Source: Hoeflea marina (lineage in GTDB: Bacteria > Pseudomonadota > Alphaproteobacteria > Rhizobiales > Rhizobiaceae). From it: a DNA stretch of 64,000 nt. The DNA is taken from assembly GCF_003182275.1 (NCBI RefSeq), contig NZ_QGTR01000007.1:124001-188000 (forward strand), in the 5' to 3' direction. Below the pieces are notes generated by a model. The model was given only the letters and a program-made list of their open reading frames with translations. It was not told the DNA's origin and did no database searches. Positions 1 to 64,000 of the stretch are shown piece by piece (the stretch's first letter is position 1; each line of letters begins with the position of its first letter). Both the position numbers and the translations under genes were made by a program.

Positions 1-2397
<2,397 letters not shown>

Positions 2398-2719
2398 CAC
2401 AATGTTCCTGGGTTCATGTCAGGCCAAGCCTGGTTTCGGACACTTCCTCCAGCCCGAGTGAAGCAGTCCGCGCGTCCATATGCAATGAATGATTTCGTGC
2501 TGTCCATCCACCAGTTAAATCAATTAGATTGGCATTTTTCGAGGAGTAAACCGCAGATTCCGCTGGCGCAACGGCGATCCGGCGGGGGCAGGACAGACCG
2601 ATTCGAGGCTGCCGACGGCTGCCGGAAGAGGGGCCGCGGCCGGTCGCAATGCGGTGGCCGCCGCCGGCCGCTGGGTGTAGAAGCGAAGCCCGGTCCCTCG
2701 GGAATGGCGGAGACGGCAG
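2398..2719. other. Intergenic region between divergent glgP and cyclo-ligase genes
   Basis: This gap of 322 bases contains the start regions of two divergent genes. An AT-rich patch at about 2510-2555, unusual for this genome, is the likely promoter area. The right half is very GC-rich, with complementary GCGGCCGG and CCGGCCGC segments that could fold. I see no small ORF with a good ribosome site and no clear terminator. Confidence 0.4.
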
Positions 2720-3343
2720 ATGGAACCAGTCACGGCGCATGATGGCAGTGCCGAACACCGGCAGCAGGTGATGCGGTGGCGCAAGCTCGAACGCGCGCGA
2801 CTGCTGGCCGTGCGCATGTCGGTCGGTGCCGACCTGCGCCTGCAATGGTCGAAAAGCCTGGTGGCCCTTGTCGCCGACAGCGCCGACCTTGCCGACAGGA
2901 CGGTCAGTTTCTACTGGCCGTTCCGGGGCGAACCGGATCTGCGGCCGCTGGCCGCAATCGTGCTGGCGCGGGGCGGACGATGCGCGCTGCCGGTGGTGGT
3001 GGAGAAGGGCAAGCCGCTGGAGTTCTGGTCGTGGCAGCCCGGCGACGCGCTTGCCCCAGGCGTCTGGAACATCCCGATTCCGATAATCCGCGACACGGTC
3101 ATTCCCGACATCGTGCTGTCGCCGGTGGTTGGCTTTGACGCCGACCGCTACCGGCTGGGCTATGGCGGCGGCTTCTTCGACCGCACGCTCGCGGCGATGG
3201 CTGCCAGTCCGCTCGTCATCGGTGTCGGCTACGATCTGGCGCGGATGGACACCATCCACCCGCTGCCCCACGACATCGCCATGAGCCTGATCGTCACCGA
3301 ATCGGGGGTGCGGCCGATCCCCGCCGGCCGACAGAACGGATAG
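2720..3343 (+). CDS. 5-formyltetrahydrofolate cyclo-ligase family protein
   Basis: The family converts 5-formyl-THF to 5,10-methenyl-THF with ATP. The 207-residue protein shows the C-terminal family signature, [16 protein letters not shown] at about 147-162, followed by VIGVGYD. The start is supported by GGAG 7 bases upstream. The N-terminal basic ATP-binding part is less canonical ([14 protein letters not shown]), and the segment [14 protein letters not shown] replaces the usual one. It may therefore be the paralogous subfamily rather than the housekeeping enzyme that usually sits next to zapA in rhizobia. Its 3' end faces gltD, transcribed convergently. Confidence 0.82.
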
Positions 3344-3443
3344 CGCCGCCAGGCTTGCTCCCGTGCACGGGTGGCCGGGACGCCAGCGGTGCGGTGCGGA
3401 CACGCGCCGCGCGCCGTGGCACGCGGCGGGAAGGGGGCAGGCG

Positions 3444-4898
3444 TCAACGCGGCAGGTCGGTCGCGCCCATCAGCTTGAGATCGATTTCGCGGGCCGCCTG
3501 GCGACCCTCGCGGATCGCCCAGACCACCAGCGACTGGCCGCGGCGGACGTCGCCGGCCGCCCACAGCTTCGGCACCGAGGTTTCGTAGTCCTGTTCGTTG
3601 GCAACCACGTTGGCCGAGCCGCGGCGGTCGGTGTTCATGGTCAGCCTGCCGTCGAGTTCCTTGATGACGCTGCTGTCATCTGGACCGCGGAAGCCGATGG
3701 CGACGAACACCAGGTCGGCCTTGATGATGAATTCGGATCCGGCGATCGGCTTGCGGTGTTCATCGACCTGGCAGCACTTGACGCCGGTGAGGATGCCGTT
3801 CTCGCCGACAAGCGCCAGGGTACCGACCTGGAATTCCCGCACCACGCCTTCGGCCTGGGAGGAGGAGGTCCGCATCTTGGTGGCCCAATAGGGCCAGACG
3901 GCGAGCTTGTCCTCCTTTTCCGGAGGCTGCGGGCGGATGTCGAGCTGCGACACGCGCACGGCACCCTGGCGGAAGGCGGTGCCGACGCAGTCGGACGCCG
4001 TGTCGCCGCCGCCGATGACGACCACATGCTTGCCGCCGGCGATCACCGGCTCGGACGCCCAGAGCACGCTGTCGCCGCGCTCGCGGCCGACCCGCTTGTT
4101 CTGCTGGACGAGATAGGGCATGGCGTCATGGACGCCGATCAGTTCGACGCCGGGTATGCCGACATCGCGCGGCTTCTCCGAGCCGCCGCAATAGAGCACC
4201 GCATCGTAACTGGACAGCAGCTCCTCGGCGGTCTTGTCGACGCCGACATTGACGTTGCAGAAGAAGGTGACGCCTTCGCCTTCCATCTGCTCGACCCGGC
4301 GGTCGATGAAGTGCTTCTCCATCTTGAAATCGGGAATGCCGAAGCGCAGCAGACCGCCGGGGCGGCTTTCACGCTCGTAGACATGCACCGCATGACCGGC
4401 GCGGGCCAGCTGCTGGGCGGCGGCAAGCCCGGCGGGTCCCGAACCGATGATGGCCACCTGCTTGCCGGTCTTGCGCAGCACCGGCTGCGGCACGATGAAG
4501 CCCATTTCATAGGCCTTGTCGGCAATCGCCTGCTCGACCGTCTTGATGGCGACGGGCGCATCCTCGAGGTTGAGGGTGCAGGCCTCCTCGCAGGGCGCCG
4601 GGCAGATGCGCCCGGTGAATTCGGGGAAGTTGTTGGTCGAATGCAGGTTGCGGATCGCCTCTTCCCACTTGTTGTTGTAGACGAGGTCGTTCCAGTCGGG
4701 GATCTGGTTGTGCACCGGGCAGCCTGTCGGGCCATGGCAGTAGGGGATGCCGCAATCCATGCAGCGCGCCGCCTGCTTGACGACCTCCTGGTCGGTCATG
4801 CGGATGGTGAACTCGCGGAAATGGCGGATGCGGTCGGACGCCGGCTGATACTTCGCCGTCTGCCGGTCGATCTCCATGAAACCTGTAACTTTACCCAT
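3444..4898 (-). CDS. gltD: glutamate synthase (NADPH) small subunit
   Basis: Electron-input subunit of GOGAT: takes electrons from NADPH through FAD and iron-sulfur clusters to the large subunit for making glutamate from glutamine and 2-oxoglutarate. The 484 residues match the usual length. Visible parts are the N-terminal cysteine groups for the 4Fe-4S clusters (CMDCGIPYC near 47-55 and CPAPCEEAC near 98-106), the FAD-binding [10 protein letters not shown] near 152, and the NADPH-binding [11 protein letters not shown] near 293. It starts 9 bases after the gltB stop on the same strand, so the two form a gltB-gltD operon. Confidence 0.97.
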
Positions 4899-4907
4899 GA
4901 TCGTATC

Positions 4908-9626
<4,719 letters not shown>

Positions 9627-10185
9627 CCTCATTCCCCCTCTGGACGCCCGCTGGGCGATCCCGGCGCACCGCAGCCCGCAAGGGCGGAGGTGCGGCAATC
9701 CGGATGGCATTTCGTCTGGTCACGTGCTGCGCCGGTGACTGGTTATCACCCGGTCGACGCTGCCGTATTCATATCACGGCAGGGCCTGCCGGTCACGGAC
9801 GACCGGGCGGACCCTGGGCCATTTCCCTCCTTCCGCCGGTGCGGCAGTTGCTGCCGTGGCCGCCGGAGGCAAATAGGACAGTAAGGCTGTCCTATTTCCA
9901 ATGCTCTATGACAGAATGCCGACCGCAAGGCAAGGGCGGGACTGCAATTTTCACCAGTCTTAAGACCGGATATGGCGCAAAATTGCGTGTAGGCGAATTA
10001 TAATTGCGTATCGAAGCACTATTCGGATTTATTGCGAGCCAAAGCGACTATTCCCCGCGCCCGGAATGCGCGGAGAGCCAGCCCGTCTCGGTCCGGCTGC
10101 GAGAGGGCCAGAATTTCCGAGCTTTGCTCAAGCCGGAATCTGCGATAGGCGGGAGGGCAGTTTCCGCTCAACGCACGAGGCCGAC
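9627..10185. other. Intergenic region between divergent gltB and aldolase gene
   Basis: 559 bases without a gene. The gltB side is GC-rich. From about 9870 rightwards the sequence becomes AT-rich and contains the perfect palindrome listed separately and a TATAAT-like block inside GCGAATTATAATTGCG near 9994. The latter is a plausible -10 region for the rightward gene. No credible small ORF was found. Confidence 0.5.
9871..9897. promoter_or_regulatory. Perfect palindrome, probable operator between gltB and aldolase gene
   Basis: AAATAGGACAG, five bases TAAGG, then CTGTCCTATTT: two exactly complementary 11-base arms. No T-run follows, and its position is 245-290 bases from both divergent start codons. 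A dimeric regulator site is therefore more likely than a terminator. I do not know which regulator family binds this motif. Confidence 0.6.
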
Positions 10186-11235
10186 ATGATCTTCACATCC
10201 GACAACTGGGCCGGCGCGCATCCCGCCATTTCCCGCGGTCTGGAGGCAAATGCATCCGGCTTCGCGGCCGCATACGGAACCAGCGAACTGGACCGCAAGG
10301 TGGAAGCGACGTTCAACCGCATTTTCGGGCGCGAGGTGGCGGTGTTCTTCGTCGGAACCGGAACGGCGGCCAACTCGCTGGCCCTGTCGAGCATCAACCG
10401 TCCCGGCGGTGTCAGCTTCTGCCACCGGGAGGCGCATGTGATCGAGGACGAGTGCGGCGCGCCGGAATACTTCACCCATGGTGCCCGTCTGGTGCCGGTG
10501 GATGGGGCCTACGGCAAGATCGATCCGGAAACGCTGGAATCGGAGATCGGACGCTTCCCCCCGGGCTTCGTCCACGCCGGACAGCCGATGGCCATCACCA
10601 TCACCCAGTCCACGGAGATCGGCACGGTCTACAGCGCCGATGAAATCCGGGCGATCTCGGCCATCGCGAAGGCGCACGGGTTGCCGTTGCACATGGATGG
10701 GGCCCGATTCGCCAACGCCCTGGTGGCGCTCGATCTGTCGCCGGACGAGATGACCGCCGACCTCGGCATCGACATCGTTTCCTTCGGCGGCACCAAGAAC
10801 GGCTGCTGGTGTGCGGAGGCACTGGTGTTCATGGACCCGGCGATGGCGCGGGATCTGCCCTTCATCCGCAAGCGAGCCGCACAGCTCTTCTCCAAGAGCC
10901 GGTTCATCGCCGCGCAGTTCGAGGCCTATTTCGAGGGCGATCTCTGGCTTGACCTGGCCCGTCACGCCAATGCCATGTCGGCGCGACTGCAGGCCGGCAT
11001 CAAGGCCTCGTCCGGCGCACGGCTCGGATGGGAAGGTCCCGCCAACGAGACCTTCGCGGTGATGGGCAAGGCCAAGGCCGCGCATCTGAGGGAGCTCGGA
11101 GCGATGTTCTATGACTGGAACCTGCCGCGCTCCAATCGCGGACTGACCACCCCGGATGAGACGCTGGCCCGGCTGGTGACGAGCTTTGCCACCACCGCCG
11201 ATGATGTCGACCGCTTCATCGAGGCCCTGGGCTGA
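10186..11235 (+). CDS. ltaE: low-specificity L-threonine aldolase family, PLP-dependent
   Basis: Probably cleaves L-threonine or L-allo-threonine to glycine and acetaldehyde; the family also contains related beta-eliminating lyases. It is a fold-type I PLP protein of 349 residues starting MIFTSDNWAG. Recognisable parts are the glycine-rich FVGTGTAANSLAL cofactor loop near 53, the aspartate region LHMDGARFANAL near 165, and the Schiff-base lysine in SFGGTKNG near 202. The ATG at 10186 is chosen because the family begins just before the FTSDN segment; upstream in-frame codons have no family match. It is transcribed away from gltB. Confidence 0.85.
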   Translation: MIFTSDNWAGAHPAISRGLEANASGFAAAYGTSELDRKVEATFNRIFGREVAVFFVGTGTAANSLALSSINRPGGVSFCHREAHVIEDECGAPEYFTHGARLVPVDGAYGKIDPETLESEIGRFPPGFVHAGQPMAITITQSTEIGTVYSADEIRAISAIAKAHGLPLHMDGARFANALVALDLSPDEMTADLGIDIVSFGGTKNGCWCAEALVFMDPAMARDLPFIRKRAAQLFSKSRFIAAQFEAYFEGDLWLDLARHANAMSARLQAGIKASSGARLGWEGPANETFAVMGKAKAAHLRELGAMFYDWNLPRSNRGLTTPDETLARLVTSFATTADDVDRFIEALG

Positions 11236-11462
11236 GAGCCGGCCCTGCGCCGCGCTGACCTGTCCCGACTGCCGCCTCGCTGTTCGCGCTGTCAGGACAC
11301 GCGCCGTCGAAGACTCACATCGTCATCACGCCGGCCTCACGTGCAAGTGACCCCGGATAACGGCGGCTTGATTTCCAGTTGATTGCGCAATTGGCGATGC
11401 TTCAACTGCCGGAGACGGAAGTCGCGGCACGAAAGTTTCAACAGATCATCCAGGAGAACAGC

Positions 11463-11756
11463 ATGTCCAGCAAAACAGCACTCGGCGCATCCGCCCTCGC
11501 AGGCGCCGTCGCCATGGCGCTTTCCGGCGCAACCTTCTTCAACTCGGCGGATCATGCCGTTGCCGCCGACGGCAAGGAAAAATGCTACGGTGTGGCGCTC
11601 GCCGGCAAGAACGATTGCGCCGCCGGCGCCGGCACCACATGCGCAGGCACCTCGAAAGTCGACTATCAGGCCAATGCCTGGTCCTATGTCGACGCAGGCA
11701 CCTGCGGCAAGATGGACTTCGGCAACGGCCACATGGGCACGACGGAAGCCATGTAA
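11463..11756 (+). CDS. bufA: bufferin precursor peptide (DUF2282 type)
   Basis: Small exported RiPP precursor of 97 residues. Residues 1-35 form a signal peptide ending AVAA. The mature part starts [17 protein letters not shown] and carries four cysteines, Cys41, Cys52, Cys60 and Cys81, with the EKCYG and KNDCAAG blocks typical of DUF2282. In the described Caulobacter system, cysteines of this kind of peptide are modified by an MNIO enzyme, and the product sequesters copper in the periplasm. Here the next three genes are the expected MNIO, partner and DoxX genes. A strong AGGAGA lies 6 bases before the ATG. Function in this organism is inferred from family and context. Confidence 0.9.
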
Positions 11757-11803
11757 GCCCAAGGTCGGGGCCTGACGCAAGCAATCGAAACGGGAGTACG
11801 GAC

Positions 11804-12724
11804 ATGACGCGCAAGGACATCCGGATCCAGACCGTCGGTGGCACCCGTTTCCCTGAGGCTCCGCTCCCGCCACGTGCGGGGGCGGGACTGAAGGGCGACC
11901 ATGTCGACCAGATCCTCGCAGACGATTACCGCATCGGCTTTCTCGAGGTCCATGCCGAAAACTACATGGGGGATGGCGGCCCGGCGCACCGGGCGCTCTC
12001 GGCGATCCGGAGGGAGTTTCCGCTCTCCGTCCATGGCGTCGGCCTGTCGATCGGCTCGGAACGAGGGCTCGATCCCGCTCATCTCGATCGCCTGGCGCGG
12101 GTGGTCGAACGCTACGAGCCGGCGCTGGTCTCGGAACATCTCGCCTGGTCGAGCCATGATGCCGGATATCTCAACGACCTGCTGCCGGTGCCCTATGACC
12201 GGTCGACGCTCGACCGGGTGGTCGCGCACATCTCTGAGGTGCAGGGCCGGCTGAAGCGCAGGATCCTGCTTGAAAATCCCTCCACCTATGTCGCCTTCGA
12301 GGGCTCGACCATGGGCGAAACCGAATTCATCGCCGAGGTGGCCCGCCGCTCGGGGTGCGGCCTGCTGCTCGACATCAACAATGTCTATGTTTCCGCCACC
12401 AATCACGGCTGGAAACCGATGAACTATCTGCGCGACTTTCCGCTCGAACTGGTGGAAGAAATCCACCTCGCCGGCCATTCGGAGGATGTCGACGACGAGG
12501 GCGACCGGCTGCTGATCGACGCCCATGACCGACCGGTCTCGAGCGATGTCTGGAGCCTCTACGATGTGGTCATCAGCCAGATCGGGCCTGTGCCGACGCT
12601 GATCGAATGGGACAATGACGTGCCGGACTGGCCGGTTTTGCGGCGCGAGGCGCAAGCCGCCGACGCCATCCTCGCTGCCCGCGGCCCCGCGTCGCTCTTG
12701 GGGTCGCGCCATGCCAGCGCCTGA
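11804..12724 (+). CDS. bufB: MNIO (DUF692) maturation enzyme of the bufferin
   Basis: TIM-barrel multinuclear non-heme iron oxidative enzyme, 306 residues, of the family that includes MbnB of methanobactin synthesis. It is expected to oxidise cysteines of the bufA product in the cytoplasm before export. Conserved metal-site segments are visible: EVHAENYMGDGG near 45, SVHGVGLSIG near 75, LVSEHLAWS near 106, LLENPSTYV near 155, LLLDINNVYVSA near 187 and EIHLAGHSED near 217. It starts 47 bases after bufA with GGGAG upstream and overlaps bufC by 14 bases, suggesting translational coupling. Confidence 0.92.
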   Translation: MTRKDIRIQTVGGTRFPEAPLPPRAGAGLKGDHVDQILADDYRIGFLEVHAENYMGDGGPAHRALSAIRREFPLSVHGVGLSIGSERGLDPAHLDRLARVVERYEPALVSEHLAWSSHDAGYLNDLLPVPYDRSTLDRVVAHISEVQGRLKRRILLENPSTYVAFEGSTMGETEFIAEVARRSGCGLLLDINNVYVSATNHGWKPMNYLRDFPLELVEEIHLAGHSEDVDDEGDRLLIDAHDRPVSSDVWSLYDVVISQIGPVPTLIEWDNDVPDWPVLRREAQAADAILAARGPASLLGSRHASA

Positions 12725-13520
12725 TCGGGCCGCCGCGGCCGGCGGAATGCAGGCCGGCTTCGCCGCGTCGCTGCTGGCGCCGGATCTGCCCGTTCCCGCC
12801 GGTGTCGTGGGCCCGCGCGGAAAGAAGGCCGGGAAGCGCTTCGCAGTCTACCGCAACAATGTCGCCGTCGGGCTCGCCGGCGCGCTCGGCGACATCTTTC
12901 CTGTTGTGCGCAAACTGGTGGGCGACGGCTTCTTCCGGGCCATGGCCCTGGTCTATGTCGCCCAGGAGCCGCCGGGCTCGCCTCTGATGTTTGAATACGG
13001 GCAGGGCTTCGCCGCCTTTCTGGAGGATTTCGAGCCGGTGTCTCAACTGCTCTATCTGCCGGACGTCGCCCGGCTGGAACGGGCCTGGCTCGATGCTTTC
13101 CATGCCGCCGATGTCGAGCCGCTGGATCCGGGCGCGCTGGGCCGGGTCGCGCCGGAAGCGCTGGCCGAGCTGACCTTCACGGTCCATCCAGCAACCCGGA
13201 TCATCGACAGCGATTTCGCCATCGTATCGATTTTCTCGGCCAGTCGCGAAGATCAGGACATCAGCGGCATCAGGCCGCGCCAGGCCCAGTCGGCGCTGGT
13301 GACGCGACCCGGGGACTGGGTCGAGGTCCGCGGCCTGCCGCCGGGCGCCTCCACCCTGTTCAAGGCGCTGATCGCCGGCGTTCGTCTCGGCGAGGCTGCC
13401 GGGGACGCGCTTGCCGCCCATCCGCAGTTCGACCTCCCCGCCGCGCTCGCCGCGATGCTGGAGGCAGGAGTTTTCATCAGATGCGCCGCCCGCGCGCCAG
13501 CAGGGAGCCTTTCGGCATGA
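12711..13520 (+). CDS. bufC: DUF2063 partner protein of the MNIO enzyme
   Basis: 269 residues. The N-terminal DUF2063 domain (about 12-105, with KRFAVYRNNV and FPVVRKLVG) is the usual companion of DUF692 enzymes, related to MbnC, and is thought to recruit the precursor peptide to the maturase. The C-terminal half looks like the peptide-recognition half of this family. The annotation name 'putative DNA-binding' is historical and does not fit the context. It begins inside the end of bufB and its stop codon overlaps the ATG of bufD, so bufB, bufC and bufD are probably translated together. Confidence 0.88.
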   Translation: MPAPDRAAAAGGMQAGFAASLLAPDLPVPAGVVGPRGKKAGKRFAVYRNNVAVGLAGALGDIFPVVRKLVGDGFFRAMALVYVAQEPPGSPLMFEYGQGFAAFLEDFEPVSQLLYLPDVARLERAWLDAFHAADVEPLDPGALGRVAPEALAELTFTVHPATRIIDSDFAIVSIFSASREDQDISGIRPRQAQSALVTRPGDWVEVRGLPPGASTLFKALIAGVRLGEAAGDALAAHPQFDLPAALAAMLEAGVFIRCAARAPAGSLSA

Positions 13521-14113
13521 CCCGTCTCTCGACCTTCATCGTCGCCCTTCACCACCGCTTCTTCACCACGCTTGAACGGCTGCTCGAGGGCTGGTTCATG
13601 GGCCTGCTCTCGCGTTTCGTCTTCGCCGCGGTACTGTGGGGTTATTTCCTCAGCTCCGCCGGCACCAAGGTCGGCGAGGGGTTGTCGGGATTCTTCCAGA
13701 TATCGCCCGGCGCCTACTACCAGATCGCGCTTCCGGCGGTGGAGGCCGCCGGCGGAGACGTCGAAGCCGTGGCCTTCCTGCCCTGGGGCCTGATCGTCAC
13801 GCTCGGAACCTACGCCGAGTTCATCCTGCCGGTGCTGATCATCGCCGGCCTTTTCGCGCGGGTCGCGTCGCTGGGGATGCTCATCTTCATCGGGGTGCAG
13901 ACGCTGGTCGACGTCACCGTCCACATGGTGGGCCCCGAGACGGTGGGCGCGCTGTTCGACCGCTTCCCCGACGGACTGGTGGCCGACCAGCGATTGTTGT
14001 GGGCCGTGCCGCTCGTCTATGTGGCGGTCAAGGGCCCGGGGATGATCTCGCTGGATCATCTGCTCGCCCGCTCGCGGCTGGCGCCGCTCCGCGGCGGCCC
14101 CGTCGCTGCCTGA
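13517..14113 (+). CDS. bufD: DoxX-family membrane protein of the bufferin operon
   Basis: 198 residues with about four hydrophobic segments: near 30-50, 85-105, 110-130 and 160-180. The DoxX-like arrangement ends with a short cytoplasmic tail. DoxX genes often close bufferin operons; the role may be redox or membrane handling of the metal-peptide system but is not settled. It begins with an ATGA overlap with bufC, which fixes the start. Just downstream lies a GC-rich hairpin before the convergent hsp20 gene. Confidence 0.82.
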   Translation: MTRLSTFIVALHHRFFTTLERLLEGWFMGLLSRFVFAAVLWGYFLSSAGTKVGEGLSGFFQISPGAYYQIALPAVEAAGGDVEAVAFLPWGLIVTLGTYAEFILPVLIIAGLFARVASLGMLIFIGVQTLVDVTVHMVGPETVGALFDRFPDGLVADQRLLWAVPLVYVAVKGPGMISLDHLLARSRLAPLRGGPVAA

Positions 14114-14132
14114 CTGGTTCCAAAGACAGAAC

Positions 14133-14154
14133 GGCGCCCGGTCGCCCGGACGCC
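14133..14154. terminator. Hairpin between convergent bufD and hsp20
   Basis: GGCGCCCGG and CCGGACGCC form a stem with one mismatch around the loop TCGC. It lies 20 bases after the bufD stop and 24 before the hsp20 stop codon. There is no strong T-run, so termination is probable but not certain. Confidence 0.4.
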
Positions 14155-14177
14155 GCCCTTCATAACCCTCTCGGGCC

Positions 14178-14645
14178 TCAGGCCGTCTTGGCTTCGATCT
14201 GCTGCGGCTTGGCGCCGGCATCCTTGCGGATCTCGATCCGGCGCGGCTTCATCGCTTCGGGCAGCTCGCGCACCAGGTCGATATGCAGGAGCCCGTTGCG
14301 CAGGCTGGCGCCGGTCACTTCCACGTGGTCGGCCAGCTGGAAGCGGCGTTCGAAGGTGCGCTTGGCAATACCGCGATACAGATACTCGGTCTTGTCGGCG
14401 TCCTTCTCATCGGCCTTCTCGCCCTTGACGGTCAGCGCATGTTCACGCGCCTCGATCGAGATTTCCGATTCGTCGAAACCGGCCACCGCCATGGTGATGC
14501 GGTAGGCGTTTTCTCCGGTCAGCTCGATGTTGTAGGGCGGGTAGGTCTGCGCCTGCTCGGGCGCGGCCAGGCTGTCGAGCATGGTGGCAAGGCGGTCGAA
14601 GCCGACCGTCGAACGGTAGAGGGGTGAAAAGTCAACGTGACGCAT
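14178..14645 (-). CDS. small heat shock protein, Hsp20/IbpA class A
   Basis: ATP-independent holdase that keeps unfolding proteins soluble. The 155 residues hold a central alpha-crystallin domain (about 37-130), with the family opening [20 protein letters not shown], the A-type segment [17 protein letters not shown] and the conserved GLLHIDL close to the C-terminal side. The gene is monocistronic. Its upstream region has a heat-shock sigma factor promoter and a leader with the hallmark of a ROSE thermometer, so control is probably both transcriptional and translational. Confidence 0.95.
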
Positions 14646-14746
14646 GGTGTCCTCCTTCAGAGCAACATTGGGTGCGTTGGTGGTCCGTCGAACATCCCGC
14701 GAATGGGCGATGGTCTGGACCAGCAGGCCCGGTATGGCGCCTGCAC
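14646..14746 (-). promoter_or_regulatory. ROSE-type RNA thermometer in the hsp20 5' leader
   Basis: The leader is about 100 bases. Its last part reads, on the minus strand, TTGCTCTGAAGGAGGA (14650-14665), 5 bases before the ATG. Pairing TTGCTCT with AGGAGGA, with a G opposite G and a bulged C, masks the ribosome site. This is the conserved 3' hairpin of rhizobial ROSE elements, which lie in front of hsp20 genes. The upstream part is rich in complementary GC segments. Folding was judged by eye. Confidence 0.7.
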
Positions 14747-14751
14747 GACCA

Positions 14752-14780
14752 ATGTGGGAACTGCTTTTCCGCGGTTCAAG
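14752..14780 (-). promoter_or_regulatory. RpoH (sigma-32) type heat-shock promoter for hsp20
   Basis: On the minus strand CTTGAA (14775-14780) and CCCACAT (14752-14758) are separated by 16 bases. This matches the alphaproteobacterial RpoH pattern, and the expected start is near 14745, giving a leader of about 100 bases. Confidence 0.7.
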
Positions 14781-15039
14781 AGCCTGCGTCCGAACATTGC
14801 CGCGTCCATGAACGCCGGATGAACGAACAGTTCGGACTGTGTTCAGACGCCGCCGGGCATGATCGGGTCATCAGGTGCTCATCCACCTGATCGGCCGGAG
14901 CATCCCGTCCCTTCAGTTCCGGTCGCTTACAGCCGGAGTCGCCTGTGCGGCTCCGGCTCCTTTTTGCCTTGAGCACGGCCGTCCGACAGGCGGTGGCACG
15001 CTTTTCCTTTTGACCTGCCCCCGGCGAAGCTTTAATCGA

Positions 15040-16101
15040 ATGGCCATGGAACAATCAGACCCAGGCGTGCTGTTCTCGACGGCGGACAATCCGACGCCGG
15101 GGAATCATGTTTCGGGTTATTTCACCACCTTCGACCGGCGGCGCTTGCGCTATGCGATCTTCAAGACCGAGAAGACCGTGGCGCGCGGGACGATCGTGCT
15201 GCTGCAGGGCCGCAACGAAACCATCGAGAAATATTACGAGACCATCCGCCATTTCACCGCCCGCGGCCTTTGGGTTGCCACCTTCGACTGGCGCGGGCAG
15301 GGCGGCTCGCCGCGGCTGCTGAAGAACCCGCTGCGCGGCCATGTCCGCCGGTTCGCCGATTTCGAACGCGATCTGACCGTCTTTCTCGAAACCATCGTCC
15401 TTCCCGAGACCCGGCTGCCGTTCTTTCTGGTGGCCCATTCGATGGGATCGCTCGTCGCCCTGTCAGCAGCGCCGAAGCTTGCCAACCGGATCGAGCGGAT
15501 GGCGCTGGTGGCGCCATTCGTCGCCATGTCGGGGCTGCCGGTCAGCGCCGGCACGCTCGGAGTGATGGCGCGCATGCTCAGCAGCATCGGTCTTGGCTGG
15601 CTCAGGCTCAGCCGGGACGGGTTTCCCAGGCCATTCGCCGACAACGCGCTGACCAGCGATCGGCAGCGGTTCGAGCGCAATCAGGGAATCATTCTGACGC
15701 ATCCCGGGCTGCGGCAGGGCCCGGCGACGGTGAGATGGGTGCTGGAAATGAGCCGCGCCATCCGCCGCGTCAATCGCTTCGATCACCTCGACCGCATAAG
15801 GGTGCCGACGCTCCTGATCGCCGCAGGAAACGACAGCATCGTCGATGTGCGCGCCGTCACCGGGCTGGCCAATCGCTTCCGGGCGGGCAGCGCAATCACC
15901 ATCGATGGGGCCAGGCACGAACTGCTGCAGGAAGCCGACCGCTACCGGCTGCCAACCCTGGCGGCGATCGATGCCTTCATTCCGGTCGACCAGTCCGACG
16001 AACCCGCGGCCAAGTCCCGCGATGCCGCCGCGGCTGGAGCGTTCGCAGACGAAGCGAGCCGCACTTCGTCCCGGGACAATGAGACAGGCCAAGAACTCTA
16101 A
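15040..16101 (+). CDS. alpha/beta hydrolase, PldB/monoacylglycerol-lipase-like
   Basis: 353 residues with the lysophospholipase-L2/monoacylglycerol lipase fold. The nucleophile serine lies in VAHSMGSLVAL near 131, the oxyanion region is VLLQGRNETIEKYYE near 49, and FDWRGQGGSPR near 84 is typical of this subgroup. A late aspartate (AAGNDSIVD) and histidine (GARHELLQE) complete the triad. The substrate is probably a lysophospholipid or monoglyceride, but this cannot be fixed from sequence. The start is uncertain: ATG 15040 or 15046, neither with a strong ribosome site. The last 40 residues are low-complexity. Confidence 0.85.
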   Translation: MAMEQSDPGVLFSTADNPTPGNHVSGYFTTFDRRRLRYAIFKTEKTVARGTIVLLQGRNETIEKYYETIRHFTARGLWVATFDWRGQGGSPRLLKNPLRGHVRRFADFERDLTVFLETIVLPETRLPFFLVAHSMGSLVALSAAPKLANRIERMALVAPFVAMSGLPVSAGTLGVMARMLSSIGLGWLRLSRDGFPRPFADNALTSDRQRFERNQGIILTHPGLRQGPATVRWVLEMSRAIRRVNRFDHLDRIRVPTLLIAAGNDSIVDVRAVTGLANRFRAGSAITIDGARHELLQEADRYRLPTLAAIDAFIPVDQSDEPAAKSRDAAAAGAFADEASRTSSRDNETGQEL

Positions 16102-16103
16102 AG

Positions 16104-16201
16104 CACTTCGCGGAATTCGGATTCACGCGATGTGCTTTGGCTCTTTGGGGTTATGCGTCGTGATCCCGAAGCCGCTGCACACGTTCGGGCGACATGGATC
16201 A
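16104..16201. repeat. Palindromic intergenic repeat, copy 1
   Basis: About 98 bases that fill the gap between two convergent genes. It is made of two palindromic parts: arms AAAGCACTTCGCG and CGCGATGTGCTTT (one mismatch), then CCCGAA and TTCGGG around GCCGCTGCACACG. It aligns along its whole length with 59470-59570, sharing for example CCGCTGCACA and GGCGACATG. Its arrangement resembles rhizobial intergenic mosaic elements. It supplies the stop codon region of hisN. Confidence 0.75.
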
Positions 16202-16981
16202 GACTGGTCGGTTGAGGATTTCCAGCGCCGCCGCGTGCAGCTCGCCGGTGGCGGCGGCAACCACATTGCCGCCGAATTCCGCCCTGCCGCCCTGCCAGTC
16301 GGTGAAGACCCCGCCCGCCTGTTCGACCAGCGCGATCAGTCCACCGACATCGTAGGGCTTGAGGCCGGAATCGACGCACAGATCGATGTGTCCGGCCGCC
16401 ACCATGGCAAAGGCGTAGCAGTCGCAGCCGTAGCGGGTGAGCTGCACCGCGCCTTCCAGCGCCTGGTAGGGCGCCTGGGTGGCGCCGGCATACAGAAACG
16501 GCGAGGTGGTCATCAGCGTGGCCTCGGCCAGCGTGCGGCCGGTCCGGGTGCGGATCGGGCGTCGCTGCCCGCGATGCGCCAGGAAAGCCCCCTCCGGTCC
16601 CGCCACGAAGCGTTCGCCGGTGAACGGCTGGTCCATCATGCTCATGATCGCCCGGCCATGATGATAGAGACCGACCAAGGTGCCCCAGACAGGCAGGCCG
16701 GAGATGAAGGCGCGCGTGCCGTCGATCGGGTCGATGACCCAGACATAGTCGCGGTCTAGGCCGACATCGCCATATTCCTCGCCGAGGATGCCGTGGTCCG
16801 GAAAGCGATCGGTGATCAGCGCGCGGATGGCGCGCTCGGCTTCGCGATCGGCTTCGGTGACCGGATCAAAGCCGGTGCTCCACTTGTTGTCGACGGAACC
16901 CGCCGCCCGGAAGCGCGGCAGGGTTTCGCGCGCGGCGGCATCGGCAATCTCATCGAAAAACGCCAGGTCGGGCAGCATCAT
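16199..16981 (-). CDS. hisN: histidinol-phosphatase, inositol monophosphatase family
   Basis: Removes phosphate from histidinol phosphate, the last-but-one step of histidine synthesis in alphaproteobacteria. The 260 residues carry the Mg2+ sites GILGEEYG near 64 and WVIDPIDGTRAFI near 80, and the C-terminal site DSGLKPYDVGGLIALVEQ near 205. The IDGTRAF and LKPYDV forms fit HisN better than SuhB, whose homologue is at 60343. Two consecutive ATG codons are possible starts, preceded by TGGAGA; the first is used. The stop falls inside the repeat at 16104-16201. Confidence 0.88.
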   Translation of the reverse strand: MMLPDLAFFDEIADAAARETLPRFRAAGSVDNKWSTGFDPVTEADREAERAIRALITDRFPDHGILGEEYGDVGLDRDYVWVIDPIDGTRAFISGLPVWGTLVGLYHHGRAIMSMMDQPFTGERFVAGPEGAFLAHRGQRRPIRTRTGRTLAEATLMTTSPFLYAGATQAPYQALEGAVQLTRYGCDCYAFAMVAAGHIDLCVDSGLKPYDVGGLIALVEQAGGVFTDWQGGRAEFGGNVVAAATGELHAAALEILNRPV

Positions 16982-17089
16982 CGTTCTCCAGGGGCCAGAG
17001 CCCGTGGGTTTGCCGTCAATAGCGCACCGCGTCAACCGCATTGCGTCCGACGGCGGCAGACCGAAGCCTTGGTCCGGGTCGCCCGCCGC

Positions 17090-18202
17090 TCAGCGGAACG
17101 CCTGGAGAATGCTCTGCGCCATGGGAGTGAGTTCGCGCGAGACGGCATCCTGCCCCGGCTTGTAGACGCGGAATGTGCTCTTGCCGGCGGCCTTGGCGGC
17201 ATAGAGGGCGATGTCGGCCATGGTGAAGAGATCGCTGCTGGCGCAATCCGCCGTGAACGCCACGCCGACGGACGCCCCGAGCCCCAGACTATGGCCCTTC
17301 TGCTCTATGGGACGTCCCAGCGCCTCGACGATCTCGCGGGCGACGCCAGCCACGTCCGCGCGATCGTGGCCCGCGCCGATGAGAACGGCAAATTCGTCGC
17401 CGCCGATCCGCGCGACCAGTTCCGCCTTGCTGCAGGCGATTCTCAGCCGTTCGGCGGAGCGGATCAGGCAGGCATCGCCCACCGCGTGGCCGAAGGTATC
17501 GTTGACTGATTTGAAGCCGTCCAGATCGACCAGCATCAGGGCGGCGATCCTGTTGTCCCCGGTCGCTGCCTCATCGAGCTGATCGAGCCTTGATTGGAAC
17601 TGGCTGCGGTTGGCAAGTCCGGTCATGACGTCGAACTCCGCCAGATAGCGGGTCCGGTCGGCCAGGATCTTTTCCTCGGTGATGTCCTGCTTCATGCCGA
17701 AGATGCGGACCGGGACGCCGTCTTCGCATTCGACGGTCGCGGTGATCCGGATCCACCGCCGGTTGCCCAACGCAGTCGTGATCTCGGCGTCCATGCTGAA
17801 GCCGCCGCAATCCTGGATCGCGCGGTCGCGAAGGCGTCGCAGTTGCTCGGCCGATTCCGGGGTGTAACAGCCAAGCGTCCGGGTTCGGTCCAGCGAAGTG
17901 CCGCGGGGGAGGTCGAAAATGTCATAGACCATGTCGGTCCATTCCAGCGTCTCGCAGGGAAGCCGGCACTGCCAGACCCCGATTTTCGCGGCCGCCGACG
18001 CACGGTCGAAGATCTTCCGGCTCTGTTCCAGCGATGCGGCCTGGGACGCGATCACGGCGGCCTGGGCCAGCAGATCCGCCTGCAGCCGTGCGATCTGCCG
18101 CGGTGTCCGGACCTGCATCATCTTCACAGCCAGCGACAGCAGTCTCTCGACCATGCGGCTGCCGGTCACCGTCAGCGGAGATGTGCGTCTGAACTCAGGC
18201 AT
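17090..18202 (-). CDS. diguanylate cyclase with PAS domain
   Basis: Makes cyclic di-GMP from two GTP. The 370 residues comprise an N-terminal helical stretch (about 30-65, possible coiled coil), a PAS fold (about 68-175) ending in MKQDITEEK, and a GGDEF domain (about 185-355). The active motif is intact at 267-271 (GGDEF), with the metal aspartate in LVDLDGFKSVND. The inhibitory I-site RxxD is replaced by SKAE, so product inhibition is unlikely. No membrane segment or EAL domain. An upstream start at 18247 is possible, but the extra 15 codons use codons rare in this genome, so 18202 is preferred. Confidence 0.9.
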   Translation of the reverse strand: MPEFRRTSPLTVTGSRMVERLLSLAVKMMQVRTPRQIARLQADLLAQAAVIASQAASLEQSRKIFDRASAAAKIGVWQCRLPCETLEWTDMVYDIFDLPRGTSLDRTRTLGCYTPESAEQLRRLRDRAIQDCGGFSMDAEITTALGNRRWIRITATVECEDGVPVRIFGMKQDITEEKILADRTRYLAEFDVMTGLANRSQFQSRLDQLDEAATGDNRIAALMLVDLDGFKSVNDTFGHAVGDACLIRSAERLRIACSKAELVARIGGDEFAVLIGAGHDRADVAGVAREIVEALGRPIEQKGHSLGLGASVGVAFTADCASSDLFTMADIALYAAKAAGKSTFRVYKPGQDAVSRELTPMAQSILQAFR

Positions 18203-18393
18203 GAATGATTGAAGCACCTTGTGGCTATGGTCCCTGCAAGGTCGCATAGCGCGATTAACAGAATCTCTAGACCACCCGCCGGAGTCGCCAAAGACGCATC
18301 GTCGGCGGCTTTCTGCCTAGGTTATCCACAGAAACGCCTTTCCGCCCTTTCACGGGCAATTGAAATATCTGCAATAAATTTAAGCAGGGAGGG

Positions 18394-18422
18394 TTGACAA
18401 TGTTGCAACGCAACATTAATTT
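18394..18422 (+). promoter_or_regulatory. Sigma-70-type promoter of the small RNA
   Basis: TTGACA at 18394-18399, 17 bases, then TAATTT at 18417-18422. The predicted start is near 18429. The perfect -35 box and the AT-rich patch stand out from the surroundings. Confidence 0.6.
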
Positions 18423-18428
18423 GATCGT

Positions 18429-18506
18429 GCAGTCTATGACTGCGAATGCCCTCCTTGGGCGTTTCCTCCCTAGACTTTAACCGCGCTCAATGGCGCGGTT
18501 TTTTTT
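18429..18506 (+). ncRNA. mmgR: mmgR/suhB-family small RNA
   Basis: A transcript of about 78 bases bounded by a good promoter and a perfect terminator. It contains CCTCCTTGGGCGTTTCCTCC, the pyrimidine-rich CCUCC loop core that I recognise from the rhizobial mmgR (suhB RNA, alpha-r8) family. The terminator is AACCGCGC, TCAATG, GCGCGGTT followed by a run of eight T. In Sinorhizobium the homologue limits polyhydroxybutyrate granule accumulation. The neighbouring N-formylglutamate amidohydrolase gene is, as I recall, also next to it there. Family assignment is from memory of the motif. Confidence 0.75.
18479..18506 (+). terminator. Rho-independent terminator of the small RNA
   Basis: AACCGCGC (18479-18486) and GCGCGGTT (18493-18500) are exactly complementary around TCAATG, and the T-run extends to 18506. 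It is 75 bases from the stop codon of the convergent gene at 18582. Confidence 0.85.
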
Positions 18507-18581
18507 GGGTTGTGATGGACGGCGCTGCGGCGAACGGCGGCACCGATCAGGCTGCCGGCTTGGGGGCTTCGATTCCGTCCG

Positions 18582-19484
18582 CTATTCGGCTGCCAGGCGC
18601 CTGCCGGCGAGATCGTCGCGCACATAGGCCATCAGGCGATCGCAGAATTCAGCCAGATTGATGCGGAGAGCGGTGAAGCCGGAGTTCTTCACAAGGCTGC
18701 TCTCGTCGATGTAGAGGCCTCGGTTGATCTCGATCTGCAGGGCATGGAAGCCGCGCGCGGGACGGCCATAATGCTCGGTGATGAAGCCGCCGGCATAGGG
18801 CTTGTTGCGCGCCACCTGATAGCCCAGTTCGGCAAGGATGCAGACGGCGGCGTGGGAGATGTCGTGGGCGGCGCTTGAGCCGTAGCGGTCACCGACGATG
18901 AAGTCCGGCTTGGGGCCGTTGCTCGACGAGCGGACGCTTGCCGGCATGGAATGGCAATCGACCAGAACCGCGCGTCCGAACTGGACATGGGTCTGCGCCA
19001 GAAGCTTCCGCAGGCAGGCGTGATACGGCAGATAGGCCGTATCGATGCGGGAAAGCGCCTCGGCGACGGGCAGCCTAGCGCGATAGATATCCATGTTCTC
19101 GGCCACAAGGCGCGGAATCGTCCCCAGTCCGCCTGCAACCCGCAGCGAGCCGATATTGGCAAACGGCGGCAACGGACCATCGAACATCCGCGGGTCGAGT
19201 TCATAGGGCTCGCGGTTGACGTCGAGCCAGGCGCGCGGAAAGTTCGCCTGCAGCAACGGCGCTCCGAGCACCGGCGCGACGGAGAACAGCTCATCGACAA
19301 AGAGGTCTTCCGAACGGCGGATGGCGTCGCGGTCGAGCCGCGACGATTCCATGAATGATTCGGAATAGACGCGGCCGGAATGGGGCGAGTTGAAGACGAA
19401 CGGCTCGGTCTGCCGGCGCGGCTGCCGGACTTCGAACAGGGGGGACGACGTCGGGAAAAGCGGCTCGGCGTCGTGTTCCTGCAT
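18582..19484 (-). CDS. N-formylglutamate amidohydrolase family protein (first copy)
   Basis: The family hydrolyses N-formyl-L-glutamate to formate and glutamate, as in histidine degradation (HutG). The protein has 300 residues from ATG 19484. Typical segments are VFNSPHSGRVYSESF near 30, the zinc-site region AVLVDCHSMPAS near 170, DFIVGDRYG near 193 and ALQIEINRGLYIDE near 245. No hut genes are nearby, so the true substrate is open. An ATG at 19523 is an alternative start, but GGAAG eight bases upstream favours 19484. A second family member lies at 44176. Confidence 0.85.
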   Translation of the reverse strand: MQEHDAEPLFPTSSPLFEVRQPRRQTEPFVFNSPHSGRVYSESFMESSRLDRDAIRRSEDLFVDELFSVAPVLGAPLLQANFPRAWLDVNREPYELDPRMFDGPLPPFANIGSLRVAGGLGTIPRLVAENMDIYRARLPVAEALSRIDTAYLPYHACLRKLLAQTHVQFGRAVLVDCHSMPASVRSSSNGPKPDFIVGDRYGSSAAHDISHAAVCILAELGYQVARNKPYAGGFITEHYGRPARGFHALQIEINRGLYIDESSLVKNSGFTALRINLAEFCDRLMAYVRDDLAGRRLAAE

Positions 19485-19665
19485 GTCCTGTCTTCCGCCC
19501 TGTCGCTGCGTTGTCAAATCCATGTTGCCAGTTGCCTGCAAACCTGTCCAGTATGGCGGCTGGGCAGTGATTTCGTCGCTCCGCATTCACTGGATGTTTA
19601 CTGGAGTGAGGCATTTGTGGTGGCATCAAGAAGCCACAACCGCCATGACAGGTCTGGATACTCGA

Positions 19666-20031
19666 ATGATGCCGAAAATTCTCCTTGCAGAAGATGACAA
19701 CGACATGCGCCGGTTCCTGGTCAAGGCTCTCGAGAAGGCCGGCTACGAGGTTCGTTCGTTCGACAACGGCGCCAGTGCCTATGACCGGCTGCGCGAAGAA
19801 CCGTTCACACTGCTGCTGACCGACATCGTCATGCCGGAGATGGACGGCATCGAACTGGCGCGCCGCGCCACGGAACTCGATCCGGACCTGAAAGTCATGT
19901 TCATCACCGGTTTTGCGGCGGTGGCGCTCAATCCCGATTCGAAGGCACCGCGCAACGCCAAGGTGCTTTCGAAGCCGTTTCACCTGCGCGATCTGGTCGA
20001 TGAGGTCAACAAGCTGCTCAACGCGGCCTGA
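19666..20031 (+). CDS. cpdR: single-domain response regulator CpdR
   Basis: Receiver-only protein of 121 residues that in Caulobacter and Sinorhizobium directs ClpXP to degrade cell-cycle proteins when unphosphorylated. The whole chain matches the CpdR type: ILLAEDDNDMRRFL at the start, the phosphoacceptor aspartate in LLTDIVMPEMDG near 52, the threonine in MFITGFAAVAL, and the lysine in VLSKPFHLRDL. Two adjacent ATG codons (19666, 19669) can start it; an upstream ATG at 19645 is less like the family. It is divergent from the amidohydrolase gene. Confidence 0.93.
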   Translation: MMPKILLAEDDNDMRRFLVKALEKAGYEVRSFDNGASAYDRLREEPFTLLLTDIVMPEMDGIELARRATELDPDLKVMFITGFAAVALNPDSKAPRNAKVLSKPFHLRDLVDEVNKLLNAA

Positions 20032-20079
20032 GGACGGAGCGCCTGGCGACCGGAGCAGCGAAATAGCTCCGATTTTCTG

Positions 20080-20108
20080 TTGACGGGGCGGGCCAATGTG
20101 TGGTGTAT
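20080..20108 (+). promoter_or_regulatory. Probable promoter of tRNA-Val
   Basis: TTGACG (20080-20085), 17 bases, GTGTAT (20103-20108). Transcription would begin about 8 bases before the tRNA. Confidence 0.5.
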
Positions 20109-20122
20109 GCGCCCAATCGGAT

Positions 20123-20197
20123 GGGCGTATAGCTCAGCGGGAGAGCACTACATTGACATTGTAGGGGTCACAGGTTCAATCCCTGTTACGCCCACCA
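20123..20197 (+). tRNA. tRNA-Val (anticodon GAC)
   Basis: 75 bases with encoded CCA. The acceptor arms GGGCGTA and TACGCCC pair exactly. The D arm is GCTC/GAGC, the anticodon arm CTACA/TGTAG encloses the loop TTGACAT (anticodon GAC), and the T arm contains GGTTCAATCCC. It is a single tRNA gene with no integrated element next to it. Confidence 0.97.
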
Positions 20198-20329
20198 TCC
20201 GATCCTCTTTCAAGTCTTTCAAATTTGAAGCCCGTCACCGCTACTGCGGGCTGCATGGGCCGAGGCGCCCTCGGCAATCGGCTTCATCCACCATGCGGGC
20301 TCGTCTGCTCGACCAGCGCTGCCGGCGGG

Positions 20330-21511
20330 CTATTTCACCGCGGTGGCCGGCTTGCGCGGCCAGCTGAAATCATCGGCGCGGCCCTCCGGGGCCGGCGCGA
20401 TCTCGCCCTTTTCCACCAACAGGTCGCGCGGCGACGGGATGAAGGCCGCCTGCGTCGTCGATCCGCCAAGCAGTTCGCCGCCGCCATCGAGGTCCGGGTC
20501 GGTCATGCTGACGGGAACGGTGCGCAGGATGTTGACCGACTCGGCGGGCGCAGAGGGAAAATTGAGTTCGGGCAGGTTGTCCTCGCCCAGCGTGGCGATG
20601 TCGGCGTCGGCGGCATCGCCGAGCAGTCGCCGGACGGATTTCTCCACGTAGAAGGCGACCTTGCGCCTTCCGGCCTTGGTCAGGTTGATGCCATCCGAGC
20701 CGCGCAGCCGCACCTGCTGGCCGTTGATGTCGGAGCCGGTGAAGACGAACTTGCCATCCTCGTCGACGAATCCGTCCCATATGTCGATGAACTCGCCGCC
20801 CACGCGTTCGACGCGGCTGCGATAGATCGCATTCAGGGCCACCATGTCGGCGGTCATGGACGAAGACTTGAAGGCCGGCAGCCCGACCCAGAGCACCGGG
20901 ATCTTCGGTGCGGCGAGCGTCGCGAGCAGTCCGTCAAGACGCCGCTGGTACTCAGCCAGCCAGTTGGCGGACCGGACCGCTTCCCGCGTTCCATTGACGA
21001 GCATCTGCTGCCTGTCGTTGGACCCGAGCTGCATGACAATGACCGCAGGCGCGACGTCGCTGATGATGCCTGCCGCCTCGGCCGGCCAGTCGTAGTAGTC
21101 GTCCCGGACCAGGCCGGACGATCCGTTGCTGCGATCGATCACCACCACGCCTGGCGACTCGGCGAAGCCGGTCGTCAGTCCCTCGGCGACGCCGTTGGCC
21201 AGGAAATCCCCCATGACCAGGATCTTACGGGCGTTCTCCAGCTTGGTGACTTCCGGCGCCGGCGCGGCCGCCTGCACGGCGCTGCGCGTCACGGTCTTCG
21301 GACGGCTGGTGCGCGCCGGCCTGGTCGGCTCGGGCTCCGGCGTGCTGGCATTGCCGCCGCCGCCGCCGAACAGCAGCTGCAGGATCGACTTGCGCTCCGT
21401 GCGCTGCTGGGCGGAGGCGGTGCCGGCCATGGTGGCCACGAGCGCCAATGCCAGAACCATCGCAAGCGCGGCGAAGAATGCCGGACGTCTTGGCTGATGG
21501 GGCAATGGCAT
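20330..21511 (-). CDS. secreted SGNH-fold protein (DUF459 type)
   Basis: 393 residues. A signal peptide ends near 35 (GTASAQ), a glycine- and proline-rich linker follows (about 49-85), then an SGNH hydrolase-like domain (about 95-315) and a proline-rich tail. Block III GSND (163-166) is present. The usual catalytic serine position in block I reads GDF (101-103), and the usual DxxH reads DGIN (273-276), so the canonical Ser-His pair is missing. Such proteins are envelope-associated and may act on acylated glycans, or may be non-catalytic. It lies 134 bases downstream of the lytic transglycosylase on the same strand. Confidence 0.8.
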   Translation of the reverse strand: MPLPHQPRRPAFFAALAMVLALALVATMAGTASAQQRTERKSILQLLFGGGGGNASTPEPEPTRPARTSRPKTVTRSAVQAAAPAPEVTKLENARKILVMGDFLANGVAEGLTTGFAESPGVVVIDRSNGSSGLVRDDYYDWPAEAAGIISDVAPAVIVMQLGSNDRQQMLVNGTREAVRSANWLAEYQRRLDGLLATLAAPKIPVLWVGLPAFKSSSMTADMVALNAIYRSRVERVGGEFIDIWDGFVDEDGKFVFTGSDINGQQVRLRGSDGINLTKAGRRKVAFYVEKSVRRLLGDAADADIATLGEDNLPELNFPSAPAESVNILRTVPVSMTDPDLDGGGELLGGSTTQAAFIPSPRDLLVEKGEIAPAPEGRADDFSWPRKPATAVK

Positions 21512-21645
21512 CGCTTGGCTCCTGCCGTGACGCGGCGCCGGACGGCCGCCGCCGATGGACGCTGCAGATTGCGGACCCGAAGGACAGGCCTTCCAGTGCG
21601 CTGGACCAAGCCTGCCTGCGGCAAGGCCGAGCCGCGTCGCGATGC

Positions 21646-22866
21646 TCAGCGGTCCCGGATCTTCTCGAGCACCTTTTGCGACGGATTGCCGTCCTGGGTC
21701 AAGCCGGCGCGCGACTGGAATGCGGCAATGGCGGCCTTGGATCCCGAGCCGAAGTTGCCGTCGATCTCGCCGTCATAATATCCCAACTGCTTGAGCCGGG
21801 TCTGCAACTCGAACTTCTCGGTGATGTCGAGCGTGCCGGCCGGGCGCGGCCAGCGCTGGTCGATACCGCCATAGCCGGCGATCTGGTCGGCAAGCACGCC
21901 GACCGACAGGGCATAGAGGTCGGAATTGTTGTAGCGCTTGATCATGAAGAAGTTGCGCGTCATCAGGAATGCCGGTCCATTTCCGCCCGCCGGCATCTTC
22001 AGTTCCGCCCGCTCGGAGCCGCGTGGAAAGCTCTTGCCGCCCGGGCGGGTGAAGCCGAGCGAAGCCCACTGGTTGAGCGTCTTCGTGGCGCCGGCATATT
22101 TGCTGCCTCCGGACGGGGCCACAGCCTCATATCCCCAGGTCTTGCCGGTCTGCCAGCCGTTCTTGTGCAGGAGATTGGCAGCGGTCGCCAGGGCGTCCGG
22201 AATCGAGTTCCAGATATCGCGATGTCCGTTGCCGTCGGCATCGACCGCGAAGGCCAGGTAACTGGTGGGGATGAACTGGGTGTGGCCCATGGCGCCGGCC
22301 CAGGAGCCGGTCATGCTGCTTGGCTCGATGTCGCCGGCCTGCAGGATCTTGAGTGCCGCAACCAGCTGCGTTCGTGCGAATTTCGCACGGCGCTTGTCGC
22401 CATAGGCAAGGGTTGCGAGCGCCTGCGGCACGTAGTGCAGACGATCAGTCTTCTCGAGAATGTCGCCGTAGTTGGATTCCATCGACCAGATGGCAAGCAG
22501 CACCGACCTGTCGACGCCGAAATGACGCTCGATGGCCGACAGGGTCGAGGCATGGCGCTTGGCCAGCTCGCGGCCCTTGGCCACGGTGTAGGGGTTGACC
22601 CGCGAATCGAGATAGTCCCAGACCTCGGTGGTGAATTCCGGCTGATAGCGAGCCTTCTCCAGGACCGATGCGTCTGGCGTGCGGACGCCGGAAAAAGCCC
22701 GCTGATAGGTGCTCTTGCTGATGCCGCTCTTGGCGGCGGTGGCATAGAAGCTGGCGATCCATCCCTGGAAGCCGGCATCGGCATACGCCGCGGTCGAAAA
22801 CATGCTGAGGGCTACGGCAAGGCCAATGGTCGAGGCGCCGAGAATTTTCCGGGGTGCGCGGAACAT
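21646..22866 (-). CDS. lytic murein transglycosylase with peptidoglycan-binding domain
   Basis: MltB-type enzyme that cuts peptidoglycan glycan strands to anhydro-muropeptides. The 406 residues begin with a signal peptide (cleaved near 29, AYADA). The catalytic domain has the glutamate in LAIWSMESNYGD near 131, AMGHTQFIPTSY near 187, and ends near 335. A C-terminal PG_binding_1 domain (about 345-405) contains LKQLGYYDGEIDGNFG. No lipobox, so it is probably periplasmic. It precedes the SGNH protein gene on the same strand, suggesting a cell-wall pair. Confidence 0.93.
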   Translation of the reverse strand: MFRAPRKILGASTIGLAVALSMFSTAAYADAGFQGWIASFYATAAKSGISKSTYQRAFSGVRTPDASVLEKARYQPEFTTEVWDYLDSRVNPYTVAKGRELAKRHASTLSAIERHFGVDRSVLLAIWSMESNYGDILEKTDRLHYVPQALATLAYGDKRRAKFARTQLVAALKILQAGDIEPSSMTGSWAGAMGHTQFIPTSYLAFAVDADGNGHRDIWNSIPDALATAANLLHKNGWQTGKTWGYEAVAPSGGSKYAGATKTLNQWASLGFTRPGGKSFPRGSERAELKMPAGGNGPAFLMTRNFFMIKRYNNSDLYALSVGVLADQIAGYGGIDQRWPRPAGTLDITEKFELQTRLKQLGYYDGEIDGNFGSGSKAAIAAFQSRAGLTQDGNPSQKVLEKIRDR

Positions 22867-23064
22867 AATACAGCCATCCTTTGTTTGCGTAGGTGATCAA
22901 TGGGCGAGAAGCGGTGATCATGGCACACAGGAGTCAACAAATCGTTTACCATATTGGACGTCAGTTTGCAGCCTTTGCCGAGTGTTAAGACACAGTCGGC
23001 AGGAAATTGCCGCCGAAGCTGATATGTTGCCCGTTGCATGTTTCATGAGGAATTGGACCCAAAG

Positions 23065-23943
23065 ATGACCACCCGCCGCAAGATCAGAAAAGCCATCCTT
23101 CCCGTTGCCGGTCTCGGCACGCGCTTCCTTCCCGCCACCAAGGCAGTGCCCAAGGAAATGCTGACCATCGTCGACAAGCCGGTGGTGCAATATGTGGTCG
23201 AGGAAGCCATGGCCGCGGGAATCGAGCATTTCGTCTTCGTCACCGGCCGCAACAAGGGCGTCATCGAGGACCATTTCGACATTCAGGTGGAACTTGACGC
23301 GACGCTGCGCGAACGCGGCAAGACGGCGGAGCTCAAGGCGCTCGACGACATGCTGCCCAAGGCCGGACAGACCAGCTTCACCCGCCAGCAGGCTCCGCTG
23401 GGCCTCGGCCACGCCGTCTGGTGCGCGCGCGACATCATCGGCGACGAACCGTTCGCGCTGCTGCTGCCGGACATGATCATGCGTGACACGATCGGCTGCA
23501 TGTCGGGCATGGTCGAGCTCTACAACCGGGTCGGCGGCAACATCGTCGCCGTCGGGGAATGCGATCCGGACATGGCGCACAAATACGGCATCGTCGGGCG
23601 CGGCGAGGACCTGTCGGGCGGCTTCCGGATCACCGAGATGGTGGAAAAGCCGGCCAGGGGCACGGCGCCGTCGAACTATTTCATCAATGGCCGCTACATC
23701 CTGCAGCCGGAGATCTTCGACATCCTGGCGCATCAGGAGCGGGGCGCCGGCAACGAGATCCAGGTGACCGACGCCATGCTCACGCTGGCCAGGTCGCAGG
23801 AGTTCTCCGCCTATGTCTTCGGTGGCGAGACCTTCGACTGCGGTTCCAAGGATGGCTTCATTCTCGCCAACATGGCTTTTGCGCTGGAGCGTGACGACAT
23901 CAGGCCGCTGGTGGCCGACCGCATCCGTGCGATGCTGGGCTGA
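23065..23943 (+). CDS. galU: UTP-glucose-1-phosphate uridylyltransferase
   Basis: Makes UDP-glucose from UTP and glucose-1-phosphate for exopolysaccharide, lipopolysaccharide and glucan synthesis (ExoN in rhizobia). The 292 residues start at ATG 23065, with GGA 8 bases upstream. Signatures: [19 protein letters not shown] near 8, [12 protein letters not shown] near 36, and AFALLLPDM-type nucleotide-sugar site near 130. An in-frame ATG at 23038 would add 9 residues without family support. It is divergent from the transglycosylase gene. Confidence 0.95.
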
Positions 23944-23982
23944 GGCGGGAGCCGCCACCTGCCACCTGCCGCCCTGTGTGTC

Positions 23983-25560
23983 TCAGCGTTTGAGCTTCAG
24001 CCCGAGTCCCACGCGCGCGGTGTCCGAATCGGGACTGCCCGGCTGGGTGGTGCGCTCGAAGCCGACATCGGCATCCAGGCTGAGATATCTGTTGAGCGAC
24101 CAGCTCAATCCCATCGTGGCGCCGAACAGCACCTGGTCGGGGCTCAGGCTGTCTGAGGCGTAGTCGCGGTAGGTGATGCTCGAGCCCAACCGGGCGACCA
24201 CGGACCGCCGCAGTTCGCGGGTGAGGCCTGTGGTCAGCGCGTAGACCACCGATCCGCTCTCGCCTGCGGCGGTCGCGGCCTCCACGCTGGTGGCAAGCCC
24301 TGCCGTGAGCATGGTGCCGCGCATCGGCGACCAGTTGAGCGTGCCGTCGACGGTGACGGCGCCGATGTCGGTGAGGGTGGCGTCGTCGATGTCGCGCAGC
24401 ACATAGCCCGCGGCCAGTTCGCCGTTGAGCTTTTCGCCCAGATCGATTTCCGCGCCGATCTTCGCCGCATAGGCCGTCGAGGAACGGGCAAAGCCGTTGT
24501 CATCCAGCGTCTGGTCGTAGCGGGTGCGCTGCACCGAGGCCTGCAGGAAGGGGATCAGCGCCGGCGACAGCACGTAGCCGATGCGGCCGCTCACCGTGCC
24601 GGCGAGCGTGTCGCGGTCGGCGCCGGAAAGGACCGAGGAATCGGCCAGCACCACGTCGCCATAGACCGAGCGGGTGACTTCCGTGGCTACCGTGCCGCGC
24701 AGGTTGCCGATGCTTTTTTCCACCGCCGCCCCGGCGCTGAACACCTCCACCGTCGCCTGGGTCACGGCACCGCTGACCGCGTTGGGATCGGTGCGGTCTT
24801 CCCGGCTGAAGTCATACCCCGCCTTCAGCGTCGCCTGGAGGTCGCGGGAGAGATCGAGCAGGAGAACGGCGTCGAGAGTCGCCCTTGGCTGCTCCGACCC
24901 GGTCCCCGACAGGTTCTTCTGCAGGGTCGCGACGCCGTCCACCGTCAGTCTGTGGCGTGACCAGTCGGATTCGAGAGTGCCGGTCAGGGTGGTCTCGCTG
25001 AAGGTCCGGCCGGTCGTGCCCGACCCGTCGCGCCTGGTCTCGTGGACGATCTTCTCCGAAACCGTGGGCCTTAGCACCAATGTCCCGATCGCAAATCCGG
25101 GAACCGCGTCCGGATCGGCGGCAGGACCGGGCTTGAGATCGTCGACGGGCGCGGCGCGGTCGTTCTGGCGGCCGAAACCGGCCTCGGTGTCGGCTGCCTT
25201 GTCCTCGGTCGCATCGAGCGTGTCCACCGATGCGGCGCGGGCATTCAACGGCTCGATCCGCGTCGCGGGAACAGTGCCTGTGGCAGGTTCGTCGGGATCG
25301 GCGGTGTCCGCAGCTTCATCATTGCCGGTCGGGTCGCGGCGCTGCGCCGGGCTGCCTGCGGCCGCCCCGATTGGGGTGCCGTTCGCCGGCTCCACCAGGG
25401 TGCTGCGCAGGGGGGTGTCGGAATCAAGAGCCCCAGAAGCGGACTGGGCCGAAGCCTGCCCTGTCTGGACCGTCAAGGCGGCCATCGCGACGCCAAGCAT
25501 CAGCAGGCGGCCTCGGCCGCTGCGGAGTCGTGAACTGTGTCGGCGGTCCGGAAACAACAT
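23983..25560 (-). CDS. outer-membrane beta-barrel protein
   Basis: 525 residues. Basic N-terminus and signal peptide (about 1-38, ending QASAQ), a long acidic Ala/Pro/Asp-rich linker (about 40-155), then about 370 residues of alternating amphipathic strands with frequent R/T-Y and L-L patterns. The chain ends VGLGLKLKR rather than with the aromatic residue typical of porins. It fits the BBP2-like family of outer-membrane proteins. The ATG at 25560 is used; a GTG at 25602 is in frame but leads into sequence that does not look coding. It sits between galU and kdsD, which suggests a link to surface polysaccharide. Confidence 0.72.
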   Translation of the reverse strand: MLFPDRRHSSRLRSGRGRLLMLGVAMAALTVQTGQASAQSASGALDSDTPLRSTLVEPANGTPIGAAAGSPAQRRDPTGNDEAADTADPDEPATGTVPATRIEPLNARAASVDTLDATEDKAADTEAGFGRQNDRAAPVDDLKPGPAADPDAVPGFAIGTLVLRPTVSEKIVHETRRDGSGTTGRTFSETTLTGTLESDWSRHRLTVDGVATLQKNLSGTGSEQPRATLDAVLLLDLSRDLQATLKAGYDFSREDRTDPNAVSGAVTQATVEVFSAGAAVEKSIGNLRGTVATEVTRSVYGDVVLADSSVLSGADRDTLAGTVSGRIGYVLSPALIPFLQASVQRTRYDQTLDDNGFARSSTAYAAKIGAEIDLGEKLNGELAAGYVLRDIDDATLTDIGAVTVDGTLNWSPMRGTMLTAGLATSVEAATAAGESGSVVYALTTGLTRELRRSVVARLGSSITYRDYASDSLSPDQVLFGATMGLSWSLNRYLSLDADVGFERTTQPGSPDSDTARVGLGLKLKR

Positions 25561-25691
25561 GCCTGGCTCGGAATCCCTGAATTCTTTGCAAACCGTAAAC
25601 ACTTGTGGTTAACGCTTGGTTTCCATTCCGGCGATGGCTGCGGGAACGGCAAATGATGGACAGCGTCCGGCGAAGGCGATATGCGGACAGC

Positions 25692-26687
25692 ATGAAAACC
25701 ATACGCCCCGGACTTGTTGCCGCCGACATCATGCAGTCGGCCGCCCGCACCCTCACCATCGAGCGCAACGGCCTGGATGCGCTGGCAAATGCCGTCGCAA
25801 ACGGTCTCTCCGACGCGTTCGTGCGCGCGGTCGAGGCGATGAGCGGGATCACCGGCCGGGTGATCATCACCGGCGTGGGCAAGAGCGGCCATATCGGGGC
25901 GAAGATCGCGGCCACTCTCGCCTCGACGGGCACGCCCGCCTATTTCGTCCATCCCGCCGAGGCAAATCACGGCGATCTGGGCATGATCGCCCGCGATGAT
26001 GCCATCCTGGTGCTGTCCTGGTCGGGCGAGACCGCCGAACTCAAGGGCATCGTCGCCTATTCCAGGCGCTTCCAGATCCCGCTGCTGGCCTTCACCTCAG
26101 GCGCTGACTCCACCCTGGCGCGGGAGGCCGACATCGTGCTGCTGCTGCCGCGCGAGCAGGAGGCCTGTCCGCACGGACTGGCGCCGACCACCTCGACGCT
26201 GATGCAGCTGGCGCTAGGCGATGCGCTGGCCGTGGCGCTGCTGGAGGCAAAGGGGTTCACGGCGGGCGACTTCCACACTTTCCATCCCGGCGGCCAGCTG
26301 GGCGCCAATCTCGCCCATGTCAGCGAGATCATGCATGTCGGCGAGGCCATGCCGCTGGTGCCGAGCGGAACCAGCGCGCAGCGGGCGATCATGACGCTGT
26401 CGGAGAAGAAGTTCGGCTGTGTCGGCGTGCTCGATCATGCGGGCGTTCTGATCGGCATCGTCACCGATGGCGACGTGGCGCGCAATCTCGGCCGCAATCT
26501 GGTCGAGCTGCCGATCGATGCCATCATGACCGCCAATCCCAAGACGATCGCGCCGACAGCGCTCGCCAGCACGGCGATGGGCATTCTCAACAAGCACAAT
26601 ATCGGCGCGCTGGTGGTCACCAATGCCGAGCGGGTGCCGGTGGGAATCGTGCACTTCCACGATCTGCTTCGCATCGGCGTGGCCTGA
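25692..26687 (+). CDS. kdsD: arabinose-5-phosphate isomerase
   Basis: Interconverts ribulose-5-phosphate and arabinose-5-phosphate, the first step to Kdo of lipopolysaccharide. The 331 residues have a SIS sugar-isomerase domain (about 35-185) with ITGVGKSGHIGAKIAATLA near 60 and FVHPAEANHGDLG, then two CBS domains (about 210-265 and 275-330). The KpsF/KdsD signature FHPGGQLGANL is near 198. The start at 25692 is preferred: an upstream ATG at 25653 has a GGGA site, but the 13 extra codons include several rare arginine codons. It is divergent from the outer-membrane protein gene. Confidence 0.93.
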   Translation: MKTIRPGLVAADIMQSAARTLTIERNGLDALANAVANGLSDAFVRAVEAMSGITGRVIITGVGKSGHIGAKIAATLASTGTPAYFVHPAEANHGDLGMIARDDAILVLSWSGETAELKGIVAYSRRFQIPLLAFTSGADSTLAREADIVLLLPREQEACPHGLAPTTSTLMQLALGDALAVALLEAKGFTAGDFHTFHPGGQLGANLAHVSEIMHVGEAMPLVPSGTSAQRAIMTLSEKKFGCVGVLDHAGVLIGIVTDGDVARNLGRNLVELPIDAIMTANPKTIAPTALASTAMGILNKHNIGALVVTNAERVPVGIVHFHDLLRIGVA

Positions 26688-26711
26688 CGGCGCAGGCCCG
26701 CCCGGACCCGT

Positions 26712-27170
26712 TCAGGCCTGCGTGACCGTCAGGTTGCGGGCGTCGTGCGCCACGACGCGCACCCTGGCCCCGGACGGCAGGTCCGGTCCCTGGACCACCC
26801 AGAACGTGTCGTCGAGACGGATGCGGCCGCGGCCTTCGAGGATCGGCTCCTCCAGCGTGGCGGTGCGGCCGACGAGGCCTTCCATCCGCCGGTTGAGCAT
26901 CGGCTGGTCGGACTGGCTGCCGCGACCGGCCATCACCCTGCGGCCGACAAGGGCAGATGCGACCGACAGCACTGCAAACAGCACGAACTGCAGCTGCCAG
27001 CTCCAGACCGCCGTGTCCCAGAGGGGAAACGAGAGCGCGCCGATGGCGATGGCCGCCAGGCCGATCCAGAGCAGGAAGATGCCCGGGACAACGATTTCGG
27101 CCGCCAGCAGCACCAGGCCGCCGATCCACCAGCTCCAGGGACCGAGTTCGATGACGAGCGCGCGGATCAC
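26712..27170 (-). CDS. NfeD-like membrane protein
   Basis: 152 residues. Two or three N-terminal transmembrane segments (about 14-35, 37-52, 60-80) are followed by a soluble OB-fold domain (about 92-150) with [10 protein letters not shown] and [15 protein letters not shown]. This is the short NfeD class that partners SPFH proteins. It overlaps the stop codon of qmcA by four bases (ATGA), so the two are co-translated and probably form a complex in the inner membrane. Confidence 0.88.
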
Positions 27171-28174
27171 TGGCCCTGGCCTTCAGGCGTGTCGGCGGGG
27201 CGGTTGCGCCGGCCCGGCTGCGAAGGCACGGAGCTCGGTCGCGTGGGCAACGGGGTGTCGGGGCCGCCGAAGACTTCACGGGCGATGGCGCCGATTCCAC
27301 CCAGCGACCCGATCAGCGCCGAGGATTCGAGCGGCATCAGGATGACCTTCTGGTTGTTGGCCGAGGCGATGGATCCGAGAGCCTCGGTGTATTTCTGGGC
27401 GATGAAGTAGTTGAGCGCGTGCACGTCGCCCTCGGCGATGGCGATCGACACCAGCTGTGTCGCCTTGGCCTCGGCCTCAGCAAGCCGCTCGCGCGCCTCG
27501 GCGTCCCGGAAGGCGGCCTCGCGGCGCCCTTCGGCCTGCAGGATGGCGGACTGCTTGGCGCCTTCGGCGCGCAGGATCTGCGCATTGCGGGACCCCTCCG
27601 CCTCCAGCACCTCGGCCCGCTTCTCGCGTTCGGCCTTCATCTGCCGGCCCATCGATTCGACGAGGTCGCGGGGAGGGGCAATGTCCTTGATCTCGATGCG
27701 GGTGATCTTGATCCCCCAGGGGGTGACCGCCTGGTCGACGACGCGCAGCAGCCGGTCGTTGATCGAATCGCGGTTCGAGAGCAGTTCGTCGAGATCCATC
27801 GAGCCCATCACCGAGCGGATGTTGGTCATGGTCAGATTGAGCAGCGCCTGCTGAAGGTTGGACACCTGGTACGCGGCCTCGGCCGCGTTGAGCACCTGGT
27901 AGAAGGCCACGGCGTCGGCCGACACGCTGGCATTGTCACGGGTGATGACTTCCTGGGTGGGGACGTCGAGCACCTGTTCCATGATGTTCATCCGGGCGCC
28001 GATGCGGTCGATGAAGGGAACAATGATGTTGAGGCCGGGCGTCAGCGTCCGGGTGTAGCGGCCGAAGCGTTCCACCGTGTAGGCATAGCCCTGCGGAATG
28101 GTCTTGATGCCCGCGAACAGGATCAGGATGACGATGACTACGAATGCAATGACTGTGATGTCGAGACCGGTCAT
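27167..28174 (-). CDS. qmcA: SPFH/band-7 membrane protein, stomatin-like
   Basis: 335 residues: one N-terminal membrane anchor (about 5-25), the SPFH domain (about 27-190) with [16 protein letters not shown] and [19 protein letters not shown], a long charged helix (about 195-255, likely coiled coil) and a proline-rich tail. Stomatin-like proteins oligomerise on the inner membrane and organise proteases and lipids. The ATG at 28174 has AGGGGAG 9 bases upstream; a GTG three codons earlier is less likely. The NfeD partner gene follows with an overlap. Confidence 0.92.
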
Positions 28175-28282
28175 GGCGGGCACTCCCCTGGCGCGTGGCC
28201 GGCAATTCGCGCCACGAATGTGAGTTAGATCTTTCGGACCGGACTTGCAATGCCGGGGCGCCTCCGGACGCCCCCCGGCATG

Positions 28283-29359
28283 TCAGACCCAGCCCTGCAG
28301 CTCGCGCCGGACGACCGCCTCGATGACGTCCATGCCGCCCGTGGAATCGTTCAGGCACGGTATGTGGGTGAAGTGCTCGCCCCCATTGTGGTGAAAGATC
28401 TCCGCGGCTTCGCCGGCGATTTCCTCAAGCGTTTCCAGGCAGTCGGAGACGAATCCCGGATTGATCACGGCGATGCGCTTCACCCCCTCTTTGGCAAGCT
28501 TCTCCACCGTCTTGTCGGTGTAGGGCTGCAGCCATTCCTCGGGACCGAAGCGGGACTGGAAGGTGGGCATGAAGCGCTCCTTCGACCAGCCCAGCCGCTC
28601 GCGCACCAGGCGCGCCGTCTTCATGCAATGGCAATGATAGGGGTCGCCCTTGTCGAAGTAGGATTGCGGGATGCCGTGGAAGGAGGACAGCACGATCTCG
28701 GGCTCCCAGTCGAGGGTCGCCAGATGGGCTTCGATCGAGGCAGCGATGGCCTCGATATAGGCGGGATCGTCATGATAGGGCGGAACCGTGCGCAGCGCCG
28801 GCTGCCAGCGCATCTTCATCAGCGCCTGGAACGCCTTGTCGTTGACCGTGGCCGTGGTGGCGGCGGCGTATTGGGGGTAGAGCGGAAACAGCACGATGCG
28901 GTCGCAGCCGGCGGCCTTGAGCGCCTCGAGCTTGTCGGCGATCGAGGGTTGGCCGTAGCGCATGGCCCAGTCGACCTTGACGGTCGGGTGGTCGCCGAGC
29001 GCTTCGGCCAGCCGGTCCGACTGGTTGCGGGTGTAGGTGCGCAGGTAGCTCTCGTCGAGATCCTTGTTCCAGATCGTCTGATAGGCCTTGCCGACACGGC
29101 CCGGGCGGGTGTTGAGAACGATGCCGTAGAGGATCGGCAGCCAGATCGCCCTGGGTGTCTCGATGACACGCCGGTCGGAGAGGAATTCGCGCAGATAGCG
29201 GCGCATGGATCTGAAATCGGTGGCGTCGGGCGTGCCGAGATTGACAAGCAGCACGCCGACCTTGCGCGCCTCGACCCTCGGATGCCCGACGGGCAGCGGC
29301 CCGAGCGGGCGGGCGGTTTCTTCCGAGAGGGGCGCAGGTGTGTTCAAGGGGAGTTCCAC
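28283..29359 (-). CDS. hemH: ferrochelatase
   Basis: Inserts Fe2+ into protoporphyrin IX in the last step of haem synthesis. The 358 residues are the usual length plus an N-terminal extension of about 30 residues. Visible motifs are GVLLVNLGTPDATD near 35, FPLYPQYAAATTATV near 160 and the catalytic histidine in SSFHGIPQSYFDKGDPY near 228, with NPGFVSDCLETLEE near 300. The start codon is GTG at 29359; no nearby ATG gives the conserved N-terminus. Cysteine positions for a C-terminal Fe-S cluster are not evident. Confidence 0.95.
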   Translation of the reverse strand: MELPLNTPAPLSEETARPLGPLPVGHPRVEARKVGVLLVNLGTPDATDFRSMRRYLREFLSDRRVIETPRAIWLPILYGIVLNTRPGRVGKAYQTIWNKDLDESYLRTYTRNQSDRLAEALGDHPTVKVDWAMRYGQPSIADKLEALKAAGCDRIVLFPLYPQYAAATTATVNDKAFQALMKMRWQPALRTVPPYHDDPAYIEAIAASIEAHLATLDWEPEIVLSSFHGIPQSYFDKGDPYHCHCMKTARLVRERLGWSKERFMPTFQSRFGPEEWLQPYTDKTVEKLAKEGVKRIAVINPGFVSDCLETLEEIAGEAAEIFHHNGGEHFTHIPCLNDSTGGMDVIEAVVRRELQGWV

Positions 29360-29464
29360 TTCGTTTGCTGCTTGGCCGGGCGGTCCGGAGCCGTGACAGG
29401 CGGTGGCGCGAAAGTAAGCGCTCTGGCGTGCAAATCAACCGCCATGGGGTCGCAGGGCAGCACA

Positions 29465-29490
29465 AAGGGCCCGGTTTGACCCGGGCCCTT
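29465..29490 (-). terminator. Terminator of the 5'-nucleotidase gene
   Basis: AAGGGCCCGG and CCGGGCCCTT are fully complementary 10-base arms around TTTGAC, 24 bases after the stop codon. Read on the minus strand, the stem is followed by TTTG. Confidence 0.7.
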
Positions 29491-29513
29491 CGACAACTGG
29501 TGGCTGTGGGTGC

Positions 29514-31655
29514 CTATTTGGCCGGAATGGCCAGCGTTTCGCCGATCGTCAGGCCGCGGATTTCCGCATCCGGATTGGCCTCGGCAATCTTCCTCCACAT
29601 CGTCGGGTCGCCGTAGACAGCCCCGGCAATGTCCCACAGCGTGTCGCCGGAGGCGATCACATGGGAGGACTTGTCCATGGCCATGTCGGTCTTGGGCGCT
29701 TCGGTCGCGGGCGCAGCCATGTCGGTCTTGGGCGCTTCGGCAGCCGGCGCGGGGGCTTCCGCGGCCGGAGCCGGTTGCGCGGAGGGTTCTGCGGCAATCG
29801 TCGGCGCCGTGTTCATGATGTCGGTGGATCCCGCCATGGGCTCCGGCACCTTGACGGGCTCGCTTGCAGCGGGAGCCGCGGCAGTTGCGGGCACTTCGGC
29901 CGCCGGCGCTGCTGCAGGTGCCTCGGCTGCCGGAGCTGCCGCTGGAGCTGCTGCAGGTGCTTCGGCTGCAGGAGCGGCCGGAGTTGCTGCCGGTGCCTCG
30001 GCAGCCGGAGCTGTCGCTGGCACCTCTGCGGCCGGAGCCGCGGCGGCCGTCTCGGCGGCCTTGATGCGGCCGTCGGTGTAGGGCGTGTAGGGCGTGTTGG
30101 CGGCCACGTAATCGGCCACCACCTGATCCAGCCCCGGGCCGTAGTCATAGGCGTTCACGCCGGCTGTCTCGAAGATCGAATACCCGTCGCCGCCGCCGCG
30201 CATGAAGTTGTTGGTGGCCACGCCGTACATCTTGTCGGGGTCGATCGGCTGATAGGCGTCCCCTTCCTTGACCATGACATCGGAGACCCGCTCGCCCGCG
30301 GGCTTGGAGGCGTCGAAGCTGTAGGAGAGGCCGGAGACCTGCGGGAAGCGGCCCGCGCCCTCCTCGATCTTGCTGAGCCCGCTTTCCAGAGCAGCCACCA
30401 CGTCGGAGCCCTTGAGCTCAAAGGTGGCGAGCGTGTTCTGGAACGGCAGCACGGTGAGAACTTCGCCCATGGTCACCGGACCCGCGTCGATGGAGGCACG
30501 CAATCCGCCGCCATTGGTGATTGCCATGGTCACGCCCTGGTCCTTGACGCGATCGACCATGGCGTCGGCCACCAGGTTGCCCATCGAGCATTCCATGGCG
30601 CGACAGACATCGCGCGAGCCCTCGATGGCCGCGGTGGATTCGCCGATGGTCTTGCTGCGCAGTTCCTCGATCGGACCGGCAAGCTCCGTGATCCGGGCAA
30701 CCGCGGCCTCGTCCGGCTTGAACTTGGCGTCGACCAGGATCGGATCGCCGGAGGCTTCCTTGACCACGCCGCTGTCATCGAAGACGACCTTCAGGTCGCC
30801 GAGATACTTGCTGTAGGAGCCGGCCTGGACCACCGGGACCTTGTAGCCGCCGGGATTGTCGACCATCGTCGGATAGGGGCCTTCGGCCTTCTCGTCGGTG
30901 TTGGACAGAAGACTGTGGGAATGGCCGCCGACCACCACGTCGACATCGGCGATCTTGGCAATGGCCTCGAGGTCGCGCGGATAGCCGACATGGGTGAGCG
31001 CGATGATCTTGTCGATCCCGTCCGCCTTCAGCTTGGCGACCTCGGCCGTGATGGCCTCGACATCCTCGGCGATCATCACGTTTGGTCCGGGCGACGACAG
31101 CTCTTCGGTGTCGTTGGCCACCGCGCCGACAATTCCGATCTTCTGGCCGCCGACTTCCAGCACGATCGACGGCTTGACGCGGTCGCCGAGCTTGGAGGAG
31201 TGGCTGGCCAGCACATTCGCCGTGACGACGGGGAACTCGACCTTGTCGAGGAAGCCCGCCAGGCCGTCCTCGCTGTCGTCGAACTCGTGATTGCCGACGG
31301 TCATGGCGTCGAACTTCATCAGGTTGAGGAATTCCGCTTCCGCCAGCCCCTTGTAGGTGGTGTAGAACAGCGATCCCTGGAAATTGTCGCCGGCGTTGAG
31401 CAGCAGCACATTCTGGCCGTCGAGCGCCTTGCGCGTCTCGCCGATTGCGGTGATCAGCCGCGCCACGCCGCCGAAGCACTCGCCCTTGCCCTCCTCTTCG
31501 GCCGAACAGGTGGAGTCATACTTGTTGATGGCCTCGATGCGGCTGTGCAGATCGTTGATGTGGAGAATGTTGAGGCTGTAGTCGGCGAGTGCGGTGACGG
31601 TGGAAATGCCGAATACCACGGTACTCAACAGCACGGCCCTGATGGCAGCGTTCAT
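29514..31655 (-). CDS. 5'-nucleotidase/UDP-sugar hydrolase fused to LysM
   Basis: Secreted nucleotide or UDP-sugar phosphohydrolase of 713 residues. Signal peptide to about 24 (TALAD); metallophosphatase domain (about 27-300) with metal motifs LHINDLHSR, LLNAGDNFQGS, TVGNHEFDD, ALTHVGY and VGGHSHS; 5'-nucleotidase C-terminal domain (about 340-515) with ITNGGGLRASI and VATNNFMRGGGDGY. A strongly repetitive Ala-Pro-Glu linker (about 535-660) then leads to a C-terminal LysM domain (about 665-713, SGDTLWDIAGAVYG) that should hold the enzyme on peptidoglycan. AGAGAGGGAG precedes the start at 31655. Confidence 0.92.
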   Translation of the reverse strand: MNAAIRAVLLSTVVFGISTVTALADYSLNILHINDLHSRIEAINKYDSTCSAEEEGKGECFGGVARLITAIGETRKALDGQNVLLLNAGDNFQGSLFYTTYKGLAEAEFLNLMKFDAMTVGNHEFDDSEDGLAGFLDKVEFPVVTANVLASHSSKLGDRVKPSIVLEVGGQKIGIVGAVANDTEELSSPGPNVMIAEDVEAITAEVAKLKADGIDKIIALTHVGYPRDLEAIAKIADVDVVVGGHSHSLLSNTDEKAEGPYPTMVDNPGGYKVPVVQAGSYSKYLGDLKVVFDDSGVVKEASGDPILVDAKFKPDEAAVARITELAGPIEELRSKTIGESTAAIEGSRDVCRAMECSMGNLVADAMVDRVKDQGVTMAITNGGGLRASIDAGPVTMGEVLTVLPFQNTLATFELKGSDVVAALESGLSKIEEGAGRFPQVSGLSYSFDASKPAGERVSDVMVKEGDAYQPIDPDKMYGVATNNFMRGGGDGYSIFETAGVNAYDYGPGLDQVVADYVAANTPYTPYTDGRIKAAETAAAAPAAEVPATAPAAEAPAATPAAPAAEAPAAAPAAAPAAEAPAAAPAAEVPATAAAPAASEPVKVPEPMAGSTDIMNTAPTIAAEPSAQPAPAAEAPAPAAEAPKTDMAAPATEAPKTDMAMDKSSHVIASGDTLWDIAGAVYGDPTMWRKIAEANPDAEIRGLTIGETLAIPAK

Positions 31656-31807
31656 GTGATGACTCCCTCTCTCTGTTCCATCCATGCAATGCCATCCAAC
31701 CACGTCAGGTTGATGACCCCATGACTGAAAGAATGGTTTCATCAACGATGCGAAAGTTCAAGCACTTCGTCAGGAGCGGTCGGAGATTAGGGAAATCTCA
31801 GGCGCGG

Positions 31808-33061
31808 TCAGGCCGTATAGTCACGCTCATCCGAGATCACCTTGCCATCGTTGGGGAGGCTGCCTGGGGCTGCAAGGCTGACCGTGCCGCGCAGTTTTGT
31901 CAGCGCCGTCAGAGTCGCCGCCACCGCCTCGGTGTCCGGGCTGGCGCCGTCGCGCGGCTCGATCAGGAGCGCCATGGCGTCGCCGTCATTGACGCGGGTG
32001 ACGCTCAGCCGGGCGCGGAAAATGTCCGGATGGGCCGCCACCAGTTCGGCCACCTGCTTCGGATCGACGAACATGCCCTTGATCTTGGTGCGCTGGTCGG
32101 CGCGGCCCATCCAACCCCTGATCCGCGGCGCGGTGCGGCCGCAGGGCGACTGACCGGGCAGGATGGCCGAAAGGTCGCCGGTGCCGAAGCGAACCAGCGG
32201 ATAGGCGGGATTGAGCGTGGTGACCACCAGTTCGCCGACTTCGCCATCGGGCACCGGGTCGGACGTTCCGGGGCGCACGATCTCGACGATCCGATCCTCG
32301 TTGACGATCATGCCGGGATGCGGTCGGCCGTCGCTGTCGGCACTCTCGTAGGCGATGATTCCCAGATCGGCGGTGGCATAGGCCTGCAGCACCGAGATTC
32401 CCCTGCTAGCGTAATATTGCCTCAGCGCCGGAAACAGCGCGCCGCCCGATACCAGCGCTCGCCGGATCGAGCCAAGGTCGTGACCCATCTCGTCCGCCTT
32501 CTCTAGGATGATCTTGAGATAGTCCGGGGTTCCGGTGTAGCCGCCGGGCCTGAGCTGCCGGATGGCGTCGACCTGCTGATCGGTGTTGCCGGTGCCCGCG
32601 GGAAAGACAAGGCAGCCGAGCGCGCGACCGCCCTCATCCAGGATGAAACCGCCCGGGGTCATGTGATAGCTGAAGGCATTGTGGATGATGTCGCCCTTGC
32701 GGAAACCCGCGGCGAACAGCGCGCGGGCGGCCGACCAGGGATCGATGCCGATCCCCTGCGGCTCCCAGACCGGCCCGGGCGACAGGAAGACCCGGTTGCC
32801 GGCGAGGGCATCCGGATCGGCCAGGCCGCCGAAGGGCGGATTCTCGGCCTGCATCGCCATCAGGTCGGGTTTTCGCAGCACCGGCAACCGCGCCAGCGCG
32901 GCGCGATCGGAAAGAGCGTCGGGATCAGGATGGCCCAGCCAGGCGGCAAGCGCAGGCAGGCGCGGCAGGGCCGTGCGCAACAGGCTCGAGAGCGCCGTGA
33001 AGGCATCCGTCTCGCGCGCTGCGGTGTCGCGGGTTTCAAGCGCGTCGAAATGTCCTGTCAT
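31808..33061 (-). CDS. PaaK-like AMP-forming ligase family protein
   Basis: 417 residues resembling phenylacetate-CoA ligases. The middle and end match: GGYTGTPDYLKIILEKA near 180, VSGGALFPALR near 211, the adenine-region QAYATADLGIIAYES near 235, FGTGDLSAI near 300 and GRADQRTKIKGMFVDP near 325. At the position where the family has a Ser/Thr/Gly-rich phosphate loop it instead reads VFLSPGPVWEPQG. Either the subgroup binds ATP differently or it is not a typical ligase. The substrate is unknown. ATG 33061 follows GGGAGGGGCAGGG. It stands alone. Confidence 0.75.
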   Translation of the reverse strand: MTGHFDALETRDTAARETDAFTALSSLLRTALPRLPALAAWLGHPDPDALSDRAALARLPVLRKPDLMAMQAENPPFGGLADPDALAGNRVFLSPGPVWEPQGIGIDPWSAARALFAAGFRKGDIIHNAFSYHMTPGGFILDEGGRALGCLVFPAGTGNTDQQVDAIRQLRPGGYTGTPDYLKIILEKADEMGHDLGSIRRALVSGGALFPALRQYYASRGISVLQAYATADLGIIAYESADSDGRPHPGMIVNEDRIVEIVRPGTSDPVPDGEVGELVVTTLNPAYPLVRFGTGDLSAILPGQSPCGRTAPRIRGWMGRADQRTKIKGMFVDPKQVAELVAAHPDIFRARLSVTRVNDGDAMALLIEPRDGASPDTEAVAATLTALTKLRGTVSLAAPGSLPNDGKVISDERDYTA

Positions 33062-33094
33062 CCCTGCCCCTCCCAAGGCGCGGCAGAGGTGAGG

Positions 33095-33457
33095 TCAGGC
33101 GCGGCGCGCCAGCGAGAACTGGGCACCCGTCGAAGACGTGCAATTGAGCTGTGACGGGGTGACCATGGCGCAGTTGACCCGCGAGGTGGTGTTGCGCAAC
33201 AGCGATGTCAGCTCGATCTCGACCGTCCGCGGCGAGATCTGACGGTAGTTGCCCTCGGCCAGCAGCGAGTTCGAATCCGTGGTGCGCGTCTCGAACCGAC
33301 CGTTGTAGAAGCTTGAAATGATGCCGTTCGGGTCCACCCACTGGCCTTCGATGGTGTCCTGGCGGGGCGCCGGCTCACGATAGCTGTAGGTTTCGGTCTG
33401 GCAGGCGGCCAGCGTCAGGGCGAGGGTCGCGATGGCGACAATGCGGGTGGTGTTCAT
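33095..33457 (-). CDS. omp10: outer-membrane lipoprotein Omp10
   Basis: 120 residues. The lipobox LTLAAC places the lipidated cysteine at residue 19. The rest matches Omp10, a small outer-membrane lipoprotein known from Brucella and widespread in the Hyphomicrobiales: GQWVDPNGIISSFYNGRFET and the threonine/asparagine-rich C-terminal strands ending FSLARRA. Two cysteines (CAM and NCTS) may form a disulfide. Function is structural or unknown. It is separated from the ligase gene by 33 bases on the same strand and could share its transcript. Confidence 0.9.
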   Translation of the reverse strand: MNTTRIVAIATLALTLAACQTETYSYREPAPRQDTIEGQWVDPNGIISSFYNGRFETRTTDSNSLLAEGNYRQISPRTVEIELTSLLRNTTSRVNCAMVTPSQLNCTSSTGAQFSLARRA

Positions 33458-33578
33458 GGTTCGGTTCTATCCCTTTATGTCGTCTTGCTGGCGATTCTGG
33501 ATAAAACCATGCCGTGCGGACGCGGCGAAAGCAAGGCGCAAGGGGGACCGGACGGAAATCCGGCCCCGTTTGCTTCGT

Positions 33579-35030
33579 TCAGTGGACGAGGACGTTGCGG
33601 AACTGCCAGGGATCGGACTCGTCGATGTCTTCCGGAAACAGGCCCGGCCGGCCGGTGAGCGGCGTCCAGTCGGTGTAGTGACCCTCGACGGGGCCGAGAT
33701 AGGGCATCTGCACTTCCAGGCAGCGCTTGTAGTCGACCTCGTCGGCCTCGACTATGCCGGCCTTGGGGTTTTCCAGGGCCCAGACCATTCCGGCGAGCAC
33801 GGCCGAGGTCACCTGCATGCCGGTGGCGTTCTGATAGGGAGCGATCTTGCGGGTTTCCTCGAGCGACAGGCGCGAGCCGTACCAGTAGGCGTTCTTGTCG
33901 TGGCCGTAGAGCAGCACGCCGAGTTCGTCGAGACCCTCGACCAGTTCGTTCTCGTCGAGCACGTGCAGCACCGGCTGGGCCGTGCCGCCATTGCCGAACA
34001 TTTCGTGCAGCGACAGCACCGCGTCATTGGCCGGATGATAGGCGTAATGACAGGTGGGACGGAAGGTGACGTCGCCGTCCTTGTCCTTGACGGTGAAGTA
34101 ATCCGCGATCGAGATCGATTCGTTGTGGGTGACGAGGAAGCCATACTGCGCCCCCGGCGTCGGGCACCAGGTGCGCACGCGGGTGTTGGCGCCGGGCTGC
34201 TCGAGATAGATCGCTGCCTTGCAGCCCTTCTTGTGCTTCTTGGCGTTCTTCGGCATCCATTTCTCATGCGTGCCCCAGCCGAGTTCGGCGGGCTGCAGTC
34301 CTTCGGAAATGAAGCCCTCGACCGACCAGGTGTTCCAGAACACGTTGAGCGGCTTGGGCTTCTTGGTCAGCTGCGTGTCGCGCTCGGCAATGTGCACGCC
34401 CTTGACTCCGACCTTCTTCATCAGCTTGGCCCAGCCTTCGCGGTCATGCTGATCGGGCTCGTCGAACTTGACGTCCAGGTCTTTGGCAAGGTTGACCAGC
34501 GCCTGCTTGACGAACCACGACACCATGCCGGGATTGGCGCCGCAGGTGGAGACCGCCGTGGTGCCGCCGGGGTTCTTCTTCTTCTCGTGGCGAAGCGTCT
34601 CGCGCAGCGCGTAGTTGGTGCGCTCGGAGTTCTTCATGTTCTTGTCGAAGTAGAAGCCCAGCCACGGCTCGACCACGGTGTCGATGTAGAGCACATCGAG
34701 CTTGCGGCAGAGCCTGATCAGGTCGACCGAGCCGGTGTCGACCGACAGATTGACGCAGAAGCCCTGGCCTCCGCCTTCGCTCAGCAGGGGCTTGAGCAGG
34801 TCCTTGTAGTTTTCCTTGGTGACATGAGCCTTAATGTGGCGGATGCCTGCGTCGGCAAGGATCTTCATGTCGGCGGCGTCGTCGCGCGGATCGATGACGA
34901 CCATCCGGCTCTTGTCGAAGCGGAAATGGCGCTCGATCAGCGGCAAGGTGCCGCGGCCGATCGATCCGAAGCCGATCATCACGATCGGTCCGGTGATGTC
35001 GCCGTAGACTGGGAAATCCTGTTTGGCCAT
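33579..35030 (-). CDS. hss: homospermidine synthase
   Basis: NAD+-dependent enzyme that makes sym-homospermidine from two putrescine molecules; this polyamine is characteristic of rhizobia and relatives. The 483 residues are full length. Rossmann motif VMIGFGSIGRGTLPL near 17-31; VVIDPRDD near 45; later segments VSTCGANPGMVSWF near 155 and WCPTPGAQYGF near 279 are typical. ATG 35030 is used, with GGAG six bases upstream; an ATG four codons earlier is possible. It has its own intergenic region of about 180 bases towards the TIR genes. Confidence 0.95.
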   Translation of the reverse strand: MAKQDFPVYGDITGPIVMIGFGSIGRGTLPLIERHFRFDKSRMVVIDPRDDAADMKILADAGIRHIKAHVTKENYKDLLKPLLSEGGGQGFCVNLSVDTGSVDLIRLCRKLDVLYIDTVVEPWLGFYFDKNMKNSERTNYALRETLRHEKKKNPGGTTAVSTCGANPGMVSWFVKQALVNLAKDLDVKFDEPDQHDREGWAKLMKKVGVKGVHIAERDTQLTKKPKPLNVFWNTWSVEGFISEGLQPAELGWGTHEKWMPKNAKKHKKGCKAAIYLEQPGANTRVRTWCPTPGAQYGFLVTHNESISIADYFTVKDKDGDVTFRPTCHYAYHPANDAVLSLHEMFGNGGTAQPVLHVLDENELVEGLDELGVLLYGHDKNAYWYGSRLSLEETRKIAPYQNATGMQVTSAVLAGMVWALENPKAGIVEADEVDYKRCLEVQMPYLGPVEGHYTDWTPLTGRPGLFPEDIDESDPWQFRNVLVH

Positions 35031-35212
35031 CTCATGCTCCATGAATTCGGGCGCCGGGAAAACCGCAGCGCAACAGCGGCGGCGTAAACCACATTTCGGC
35101 GTCACAATAAAGCGGATTCGGGATTTGCCCTCCCTGGCGCGTCGGCGGTTATGGGGGTGACCCCGACCTCAATCGCGCCTGCCGTCACGGCGGCCGCATA
35201 AGATTTTCCACA

Positions 35213-35623
35213 TCAGCTCGCCAAGGCCAAGGCGTCGATCAGGGCGTCTTCCCGCATGGTGCTGGCATCAATCACCGCAGAATCGGTCAGACGGCGGGCG
35301 AAACCGGCATTCGAAGCGCGAGAGGAATCCGGCATGACCGCCACAATGTGTTTTCCCAGTGCCCGTGCCGCGCCCAACTCGGCAAGCGCATTTTTTCCGT
35401 CGCCCTCGCGGGCGGGGACGATGAAGATCATGCTACGGGCGTTCTCAAGGTCGCGGAAAATGGTGTCCTGACTATCCGCGCCGTGCTCGATGGCCGATTC
35501 CCAGTCAATCACCGCAAGTCCGCGCTGCCGGAGGAGCTTGGAAATATGATGAGCGAATGCCCTGTCGGCGTGGCTGTAGGAAAGGAAGTAGCCCTTGTCC
35601 GGAAACCTGCTCTGGTCCTTCAT
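35213..35623 (-). CDS. small TIR-domain protein, downstream gene of a pair
   Basis: 136 residues made of a single TIR fold. It begins GYFLSYSHADRAFAHHISK near 11; the box with the conserved glutamate is NALAELGAARALGKHIVAV near 78. Standalone TIR proteins of bacteria either degrade NAD+ or make signalling nucleotides from it, mostly in phage defence; which applies here is unknown. It starts inside the stop codon of the upstream TIR gene (ATGA), so both are translated together. The local GC content looks lower than in the neighbours, which suggests acquisition. No membrane segment or effector domain is present. Confidence 0.8.
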   Translation of the reverse strand: MKDQSRFPDKGYFLSYSHADRAFAHHISKLLRQRGLAVIDWESAIEHGADSQDTIFRDLENARSMIFIVPAREGDGKNALAELGAARALGKHIVAVMPDSSRASNAGFARRLTDSAVIDASTMREDALIDALALAS

Positions 35624-36027
35624 GGCCGAACCTTTTCAAGTCGATCCTTAAGCTCGTCAAAATAAGATTCGAGATCGTTGATGTCCACTGCATTCTTGGC
35701 TTTGAGAAAGGCCAAGCCTCCGCGCTCCGCATCGATCGTGGACAACGCCACCGAATAGAGTGCGGTCACGATACGCAGCCCAAGCCCTCGCGCCGCGCCG
35801 ATTTCGACCCATAGCCAGTTTCGGTCGATGGCCCATGGCGTGAAGAGGGCAAACAATTCGTCGCATTTCGGCAGTTCGGTGAAGATACGATCCTCAATAT
35901 CGTCGCCCTTCTCGATATCATTTGTGTCCATGAAGGTCTCCGCGCCAAGAGCGCGGACGCGACGTTCGATCTGAGACGCCAGCCATCGGTCTGCCCAAGC
36001 GTGCGAAATGAAGATCTTGTAGCCCAT
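35620..36027 (-). CDS. small TIR-domain protein, upstream gene of a pair
   Basis: 135 residues from ATG 36027, which follows AAGGGGGCAGC. A complete TIR fold: KIFISHAWADRWLASQIERR near 4, LGAETFMDTNDIEKGDD near 27, and NWLWVEIGAARGLGLRIV near 69, where a WxxxE glutamate is the likely catalytic residue of NADase-type TIRs. Its stop overlaps the start of the second TIR gene. The two proteins are clearly different (not a recent duplication), so a heteromeric sensor and enzyme pair is plausible. GC is visibly lower than in hss and pabC on either side. Confidence 0.82.
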   Translation of the reverse strand: MGYKIFISHAWADRWLASQIERRVRALGAETFMDTNDIEKGDDIEDRIFTELPKCDELFALFTPWAIDRNWLWVEIGAARGLGLRIVTALYSVALSTIDAERGGLAFLKAKNAVDINDLESYFDELKDRLEKVRP

Positions 36028-36095
36028 GCTGCCCCCTTGAGGACAGGATTCCATGACCGGAGGTGACAGTCCAGCTCTTCGGGGCACGCCTGTGA

Positions 36096-36764
36096 CTATC
36101 GCTGCTTCTCATGGGCCACAGCGATCGCTTCGGCCCTCGTCTGCTCCTCGATGAACTCGGCGCGGATCAATCCGCGCAGGGAGTTGCCGACATAGAGCGG
36201 TCGGCCGACGAGATCGGCGGGCAGCAGCACCCGGCTCATGGCCTTGCGCTCGCGGATCATCTCGGCCCGCAGCACGCCGGGCAGCAGACCGCTGGACAGA
36301 GCCGGCGTCAGAAAAGTGCCGTCGCCGCATCCGACGAAGAGGTTGGTGATGGTGCCCTCGCAGAGTTCGCCGCGCTCGTTGAGCATGAGCACCTCGTCGG
36401 CCTCCTCCGGCTTGAACTCGGCGCGTGCCGCTTCGTAGGGTTCCCGGCGCGAGGTCTTGTGGCGGTAGAGCGAATCCTCGGAGTTGAGGCGAGCGGAAGC
36501 GAGGCGGAGCTTCCAGACGGTTCCCTCCGGCAGCGGCGCGAAAGGGCTGGTGGTGATCTCGATCCTGCCGCGGAAGTTCATCGACATCCGCACGCGCAGG
36601 GGCGTGTCGCCGGTCTCCAGCGCGTCGAGCAGGGCAGGGGCGTCGGTCGGCTGGCGAAAGCCCAGCGCATCGGCTGACCGGGACAGGCGCCGCAGATGCT
36701 GGTCGAGGCGGACAAAGCCGGTCTGCGGCTCCCAGCGAAACGTTTCAATCAAGGTGAATTGCAT
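36096..36764 (-). CDS. pabC: aminodeoxychorismate lyase, class IV aminotransferase family
   Basis: Probably converts aminodeoxychorismate to p-aminobenzoate and pyruvate for folate. The 222 residues are short for the family, but the PLP lysine lies in LYRHKTSRREPY near 98, followed by EVLMLNERGELCEGTITNLF near 120 and the end segment VGNSLRGLIRAEF. It starts 20 bases inside the 3' end of pabB in another frame, so the order pabB-pabC reflects translational coupling. It is upstream of the inserted-looking TIR pair. Confidence 0.87.
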   Translation of the reverse strand: MQFTLIETFRWEPQTGFVRLDQHLRRLSRSADALGFRQPTDAPALLDALETGDTPLRVRMSMNFRGRIEITTSPFAPLPEGTVWKLRLASARLNSEDSLYRHKTSRREPYEAARAEFKPEEADEVLMLNERGELCEGTITNLFVGCGDGTFLTPALSSGLLPGVLRAEMIRERKAMSRVLLPADLVGRPLYVGNSLRGLIRAEFIEEQTRAEAIAVAHEKQR

Positions 36765-37908
36765 CGCGTTCCACCGCAAAACGGGCCTTCAGAAGGCATT
36801 CCTCGTATTCGGCCTCGGCACTTGAATCGAAGACGATGCCGCCGCCGACATTGAATACGGCCCGGGCGTCGTTGAAAAGGGTCAGCGTGCGGATCGCCAC
36901 AGAGAAGGCCATCGGACCGGCGGGGTCGATCCAGCCGATGGCGCCGCAATAGGCGTCGCGCGGCCCGGTCTCGAGGTCATGGAGGATCTGCATGGCGCGC
37001 AGCTTCGGCGCTCCGGTGATCGAGCCGCAGGGAAAGAGGGCGGCGAGGATATTCGGAACGGAGACGCCGGGTGACAGCCTGGCGCGGACGTGGCTCACCA
37101 TCTGGTGCACCGTCGGATAGGTCTCGATGTCGAACAGGCGGGGCACGGACACGCTGCCGACCTCGGCGATGCGCGAGATATCGTTGCGCAGCAGATCCAC
37201 GATCATGCGGTTTTCGACCTGGGTCTTCTCGTCACCGCGCATGGCCGCGATGATGGCGATGTCTTCTTCGACCGTGGCGCCGCGGGCGGCCGTGCCCTTC
37301 ATCGGGTGGGTTTCGATGACACCATGGTCATCGACGGAGAAGAACAGTTCCGGCGACCGCGACAGGACAACCGGGCCGCCGAGTTCGATCAGGGCGCCGT
37401 GGCGAACGGGCTGGCGCTCGATGAGCGACCAGAAGGCGGAGCGGGCGTCGCCGTGCCAGGTTGCGGTGATCGGCATCGTCAGATTGGCCTGATAGCAGTC
37501 GCCGCGGCGCAGATGCCCGTGCAGGCGGTCAAAGCGGATCCGGTAGGCTTCGAGATCCCAGGCGGCCCGGACATCGGTCAGGAAAGGGCGGGCGGCAGGC
37601 TCCGCCGGCGGCTGGGCCAGCGGATGTTCGTTTCCGGCCGGAGCGTCGAAGACCCCGAAGCAGGCCAGCGGCGTTTCGCGATGATCCCGGATCAGCGGCC
37701 TGAGCTTGTCCTCGAAGTCGAAGCCCGCCTCGTAGGACAGGTAGCCCGCCAGCCATCGCCCGTCCGCCCGGGCATTCTCCAGGCGCGCCAGAGCAACCGG
37801 AAGCTCGTCCGCGGTGCGTGCCATGATCAGATCCCGCGGCCTGGTGAAAACCATGCAGTGGCCGGAGATGTCGTTGCGAAAGAGGGCTCGGGAACGGTCC
37901 ATTGCCAT
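36745..37908 (-). CDS. pabB: aminodeoxychorismate synthase component I
   Basis: Aminates chorismate to 4-amino-4-deoxychorismate, in partnership with a glutaminase subunit that is not in the window. The 387 residues carry the chorismate-binding domain: GDCYQANLTMPI near 130, HPMKGTAARG near 212, RMIVDLLRNDISRI near 245, LFPCGSITGAPKLRAM near 305 and NVGGGIVFDSSAEAEYEE near 355. Start at 37908 or two codons later. It lies 16 bases after pepF and overlaps pabC, so pepF-pabB-pabC is likely one transcript. Confidence 0.93.
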   Translation of the reverse strand: MAMDRSRALFRNDISGHCMVFTRPRDLIMARTADELPVALARLENARADGRWLAGYLSYEAGFDFEDKLRPLIRDHRETPLACFGVFDAPAGNEHPLAQPPAEPAARPFLTDVRAAWDLEAYRIRFDRLHGHLRRGDCYQANLTMPITATWHGDARSAFWSLIERQPVRHGALIELGGPVVLSRSPELFFSVDDHGVIETHPMKGTAARGATVEEDIAIIAAMRGDEKTQVENRMIVDLLRNDISRIAEVGSVSVPRLFDIETYPTVHQMVSHVRARLSPGVSVPNILAALFPCGSITGAPKLRAMQILHDLETGPRDAYCGAIGWIDPAGPMAFSVAIRTLTLFNDARAVFNVGGGIVFDSSAEAEYEECLLKARFAVERDAIHLD

Positions 37909-37924
37909 GGCCGGGATGCCGCGG

Positions 37925-39775
37925 TCAGCCGGCCTCCATCGCCTCGAGCTCGTCGATCAGGCCTTCCAGCATCGACAGGCCGCGGGCCCAGAATCCGGGA
38001 TCGGAGGCATCCAGACCGAAGGGCGCCAGCAGCTCGGAATGATGCTTGCTGCCGCCGGCCCTGAGCATGTCGAAATAGCGCTGATGAAAGCCCTCTGGTG
38101 CGTTCTGGTAGACGGCGTAGAGCGAATTGACCAGGCAATCGCCGAAGGCATAGGCGTAGACATAGAAGGGCGAATGGATGAAATGCGGGATATAGGCCCA
38201 GAAGGTCTCGTAGCCCTCCGAAAGATTGACGGATGGGCCGATGCTCTCGGCCTGCACGTCGAGCCAGAGCTGGCCCAGCTGCTCAGAGGTCAGTTCCCCT
38301 TCGCGGCGGGCGGTGTGGACCCGGCGCTCGAACTCGTAGAAGGCGATCTGGCGCACGACCGTGTTGATCATGTCCTCGACCTTCTGCGCCAGCATGGCCT
38401 TGCGCTCGCGCTTGTCGCGGGTGGCGGCAAGCAGCGCCCGGAAGGTGAGCATCTCACCGAACACCGAGGCGGTTTCGGCCAGCGTCAGGGGAGTGGAGGC
38501 CATCAGCGCGCCCTGCGAGCCTGCCAGCACCTGATGGACGCCGTGGCCGAGCTCATGGGCGAGCGTCATGACGTCGCGCGGCTTGCCCATGTAGTTGACG
38601 AGCACATAGGGATGGGCCGAGGGGACTGTGGGGTGGGCAAAGGCACCGGGTGCCTTGCCCGGCCGGACGGGCGCATCGATCCAGTTCCGGTCGAAGAACT
38701 GGCGCGCAATGTCGGCCATTTCCGGCGCGAATCCGTGATAGGCCGACAGCACCGTGTCGCGGGCCTGGTCCCAGGGAATGATCCGGTCGGAGGTCTCGGG
38801 CAGGGGCGCATTGCGATCCCAGAACTCGAGCTTTTCGAGGCCGAGCCACCGGGCCTTCATGGCGTAGTAGCGGTGCGCCAGCCGGGGGCTGGCCTCACGC
38901 ACGGCCTGGGCCAGGGCATCGACCACGGACCGCTCGACCCGGTTGGCCAGATGGCGGCTGTCGGCGATGTCCTCGAAGCCGCGCCAGCGATCGGAAATCT
39001 CCTTGTCCTTGGCCAGCGTGTTGGTGATCAGCGTGAAGGTCCGGATATTGGTCCTGAAGGTCGCGGCCAGAGCCATGGCGGCGCTTTTCCGCTTGTTCCG
39101 GTCGGCGTCCTGAAGCATCGACAGAGCCGGCTCCAGCGACAGCTTCTCGCCGTCGATCTCGAACTGCAGCGCGCTCATGGTCTCGTCGAACAGCCGGTTC
39201 CAGGCGCCGTGACCGGTCATGGACTTTTCGTGAAACAGCTGCTCGATGCGGTCTTCCAGCTGGTAGGGCTTGTCGAGACGGAGGTCGATCACCCAGGGCT
39301 TGTAGTGGGCCGCAAGCGCGTCATGGGAAAAGCTCGTTTCCACCAGTGCGTCGTCGAGCCGGTTGAGTTCCAGCGAGAAGAACAGCAGATGGGCGGTCGC
39401 GTCGGTGATGGCTCCCTGCACGTCGCCGTAAACCTTGGCGGCCGCGGTGTCCGAGGTGTCGGCGAAATAGTTCAGCCCGGCATAGGAGATGATGCGGCCC
39501 ATCAGTTCTTCCAGGGCTTCGTAGTCGGCGATCGCGGCGCCCAACCCGTCGGCGCCGGAGGTTGCGGCGGCGTCGGCGAGCTTGCCCTTCCAACGGCTCT
39601 CGAAGGCCTTGGACCGGGACAGGGAAGCCGCAAGATCGCGCTTGAATTCCGGCGTGGCCGCGCCGGGATAGAGATCGGCCAGGTTCCAGGACGGCAGGGC
39701 GCCAAGGGTGGGGCGGGTGCCGGCTTCCGCTGCGGCAGCCCGGGACATGGTCGTGGCAGGGCGATGTCTCAACAT
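37925..39775 (-). CDS. pepF: oligoendopeptidase F, M3 metallopeptidase
   Basis: Cytosolic zinc peptidase that degrades short peptides. 616 residues from ATG 39775, which has GAGGAA 8 bases upstream. The zinc motif HELGHGVH is near residue 395, with the third ligand glutamate about 25 residues later in TLAETASVFGEML. The end segment HFIHSPFYVYAYAFGDCL near 530 is typical of the PepF group. Domain boundaries: N-terminal oligo_F domain about 110-180, catalytic domain about 200-590. It precedes pabB on the same strand. Confidence 0.94.
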   Translation of the reverse strand: MLRHRPATTMSRAAAAEAGTRPTLGALPSWNLADLYPGAATPEFKRDLAASLSRSKAFESRWKGKLADAAATSGADGLGAAIADYEALEELMGRIISYAGLNYFADTSDTAAAKVYGDVQGAITDATAHLLFFSLELNRLDDALVETSFSHDALAAHYKPWVIDLRLDKPYQLEDRIEQLFHEKSMTGHGAWNRLFDETMSALQFEIDGEKLSLEPALSMLQDADRNKRKSAAMALAATFRTNIRTFTLITNTLAKDKEISDRWRGFEDIADSRHLANRVERSVVDALAQAVREASPRLAHRYYAMKARWLGLEKLEFWDRNAPLPETSDRIIPWDQARDTVLSAYHGFAPEMADIARQFFDRNWIDAPVRPGKAPGAFAHPTVPSAHPYVLVNYMGKPRDVMTLAHELGHGVHQVLAGSQGALMASTPLTLAETASVFGEMLTFRALLAATRDKRERKAMLAQKVEDMINTVVRQIAFYEFERRVHTARREGELTSEQLGQLWLDVQAESIGPSVNLSEGYETFWAYIPHFIHSPFYVYAYAFGDCLVNSLYAVYQNAPEGFHQRYFDMLRAGGSKHHSELLAPFGLDASDPGFWARGLSMLEGLIDELEAMEAG

Positions 39776-39951
39776 GATCCAATTCCTCGTTGGGAACGCG
39801 GTCGAAACCGCGGATTCGGCGTCCATGGGGTTTTGCGGCAAGGGTCCCTAAAATGCAATCTTTTCCCGAAATGCGATTTTCAGCCTTTGCTGGCATCGTG
39901 CAACGCGGTGGCCGAGCCTGCTGCCATGCCGATTCACGCTACGGGGTGCCC

Positions 39952-41517
39952 ATGTCTGTTACCAGTCGAATTCTCATCGTCGATGACGACCCGGTCCAAC
40001 GCCGCCTGCTCAAGGCGGCCGTGGAGCGCGCCGGATATGTGGCGGTTCTGGCATTCGACGGAGCGGCGGCGCTGGAGCTGCTCTCCGACACCGCGCAGCC
40101 GGTCGAGGCGGTGGTGCTCGACCTGATGATGCCGGGAATGGACGGCATCGAGGTGATGGCCGCCATGACCGCCGCCGGGCTGAGGCAGCCGGTCGTCGTC
40201 CAGACCGGGCAGGGCGGCATCGACACGGTCGTCCGGGCCATGCGCGCCGGCGCCTTCGATTTCGTCGTCAAGCCGGTCTCGCCGGAGCGGCTGGCCCATG
40301 CGCTGGCGATCGCGCTGCGATCGACCCAGGCCGAGCCGGTGCGGCCCGGTGTCGCCAAGGAAGGCTTCGGCACCATCATCGCCGCCAGCCCGGCGATGGA
40401 GCGCGTGCTGCAGCTGGCGCGGCGGGCGGCGAACTCCGATATTCCCGTGGTGCTGGAAGGCGAGTCCGGCGTCGGCAAGGAAATGATCGCCCGCGCCATT
40501 CAGTCCGAAAGCAACCGGCGGTCCAAGGCCTTCGTCACGGTCAATTGCGGGGCCATCCCGGCCAATCTGGTGGAAAGCATCCTGTTCGGCCATGAGAAGG
40601 GCGCGTTCACGGGTGCGGCGGAGAAGCACCAGGGCAAATTCGTGGAGGCGGACCGCGGGACACTGTTCCTTGATGAAATCGGCGATCTTCCCGCCGACAT
40701 CCAGGTCAAGCTGCTGCGCGCGGTGCAACTTGGGGAGATCGAGACCGTCGGCGCACGGCTGCCGAGGAAGGTCGACATCCGGCTGATCTCGGCGACCAAC
40801 AAGGACCTGATCGAAGAGGTGAAGGCGGAGCGCTTCCGGGAGGATCTCTATTACCGCCTCAATGTGTTCCCGATCCACGTGCCGGCCCTGCGTCGCCGCA
40901 AGGAAGACATACCGCAACTGGTTCGGCATTTTGCGATGCGTTTCTCCGAGATGACCGGCCGGACCGGATCCGTCGGCGTCAGCGCCGAAACCCTGGCGAT
41001 GCTCACAGGCTACGACTGGCCCGGCAACATCCGGGAGCTCGAGAACGCCATCCACCGGGCGGTGGTGCTGTGCGATACCGGCATGCTGACGCCCGACCTG
41101 TTTCCGCAGATTGCCGCGCAGAGGCCGGGCTACGACCTGAGACTTGATCCGGCCGTGGCGGAGAGCTTTGCCAAGCTTGCGTCCTTCGCCCAGGCCGAGG
41201 ATGTCCCGGGAGGCAGCCCGGCCGATATCTCCTCGCCCGTCGGAGGCGCCCGCGATGTCGTTTCCATCGAGCCCGAGAGGCCGGGATCCGGCCATGACGG
41301 GCCGGATCTGGGTCAGGCCGTGCTGGCCACCAGTCCGGACGGCGAAGTGAGAGCGCTGGCAGAGGTGGAGGAGGAACTGATCCGCTTCGCACTGGCCTTC
41401 TACAACGGGCAGATGAGCGAGGTCGCCCGCCGCCTCGGAATCGGCCGCTCGACCCTCTACCGCAAGCTGAAGGACTATTCGATCGATCCGGAGAATCCGG
41501 TGCGAACCGCAGCCTGA
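39952..41517 (+). CDS. sigma-54-dependent response regulator, NtrC/DctD class
   Basis: 521 residues with three domains. Receiver (1-120): phosphoacceptor Asp57 in VVLDLMMPGMDG, lysine in VVKPVSPERL. AAA+ domain (about 140-370): Walker A GESGVGKE (170-177), sigma-54 contact loop GAFTGA (217-222) and Walker B GTLFLDEIG. Fis-type helix-turn-helix at the C-terminus (about 475-515, EVARRLGIGRSTLYRKLKDY). The long linker (about 380-460) is rich in Pro, Ser and Asp. No histidine kinase gene is adjacent. It is divergent from pepF, and the 175-base gap should contain both promoters. Confidence 0.95.
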   Translation: MSVTSRILIVDDDPVQRRLLKAAVERAGYVAVLAFDGAAALELLSDTAQPVEAVVLDLMMPGMDGIEVMAAMTAAGLRQPVVVQTGQGGIDTVVRAMRAGAFDFVVKPVSPERLAHALAIALRSTQAEPVRPGVAKEGFGTIIAASPAMERVLQLARRAANSDIPVVLEGESGVGKEMIARAIQSESNRRSKAFVTVNCGAIPANLVESILFGHEKGAFTGAAEKHQGKFVEADRGTLFLDEIGDLPADIQVKLLRAVQLGEIETVGARLPRKVDIRLISATNKDLIEEVKAERFREDLYYRLNVFPIHVPALRRRKEDIPQLVRHFAMRFSEMTGRTGSVGVSAETLAMLTGYDWPGNIRELENAIHRAVVLCDTGMLTPDLFPQIAAQRPGYDLRLDPAVAESFAKLASFAQAEDVPGGSPADISSPVGGARDVVSIEPERPGSGHDGPDLGQAVLATSPDGEVRALAEVEEELIRFALAFYNGQMSEVARRLGIGRSTLYRKLKDYSIDPENPVRTAA

Positions 41518-41806
41518 CCAAAAGACGCCGCTGACGAGATTCCTGTGGCCGGATTGATCTGGTTCATTCCTTGTTAGTGTTTGATTCACTATAAATGGTT
41601 CTGTTCGATGCCATGGCGGCGTAATGCGGGTTCGTGTGACCTTTTTGCCATGGTGTCACCGCATTTGTCTCTCATCTGGAGACAAAGGCGGATCATTCCG
41701 ATACTCGGGGACAGAATTGGCAATAGCAGCGACAATCCAGCGATCCATCGCCGTGGCCCAAGCGGCCCCGATCTCTCGCGCGTTTCGGGTAGCCGGGGCG
41801 CGTGTG

Positions 41807-43519
41807 ATGCGTGCGGGCCTGCTTGTGATGCTGCTCTTGGCCGGCCTGACCACAATTGGCACAGTCACCGTCGGCTCGGCGATGGCCGAAACGCGGTCTC
41901 TCAAGCTCTACTACCTGCACACGAAAGAGAAGGCAGAGATCGTCTACAAGCGCAACGGCAGATACGATCAGGCCGGGCTGCAGAAGCTGAACCGTTTCCT
42001 GCGCGACTGGCGTCGCAACGAACCGACCAAGATGGATCCCCGGCTGTTTGACCTGCTCTGGGAAACCTACCGCCAGAGCGGCGCGCGTGGATATATCAAT
42101 GTCGTCTCCGCTTATCGCTCGCCGGCCACCAATGACATGCTGCGCCGCACCCGCGGCGGCCAGGCCAAGAAGAGCCAGCACATGCTCGGCAAGGCGATGG
42201 ACTTCTACATTCCCGGCGTCAAGCTGTCGCGGATTCGCGAAATCGGCATGAAGCTCCAGGGCGGCGGCGTTGGCTACTATCCCAAGTCCGGTTCGCCTTT
42301 CGTGCACCTCGATGTCGGCGGCGTGCGCGCATGGCCGCGCATGAGCCGCGACGAACTGGTGCGGCTGTTTCCCAACGGCAAGACCATGCATCTTCCTCCG
42401 GACGGCAAGCCGCTGCCGGGCTATCAGGTCGCCGTCGCCGACTACAAGCGCCGCAATGGCGCCGTGGCCTCCGTCGCTTCGAGCGCCGACAGCGGGTCGG
42501 ACAAGAAGTCCGGCGGACTGCTGGCGGCGCTGTTCGGCGGTGGCGATGAGGATGAAGTCGCCGATACGGGCGAATCCGCGCCCACACCCACACGGGCGCC
42601 GGTCCCCCCCGCCGAGGTGGAAGTGGCCGCCCTGCCGGGTGTGCCGGCAGGCGACGGCGTGACCGAGGCGCAGTCCGTGGGCGGCGTTGTGGTGCTGCCG
42701 TCGACGGCACCGATCCCGCTGTCTCGTCCGGCAACTGAGCCGCAGATCCGTGCGGCGGCGCTGGTGGCGCCGATCCCGCAGGTTCCTGCGCAGGCGGAAA
42801 TCGACGCCTTTGCCAGTGCGGCCGCCGCGGCCGCCACCGTCCCACCCGCGACTGCCACGATACGCGACCTGAGCGAGATCCAGGCGCCGATTCCGCTGTT
42901 GCTTGCGGAACGCGCCGCCAAGCCGCAGGTCGAACCGGCCGCGAGCGTTCCGGAAACCGAGATTGCCGCCCTGGCGGCGCCTGCCACCGGGGTGACGGCA
43001 CTGGCCGCTCTCCCCGTGCCGGCCGAAGCACCCGAACCGGGAAGCGCATCGGCGACGATTGCCGCGCTGGCGTCGATGGAGTCGTTCGTGCCGCTGCCGA
43101 TCCGACGGCCGGGCGATGCGCAGGTGCCTGCGGCCGAACCCGCCCTCGCGGTCGCCGCGCTTGCGCCTCAGCCGGACAGCCCGGTTGCCTCCGCCTTCGA
43201 TGCGTCCGTGGCTGTCGCGCACAAGGGTGACCGTCCCAGTGCACGGGATGCCTCGGCGGGACGGCGGGCGTCCGTCCGCATCGCGCCGAAGCTGACCGAG
43301 ACGATCATCTCGCGCTGGGCGCTGGCTCGCGACACCGCTGCGCCGCTGGCAGCGACCTCCGCGCACGGTCAGCGTTTCGTCGCCTCGCAGCTGCGCGCGG
43401 CTCCGGAGGAGGTCTATGCCGCAGGTTTCGCGCCGAATGCCGGCGACCTGCCGCATGCCGCCTTCACCGGCCCGGCCGTCAACTTCGTCACCATGGCAAA
43501 GTTCTCAACCGGCGGCTGA
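41807..43519 (+). CDS. DUF882/M15-like murein endopeptidase with long low-complexity tail
   Basis: Exported protein of 570 residues. Signal peptide (about 1-28, ending GSAMAETR), then a DUF882 domain related to the D,D-peptidase M15 and YcbK families (about 30-185) with INVVSAYRSPATNDML, the zinc pair in KSQHMLGKAMDFYIPG and the last ligand in FVHLDVGGVRAWPRMS. The C-terminal two thirds (about 230-570) are Ala/Pro/Val-rich, without a recognisable fold. The start is uncertain: ATG 41807 gives a compact signal peptide; a TTG at 41717 with GGGGAC upstream would add 30 residues. It probably crops peptidoglycan. Confidence 0.82.
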   Translation: MRAGLLVMLLLAGLTTIGTVTVGSAMAETRSLKLYYLHTKEKAEIVYKRNGRYDQAGLQKLNRFLRDWRRNEPTKMDPRLFDLLWETYRQSGARGYINVVSAYRSPATNDMLRRTRGGQAKKSQHMLGKAMDFYIPGVKLSRIREIGMKLQGGGVGYYPKSGSPFVHLDVGGVRAWPRMSRDELVRLFPNGKTMHLPPDGKPLPGYQVAVADYKRRNGAVASVASSADSGSDKKSGGLLAALFGGGDEDEVADTGESAPTPTRAPVPPAEVEVAALPGVPAGDGVTEAQSVGGVVVLPSTAPIPLSRPATEPQIRAAALVAPIPQVPAQAEIDAFASAAAAAATVPPATATIRDLSEIQAPIPLLLAERAAKPQVEPAASVPETEIAALAAPATGVTALAALPVPAEAPEPGSASATIAALASMESFVPLPIRRPGDAQVPAAEPALAVAALAPQPDSPVASAFDASVAVAHKGDRPSARDASAGRRASVRIAPKLTETIISRWALARDTAAPLAATSAHGQRFVASQLRAAPEEVYAAGFAPNAGDLPHAAFTGPAVNFVTMAKFSTGG

Positions 43520-43723
43520 CAGCGGCGCAGGGTTTGGCATGGGGCGCCTGAACGGGCAAGGCATCACGGCTCCGAAGCGCCGACATTTTGGCATCACCAC
43601 ATCGGTCGAGCGGATGGGCGCGGCATTTCGCGCGGTCCAACGACAGTCATGGCTTGCCAGCACTTCGGGACGATTCGAGCCGGTCCGCTGCCGGGTGCTC
43701 CGGCCTCGCGCCCGACAGCAAAA

Positions 43724-43749
43724 CCCCCGCGCAATTGCTTGCGCAGGGG
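43724..43749 (-). terminator. Terminator of gapR
   Basis: CCCCCGCGCAA and TTGCGCAGGGG pair with one bulge around TTGC. On the minus strand the stem is followed by TTTTGCTG. It lies 24 bases past the gapR stop codon. Confidence 0.75.
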
Positions 43750-43773
43750 TCGGGTCCAGCAAAGGCCTGCGGA

Positions 43774-44040
43774 TTATTCGACACCTTCCGGCTCGGGCGC
43801 CATGCCCAGCGCGTGGAGATAGGTGTCGAGAATGGCTTCCTGCTCGAGACGGTCATTGGCGTCCTGCTTGCGGATGGCGATCACCTTGCGCAGCACCTTG
43901 GCGTCGTAGCCGGTCGACTTGGCTTCGCCATAGACATCCTTGATGTCGTCGGAGATGGTTTTCTTCTCCTCTTCGAGGCGCTCGATACGCTCGACAAAGG
44001 AACGAAGCTGGTCGCGTGCGACAGCACCTGCATCGGACAT
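43774..44040 (-). CDS. gapR: nucleoid-associated protein GapR (DUF2312)
   Basis: 88 residues, almost entirely helical and charged, matching the DUF2312/GapR family: [20 protein letters not shown] near 10, [20 protein letters not shown] near 33 and [19 protein letters not shown] near 57. In Caulobacter, GapR clamps overtwisted AT-rich DNA ahead of forks and is needed for replication and cell division. It is expressed alone, with a good terminator. The neighbours (amidohydrolase, DUF1036 protein, pyruvate kinase) keep an order that I recall as common in rhizobia. Confidence 0.95.
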
Positions 44041-44175
44041 GGAGTACTCCTCGTTGGTCGGTTGGAGCCAGTCAACTGCCCAACCCGCGCGCCGCGGTCA
44101 AGGGCCGAGTTGGATTTCCCCGACATTTCCATCCGAGTGCGGCAAAATGAATGCCGGTTCGGTTTGCAGCGGGTG

Positions 44176-44958
44176 TCAGTCCACGAGCGAACCGTAGTGG
44201 CGCACCTCGTGCAGGTCGGCCAGCGCGTTGATGCCTTCGAGAATCGGGGCAAGCCGGTCGACCCAGGCCTCGATGCCGGCATCGTCGCCGATCAGATCCT
44301 GACGGATCTCCAGAAGCGCATGGGCGCGTCCTGCCGAGGTTCCGTGACGGTAAATGGTGTCACCCTCCAGAGCGCCCTCATAGGGTTCGTTGTCGCCCAC
44401 GACCAGGGCGGGATCGGCGCGCAGGGCGTCGAGGAACGGCGCGACCGCGCGGGGGTCCTTGTCCCAGAGAACAGCCGCGTGCCATGGTCGGGCAGCCCCC
44501 TTCCAGATGGGCGTAAAGGAATGGATCGAGATCACCACAGGCGCGCGCCCGGTGGTTCGGGTGCTGTCCTCGATCGTGGCGGCGACGGCGGCGTGGTAGG
44601 GGCGGTGAAAGGCATCGAGCCGGTGCTGGCGCTCCGCGTCGCCGAGCGGATGATTGGCGGGAATGACGGCGCCGTCCGAGAGCTTCATGATCAGCGTCGG
44701 GTCGTCCTCGCCGCGATTGGGGTCAATCAGCAGGCGGGAGAAGCAGCTCAGGACCGCCGGCATTCCCAATCGGTGGGCCAATCGCCTCGTCAATTGCTCG
44801 ACGCCGATGTCATAGGCGATGTGACGGTCAAAGGCGCTGGCGGGCAGGCCCAGATCGCCGTATTCGGCGGGCAGCCGGTTCATTGCGTGATCGGCGAGCA
44901 GCACCATCGTCTGGCGGGGGTCGCCCGGGATGATCTCGAATGGCTGGAAATCGGTCAT
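44176..44958 (-). CDS. N-formylglutamate amidohydrolase family protein (second copy)
   Basis: 260 residues starting MTDFQPFEIIPGD. Family segments: LLADHAMNRLPAEYGDLGL near 20, RHIAYDIGVEQLTRRLA near 45, LIDPNRGEDDPTLI near 76, VVISIHSFTPIWKG near 140 and HALLEIRQDLIGDDAG near 213. This is the shorter FGase subgroup and differs strongly from the copy at 18582, so they probably act on different N-acyl or N-formyl amino acids. Its gene is transcribed divergently from the DUF1036-pyk pair, with a gap of 193 bases. Confidence 0.85.
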   Translation of the reverse strand: MTDFQPFEIIPGDPRQTMVLLADHAMNRLPAEYGDLGLPASAFDRHIAYDIGVEQLTRRLAHRLGMPAVLSCFSRLLIDPNRGEDDPTLIMKLSDGAVIPANHPLGDAERQHRLDAFHRPYHAAVAATIEDSTRTTGRAPVVISIHSFTPIWKGAARPWHAAVLWDKDPRAVAPFLDALRADPALVVGDNEPYEGALEGDTIYRHGTSAGRAHALLEIRQDLIGDDAGIEAWVDRLAPILEGINALADLHEVRHYGSLVD

Positions 44959-45151
44959 GGCTGTGTCCGGGTTGGGCTGGAGAACGCCGCGAAGCGCCGA
45001 CTGCTCCATCGCACGGGGTGTCTCGAGCTGCAACCAGCAGTGCGAGGGGAACATTCCGGTGATGCCGCGATGCTTGGTCTTTCGTTGACTTTCGTCCCAC
45101 TGCGGCGCAAAAAGCGCATGTCAAAGTCATTGCGGAGACTGTCCGATATCC

Positions 45152-45625
45152 ATGTTTGGAAAGTTGTTTCTATCGTGCCGGGGATCGTTGTGCAGTGTCG
45201 CGGCGGCCACGGCGATCGCGGCTGTCGCCCTGCTTGCCGGATCCGGGGTTGCCCGCGCTGATTTTCGCGTCTGCAACGGCACCCAGTCCCTCGTGGGAGG
45301 GGCCATCGGGTACCGGACGGCCGAGGGCTGGGTGACCGAGGGATGGTGGCAGATCCCCGCCAATTCCTGTGCAACCCTGATCGAGGGGCAGCTGGAATCG
45401 CGTTATTATTATCTCTACGCCGAGGACGCCGGGGGTGGCGGCCGCTGGGCGGGCGACGTCAACATGTGCGTCGCCGACAACGAGTTCAAGGTTGTCGGAG
45501 TGCAGGACTGTTTTGCCCGCGGCTTCCAGCGCGCAGGGTTCAAGGAATATGACACCGGGCGACAAGGCAGCTGGATGGTCCAACTGTCCGACGCGCCGGC
45601 AACAGCTCAAGAAAGCCCGAATTGA
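45152..45625 (+). CDS. DUF1036 exported protein
   Basis: 157 residues with a signal peptide (about 1-37, ending GVARAD) and one DUF1036 domain (about 38-140). The domain contains VCNGTQSL, the aromatic run GWVTEGWWQIPANSC near 64 and YYYLYAEDAGGGG near 87, and four cysteines that may form disulfides. The function of the family is unknown. The stop TGA shares its last base with the ATG of pyruvate kinase (TGATG), so the two are co-translated in spite of their different cell locations. Confidence 0.88.
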   Translation: MFGKLFLSCRGSLCSVAAATAIAAVALLAGSGVARADFRVCNGTQSLVGGAIGYRTAEGWVTEGWWQIPANSCATLIEGQLESRYYYLYAEDAGGGGRWAGDVNMCVADNEFKVVGVQDCFARGFQRAGFKEYDTGRQGSWMVQLSDAPATAQESPN

Positions 45626-47064
45626 TGAAGCGGCTACGCAAGGTCAAGATCCTCGCCACACTCGGACCGGCCTCCTCGGAAGAGGGCATGATCCGCAAAC
45701 TGCATGAGGCGGGCGCGGATCTGTTCCGGATCAATATGAGCCATACCAATCACGAGATGCTGCGCACCCTTGTCACGCGGATCCGGGCGGTGGAATCGCA
45801 ATGCGGTCGTCCGATCGGCATTCTTGCGGATTTGCAGGGACCCAAGCTGCGCGTGGGCAAGTTCGCCGACGGCGCTGTCGAGCTCAAGGCAGGCCAGTCC
45901 TTCACGCTGGACGGCAAGGATGTTCCCGGCGACAGCAACCGTGTCTATCTTCCGCACCCCGAAATCCTCGAATCGGTCAAGCCGGGCGATCGCCTGCTCA
46001 TCGATGACGGCCGCCTGCAGCTGAAGGCCGAGAAGTGCGATGGCAAGTCCATCGTCTGCGTCGTCGTCAACGGCAACAAGATCTCCGACCGCAAGGGCGT
46101 GAGCCTGCCTGACACGATCCTTCACACCGGTGCCATGACGGAGAAGGATCACAAGGACCTCGAGGCCGTGCTGGCCATCAACGATGTCGACTGGGTGGCG
46201 CTGTCGTTTATCCAGCGGCCGGAGGATCTGGCCGAAGTGCGCAAGATCACCCGCGGCCGGGTTGCGCTGATGTCGAAGATCGAGAAGCCGCAGGCGCTCG
46301 AGCGGATCGACGAGATCATCGAGCTTTCCGACGCGCTGATGGTGGCGCGCGGCGATCTCGGAGTGGAAATGCCGATCGAATCCGTGCCCGGTACCCAGAA
46401 GCATCTGATCCGCCTCTGCCGCCGCGCCGGCAAGCCGGTGGTGGTCGCCACCCAGATGCTGGAATCGATGATCTCGGCTGCGGTGCCGACCCGCGCAGAA
46501 GTCTCCGATGTGGCCACCGCCGTCTTCGAAGGCGCCGATGCGGTGATGCTGTCGGCGGAATCGGCGGCCGGCGACTATCCGGTGGAGGCCGTGGCGATGA
46601 TGGGCGCCATCGCCCGCAGCATCGAGCGCGACCAGAATTACCCGGGCATCATCTATGCCCAGCGACCGCAGCCGGAGCCGACGGGCGCCGACGCGATTTC
46701 GCTCGCCTCGCGGCAGATTGCCGAGACGCTGAATCTTGCCGCCATCGTCTGCTATACCTCGTCAGGCACCACCGGGCTGCGCTCGGCGCGCGAGCGGCCG
46801 CAAGTGCCGATCATCGCCCTGTCGCCCGTCATCCAGACCGCCCGGCGCCTCTCCGTTGTCTGGGGGCTGCACTGCGTGGTGACCGAGGATGCGACCGATC
46901 TGGACGACATGGTCGATCGTGCCTGCCGGATCGCCTTCCGCGAGGAACTGGCCAAGCCCGGCGACCGGGTGATCATATCCGCAGGCGTGCCGCTCGGGAC
47001 GCCCGGATCGACCAACATGCTCCGCATCGCCTATATCGGCTCGGACGGCCTCACCGGTCACTGA
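45625..47064 (+). CDS. pyk: pyruvate kinase
   Basis: Phosphoenolpyruvate and ADP to pyruvate and ATP in lower glycolysis. 479 residues, full length. Motifs: KILATLGPASSE near 8, FRINMSHTNHE near 36, LADLQGPKLRVGKF near 68, the active-site MSKIEKPQALERIDEII near 211, ARGDLGVEMP near 238 and ATQMLESMI near 273. The C-terminal allosteric domain (about 345-475) is complete. ATG 45625 is used; a TTG directly before it is also in frame. It is the second gene of a two-gene unit with the DUF1036 protein. Confidence 0.96.
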   Translation: MKRLRKVKILATLGPASSEEGMIRKLHEAGADLFRINMSHTNHEMLRTLVTRIRAVESQCGRPIGILADLQGPKLRVGKFADGAVELKAGQSFTLDGKDVPGDSNRVYLPHPEILESVKPGDRLLIDDGRLQLKAEKCDGKSIVCVVVNGNKISDRKGVSLPDTILHTGAMTEKDHKDLEAVLAINDVDWVALSFIQRPEDLAEVRKITRGRVALMSKIEKPQALERIDEIIELSDALMVARGDLGVEMPIESVPGTQKHLIRLCRRAGKPVVVATQMLESMISAAVPTRAEVSDVATAVFEGADAVMLSAESAAGDYPVEAVAMMGAIARSIERDQNYPGIIYAQRPQPEPTGADAISLASRQIAETLNLAAIVCYTSSGTTGLRSARERPQVPIIALSPVIQTARRLSVVWGLHCVVTEDATDLDDMVDRACRIAFREELAKPGDRVIISAGVPLGTPGSTNMLRIAYIGSDGLTGH

Positions 47065-47240
47065 TACCGGCGCCGTGCCGACAGGCAGAAGCTGAGGCGC
47101 GTCACTCGCAGTTATCGGTTGCAACGCGCTGCGGCCGACGGCCGGTTGGCGCCGCGCCGCCGACCATCCGGCGCATGGGACCGTCGGTTCCCGTTGGGCG
47201 ACATGACCAATCGCCGAGGCGTTCCAGGCTACTGCTTGCC

Positions 47241-47281
47241 GCATTTCCGGACGAAGTGACATTCACCTCGTCGGGAAATGC
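47241..47281. repeat. Palindromic intergenic repeat with GCATTTCC arms
   Basis: GCATTTCCGGACGA (47241-47254) pairs with TCGTCGGGAAATGC (47268-47281) with one mismatch around a 13-base loop. It ends one base before the stop codon of the histidine kinase gene, between two convergent genes. It has the form of the small palindromes scattered in Rhizobiaceae genomes (GCATTTCC to GGAAATGC) and differs from the 98-base repeat found elsewhere here. It could also serve as a terminator hairpin. Confidence 0.6.
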
Positions 47282-47282
47282 T

Positions 47283-50201
47283 CTAGCCCTGAGCGGCCGC
47301 GATCAGCCCCAGTTCGCGCAGGCATGCGTCGATCATCGATTCGACGTAGGGCTTGGTCAGGATCTTCGTCCGGCCGAGCATTTCCGAGCCGGGAACTTCG
47401 GTGTGACCGGTGGCAAAGATGACGGGCAGGTCGGGAAGGGTCTCGCGCAGCCGGAGCGCGAGCTCGAGGCCGGAGAAGTCAGGCAGGCCGACATCGGTGA
47501 CGAGAACATCGATCGGATTGGCCAGGATGGCCTGAAGCGCTTCTGCGCCCGAGCCTGCCTCCACCACGGTCATTCCCATGTCCGCCAGCATGTCGGAGGT
47601 GCTCATCCGAATGAGAATGTCGTCTTCACACAGGAGCACCACCAGGCCCGCGGCGGTTGCGGGAACCGCGGCCGTTCCCGGCTGCGGACTGGCGGCAATG
47701 GCGGCCTCGGCGGCCGCTGTGTCGGCGGCGGCCTTTTCGAGCACCTGCCGCACTTTGCGGGCCATTGCATCGCTGGTGTAGGGCTTGCTCAGCAGATGGA
47801 CGCCGGAATCGAGCCGACCTTCGTGGACGATGGAATTCTCCGTGTACCCGGAGGTGAACAGGATCGCCATGCCGGGCCGCTGGCGGGCGGCCTCCCGGGC
47901 AAGCTCGGTGCTCTTCATCGAGCCTGGCATGACCACGTCGGTGAAGAGCAGGTCGATCGGCACACCGGTTTCGATGACATCGAGGGCCTTGCGGGCATTT
48001 TCGGCGGTCAGCACCCTGTATCCGAGGTCGGTCAGCAGCGCCACCGCGGTCTGCCGCACGGCGTCGTCGTCTTCGGCGACCAGCACGGTCTCGCCCCTGC
48101 CACGCGGCGTGCCATGCTGCGCCGCCTCGACGCGGTCCTCCTCGCGCAGGGCGCGCGGCAGGTAGATCTTGATCGATGTGCCCAGTCCCGGCTCGCTGTA
48201 GATCTTGATGTGGCCGCCGGACTGCTTGACGAAGCCATACACCATGGAGAGGCCGAGCCCGGTGCCCTTGCCTTCGGTCTTGGTGGTGAAGAATGGTTCG
48301 AACACCTTGGCGATGATGTCGCTGCTCATGCCCGTCCCGGTGTCGCTCACCGCGATCATCACGTACTGGCCGGGCACGACTTCATCGTGCAGGCGGGAAT
48401 AATCGTCATCGAGAAACGCATTGCCGGCCTCGATCGTCAGCTTGCCGCGCCCGTCCATCGCGTCCCGGGCGTTGATGGCGAGGTTGAGGAGCGCATTCTC
48501 GACATTGCCGGGATCGGCAAGCGTGTTCCACAGTCCGCCACCGATGACGGTCTCGATCTCCACCGCCTCGCCGAGGCTGCGACGCATGATTTCGTCCATG
48601 TCGCGGATGAGCCGGCCGACATTGATGACCTTCGGCGCCAGCGGCTGGCGCCGGCTGAAGGCGAGCAGTTGCTGCGCCAGCCGGGCGCCGCGGGTGACAC
48701 CCCCCAGAGCGTTGCCGATCCGGGCCTGTATCTCTTCGTTGCCGGCGACGTCGCGGGCAAGCATCTGCAGATTGCCGCTGATGACCTGCAGTAGATTGTT
48801 GAAATCATGGGCAATGCCGCCGGCGAGCGTTCCGATTGCCTCCATCTTCTGGGATTGCCGCAACACGTCCTGGGTCCGGACCAGTTCGCGCGTCCGCTCA
48901 TCGACGCGCGCTTCCAAGACTTCGTTGAGGTCTGCGAGCCAGGCCTCTGTCTGCTTTTGATCCTCGATGTCGGTGTTCGATCCCACCCATCGGATGACCT
49001 CGCCCGCATCATCGCGCACGGGCACGGCGCGGGCGATGTGCCAGCGGTACTGGCCGTCATGACGGCGAAGGCGGAACTCGGTCTGGTACTCGTCACCGGC
49101 GGCGACCGCCGCCTGCCAGGCCTTGCCGACATCGCCGACATCGTCCTCATGGACCATCCGGGCCCAGCCGGTGCCGGCGAGTTCGGCCTCGCCAAGGCCG
49201 CTGTATTCGTAAACCCGCGCGTTGAACCAGTCCAGGCTGCCGTCGGCGAGCGCGGTCCATGCATGGTTGGGCATGGACTGCGCCAGCGAGCGGAAACGGC
49301 TTTCGCTTTCGCGCGCGGCCTCTTCGGCACGCTTCTGGTCGGTGACGTCGTAACCCTGCACCAGGATGCCGGTGACATTGGCGGAGGAGTCGGCCAGCGG
49401 CTGGAAAATGAAATCCACGTAGCGCTCCTCGGCCTGTGCGGCCGACTTGCGCTTGAACGACACCTTGGCGCCGCTGTCGCGGTAGGATTCGCCAGAGCGG
49501 TAGACCTGGTCGAGGAGTTCGATGAATCCCTGGCCGCTGATCTCGGGCAGGGCATCGCGAACACTGGAGCCGAGAACGTCGCGCTGGCCGATCAACTGCC
49601 GGAAAGCGGCGTTCGTCACCGAGAAGACGTGTTCGGGACCGGTCAGGACGGCCATGAAGCTGGGCGCGCGCTCGAACAGGTCGCGCAGGTGACCGCTCTC
49701 CTTGCCGAGCGCGGCATTCTCGATCACCACCGCATCGGCGCGGCGCAGGACGTCGGACTGGATGTGCAGCGACGACCCGGCGGAGTTCTGCCTGAGAAGA
49801 TGCAGCTCGGTCACGTCGACGGTGTGCTGGAGGACGAATTCGACGCGGCCCTCAGGGCCGAAGAGCGGCGTGTGGGTGGCGCTCCAGAACCGATCCTCCA
49901 TGGTGCCGTCTGGCCGGGCGATGGGATAGGGGATCAGGGGCAGATTGTCGGGGGCACCGGTTTCCAGCACGCGCGCCAGCGAGTTGCGCAGCAATCGGCC
50001 TGCGTCCGAAACGGGGTCGCTCGGGAAGGCGTCGAACATGTTGCGCCCGATGACCTCATCATGGTTGCGCATGGTGACGGCTTCATAGGCCGAATTCAGA
50101 CCGACAATGACGAGATCCCGGTCAAGGATGACATAGGGATTTGGCGCCGCGTTGAAGACCTGGAGAATGTCGACACCGCTCAACATTGCCTTGCGTAACA
50201 T
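47283..50201 (-). CDS. hybrid sensor histidine kinase with PAS domains and two receivers
   Basis: 972 residues, soluble. Three PAS domains (about 12-132, 170-288, 300-416); a coiled stretch; HisKA (about 450-520) with phosphoacceptor His465 in GGIAHDFNNLLQ; ATPase domain (about 560-685) with NALLNLAINARDAM and GKGTGLGLSMVYG; then two receiver domains, with Asp755 (LLFTDVVMPGS) and Asp903 (LVTDVGLPDFSG). The two receivers suggest a phosphorelay or branching output. No response regulator gene is adjacent, so the partner is elsewhere. A start five codons later (50186) is equally possible. Confidence 0.93.
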   Translation of the reverse strand: MLRKAMLSGVDILQVFNAAPNPYVILDRDLVIVGLNSAYEAVTMRNHDEVIGRNMFDAFPSDPVSDAGRLLRNSLARVLETGAPDNLPLIPYPIARPDGTMEDRFWSATHTPLFGPEGRVEFVLQHTVDVTELHLLRQNSAGSSLHIQSDVLRRADAVVIENAALGKESGHLRDLFERAPSFMAVLTGPEHVFSVTNAAFRQLIGQRDVLGSSVRDALPEISGQGFIELLDQVYRSGESYRDSGAKVSFKRKSAAQAEERYVDFIFQPLADSSANVTGILVQGYDVTDQKRAEEAARESESRFRSLAQSMPNHAWTALADGSLDWFNARVYEYSGLGEAELAGTGWARMVHEDDVGDVGKAWQAAVAAGDEYQTEFRLRRHDGQYRWHIARAVPVRDDAGEVIRWVGSNTDIEDQKQTEAWLADLNEVLEARVDERTRELVRTQDVLRQSQKMEAIGTLAGGIAHDFNNLLQVISGNLQMLARDVAGNEEIQARIGNALGGVTRGARLAQQLLAFSRRQPLAPKVINVGRLIRDMDEIMRRSLGEAVEIETVIGGGLWNTLADPGNVENALLNLAINARDAMDGRGKLTIEAGNAFLDDDYSRLHDEVVPGQYVMIAVSDTGTGMSSDIIAKVFEPFFTTKTEGKGTGLGLSMVYGFVKQSGGHIKIYSEPGLGTSIKIYLPRALREEDRVEAAQHGTPRGRGETVLVAEDDDAVRQTAVALLTDLGYRVLTAENARKALDVIETGVPIDLLFTDVVMPGSMKSTELAREAARQRPGMAILFTSGYTENSIVHEGRLDSGVHLLSKPYTSDAMARKVRQVLEKAAADTAAAEAAIAASPQPGTAAVPATAAGLVVLLCEDDILIRMSTSDMLADMGMTVVEAGSGAEALQAILANPIDVLVTDVGLPDFSGLELALRLRETLPDLPVIFATGHTEVPGSEMLGRTKILTKPYVESMIDACLRELGLIAAAQG

Positions 50202-50327
50202 TGGCCTGCGCCCTTCGTCGGATATGCGATGGCAATGCAGCCAATGCGCTGGATTGATTGCGGGCGGACGCTAGTTCGCTTTTCAACCACTGACAAGAGC
50301 CGTGGGGCGATGTGCAGGACTTCATCG

Positions 50328-51368
50328 TCAGCTATTGCGGAAGCCGGCCTTTGCCGCCGGGCCGCAGCGGACGTCATCAGCGGCGATGCGCCGACCGACC
50401 GCTCGGGCCATGGCCTGGAGGTCGCGCGGGCGTCCCGCGACCTTTTCGATGGCCGCAATGGCGAGATCGGTGGCGACGTAATCGGGTTTGTGTCCCATAT
50501 TCTCGACCCAGACCAGTTCCGAATCGGCAATGTCGCGGTCGAGGCCGGTCGAATGGATATCGGCCAGCACCACCGGGTCGCTGTCGCCGGTGATGATCAC
50601 CGTCGGTGCGGCAATCTCCGTGTAGCGCGACGCCACGCCGGCGACATAGGCCTTAAGCCCGTCGACATCGATGGCGTTGGCGCGAAACTCTCCGGGCCGC
50701 AGGACCAGCGCGGGCGCCGTTTCCTCGAGATAGCTCGCGGGCAGCGGATTGGGCGCGAACACGCATTTCACGCCGGTCTGCAGGGCCATGAGCCCGGCGG
50801 GCAGCGCCAGGGTGTTGGCGAAGATCTGGCCGATGACCGGCGTGGCGGTGAGGCCGTAATACCAGGCGAGGCCTCCGGGCCAGGGATGGGTGGCGGGAGC
50901 GAGAAACACCAGCCCCGCCGTCATCTCCGGCTCTTCCAGCGCAAAGCTCGCGGTGATGGCGCCGCCGAAGGAGTGGCCCACCAGGATGGCGCGATCGATG
51001 CCGAGCTTGCGCATCGCCGCCGCGATGGATCGGGCCTGCCCGCCGGGGGTGTCGTTGTCGCTGCCGCCGCGCTCCGAATAGCCGTGTCCGGGCCGATCGA
51101 CGAACAGCATCTCCGCCCGTCCCGCAAGCGGCTTGAGAAACGCCGCCATCTGGTCGCGCAGGTTGCCGCTGGCGCCGTGGACGAAGACCAGCGGCGGCAG
51201 ATCGGCGCCGGCGGGCGCGGCCACATGGACGACATGCAGCGCGTAGCCGCCGACATCCACCATCCGGCCGATCGGCGGATACCGCGCTTCGATCTGCCTG
51301 ACCTTGAGGCGTGTGAAGACGAACAGCGCGGCCATCAGCATGAAGAGGAGGGAAAGCAGGATGATCAT
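50328..51368 (-). CDS. membrane-anchored alpha/beta hydrolase
   Basis: 346 residues. One N-terminal hydrophobic segment (about 2-20), then a hydrolase fold with VFVHGASGNLRDQ near 62, VDRPGHGYSERGG near 90, the nucleophile serine in LVGHSFGGAITAS near 135, an aspartate in IITGDSDPVV near 262 and a histidine in VENMGHKPDYVA near 295. Similar proteins are esterases or haloperoxidase-like enzymes, and the substrate is unknown. ATG 51368 has no clear ribosome site. The gap to the histidine kinase gene is 126 bases. Confidence 0.82.
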   Translation of the reverse strand: MIILLSLLFMLMAALFVFTRLKVRQIEARYPPIGRMVDVGGYALHVVHVAAPAGADLPPLVFVHGASGNLRDQMAAFLKPLAGRAEMLFVDRPGHGYSERGGSDNDTPGGQARSIAAAMRKLGIDRAILVGHSFGGAITASFALEEPEMTAGLVFLAPATHPWPGGLAWYYGLTATPVIGQIFANTLALPAGLMALQTGVKCVFAPNPLPASYLEETAPALVLRPGEFRANAIDVDGLKAYVAGVASRYTEIAAPTVIITGDSDPVVLADIHSTGLDRDIADSELVWVENMGHKPDYVATDLAIAAIEKVAGRPRDLQAMARAVGRRIAADDVRCGPAAKAGFRNS

Positions 51369-51483
51369 GGATAATCGAAAAGGTCTCAAGGGGATATCGG
51401 GAGCTGGGATGGAAGGACGCCCGAAGGCGGGAAGGAACTCATCTCATGGACGGCGCGGCTGCCCCGAAAGTCTCAGGCGCTCA

Positions 51484-52098
51484 TCAGGTTCGGCTGCCGG
51501 CAAGCTTGTCGGCCAGTTCGCCGACCTTGGTCTGGGCTTCGCGGTTGGCAGGGTAGATGGCCAGCATCTGCTCCCACGCCCTGAGCGCCAGTTCATCATT
51601 GCCATTGGCGGTGAAGATGGCCGCCATTCCGGCAAGAGCCCCGAAATGCCGGGGTTCGAGCGTCAGGACGCGGTTTATGTCGGACATCGACTTGGCATAG
51701 TTGCCCCTCACATAGTGCAGCGTGGCGCGCTGGTTCCACGCCTCGGCATAGTCGGGCATCAGCACGATGAGCTGGTCGAGGAAATCCAGCGAAAGTCCGA
51801 ACTTCTTGTCGTTGAGCGCCGTATTGGCCCATTGCAGCAGCAGATTGCCGGTGGCGCTGCCCGAGTCGCGCCAGCGCGCCCAGATGCGATCGGAAATGCG
51901 CTTTGCCTCTTTCGGGTCCGCCTCCGCCTTCAATTCCTCGAAGAGGCTGTCAAGGCTCTCGGCCTTGCGGGCGACCGGCTTTTCCGGCGTGTCCTGGGCA
52001 TGCGCCGGGAGCGGAGCCGTGGCGAGAGCGGGCATCATGACCCAGGCGGCGAGGATCACTAGGCGGGGGGGCAGGGTATGAAACCGAAAAAGGCGCAT
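51484..52098 (-). CDS. secreted TPR-repeat protein
   Basis: 204 residues. Signal peptide (about 1-34, ending PAHAQD), an acidic helix region, then three or four TPR-like helical repeats (about 80-195) such as LLLQWANTALNDKKFGLSLD, YAEAWNQRATLHYVRGNYAKS and HFGALAGMAAIFTANGNDEL. It probably mediates protein contacts in the periplasm. The ATG lies in the 3' arm of the hairpin downstream of rpmJ, with no ribosome site, so leaderless translation or control by the hairpin is possible. No operon partner is clear. Confidence 0.8.
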   Translation of the reverse strand: MRLFRFHTLPPRLVILAAWVMMPALATAPLPAHAQDTPEKPVARKAESLDSLFEELKAEADPKEAKRISDRIWARWRDSGSATGNLLLQWANTALNDKKFGLSLDFLDQLIVLMPDYAEAWNQRATLHYVRGNYAKSMSDINRVLTLEPRHFGALAGMAAIFTANGNDELALRAWEQMLAIYPANREAQTKVGELADKLAGSRT

Positions 52099-52123
52099 GC
52101 AGGAAACTAGTCCGGCATGCGCC
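52092..52123 (-). terminator. Hairpin after rpmJ containing the next gene's start codon
   Basis: On the minus strand GGCGCATGC and GCATGCGCC are exact 9-base arms around 14 bases, followed by TTTTT: a standard terminator shape 45 bases after the rpmJ stop. The second arm holds the ATG of the TPR gene. Confidence 0.65.
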
Positions 52124-52167
52124 AAATATCAAAAGCAAATTTCAGTGATGACCGCGCCGTGCGCAGA

Positions 52168-52293
52168 TCAGCCCTGGCGTGCCTTGAAGCGGGGATTGAG
52201 CTTGTTGATGATGTAGACGCGACCCTTGCGGCGCACCAGACGGTTGTCGCGGTGACGTGCCTTGAGGGACTTGAGCGAATTCTTGATCTTCAT
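52168..52293 (-). CDS. rpmJ: ribosomal protein bL36, zinc-free type
   Basis: Large-subunit ribosomal protein of 41 residues, beginning [17 protein letters not shown] and ending NPRFKARQG. The zinc-binding cysteines and histidine of the standard L36 are absent, so this is the C-minus (YkgO-like) type that in some bacteria replaces the zinc form when zinc is low. In alphaproteobacteria this 41-residue form is commonly the main one. It is a single gene with a terminator-like hairpin downstream and a clear separation from purK upstream. Confidence 0.97.
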
Positions 52294-52340
52294 TGTTCTG
52301 ATCCGCGTGTTATCGGGCGGCAAGGCCGCGCTTATCAATC

Positions 52341-52366
52341 AAAAGCGCGCCAAAAACGGGCGCGCT
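52341..52366 (-). terminator. Terminator of the purEK unit
   Basis: AGCGCGCC and GGCGCGCT form an exact 8-base stem. On the minus strand the stem is followed by TTTTGATT. It lies 82 bases after the purK stop and before rpmJ. Confidence 0.75.
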
Positions 52367-52447
52367 CGTCGGTTGGCCGTGATGTAGCCGTTCAGCCATT
52401 TACTGTCAACACTGGCATCCGGGTTTTCCGGACCAGCGCAGCCCGAA

Positions 52448-53551
52448 TCAGGCCGCCGGGACGGACCTGAGCGGCCATATGCGGGTGAAGTGTCCCATCT
52501 TGCGGCCGGGCCTGGCCTCCGCCTTGCCGTAGAGGTGGATGACGGTGCCGGCCTGCGCGGCGATTTCCGGCACCCGGTCCACTTCGTTGCCGATGAGATT
52601 TTCCATCACGCAGTCGGAATGGCGCGAGGGATCGCCCAGCGGCAGGCCGGTGATGGCGCGGATGTGCTGTTCGAACTGGGAAATGGCGCAGGCGGCTTCC
52701 GTCCAGTGGCCTGAATTGTGCACCCGCGGAGCGATCTCGTTGACCAGCAGCCTGTGGCTTTCGCCATCGCGCACGGCAAAGAACTCGACGGCGAAGATGC
52801 CGACATAGCCGAGATGGTCCGCAATCCGGGCGGCAACGGCCATGGCCTCGGCGCAGACGGCGGCATCGAGCCGCGAGGGCACCGTCGAGCGGTGAAGGAT
52901 ATGGTTCCGGTGCTCGTTCTCGGCGACATCGAAGGCGGAAAAGGCTCCGGCGATGCTGCGCGCGGCAACCACCGAGATCTCGCATTCGAAGTCCACGAAG
53001 GATTCAAGGATCGCGGCCTGGCGGCTCATGGAGGCGAAGGCGGCGTCCGCATCGTCCGGCGTCATGATCTTCGCCTGGCCCTTGCCGTCATAGCCCAGTC
53101 TGGTGGTCTTCAGCACCGCCGGGAGGCCGGTCACGGCCATGGCGCGATCCAGGTCGGCGCGGGAATTGACTGCGGCGAAAAGCGCGGTCTCGGCGCCCAG
53201 CTGCTGCGCCATGGCTTTTTCCGACAGCCGGTCCTGAGCCACCTTCAGGGCCACCGATCCGGGGCGGACCGGATGGGTCGCCTCCAGATGTTCCACGGTG
53301 GAGACGGGCACGTTCTCGAATTCGTAGGTGATGACATCGGCCATCATCGCGAGTTGGTCGAGGGCTTCCGGATCGTCATAGGCGGCGACGATCTGGTTGT
53401 TGGCCACCTGGGCCGCGGGCGCGAAGGCATCGGGTTCCAGCACGACCGTCCGGTAGCCAAGCCGTGCGGCCGCCATGGCCAGCATGCGGGCCAGTTGCCC
53501 GCCGCCGATGATGCCGATGACCGAACCGGGCGCGAGGGGAGCCGCGCTCAT
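52448..53551 (-). CDS. purK: N5-carboxyaminoimidazole ribonucleotide synthase
   Basis: ATP-dependent carboxylation of aminoimidazole ribonucleotide in purine synthesis. 367 residues of the ATP-grasp fold: [20 protein letters not shown] near 12, YEFENVP near 72, [13 protein letters not shown] near 140, and the metal site [20 protein letters not shown] near 250 with [11 protein letters not shown] following. The start codon overlaps the purE stop (ATGA), which confirms both the start and a purE-purK operon. It works directly with PurE, which rearranges its product. Confidence 0.96.
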
Positions 53552-54045
53552 GCCGGGTCGACCGGGCGCTCGGCGACGCTGTCGCTCTGGGTTGCGCGCC
53601 ACCGGTCGAGGCGGTCCGCCAGGGCAGGGTCCGAGAGGGCCAGAACGGCGGCCGCAAGCAGCGCCGCGTTGACGGCGCCGGCGCGGCCGATGGCCAGGGT
53701 TCCGACCGGAATGCCCGCCGGCATCTGCACGATCGACAGCAGGCTGTCCTGGCCGGAGAGCGCCTTGGATTCGACGGGCACGCCGAACACCGGCAGCGCC
53801 GTCATGGACGCGGTCATGCCGGGCAGGTGCGCCGCGCCGCCGGCGCCGGCGATGATCACCTTGAAGCCTTCGTCGCGCGCGCCCTTGGCGAAGGACACCA
53901 GCCTGTCGGGGGTGCGGTGAGCGGAAATGATTCGCGAATCATGGCCGACGCCGAGCGTGTCGAGCGTGTCGGCCGCATGCTTCATGGTCTGCCAGTCTGA
54001 CTGACTGCCCATGATGATGGCAACCGGCGTCTTGGTCTTGGTCAC
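53548..54045 (-). CDS. purE: N5-carboxyaminoimidazole ribonucleotide mutase
   Basis: Converts the PurK product to 4-carboxyaminoimidazole ribonucleotide. 165 residues, class [15 protein letters not shown] near 8 and the active-site histidine in [13 protein letters not shown] near 40, with [12 protein letters not shown] near 67 and [17 protein letters not shown] near 105. It ends by overlapping purK and starts 13 bases after the YdcH-like gene, so the three genes probably form one transcript. Confidence 0.97.
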
Positions 54046-54058
54046 GGCGCGCTCCGGG

Positions 54059-54262
54059 TCAGGCGATGATGTCGGGAATGATCTGGTCTTCCAGGTCTGT
54101 CAGCCTGTCCTTGATCGCCAGCTTCTTCTTTTTCATTCGCTGGACGCGGAGCTGATCGCAGCCCACCGTGATCATGGCATTGATGGCAATGTCGAAATCC
54201 TCGTGCTCGTTGCGCAACCGCGCCACCAGCATTCGAAGCTCCGCCTGTTCCTGGTTGGGCAT
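54059..54262 (-). CDS. YdcH/DUF465-like small protein (leftward copy)
   Basis: 67 residues forming two helices: [19 protein letters not shown] then [20 protein letters not shown]. This is the DUF465/YdcH pattern, a short helical hairpin with a lysine-rich turn. Function unknown. ATG 54262 is supported by GGGGAA at a good distance; an ATG six codons upstream is also in frame. It heads the purE-purK unit and is divergent from a second small protein of the same type at 54476. Confidence 0.8.
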
Positions 54263-54475
54263 GCGTCGTTCCCCGTTCATGCAGGTGAGGTTCCGCCAGG
54301 GACGCTGCACCCAATCAAGGGCGCTCCTATCATGAAAACGGGGGTAACGGGAAGTTACCTAATTCACAAGATTGGCCTTCGACAAATCGATTCATGCATG
54401 ACACACTCACACTGTCCATGAACCTGCCGTACCGGTGCACTGGCGTCGGCGCGGTTCTCAAACGAGGAGCTGTAC

Positions 54476-54655
54476 ATGTCGATTGACGCACACCTTGCAT
54501 CCCTTGAAAAGAAGCACGGCGACCTGGAGGCCGAACTCCGTTCGGTGGCCGGTCAACCGTCGGTCCATGACGAAGCCATCGTTGACATCAAGCGCCGCAA
54601 GCTGCGCCTCAAGGATGAGATCGAGCGATTGCGCTCGACCCATTCGACGCATTAG
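54476..54655 (+). CDS. YdcH/DUF465-like small protein (rightward copy)
   Basis: 59 residues: MSIDAHLASLEKKHGDLEAE, then a short turn with Pro, and IKRRKLRLKDEIERLR. The same two-helix, lysine-rich-turn design as the protein encoded at 54059, but not closely alike. GAGGAG lies 6 bases before the ATG, an excellent ribosome site, and codon use is typical of the genome. Function unknown; it is highly charged and cytoplasmic. It is followed by a strong hairpin. Confidence 0.88.
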   Translation: MSIDAHLASLEKKHGDLEAELRSVAGQPSVHDEAIVDIKRRKLRLKDEIERLRSTHSTH

Positions 54656-54690
54656 CAATTCCGCATGACACTCATGTGACGTCAATTTGA

Positions 54691-54720
54691 GACGGGCGCG
54701 GCTTTCAAGCCGCGCCCGTC
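54691..54720. terminator. Bidirectional hairpin between YdcH-like and ArsR genes
   Basis: GACGGGCGCGGCTT and AAGCCGCGCCCGTC are exact complements around two bases. It lies between convergent genes, 35 bases after the rightward stop codon and 14 before the leftward one. There is no T-run on either side. Confidence 0.65.
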
Positions 54721-54734
54721 CTGATTCAGTCGGT

Positions 54735-54992
54735 TCACGACCAGAACTGGTCGAGCCACAGATTGAGCCGCATGAAGCCGTCGGTGTTGACCGAATATAC
54801 CCGCCTGGTTCCCTTGCTGGTCACCGAAACCAGGCGGTTGTCGAGCAGCGCCTTGAGATGCTGGGAGACGGCGGGCCGGCTGATGGTGAGACCTTCGGCC
54901 AGTTCGTTGACCGTGCGAGGACGCCGCCGCAGTTCTTCGAGAAGATAGCGCCGATTTGGATCCGCAATGGCATCAAAGGCGTCAAGGGTCAT
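54735..54992 (-). CDS. ArsR-family transcriptional regulator
   Basis: 85 residues, a minimal winged helix-turn-helix: DAIADPNRRYLLEELRRRP near 7, the recognition-helix segment ISRPAVSQHLKALLDNRLV near 37, and the wing SKGTRRVYSV near 59. No metal-binding cysteines are visible, so it is not a classic arsenic sensor. It may sense another signal or regulate the acyl-CoA synthetase gene upstream of it (gap of 80 bases, same strand). Confidence 0.88.
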   Translation of the reverse strand: MTLDAFDAIADPNRRYLLEELRRRPRTVNELAEGLTISRPAVSQHLKALLDNRLVSVTSKGTRRVYSVNTDGFMRLNLWLDQFWS

Positions 54993-55072
54993 GGCGGGGA
55001 GGCTAAGTCATTCCCGCGAAACGGGCAAGTCCCTGCGATGCGCGGGACGGCCCTGCTCGGCGGAGCGGCGCC

Positions 55073-56728
55073 TCACTCCTGGCCAAGCTTCCTCGCCTCG
55101 TCGCGAAGCAGGAACTTCTGGATCTTGCCGGTCGATGTCTTGGGCACCTCGCAGAAGATCACCGTGCGCGGACATTTGAACCGTGCCAGCAGAGTCCGGC
55201 AATGGGCGATCACCTCCGCCTCGGTCAGCGTCCTGCCCGGCTTGAGCTGGACGAAGGCACAGGGGGTCTCGCCCCATTTGTCGTCCGGCCTGGCAACGAC
55301 CGCCACCGACTGGATGGCGGGATGCTTGTAGAGCGCGTCCTCGACCTCGATGGAGGAGATGTTCTCGCCGCCGGAGATGATGATGTCCTTGGAGCGGTCC
55401 TTGAGCTGCAGATAGCCGTCCGGGTGCATGACGCCGAGATCGCCGGAATGGAACCAGCCGCCGCGGAAGGCCTCCTCGGTCGCCTCCCTGTTCTTGAGAT
55501 AGCCCTTCATGACGATGTTGCCGCGGAACATCACCTCTCCGATGGTCTGGCCATCGGCCAGCACCGGCTGCATCGTCTCGGGGTCCATCACGGAGAGATT
55601 TTCGAGGGCGGGATAGCGCACGCCCTGGCGCGCCTTCATGGTGGTTCGCGGACCCGATTCGAGCGCGTCCCAGCCGGTTTTCCACTCGTTGACCACGGCG
55701 GGGCCGTAGGTCTCGGTGAGGCCGTAGAGATGGACGACCTGGAAGCCGGCTTCGGCCATGCCGGCGAGCACGGATTCCGGCGGCGGTGCCGCTGCGGTGT
55801 TGAAGGTGACGAGGTGGTCAAAGGCGCGCTTGTCCTCCTCGGCGGCGTCGATGAGGAGCGACATCACGATGGGGGCGCCGCAGAGATGGGTGACGCCATG
55901 ATCGGCGATGGCGTCATACATGGCCCTGGCGCGGACCCAGCGCAGGCAGACATGGGTGCCGCCGACGACGCCGAGTGTCCAGGGGAAGCACCAGCCGTTG
56001 CAATGGAACATCGGCAGGGTCCACAGATAGACCGGATGCCGCCCCATGCCGGAGGCGATGACATTGGCGTAGCCCATCATCGCCGCGCCGCGGTGGTGGT
56101 AGACGACACCCTTCGGGTTGCCGGTGGTGCCGGAGGTGTAGTTGAGCGCGATCGAATCCCATTCGTCGTCGGGTGCGCTGCGCTCGAAATCGGTGCCGGC
56201 GGCGGAAACGAAGGCGTCGAAGTCGAGCGTGCCGATTCGCGGACCCTTGGGAAGCGGCGCGTCGTCGGGATATTCGGAATCGTCGAAGTCGATCACCAGC
56301 GGCTTGACCGTCGCCAGCTTCAGCGCCTCGGCCATCACCGGGGAGAATTCGCGGTCCACGATGAGAACCCTGGTTGCGGCATGATCGAGCTGGAAGGCGA
56401 TTACGGCCGCATCAAGCCGGGTGTTGATCGAGTGCAGCACGGCGCCGGTCATCGGCACGCCGTGGTGAGCCTCGAGCATCGCCGGGGTGTTGGACAGCAT
56501 CACCGAGACCGTGTCGCCCTTGCCGATGCCGATCTCTGCCAGCGCATTGCCAAGCTGCCTGGAGCGCTCGAGGAATTCCCGGTAGCTGAAGCGCTGGCGG
56601 CCGTGAATGATGGCGGTGTGATCGGGGTGGATGAGGGCGGCGCGCTCGAGATGGGCCAGCGGCGTCAGCGGCTGGTAGTTGGCCGCATTGCGGTCCAGAC
56701 CGGTTTCGTAGGCGTTGGTGCTGTCCAT
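55073..56728 (-). CDS. acyl-CoA synthetase (AMP-forming)
   Basis: Activates a carboxylic acid to its CoA thioester with ATP. 551 residues. Core motifs: YTSGTTGNPKGVVYHHRGA near 182-200, LYGLTETYGPAVV near 316, GWFHSGDLGVMHPDGYLQL near 419, and the C-terminal lysine in TSTGKIQKFLLR near 530. The LPMFHCNGW segment is shared with medium-chain and methylmercaptopropionate-CoA ligases (DmdB-like), so the exact acid cannot be named. GGGAGGGGAACTC precedes ATG 56728. Gene order suggests a link with the ArsR gene downstream. Confidence 0.9.
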   Translation of the reverse strand: MDSTNAYETGLDRNAANYQPLTPLAHLERAALIHPDHTAIIHGRQRFSYREFLERSRQLGNALAEIGIGKGDTVSVMLSNTPAMLEAHHGVPMTGAVLHSINTRLDAAVIAFQLDHAATRVLIVDREFSPVMAEALKLATVKPLVIDFDDSEYPDDAPLPKGPRIGTLDFDAFVSAAGTDFERSAPDDEWDSIALNYTSGTTGNPKGVVYHHRGAAMMGYANVIASGMGRHPVYLWTLPMFHCNGWCFPWTLGVVGGTHVCLRWVRARAMYDAIADHGVTHLCGAPIVMSLLIDAAEEDKRAFDHLVTFNTAAAPPPESVLAGMAEAGFQVVHLYGLTETYGPAVVNEWKTGWDALESGPRTTMKARQGVRYPALENLSVMDPETMQPVLADGQTIGEVMFRGNIVMKGYLKNREATEEAFRGGWFHSGDLGVMHPDGYLQLKDRSKDIIISGGENISSIEVEDALYKHPAIQSVAVVARPDDKWGETPCAFVQLKPGRTLTEAEVIAHCRTLLARFKCPRTVIFCEVPKTSTGKIQKFLLRDEARKLGQE

Positions 56729-56782
56729 CGAGTTCCCCTCCCGTTGCGCTGGCCGGCATGAAATCACCGCCGGCGGCCGATG

Positions 56783-57559
56783 TCATCCCATCATGACGTG
56801 CCGCAGTCCGTCACCGATCAGCTTGAGTGCGGTGAGTAGCACCATTCCATACATGAAGGGATAGAAGATCTCCGGCTTCATGCGCCTGACGATGAAGGCG
56901 CCGGCCAGCGTCGCCACGGGCGCAATCGGCGCCAGGGCCAGAGACGTCTTCAGATTGGCGGCATCGAACTGGCCCAGCATGAAATAGGGTGCCAGCTTGA
57001 GCGCGTTGACGACGGTGAAGTAGCGCACGCTGGTACCGGTGTAGGTCTTCGGGTCCTGCCTGAGCGGCAGGGCGTAGATCTGGTAGGGCGGGCCGCCGGC
57101 ATGGGAGACGAAGCTGGTGAATCCCGACAGGGTCCCCCAGATCAGGCCGCGCACCGGCTGATGGCCGCGCGGCGGCGCTTCGCCGGCGCCCCGCGCCAGA
57201 TAGCGCTGCGCGACGTAGCGCCAGACGAACCAGAGGGCGACGGCGCCGACGATGAGCTTGATCAGGTCCGCGGTCACCAGGCTCGCGGTGGCCCAGCCGA
57301 TGCCGATGCCGACAACCGCGCCCGGCAGCATGATCCTGAGGGTCCGGGCATCGGAATGGGAGCGCCAGCTCCACAGGCTGACCATGTCCATAAGCACCAG
57401 AATCGGCAGCATGATCGCGGCTGCCTGGACCGGCGGAATGGCAAGCGCCATCAGCGGAACGCCCAGCAGGGCCATGGCGCCGCCGAAACCGCCCTTTGAC
57501 AAACCGACCAGAATGACAGCAGGAATGGCGACAACATAGAACAGCGGGTCGGTCATCAT
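56783..57559 (-). CDS. TauE/SafE-family sulfite or organic-anion exporter
   Basis: 258 residues with about eight membrane segments. Family features are VGLSKGGFGGAMALLGVPLM near 18-37, in the first conserved repeat, and TSFVSHAGGPPYQIY near 149-163 in the second. It probably exports sulfite or a sulfonate-related anion, but the substrate is not fixed by sequence. Two consecutive ATG codons (57559, 57556) are possible. It is 54 bases upstream of the acyl-CoA synthetase gene on the same strand and may be co-transcribed. It is divergent from the ThiE-like gene. Confidence 0.88.
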   Translation of the reverse strand: MMTDPLFYVVAIPAVILVGLSKGGFGGAMALLGVPLMALAIPPVQAAAIMLPILVLMDMVSLWSWRSHSDARTLRIMLPGAVVGIGIGWATASLVTADLIKLIVGAVALWFVWRYVAQRYLARGAGEAPPRGHQPVRGLIWGTLSGFTSFVSHAGGPPYQIYALPLRQDPKTYTGTSVRYFTVVNALKLAPYFMLGQFDAANLKTSLALAPIAPVATLAGAFIVRRMKPEIFYPFMYGMVLLTALKLIGDGLRHVMMG

Positions 57560-57656
57560 GGGGTGGTTGATCCTAATGTGGAGCCGGTCTATCCCGTTTC
57601 CATTGTATTGGCCATATCTCGGCAATCGCGCCCGGCCCCAGATCACAGGATCAACC

Positions 57657-58310
57657 ATGAGCACCCATCAGAACCGTTGCCGCCTGGTGCTGATCGCCCC
57701 GGATATCGCCGATGCGGACCAACTGGCAGGCATCCTGAAGGCGGCCCTTGCCGGCGGCGATGTGGCGACCGTCATCCTGGCGCAGCGCAAGATGGACGAG
57801 CAGAGCTTCCAGAAGGCCTGCGAGGCGGCCATGCCGGTGATCCATGCCGCGGGTGCCGCCGTGCTGGTGGCCGGGGATTCGCGCATTGTCGGACGCGTGC
57901 GCGCCGACGGGCTGCATGTCGAGGGCAATGCCGCCGCTGTCGCCGAAGCCGTCGAGCGCTATGCGCCGGGCATCATGGTCGGCGGCGGCAATGCGCGCGA
58001 CCGGCATACGGCGCTGGCGATCGGTGAATCCCAGCCCGACTATGTCTTCTTCGGCGGTCTCGACGGCGACATCAAGCCGGAGCCGCATTCCAAGAATCTG
58101 GCCCTGGCCGAATGGTGGGCGGACATCATCGCCATACCCTGCGTGCTGATGGGTGGCTCGGATCCGTCGCATGCGCTGGAGATGGCGGAAACCGGCGCAG
58201 AGTTCATCGCCTTCGGCAAGGCGGTCTTCGACACGCCCGAGGAGGCGGGCCGTATCGTCGCCGAAATAAACGCGGCGCTTGACGAAAAAGCGCCACGGTT
58301 CGACCGATAA
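57657..58310 (+). CDS. ThiE-like thiamine phosphate synthase family protein
   Basis: 217-residue TIM barrel of the ThiE/TenI superfamily: GDVATVILAQRKMDEQSFQK near 33, DGLHVEGNAAAVAEAVE near 83, VGGGNARDRHTALAIGES near 104 and PDYVFFGGLDGD near 123. The diphosphate-binding GGSDPSHALEMAETGAEFIA near 164 is partly like ThiE. Motifs at the pyrimidine site are weak, so it may not make thiamine phosphate. AGGA is 6 bases before the ATG. Its TAA stop shares a base with the next ATG (TAATG). Confidence 0.75.
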   Translation: MSTHQNRCRLVLIAPDIADADQLAGILKAALAGGDVATVILAQRKMDEQSFQKACEAAMPVIHAAGAAVLVAGDSRIVGRVRADGLHVEGNAAAVAEAVERYAPGIMVGGGNARDRHTALAIGESQPDYVFFGGLDGDIKPEPHSKNLALAEWWADIIAIPCVLMGGSDPSHALEMAETGAEFIAFGKAVFDTPEEAGRIVAEINAALDEKAPRFDR

Positions 58311-59431
58311 TGCGCCCAATGACTGAGCCTCTTCCCATGTGTCCCGCCGTCCTGCGACGTCTCGTCCCGCTGCTGCTGGCGATGGTGCTGGCGGGCATGG
58401 GCGGACCGACGGCGCTGGCCCAGACGACGCCCGTGATCGGCGCCGAAGCCGCCGCCAGGCTTGGGGCCGCGGCCGAGGCAGCTGTGGGCGAAGCTCCCGC
58501 GGCCGGCGGCGAGGGCCAGGCGCAGGCGGCACCGGCAGCCGGTGAGCCGCAGGCCGCCGCCATCGCCCCGGACGATTCCGCCGGGCAGGGCGACATCGAC
58601 GCGACCACCCGCGCCTATGGAGCGTTTCAGCGCGGCTACTATCTGACGGCGATGGACCTGGCGCTGGGCAGGGCGCAACTCGGCGACCCGGTCGCGCAGA
58701 CCCTGGTAGCGGAGCTGTTCGCCGAGGGACTGGGCGTGGCCCGGGACATGGACGACGCCGCCTTCTGGTACAAGCAGGCGGCCGAGGCCGGCGATGCGGC
58801 CGCGCAGTTCAAGTATGCCATCATGCTGCTCGAGGGCAAATATGTTCCGCGCGACTCCGCCAGGTCGGCCGAGCTGATGACCAAGGCGGCCGATGCCGGC
58901 AATGCGTTCGCGCAGTTCAATCACGCCCAGAGCCTGGTGGCCGCCAAGCCCGGACCGAACGGCATCAGGCAGGCATTGCCCTATTTCGAGAAATCGGCCG
59001 AGCAGGGCGTGGCCGACGCCCAGTACGCGCTGGCGCTGATCTACAACAACACCGACGGCATTCCCGAGGACAAGCGGGCGGCGGCGCGTGATTGGCTCGC
59101 AAAGGCCGCGCGCGCCGGCTACGATACGGCGCAACTCGACCTTGCCATCTGGCTTATCGACGGCATCGGCGGGGCCAAGGATTACGAACAGGGGTTCCGC
59201 TGGATGCAGGTGGCGGCCGCGGGCGGCAATGTGGTGGCGCAGAACCGGCTGGCCGTGCTCTACATCAATGCCATCGGGACCCGCGGCGATCCGGTCACGG
59301 CGGCCAAGTGGTACATCGTCTCCAAGCGGGCCGGATACAATGACCGCGACCTTGACGATTTCTATCAGGGACTGACCAGCGAAGAGCAGAAGGCCGCCAT
59401 CGATGCGGCCAACAAGTTCACGCCGCAGTGA
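58310..59431 (+). CDS. secreted Sel1-repeat protein
   Basis: 373 residues. Signal peptide (about 1-37, ending PTALAQ), an Ala/Gly/Glu-rich low-complexity stretch (about 42-95), then about six Sel1-like helical repeats (about 100-350), for example ARDMDDAAFWYKQAAEAGDA and AAARDWLAKAARAGYDTAQL. Sel1 proteins are scaffolds, and in rhizobia some (ExoR) control exopolysaccharide; this one has no specific ExoR features I can see. Coupled to the ThiE-like gene by a one-base overlap; ATG 58319 is an alternative start. Confidence 0.85.
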   Translation: MRPMTEPLPMCPAVLRRLVPLLLAMVLAGMGGPTALAQTTPVIGAEAAARLGAAAEAAVGEAPAAGGEGQAQAAPAAGEPQAAAIAPDDSAGQGDIDATTRAYGAFQRGYYLTAMDLALGRAQLGDPVAQTLVAELFAEGLGVARDMDDAAFWYKQAAEAGDAAAQFKYAIMLLEGKYVPRDSARSAELMTKAADAGNAFAQFNHAQSLVAAKPGPNGIRQALPYFEKSAEQGVADAQYALALIYNNTDGIPEDKRAAARDWLAKAARAGYDTAQLDLAIWLIDGIGGAKDYEQGFRWMQVAAAGGNVVAQNRLAVLYINAIGTRGDPVTAAKWYIVSKRAGYNDRDLDDFYQGLTSEEQKAAIDAANKFTPQ

Positions 59432-59469
59432 TTTCGTCGCTCTGCGCGGCGTCCTGCGCATCGGGCAGA

Positions 59470-59570
59470 TCGCGTGAATCCGGATTCGCGCTATGTGCTC
59501 TTGCTCCCGAAATTGTGCATGTTGTGATCGCGAAACCGCTGCACAGTTAACGGCGACATGCATTAGGCTG
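59470..59570. repeat. Palindromic intergenic repeat, copy 2
   Basis: Aligns end to end with 16104-16201: both carry GGATTC, a GC-rich core, ATGTGCT, GTGATC, CCGCTGCACA and GGCGACATG in the same order with similar spacing. Here it lies between the Sel1 gene and efp, about 100 bases before the efp start. Confidence 0.75.
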
Positions 59571-59676
59571 CCTCACAAACCGCGGCGAGACTTGAAAACC
59601 TGCCGCTTTTGTGGTCTTGAGGCCGCCAGCGGGAGCCTGACGTGTTCCCATCCCAAAGCTTCAGCGGAAAGCTCCC

Positions 59677-60240
59677 ATGAAAATCAACGGAAATGAAATT
59701 CGCCCCGGCAACGTGCTCGAACACAATGGCGGCCTCTGGGCAGTGATCAAGACCCAGGCCGTCAAGCCCGGCAAGGGCGGCGCCTTCAACCAGGTCGAGC
59801 TCAAGAACCTGATCGACGGCACCAAGCTCAACGAACGGTTCCGCTCCTCGGAGACGGTGGAGCGCATCCGCCTCGAGCAGAAGGACTTCCAGTTCCTGTA
59901 CGAACAGGGAGAGGCTCTGGTCTTCATGGACACCGAAAGCTACGAACAGCTCGAACTGCAGAAGGATTTCGTCGGCGACCGCCGCGCCTTCCTGCAGGAC
60001 GGAATGATGGTGACGGTGGAGTTGTACGAAGAGCGGCCGATCGGCATCGCGCTGCCCGACTACGTGACGCTGACGATCTCCGAAGCGGACCCGGTGGTCA
60101 AGGGCCAGACGGCGGCCTCGTCCTACAAGCCCGCGATCCTGGAGAACGGCGTGCGGATCCTGGTGCCTCCCTTCGTCTCGGCCGGCGAGCGCGTGATCGT
60201 CGACACCAACGAACTGACCTATCTGCGCCGCGCGGAATAG
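59677..60240 (+). CDS. efp: elongation factor P
   Basis: Relieves ribosome stalling at polyproline stretches. 187 residues with the usual three beta domains. The modifiable lysine is Lys33 in [10 protein letters not shown], the site of beta-lysylation by EpmA in many proteobacteria. The C-terminal signature [16 protein letters not shown] is complete. GGAAAGC precedes the ATG. It is followed by a hairpin terminator and then suhB. The Ala-Pro-rich envelope proteins in this window are the kind of protein that depends on it. Confidence 0.97.
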
Positions 60241-60257
60241 GATCGGACTGATCGATC

Positions 60258-60281
60258 CGGGCAGGATAGCGGTCCTGCCCG
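60258..60281 (+). terminator. Terminator of efp
   Basis: CGGGCAGGA and TCCTGCCCG form an exact 9-base stem around TAGCGG, 17 bases after the stop codon. The following GACCTTATTC is only weakly T-rich. Confidence 0.6.
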
Positions 60282-60342
60282 ACCTTATTCAGACTAGACC
60301 GGATCGAGCGACATCCCTCTCCGGCGTTCAAGGAAAATCGCC

Positions 60343-61143
60343 ATGGCGCGTTCGGCCCTACTCAATGTGATGGTGCAGTCTGCGCTGAAAGCCGGCCGTT
60401 CTCTGGCGCGCGATTTCGGCGAGGTGCAGAACCTGCAGGTGTCGATGAAGGGGCCTGCGGATTTCGTCAGCCAGGCCGACCTCAAGGCCGAGGAGATCAT
60501 TCGCACGGAACTGATGCGGGCGCGGCCGACCTACGGCTTTCTTGGCGAGGAGAGCGCAGAGATCATCGGCTCGGACGGGGCGCACCGCTGGATCGTCGAT
60601 CCCCTCGACGGCACGACCAATTTCCTGCACGGCATTCCGCAGTTCGCCGTCTCCGTGGCGCTTGAGCGCAACAATGAACTCGTCGCCGGCGTCATCTACA
60701 ACCCGGCCAGCGACGAACTGTTCACCGCAGAACGCGGCGGCGGTGCCTTCCTCAACGATCGCCGGCTGCGCGTGGCGGCGCGGAAGGCAATTTCGGACGC
60801 CGTCATCGGCACCGGCGTGCCGCATCTCGGTCATGGCCATCACGGCACCTATCTGGTGGAACTGCGCAATGTCATGGGCGAATGCGCCGGCGTGCGGCGG
60901 ATGGGTGCGGCGGCACTGGATCTGGCCTATGTGGCCGCGGGTCGTTTCGACGGTTTCTGGGAACGCCCGCTGCAGCCCTGGGACATGGCCGCCGGAATCG
61001 TGCTGATCCGGGAGGCAGGCGGCTACGTGTCGGACATGGCGGGCGGCACGCAGATGCTCGAGACCAAGTCGATCGCGGCCGGCAACGAGCAGATTCTCAA
61101 GGGCCTGATGGAACTGCTGCAGCGGCCGATCAAGCCGGCCTGA
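60343..61143 (+). CDS. suhB: inositol-1-monophosphatase SuhB
   Basis: Mg2+-dependent phosphatase for inositol phosphate; the E. coli homologue also joins ribosomal RNA antitermination complexes. 266 residues with GFLGEESAEI near 65, WIVDPLDGTTNFLHGIPQF near 85, and LQPWDMAAGIVLIREAGGY near 208. The DPLDGTTNF and WDMAAG forms separate it from the HisN homologue at 16199. It is between efp and the MotA/MotB-like pair on the same strand and is the first gene after the efp terminator. Confidence 0.94.
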   Translation: MARSALLNVMVQSALKAGRSLARDFGEVQNLQVSMKGPADFVSQADLKAEEIIRTELMRARPTYGFLGEESAEIIGSDGAHRWIVDPLDGTTNFLHGIPQFAVSVALERNNELVAGVIYNPASDELFTAERGGGAFLNDRRLRVAARKAISDAVIGTGVPHLGHGHHGTYLVELRNVMGECAGVRRMGAAALDLAYVAAGRFDGFWERPLQPWDMAAGIVLIREAGGYVSDMAGGTQMLETKSIAAGNEQILKGLMELLQRPIKPA

Positions 61144-61240
61144 TCAAGACGTCGAAATTTCGCCGCAAGTCATCGCTTTCAATTGCGTACCGGTTTCGGG
61201 TAGTCTCCGCGCAGACCCGATGATTTGGAACGGAACAAGC

Positions 61241-62263
61241 ATGGCAAAACTGACATTGTCTGGGTGGGGAATCTCGGAAGACGGAAGCGGAGCCGATCCC
61301 CACAAGCTGTCGAGCCCGCTGGTTTTCTTCTGGAGCATGCTGATCTTCCTGATCATCACCGGCTTCATCGCCGCCATCCTGTACCGGCAGATCCACACCG
61401 CCTTCATCTCCAATCCCGGCCTCAACGGGCTTATCCTGGGCGTTCTGGCCGTCGGCATCCTGCTGGTGTTCACCCAGGTCATCCGGCTCCGGCCGGAAGT
61501 CCGATGGGTCAATTCGTTCCGCGCCGCCGGCAATGCCGACAAGGTCGGTCGCGAGCCGGTCCTGCTGGCGCCGATGCGGGCGCTGATCGGCAAACGCCAG
61601 GAAATGGCGCTGTCGACCTCGTCGCTGCGCTCGATCCTTGATTCGATCGCCATGCGGCTTGACGAATCCCGGGACACCTCGCGCTACCTTATCGGGCTGC
61701 TGGTTTTTCTGGGCCTGCTCGGCACCTTCTGGGGATTGCTGGGCACGATCAGTTCGATCAATGCGGTCATCCAGTCGCTCGATCCGGGAACGGGCGGCAC
61801 CGAGGACGTGCTCTCGACGCTGAAGAGCGGCCTGTCGGCGCCGCTGGCCGGCATGGGCACGGCCTTTTCGTCATCGCTGTTCGGTCTCTCCGGATCGCTG
61901 GTGCTCGGCTTTCTGGACCTGCAGGCCGGCAAGGCGCAGAACCGCTTCTACACTGAACTTGAAAACTGGCTGTCCACCGTCACGGACGTGGATTCCGACG
62001 TGGGCGCTGCGGGCGTGTCGGATGGCACCAGCGAGGAAATCAGGCTGATGTCGGAGAGGATGCGGACGCTGGCGCAGGATGGCGGCGCAACACAGCGCAC
62101 CACCCAGGCGATGGCCAATCTGGCGGAAGGAATCCAGGGCCTGGTCAAGAACATGCGCAACGAACAACAGATGCTGCGCGACTGGATCGAGGCCCAGCAG
62201 GTGGAGGCCAAATCGCTGCGCGAAACGCTCGACAAGCTTTCCGACTCCGTGGGAAAGCACTGA
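61241..62263 (+). CDS. MotA/TolQ/ExbB-type proton channel protein
   Basis: 340 residues. Membrane segments near 30-50, 60-80, 150-175 and 200-225. The two long segments show the family pattern: LLVFLGLLGTFWGLLGTISS near 153 and the PLAGMGTAFSSSLFGLSGSL block near 200, which contains the conserved proline. The C-terminal 100 residues are a soluble, probably coiled-coil helix. The next gene, 3 bases later, encodes the MotB-like partner, so together they form a stator-like proton channel. No flagellar genes are nearby. Confidence 0.88.
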   Translation: MAKLTLSGWGISEDGSGADPHKLSSPLVFFWSMLIFLIITGFIAAILYRQIHTAFISNPGLNGLILGVLAVGILLVFTQVIRLRPEVRWVNSFRAAGNADKVGREPVLLAPMRALIGKRQEMALSTSSLRSILDSIAMRLDESRDTSRYLIGLLVFLGLLGTFWGLLGTISSINAVIQSLDPGTGGTEDVLSTLKSGLSAPLAGMGTAFSSSLFGLSGSLVLGFLDLQAGKAQNRFYTELENWLSTVTDVDSDVGAAGVSDGTSEEIRLMSERMRTLAQDGGATQRTTQAMANLAEGIQGLVKNMRNEQQMLRDWIEAQQVEAKSLRETLDKLSDSVGKH

Positions 62264-62266
62264 GGA

Positions 62267-63298
62267 ATGGCGCTGGCACGAAACCGCCGCAGGGAACGCG
62301 GTATCGATTACTGGCCCGGCTTCGTCGATGCGTTGTCGACGCTGTTGCTGGCGATCATGTTCCTGCTCACCGTGTTCGTGCTGGCGCAGTTCTTCCTCAG
62401 CCGTGAAATCAGCGGCCGTGACGAGGTCCTCAACCGGCTCAACGGCCAGATCAACGAGCTGACACAGCTGCTGGCGCTGGAGCGGTCGGGCAAGCAGGAT
62501 CTCGAGGATACGCTGGCAAATCTGCAGGCCTCGCTGTCGGATTCCGAAACCGAGCGCTCGCGTCTGCAGGAACTCTTGTCCAGCGGCTCCGGCGCGACCG
62601 AGGCGGCGCAGTCGAAGATCGGCGAATTGTCGGATTCGCTCGACACCGAGCGGCAGGTTTCGAGACGGGCCTTGAGCCAGGTCGAACTTCTCAACCAGCA
62701 GATCGCCGCGCTGCGCAGCCAGCTGGCTTCCCTGGAAGGCGCGCTGGAACTCTCCGAGAGCAAGGACACCGAAGCCCAGGCCAGGATCGCCGATCTCGGC
62801 AAACGCCTCAATGTGGCGCTCGCCCAGCGGGTCCAGGAACTCAACCGCTACCGGTCGGATTTCTTTGGCAGGCTGCGTGAAATTCTGTCCGGCCGCGAAG
62901 ACGTCCGCGTCGTCGGCGACCGCTTCGTGTTCCAGTCCGAGGTGTTGTTTCCCTCGGGCGGCAATGTGCTCAATCCGGCCGGCCAGACGGCCATGACGCA
63001 GCTGGCGACGGCGATCAAGGAACTGGCGCGCGAAATTCCCGACGAGATCAACTGGGTGCTGCGTGTCGACGGCCACACCGACAATGTGCCGTTGTCGGGA
63101 AGCGGCCGCTATGCGGACAACTGGGAACTGTCGACGGCGCGCGCCACGTCGGTGGTCAAGTATCTGATCTCGGAAGGCGTGCCCGCCAATCGTCTGGTCG
63201 CCGCAGGTTTCGGCGAGTTCCAGCCGATCGCCGAGGGCGACAGCGACGAGGCGCGCGCCACCAACCGCCGCATCGAACTCAAGCTCACCGAACGCTGA
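62267..63298 (+). CDS. MotB-like peptidoglycan-binding stator partner
   Basis: 343 residues. Short cytoplasmic N-terminus, one membrane segment (about 18-42) with Asp21 (GFVDALSTLLL) at the place of the proton-carrying aspartate of MotB, a long coiled coil (about 48-200) of Ser/Leu/Gln-rich heptads, and an OmpA-like peptidoglycan-binding domain (about 225-343) with VDGHTDNVPLSG and ELSTARATSVVKYLI. The coiled coil is much longer than in flagellar MotB. It works with the channel protein encoded directly upstream. Confidence 0.88.
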   Translation: MALARNRRRERGIDYWPGFVDALSTLLLAIMFLLTVFVLAQFFLSREISGRDEVLNRLNGQINELTQLLALERSGKQDLEDTLANLQASLSDSETERSRLQELLSSGSGATEAAQSKIGELSDSLDTERQVSRRALSQVELLNQQIAALRSQLASLEGALELSESKDTEAQARIADLGKRLNVALAQRVQELNRYRSDFFGRLREILSGREDVRVVGDRFVFQSEVLFPSGGNVLNPAGQTAMTQLATAIKELAREIPDEINWVLRVDGHTDNVPLSGSGRYADNWELSTARATSVVKYLISEGVPANRLVAAGFGEFQPIAEGDSDEARATNRRIELKLTER

Positions 63299-63321
63299 TC
63301 CTTCCGATGCGCCGGCGTCTA

Positions 63322-64000
63322 TCAGTCGGGCAGGCCCGGCAGGGCGCGGCGCGGATCGAAAGCGGCCGCGAGCGGACGGTAGTCGTCCGGCGTCGCCTCC
63401 TCGAAGCCGGTGAGCAGCAGTGCGTCGCGGTCTGCCGCGGGCAGGGCTGCGATGGCGGTTCGCCAGGCCTCGGCCATCGCCCGGACGTGGCCGGCGCGGG
63501 AGAGCCTGGTGATCACCGGCAGGGCCGCAGTCTCCGGCGTGCGGGCGAACACCGCCAGGCCGGATGTCGCCGGCTCGTGGCGAAGCGCCAGTTGCCATGT
63601 CACCGCATCGATGGCGGCCCAGTCGGCGCGACCCTCTGCCACGGCGCGGATGGATGCGCGGTGGGCGCCGGTTTCCAGGGGCTCGGGGAGCGACCGCACC
63701 CCTTCCGCGATCATCATCCGCAGCGCCGAGGCATAACCGGACTGGGAGTTGCGCGCATTGTAGGCGAGGCGCCGGTCTGTCACGTCCGCAAGAGAGCTGA
63801 TGCCTTCTCCCGAGCGCGTCACCAGCACGCTGAAATAGCGGCCCGGTGCGGCGCCGGTGGCCGCATGGGACGGAACTCCGACCAGCGCCACCTCGCCCAT
63901 CAGCGCCGTGGCGTAGGGCCGGCCGCAGGTCTGCGACATCAGCAGGTCCGGATGGAGCCATTCGGCTTCGGGATCGGAGTCGCGGCTGAGCCGGGGCGGC
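63322..64000 (-). CDS. PhnD-like substrate-binding protein (5' end off the window)
   Basis: Solute-binding protein of the phosphate/phosphite/phosphonate (PhnD-like) group. 225 residues up to the stop codon are visible, and the frame is open past the right edge, so the N-terminus (and signal peptide, if any) is missing. The readable start is WLHPDLLMSQTCGRPYAT, the typical binding-site segment; later RLAYNARNSQSGYASALRMM and ADWAAIDAVTWQLALRHEP follow. The ligand cannot be named. An ATG at 63939 is internal, because the family match continues upstream of it. Confidence 0.85.
   Translation of the reverse strand, partial: PPRLSRDSDPEAEWLHPDLLMSQTCGRPYATALMGEVALVGVPSHAATGAAPGRYFSVLVTRSGEGISSLADVTDRRLAYNARNSQSGYASALRMMIAEGVRSLPEPLETGAHRASIRAVAEGRADWAAIDAVTWQLALRHEPATSGLAVFARTPETAALPVITRLSRAGHVRAMAEAWRTAIAALPAADRDALLLTGFEEATPDDYRPLAAAFDPRRALPGLPD

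Follow-up and report, generated by a model that had tools for sequence, protein, structure and literature searches.

Bufferins sequester copper in the periplasm, and thousands of members of the family have been collected (PMC12452194). As described in that source, the central cysteines of Buf1 are modified and its first and last cysteines form a disulphide; a DoxX gene is counted among the core members of bufferin operons and is absent from some clusters. Bufferins have been placed in the class of the captophorins. For the captophorins fontiphorin, oxazolin, gonophorin and bulbicupramide an MNIO with a PME1/DUF2063 partner, a cysteine-containing precursor, a 5-thiooxazole and copper have been reported, and 5-thiooxazole is named as the common product of PME1-dependent MNIOs (PMC13097082).

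The bufferin-1 operon of Caulobacter (CCNA_03363-03366) has the gene order DUF2282 precursor, DUF692/MNIO, third protein and DoxX (PMC8224329). It is described as part of the SigF/NrsF regulon, and its expression rises with copper (PMC8224329, PMC3511200). In Sinorhizobium meliloti, which belongs to the same family as the organism studied here, SMb20527-SMb20530 combine DUF692 and DUF2063 in one operon. This operon is assigned to RpoE7/EcfR7 (ECF16), an ECF sigma/anti-sigma pair related to SigF-NrsF, with a GTAAC...CGAA promoter, for which no induction by peroxide, cadmium or chromate was reported (PMC6180224). The locus described below lies in the window, by which we mean the whole stretch of 64,000 nt of Hoeflea marina DNA that was analysed, and it shows the gene order of the Caulobacter operon.

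The four genes and their products

All four genes are on the forward strand. bufA (11463-11756) encodes a bufferin-1 (Buf1/DUF2282) precursor of 97 aa, bufB (11804-12724) an MNIO (DUF692) bufferin maturase of 306 aa, bufC (12711-13520) a DUF2063 partner protein of the MNIO with 269 aa, and bufD (13517-14113) a DoxX-like membrane protein of 198 aa. In Pfam the products matched DUF2282 (BufA, 82.6 bits, cut-off 22.4), MbnB_TglH_ChrH (BufB, 347.2 bits, cut-off 25) and DUF2063 (BufC, 87.3 bits, cut-off 27.2). The DoxX match of BufD (22.3 bits) was slightly below its cut-off of 23.6, and bufD was assigned from this match together with its operon position; blastp found a relative of it in 76 of 98 loci. 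Among NCBIfam models BufB matched the equivalog MNIO_BufB with 380.7 bits (cut-off 310), BufA gave no match, and BufC and BufD gave only matches below cut-off.

The preliminary description had seen here a complete bufferin operon with an exported peptide carrying Cys41, Cys52, Cys60 and Cys81, a DUF692/MNIO enzyme, a DUF2063 protein and a DoxX protein encoded by overlapping genes. The gene set and the identity of the operon were borne out, because three families were matched above cut-off and the fourth slightly below, and because the gene order and the predicted fold of BufC agree with this assignment. The overlaps were found between bufB and bufC (14 nt) and between bufC and bufD (4 nt, ATGA), but not between bufA and bufB, which are separated by a gap of 47 nt. 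Judged by its sequence, then, the operon is a standard bufferin-1 operon and an ordinary copy of the known four-gene set. Profile searches of its own genome (5.26 Mb in 20 contigs, 96.6% complete) found one MNIO gene and one DUF2282 gene, and of 151 Rhizobiaceae genomes sampled, 80 had DUF2282.

By eye, the N-terminus of BufA is Sec-like, as it contains a Lys, a hydrophobic stretch and an AVAA site. Its cysteines follow the spacing 10-7-20. For comparison, 139 distinct precursor readings, including that of the window itself, were collected from 128 of 131 loci examined. The spacing was 10-7-20 in 119 of these and 10-6-20 in 18, and the remaining two (one each in L045 and L082) were chance off-frame readings; the spacer between the third and fourth cysteines thus comprised 20 residues in all 137 genuine precursors. 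The residue after the first cysteine was Tyr in 106 readings, Phe in 31, Leu in one and Val in one, counts that are conditional on the search pattern, which demanded a hydrophobic or aromatic residue plus Gly after Cys1 and bounded spacers. Tyr42 and the 20-residue spacer, which had been put forward as distinctive, are therefore real but represent the family norm, and they were rejected as a peculiarity of this peptide. The earlier interpretation was right in kind and overstated in distinctiveness.

The end of the peptide is more individual. Sixteen residues follow Cys4 in the window, compared with 22 in the seven nearest relatives (L033-L037, L113 and L114), whose tails end in RMGSLExLxRDxPA. 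The precursor of Hoeflea alexandrii (L033) ends in RMGSLEPLDRDLPA, whereas that of the window has a different tail which is six residues shorter; the two operons share the upstream element described below and the cysteine spacing. Tails of the GHxG kind were found in other loci, and tails are variable across the family. While captophorin precursors are reported to contain repeated Lys-Cys or Cys-Lys motifs (PMC13097082), the window precursor is of the four-cysteine DUF2282 type. A sequence comparison of BufA with solved structures gave no match up to an E value of 1.

In BufB, 21 His, Asp and Glu residues are each conserved in 97 or 98 of 98 aligned BufB rows, among them E48, H50, E52, E111, H112, H118, E157, D190, E219, H221, D239, H241 and E268. 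The protein is about 80% identical to BufB of H. alexandrii. Its closest solved structure by sequence was PDB 3bww (E 9.4e-40), and TglH and MbnB were more distant. BufC had no sequence match to solved structures up to an E value of 1, and its relatives were found by a fold search. An AlphaFold2 model built from 51 sequences (mean pLDDT 94.3) gave three Foldseek matches in the PDB with E < 0.001, namely chain A of two TglHI entries and NGO1945 (3dee). The TM scores by query length were 0.59, 0.56 and 0.51, respectively, and the rmsd was 5.4-7.3, all for the whole model. Chain A is TglI by elimination, because the DUF692 chain of 8hci is chain D. NGO1945, which comprises DUF2063 and RRE domains, has been described as the partner of an MNIO (PMC12452194). 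The predicted fold of BufC is similar to those of known MNIO partner proteins, and BufC agrees with the PME-type 1 partner expected in a bufferin-1 operon. Gene set, family identity, cysteine pattern, conserved BufB residues and predicted BufC fold are established for this locus.

A conserved element upstream of bufA

The less expected part of the locus lies upstream of the operon. In otherwise poorly aligning upstream DNA, 12 loci of the Hoeflea group shared an unchanged TTGATTTCCA block, and with at most one mismatch this 10-mer occurred in 50 of 141 upstream regions, whereas a single shuffling of the 141 gave 2. Counting the columns of 38 non-redundant sequences extended the block to TTGATTTCC-NN-KTKA-N14-A-NNN-T, a putative conserved bufferin promoter core. 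In the window it occupies positions 11368-11401 on the forward strand and starts 95 nt before the start codon of bufA. Among the columns not used for selection, A at +29 was present in 38 of 38 sequences and T at +12 and A at +14 in 36 each, and the columns flanking the core were mostly below 0.7 bit. The same counts revealed an 11-nt-spaced repeat TTGA / KTKA and a distance of 17 nt from TTTCC to a block G[CG][CG]A. Many loci have in addition a dyad TCAC-N6-GTGA and a TMAC block upstream of the core; in the window these candidate half-sites, which column counts assign to a subgroup only, are at 11337-11350 and, as ATAAC, at 11357-11361, both on the forward strand. A simple scan of 11200-14200 for sigma-70 promoters found none (0.2 expected).

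With no deviation allowed, the core occurred once in the host genome. It was found 23 times in the 151 family genomes, one match each in 23 genomes, compared with a chance expectation of about 5 (equal bases) and no match of the reversed pattern. In 20 of the 23 cases a DUF2282 gene follows, with its Cys1 codon 196-229 nt from the core. The remaining three genomes with the core (G005, G016 and G057) gave no DUF2282 match. In G057 an ORF for a molybdopterin-binding domain begins 53 nt after the element on the same strand, and a flavodoxin-like gene is on the other strand; in G016 the match is opposite a 128-aa ORF without a family, and in G005 it is opposite a DUF2800 ORF. When the search was extended to 397 genomes of the order, it yielded 19 further exact matches, all outside the family of the window, and 3 of the reversed pattern. 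A DUF2282 gene with its Cys1 codon 198-230 nt downstream accompanies 7 of the 19 but not the other 12, a test that is only partly independent, since the Stappiaceae and other non-family loci were already in the first set. An exact dyad accompanies 7 of the 20 core matches that precede DUF2282 genes in the family but none of the 7 such matches outside it, and the dyad was for this reason rejected as the core of the element.

With one deviation allowed, 42 of the 98 loci that have flanking DNA carry the element; these loci include near duplicates such as L055 and L118. In shuffled upstream regions of the 98 loci the mean was 0.005 loci with the element and the maximum 1 (200 rounds). NrsF, sought among ORFs of at least 100 aa within 7 kb (some loci being shorter than that), was found at 24 loci. 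No locus combined the two, in a comparison that ignores the relatedness of the loci. Because 32 loci lacked both, the element is not a general feature of the family. Its distribution on the BufB tree requires 7 changes of state, compared with a mean of 32 after shuffling; it is thus passed on blockwise and was gained or lost several times, and its spread in part follows common ancestry.

It might be thought that a sequence inherited in this way is neutral and simply travels with a conserved locus of the form glutamate synthase - PLP lyase - buf - Hsp20. Not only the clustering on the tree but also the neighbours of the element speak for such a view: genes for glutamate synthase, a PLP lyase, Hsp20, an alpha/beta hydrolase and a member of the inositol-phosphatase family each accompany 36 to 40 of the 42 element-bearing loci, and for Hsp20 the figure is 40 of 42 against 49 of 98 overall. 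However, the weakly conserved flanks contrast with the invariant A at +29 in an unselected column, and seven of the 19 out-of-family matches stand at a similar distance before the Cys1 codon of a DUF2282 gene. We regard neutrality as unlikely.

Control of the operon

No NrsF was found in the window's genome, while a control search of the Caulobacter genome gave a match. SigF/NrsF control of the operon was rejected on this ground. The induction by copper that the preliminary description expected is not simply transferable from Caulobacter, given the missing NrsF match and the different conserved element upstream. The same separation is seen across the family. Of the 80 genomes with DUF2282, 20 contain the exact core; NrsF exceeded the cut-off in none of these 20, as against 33 of the 60 others (Fisher 3e-6, ignoring the relatedness of the genomes), and the only trace of it among core-bearing genomes was a single weak match of 20.4 bits, below cut-off, in G099. 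A system other than the SigF/NrsF pair thus probably controls the operons with the core. The core also differs from the GTAAC...CGAA promoter of the S. meliloti operon, and the bufferin genes here are probably under neither SigF/NrsF, as in Caulobacter, nor RpoE7/EcfR7, as in Sinorhizobium.

Among the 25 neighbour clusters listed for the 98 loci, annotated by eye, no DNA-binding regulator was recognised beside buf. Only one of the 25 looks like a regulator: about 6.6 kb downstream, 19 of the 98 loci encode a stand-alone receiver domain, which we take to be CpdR-like. In the window this protein is readable within 19390-20031; Pfam found no DNA-binding domain in it, and no tie to buf was seen. 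A GGDEF protein at 17093-18247 is another regulator-like product of the window, further out from buf, and CueR is present elsewhere in the genome.

The regulator that reads the element is probably unlinked, and it could be either an alternative sigma factor or an activator that works on an ordinary promoter, as the spacing fits both. The element could well be bound by an activator and overlap the -35 region of an otherwise ordinary promoter, although we put this somewhat short of an even chance. Sites of LysR-type proteins and of response regulators are placed so, and a member of either group would suit the TTGA / KTKA repeat and the dyad of some lineages that the column counts brought out; A at +29 and T at +33 would then correspond to the second and sixth bases of a -10 hexamer. 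Less easily explained by such a site are the distribution of the dyad, which was exact in a minority of family matches and in no out-of-family one, and the lack of an adjacent recognised regulator. More tentatively, the element might represent the -35 and -10 sequences of an ECF sigma factor encoded elsewhere, that is, a SigF-like wiring with another sigma/anti-sigma pair. The 17 nt between TTTCC and G[CG][CG]A are near the SigF pattern GTAACC-N16-CGAA (PMC3511200), RpoE7 of S. meliloti drives a DUF692/DUF2063 operon from a promoter of this kind (PMC6180224), and the sigma-70 scan was negative. On the other hand, the core differs from the GTAACC-CGAA of the SigF sigma group, and a bare sigma promoter would not usually have KTKA inside the spacer, or the upstream half-sites seen in many loci.

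The words promoter and LysR are absent from the main text of PMC12452194. Full-text searches with TTGATTTCCA returned no bufferin paper among the matches listed, and bufferin combined with transcription factor, promoter or copper-responsive gave nothing relevant among the matches listed, where the word start also catches 'buffering'. Control through such an element was not met in the literature searched. A paper on the GIG operon of Legionella reportedly deals with promoters.

Mode of action and implications

The operon of the window is very probably a bufferin-1 operon that works as bufferins do. BufA would be synthesised with a Sec-type signal, and in the cytoplasm BufB together with BufC would oxidise the central Cys52 and Cys60 to 5-thiooxazoles. 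The modified peptide would then be exported, a disulphide between Cys41 and Cys81 would form, and the mature peptide would hold excess copper in the periplasm, with BufD as a presumed accessory membrane protein. Modification, export and copper binding are most likely here by comparison with the studied members of the family. On balance, transcription may be expected to start at a promoter that contains the element at 11368-11401, under a regulator other than SigF/NrsF. By analogy this regulator may sense copper.

A different metal or stress, for instance gold, mercury, chromate or cadmium, seems very unlikely as the target of the operon. The SigF regulon of Caulobacter is reported to respond also to chromium and cadmium (PMC3511200) and a related cluster of Cupriavidus to gold, silver and copper (PMC8224329); fusions of MerC with bufferins have been taken as a hint of other metals (PMC12452194), and the regulator here is probably another one than in Caulobacter. 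Against this, bufferins are described as copper-sequestering (PMC12452194), and no sign of another metal was noticed in the sequence.

The operon itself is one further member of a large known family. Its upstream element is a possible switch of the operon, and within the family genomes sampled it points to bufferin genes and seldom matches elsewhere. There is about an even chance that, in much of the alphaproteobacteria around the Rhizobiaceae, bufferin-1 operons have a second, SigF/NrsF-independent switch which acts through this bufferin-specific element and whose regulator may have a single operon as its target set. As a DNA bait, the element is ready for use in identifying that regulator and the metal or stress signal that it senses.

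The bufA tail and neighbouring genes in the window

The tail of the window bufA (11709-11756) was unlike those of all seven nearest relatives and six residues shorter; outside the tail, the remainder of the gene aligned well with these relatives. Among the other genes of the window, an open reading frame on the forward strand (19390-20031) contained a stand-alone response-regulator receiver and was nearly identical, letter for letter, to its counterpart in L033, the bufferin locus of Hoeflea alexandrii. Such a receiver was present in 19 of the 98 buf loci. The reverse strand carried a chorismate-binding enzyme (36748-37908) and a large hybrid sensor kinase (47286-50201), in which several PAS domains were combined with two stretches of response-regulator receiver type.

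Upstream sequences and the core element

Five Rhizobium-type loci (L044, L045, L047, L048 and L049) retained TTGATTT upstream, and the usual upstream sequence was replaced by one common to all of them, TTCTTACA ... TACAAxAA. Perhaps this DNA represents a rewired promoter. The bufferin core element was also found in L139, from a genome without a DUF2282 match (G057), at 1501-1534 on the reverse strand, ahead of an open reading frame with a molybdopterin-binding domain. This is either a chance occurrence or a second target.

Variation in operon composition

In two Rhizobium loci about 1 kb separated the bufB match from bufC (L073, ~6882-7899; L076, ~6840-7880), which would leave room for an additional gene. 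Genes inserted in this way in buf1 operons (adjamnio-VI) are on record in PMC12452194.

Tandem bufA genes, with first-Cys codons 275-468 nt apart, occurred in 13 loci (L004, L007, L063, L066, L085, L091, L095, L099, L101, L104, L110, L111 and L112). A copy with 10-6-20 Cys spacing was followed by a 10-7-20 copy in ten of the 13; both copies were 10-6-20 in L091 and 10-7-20 in L063 and L066. The tandem loci may be two-peptide bufferin systems.
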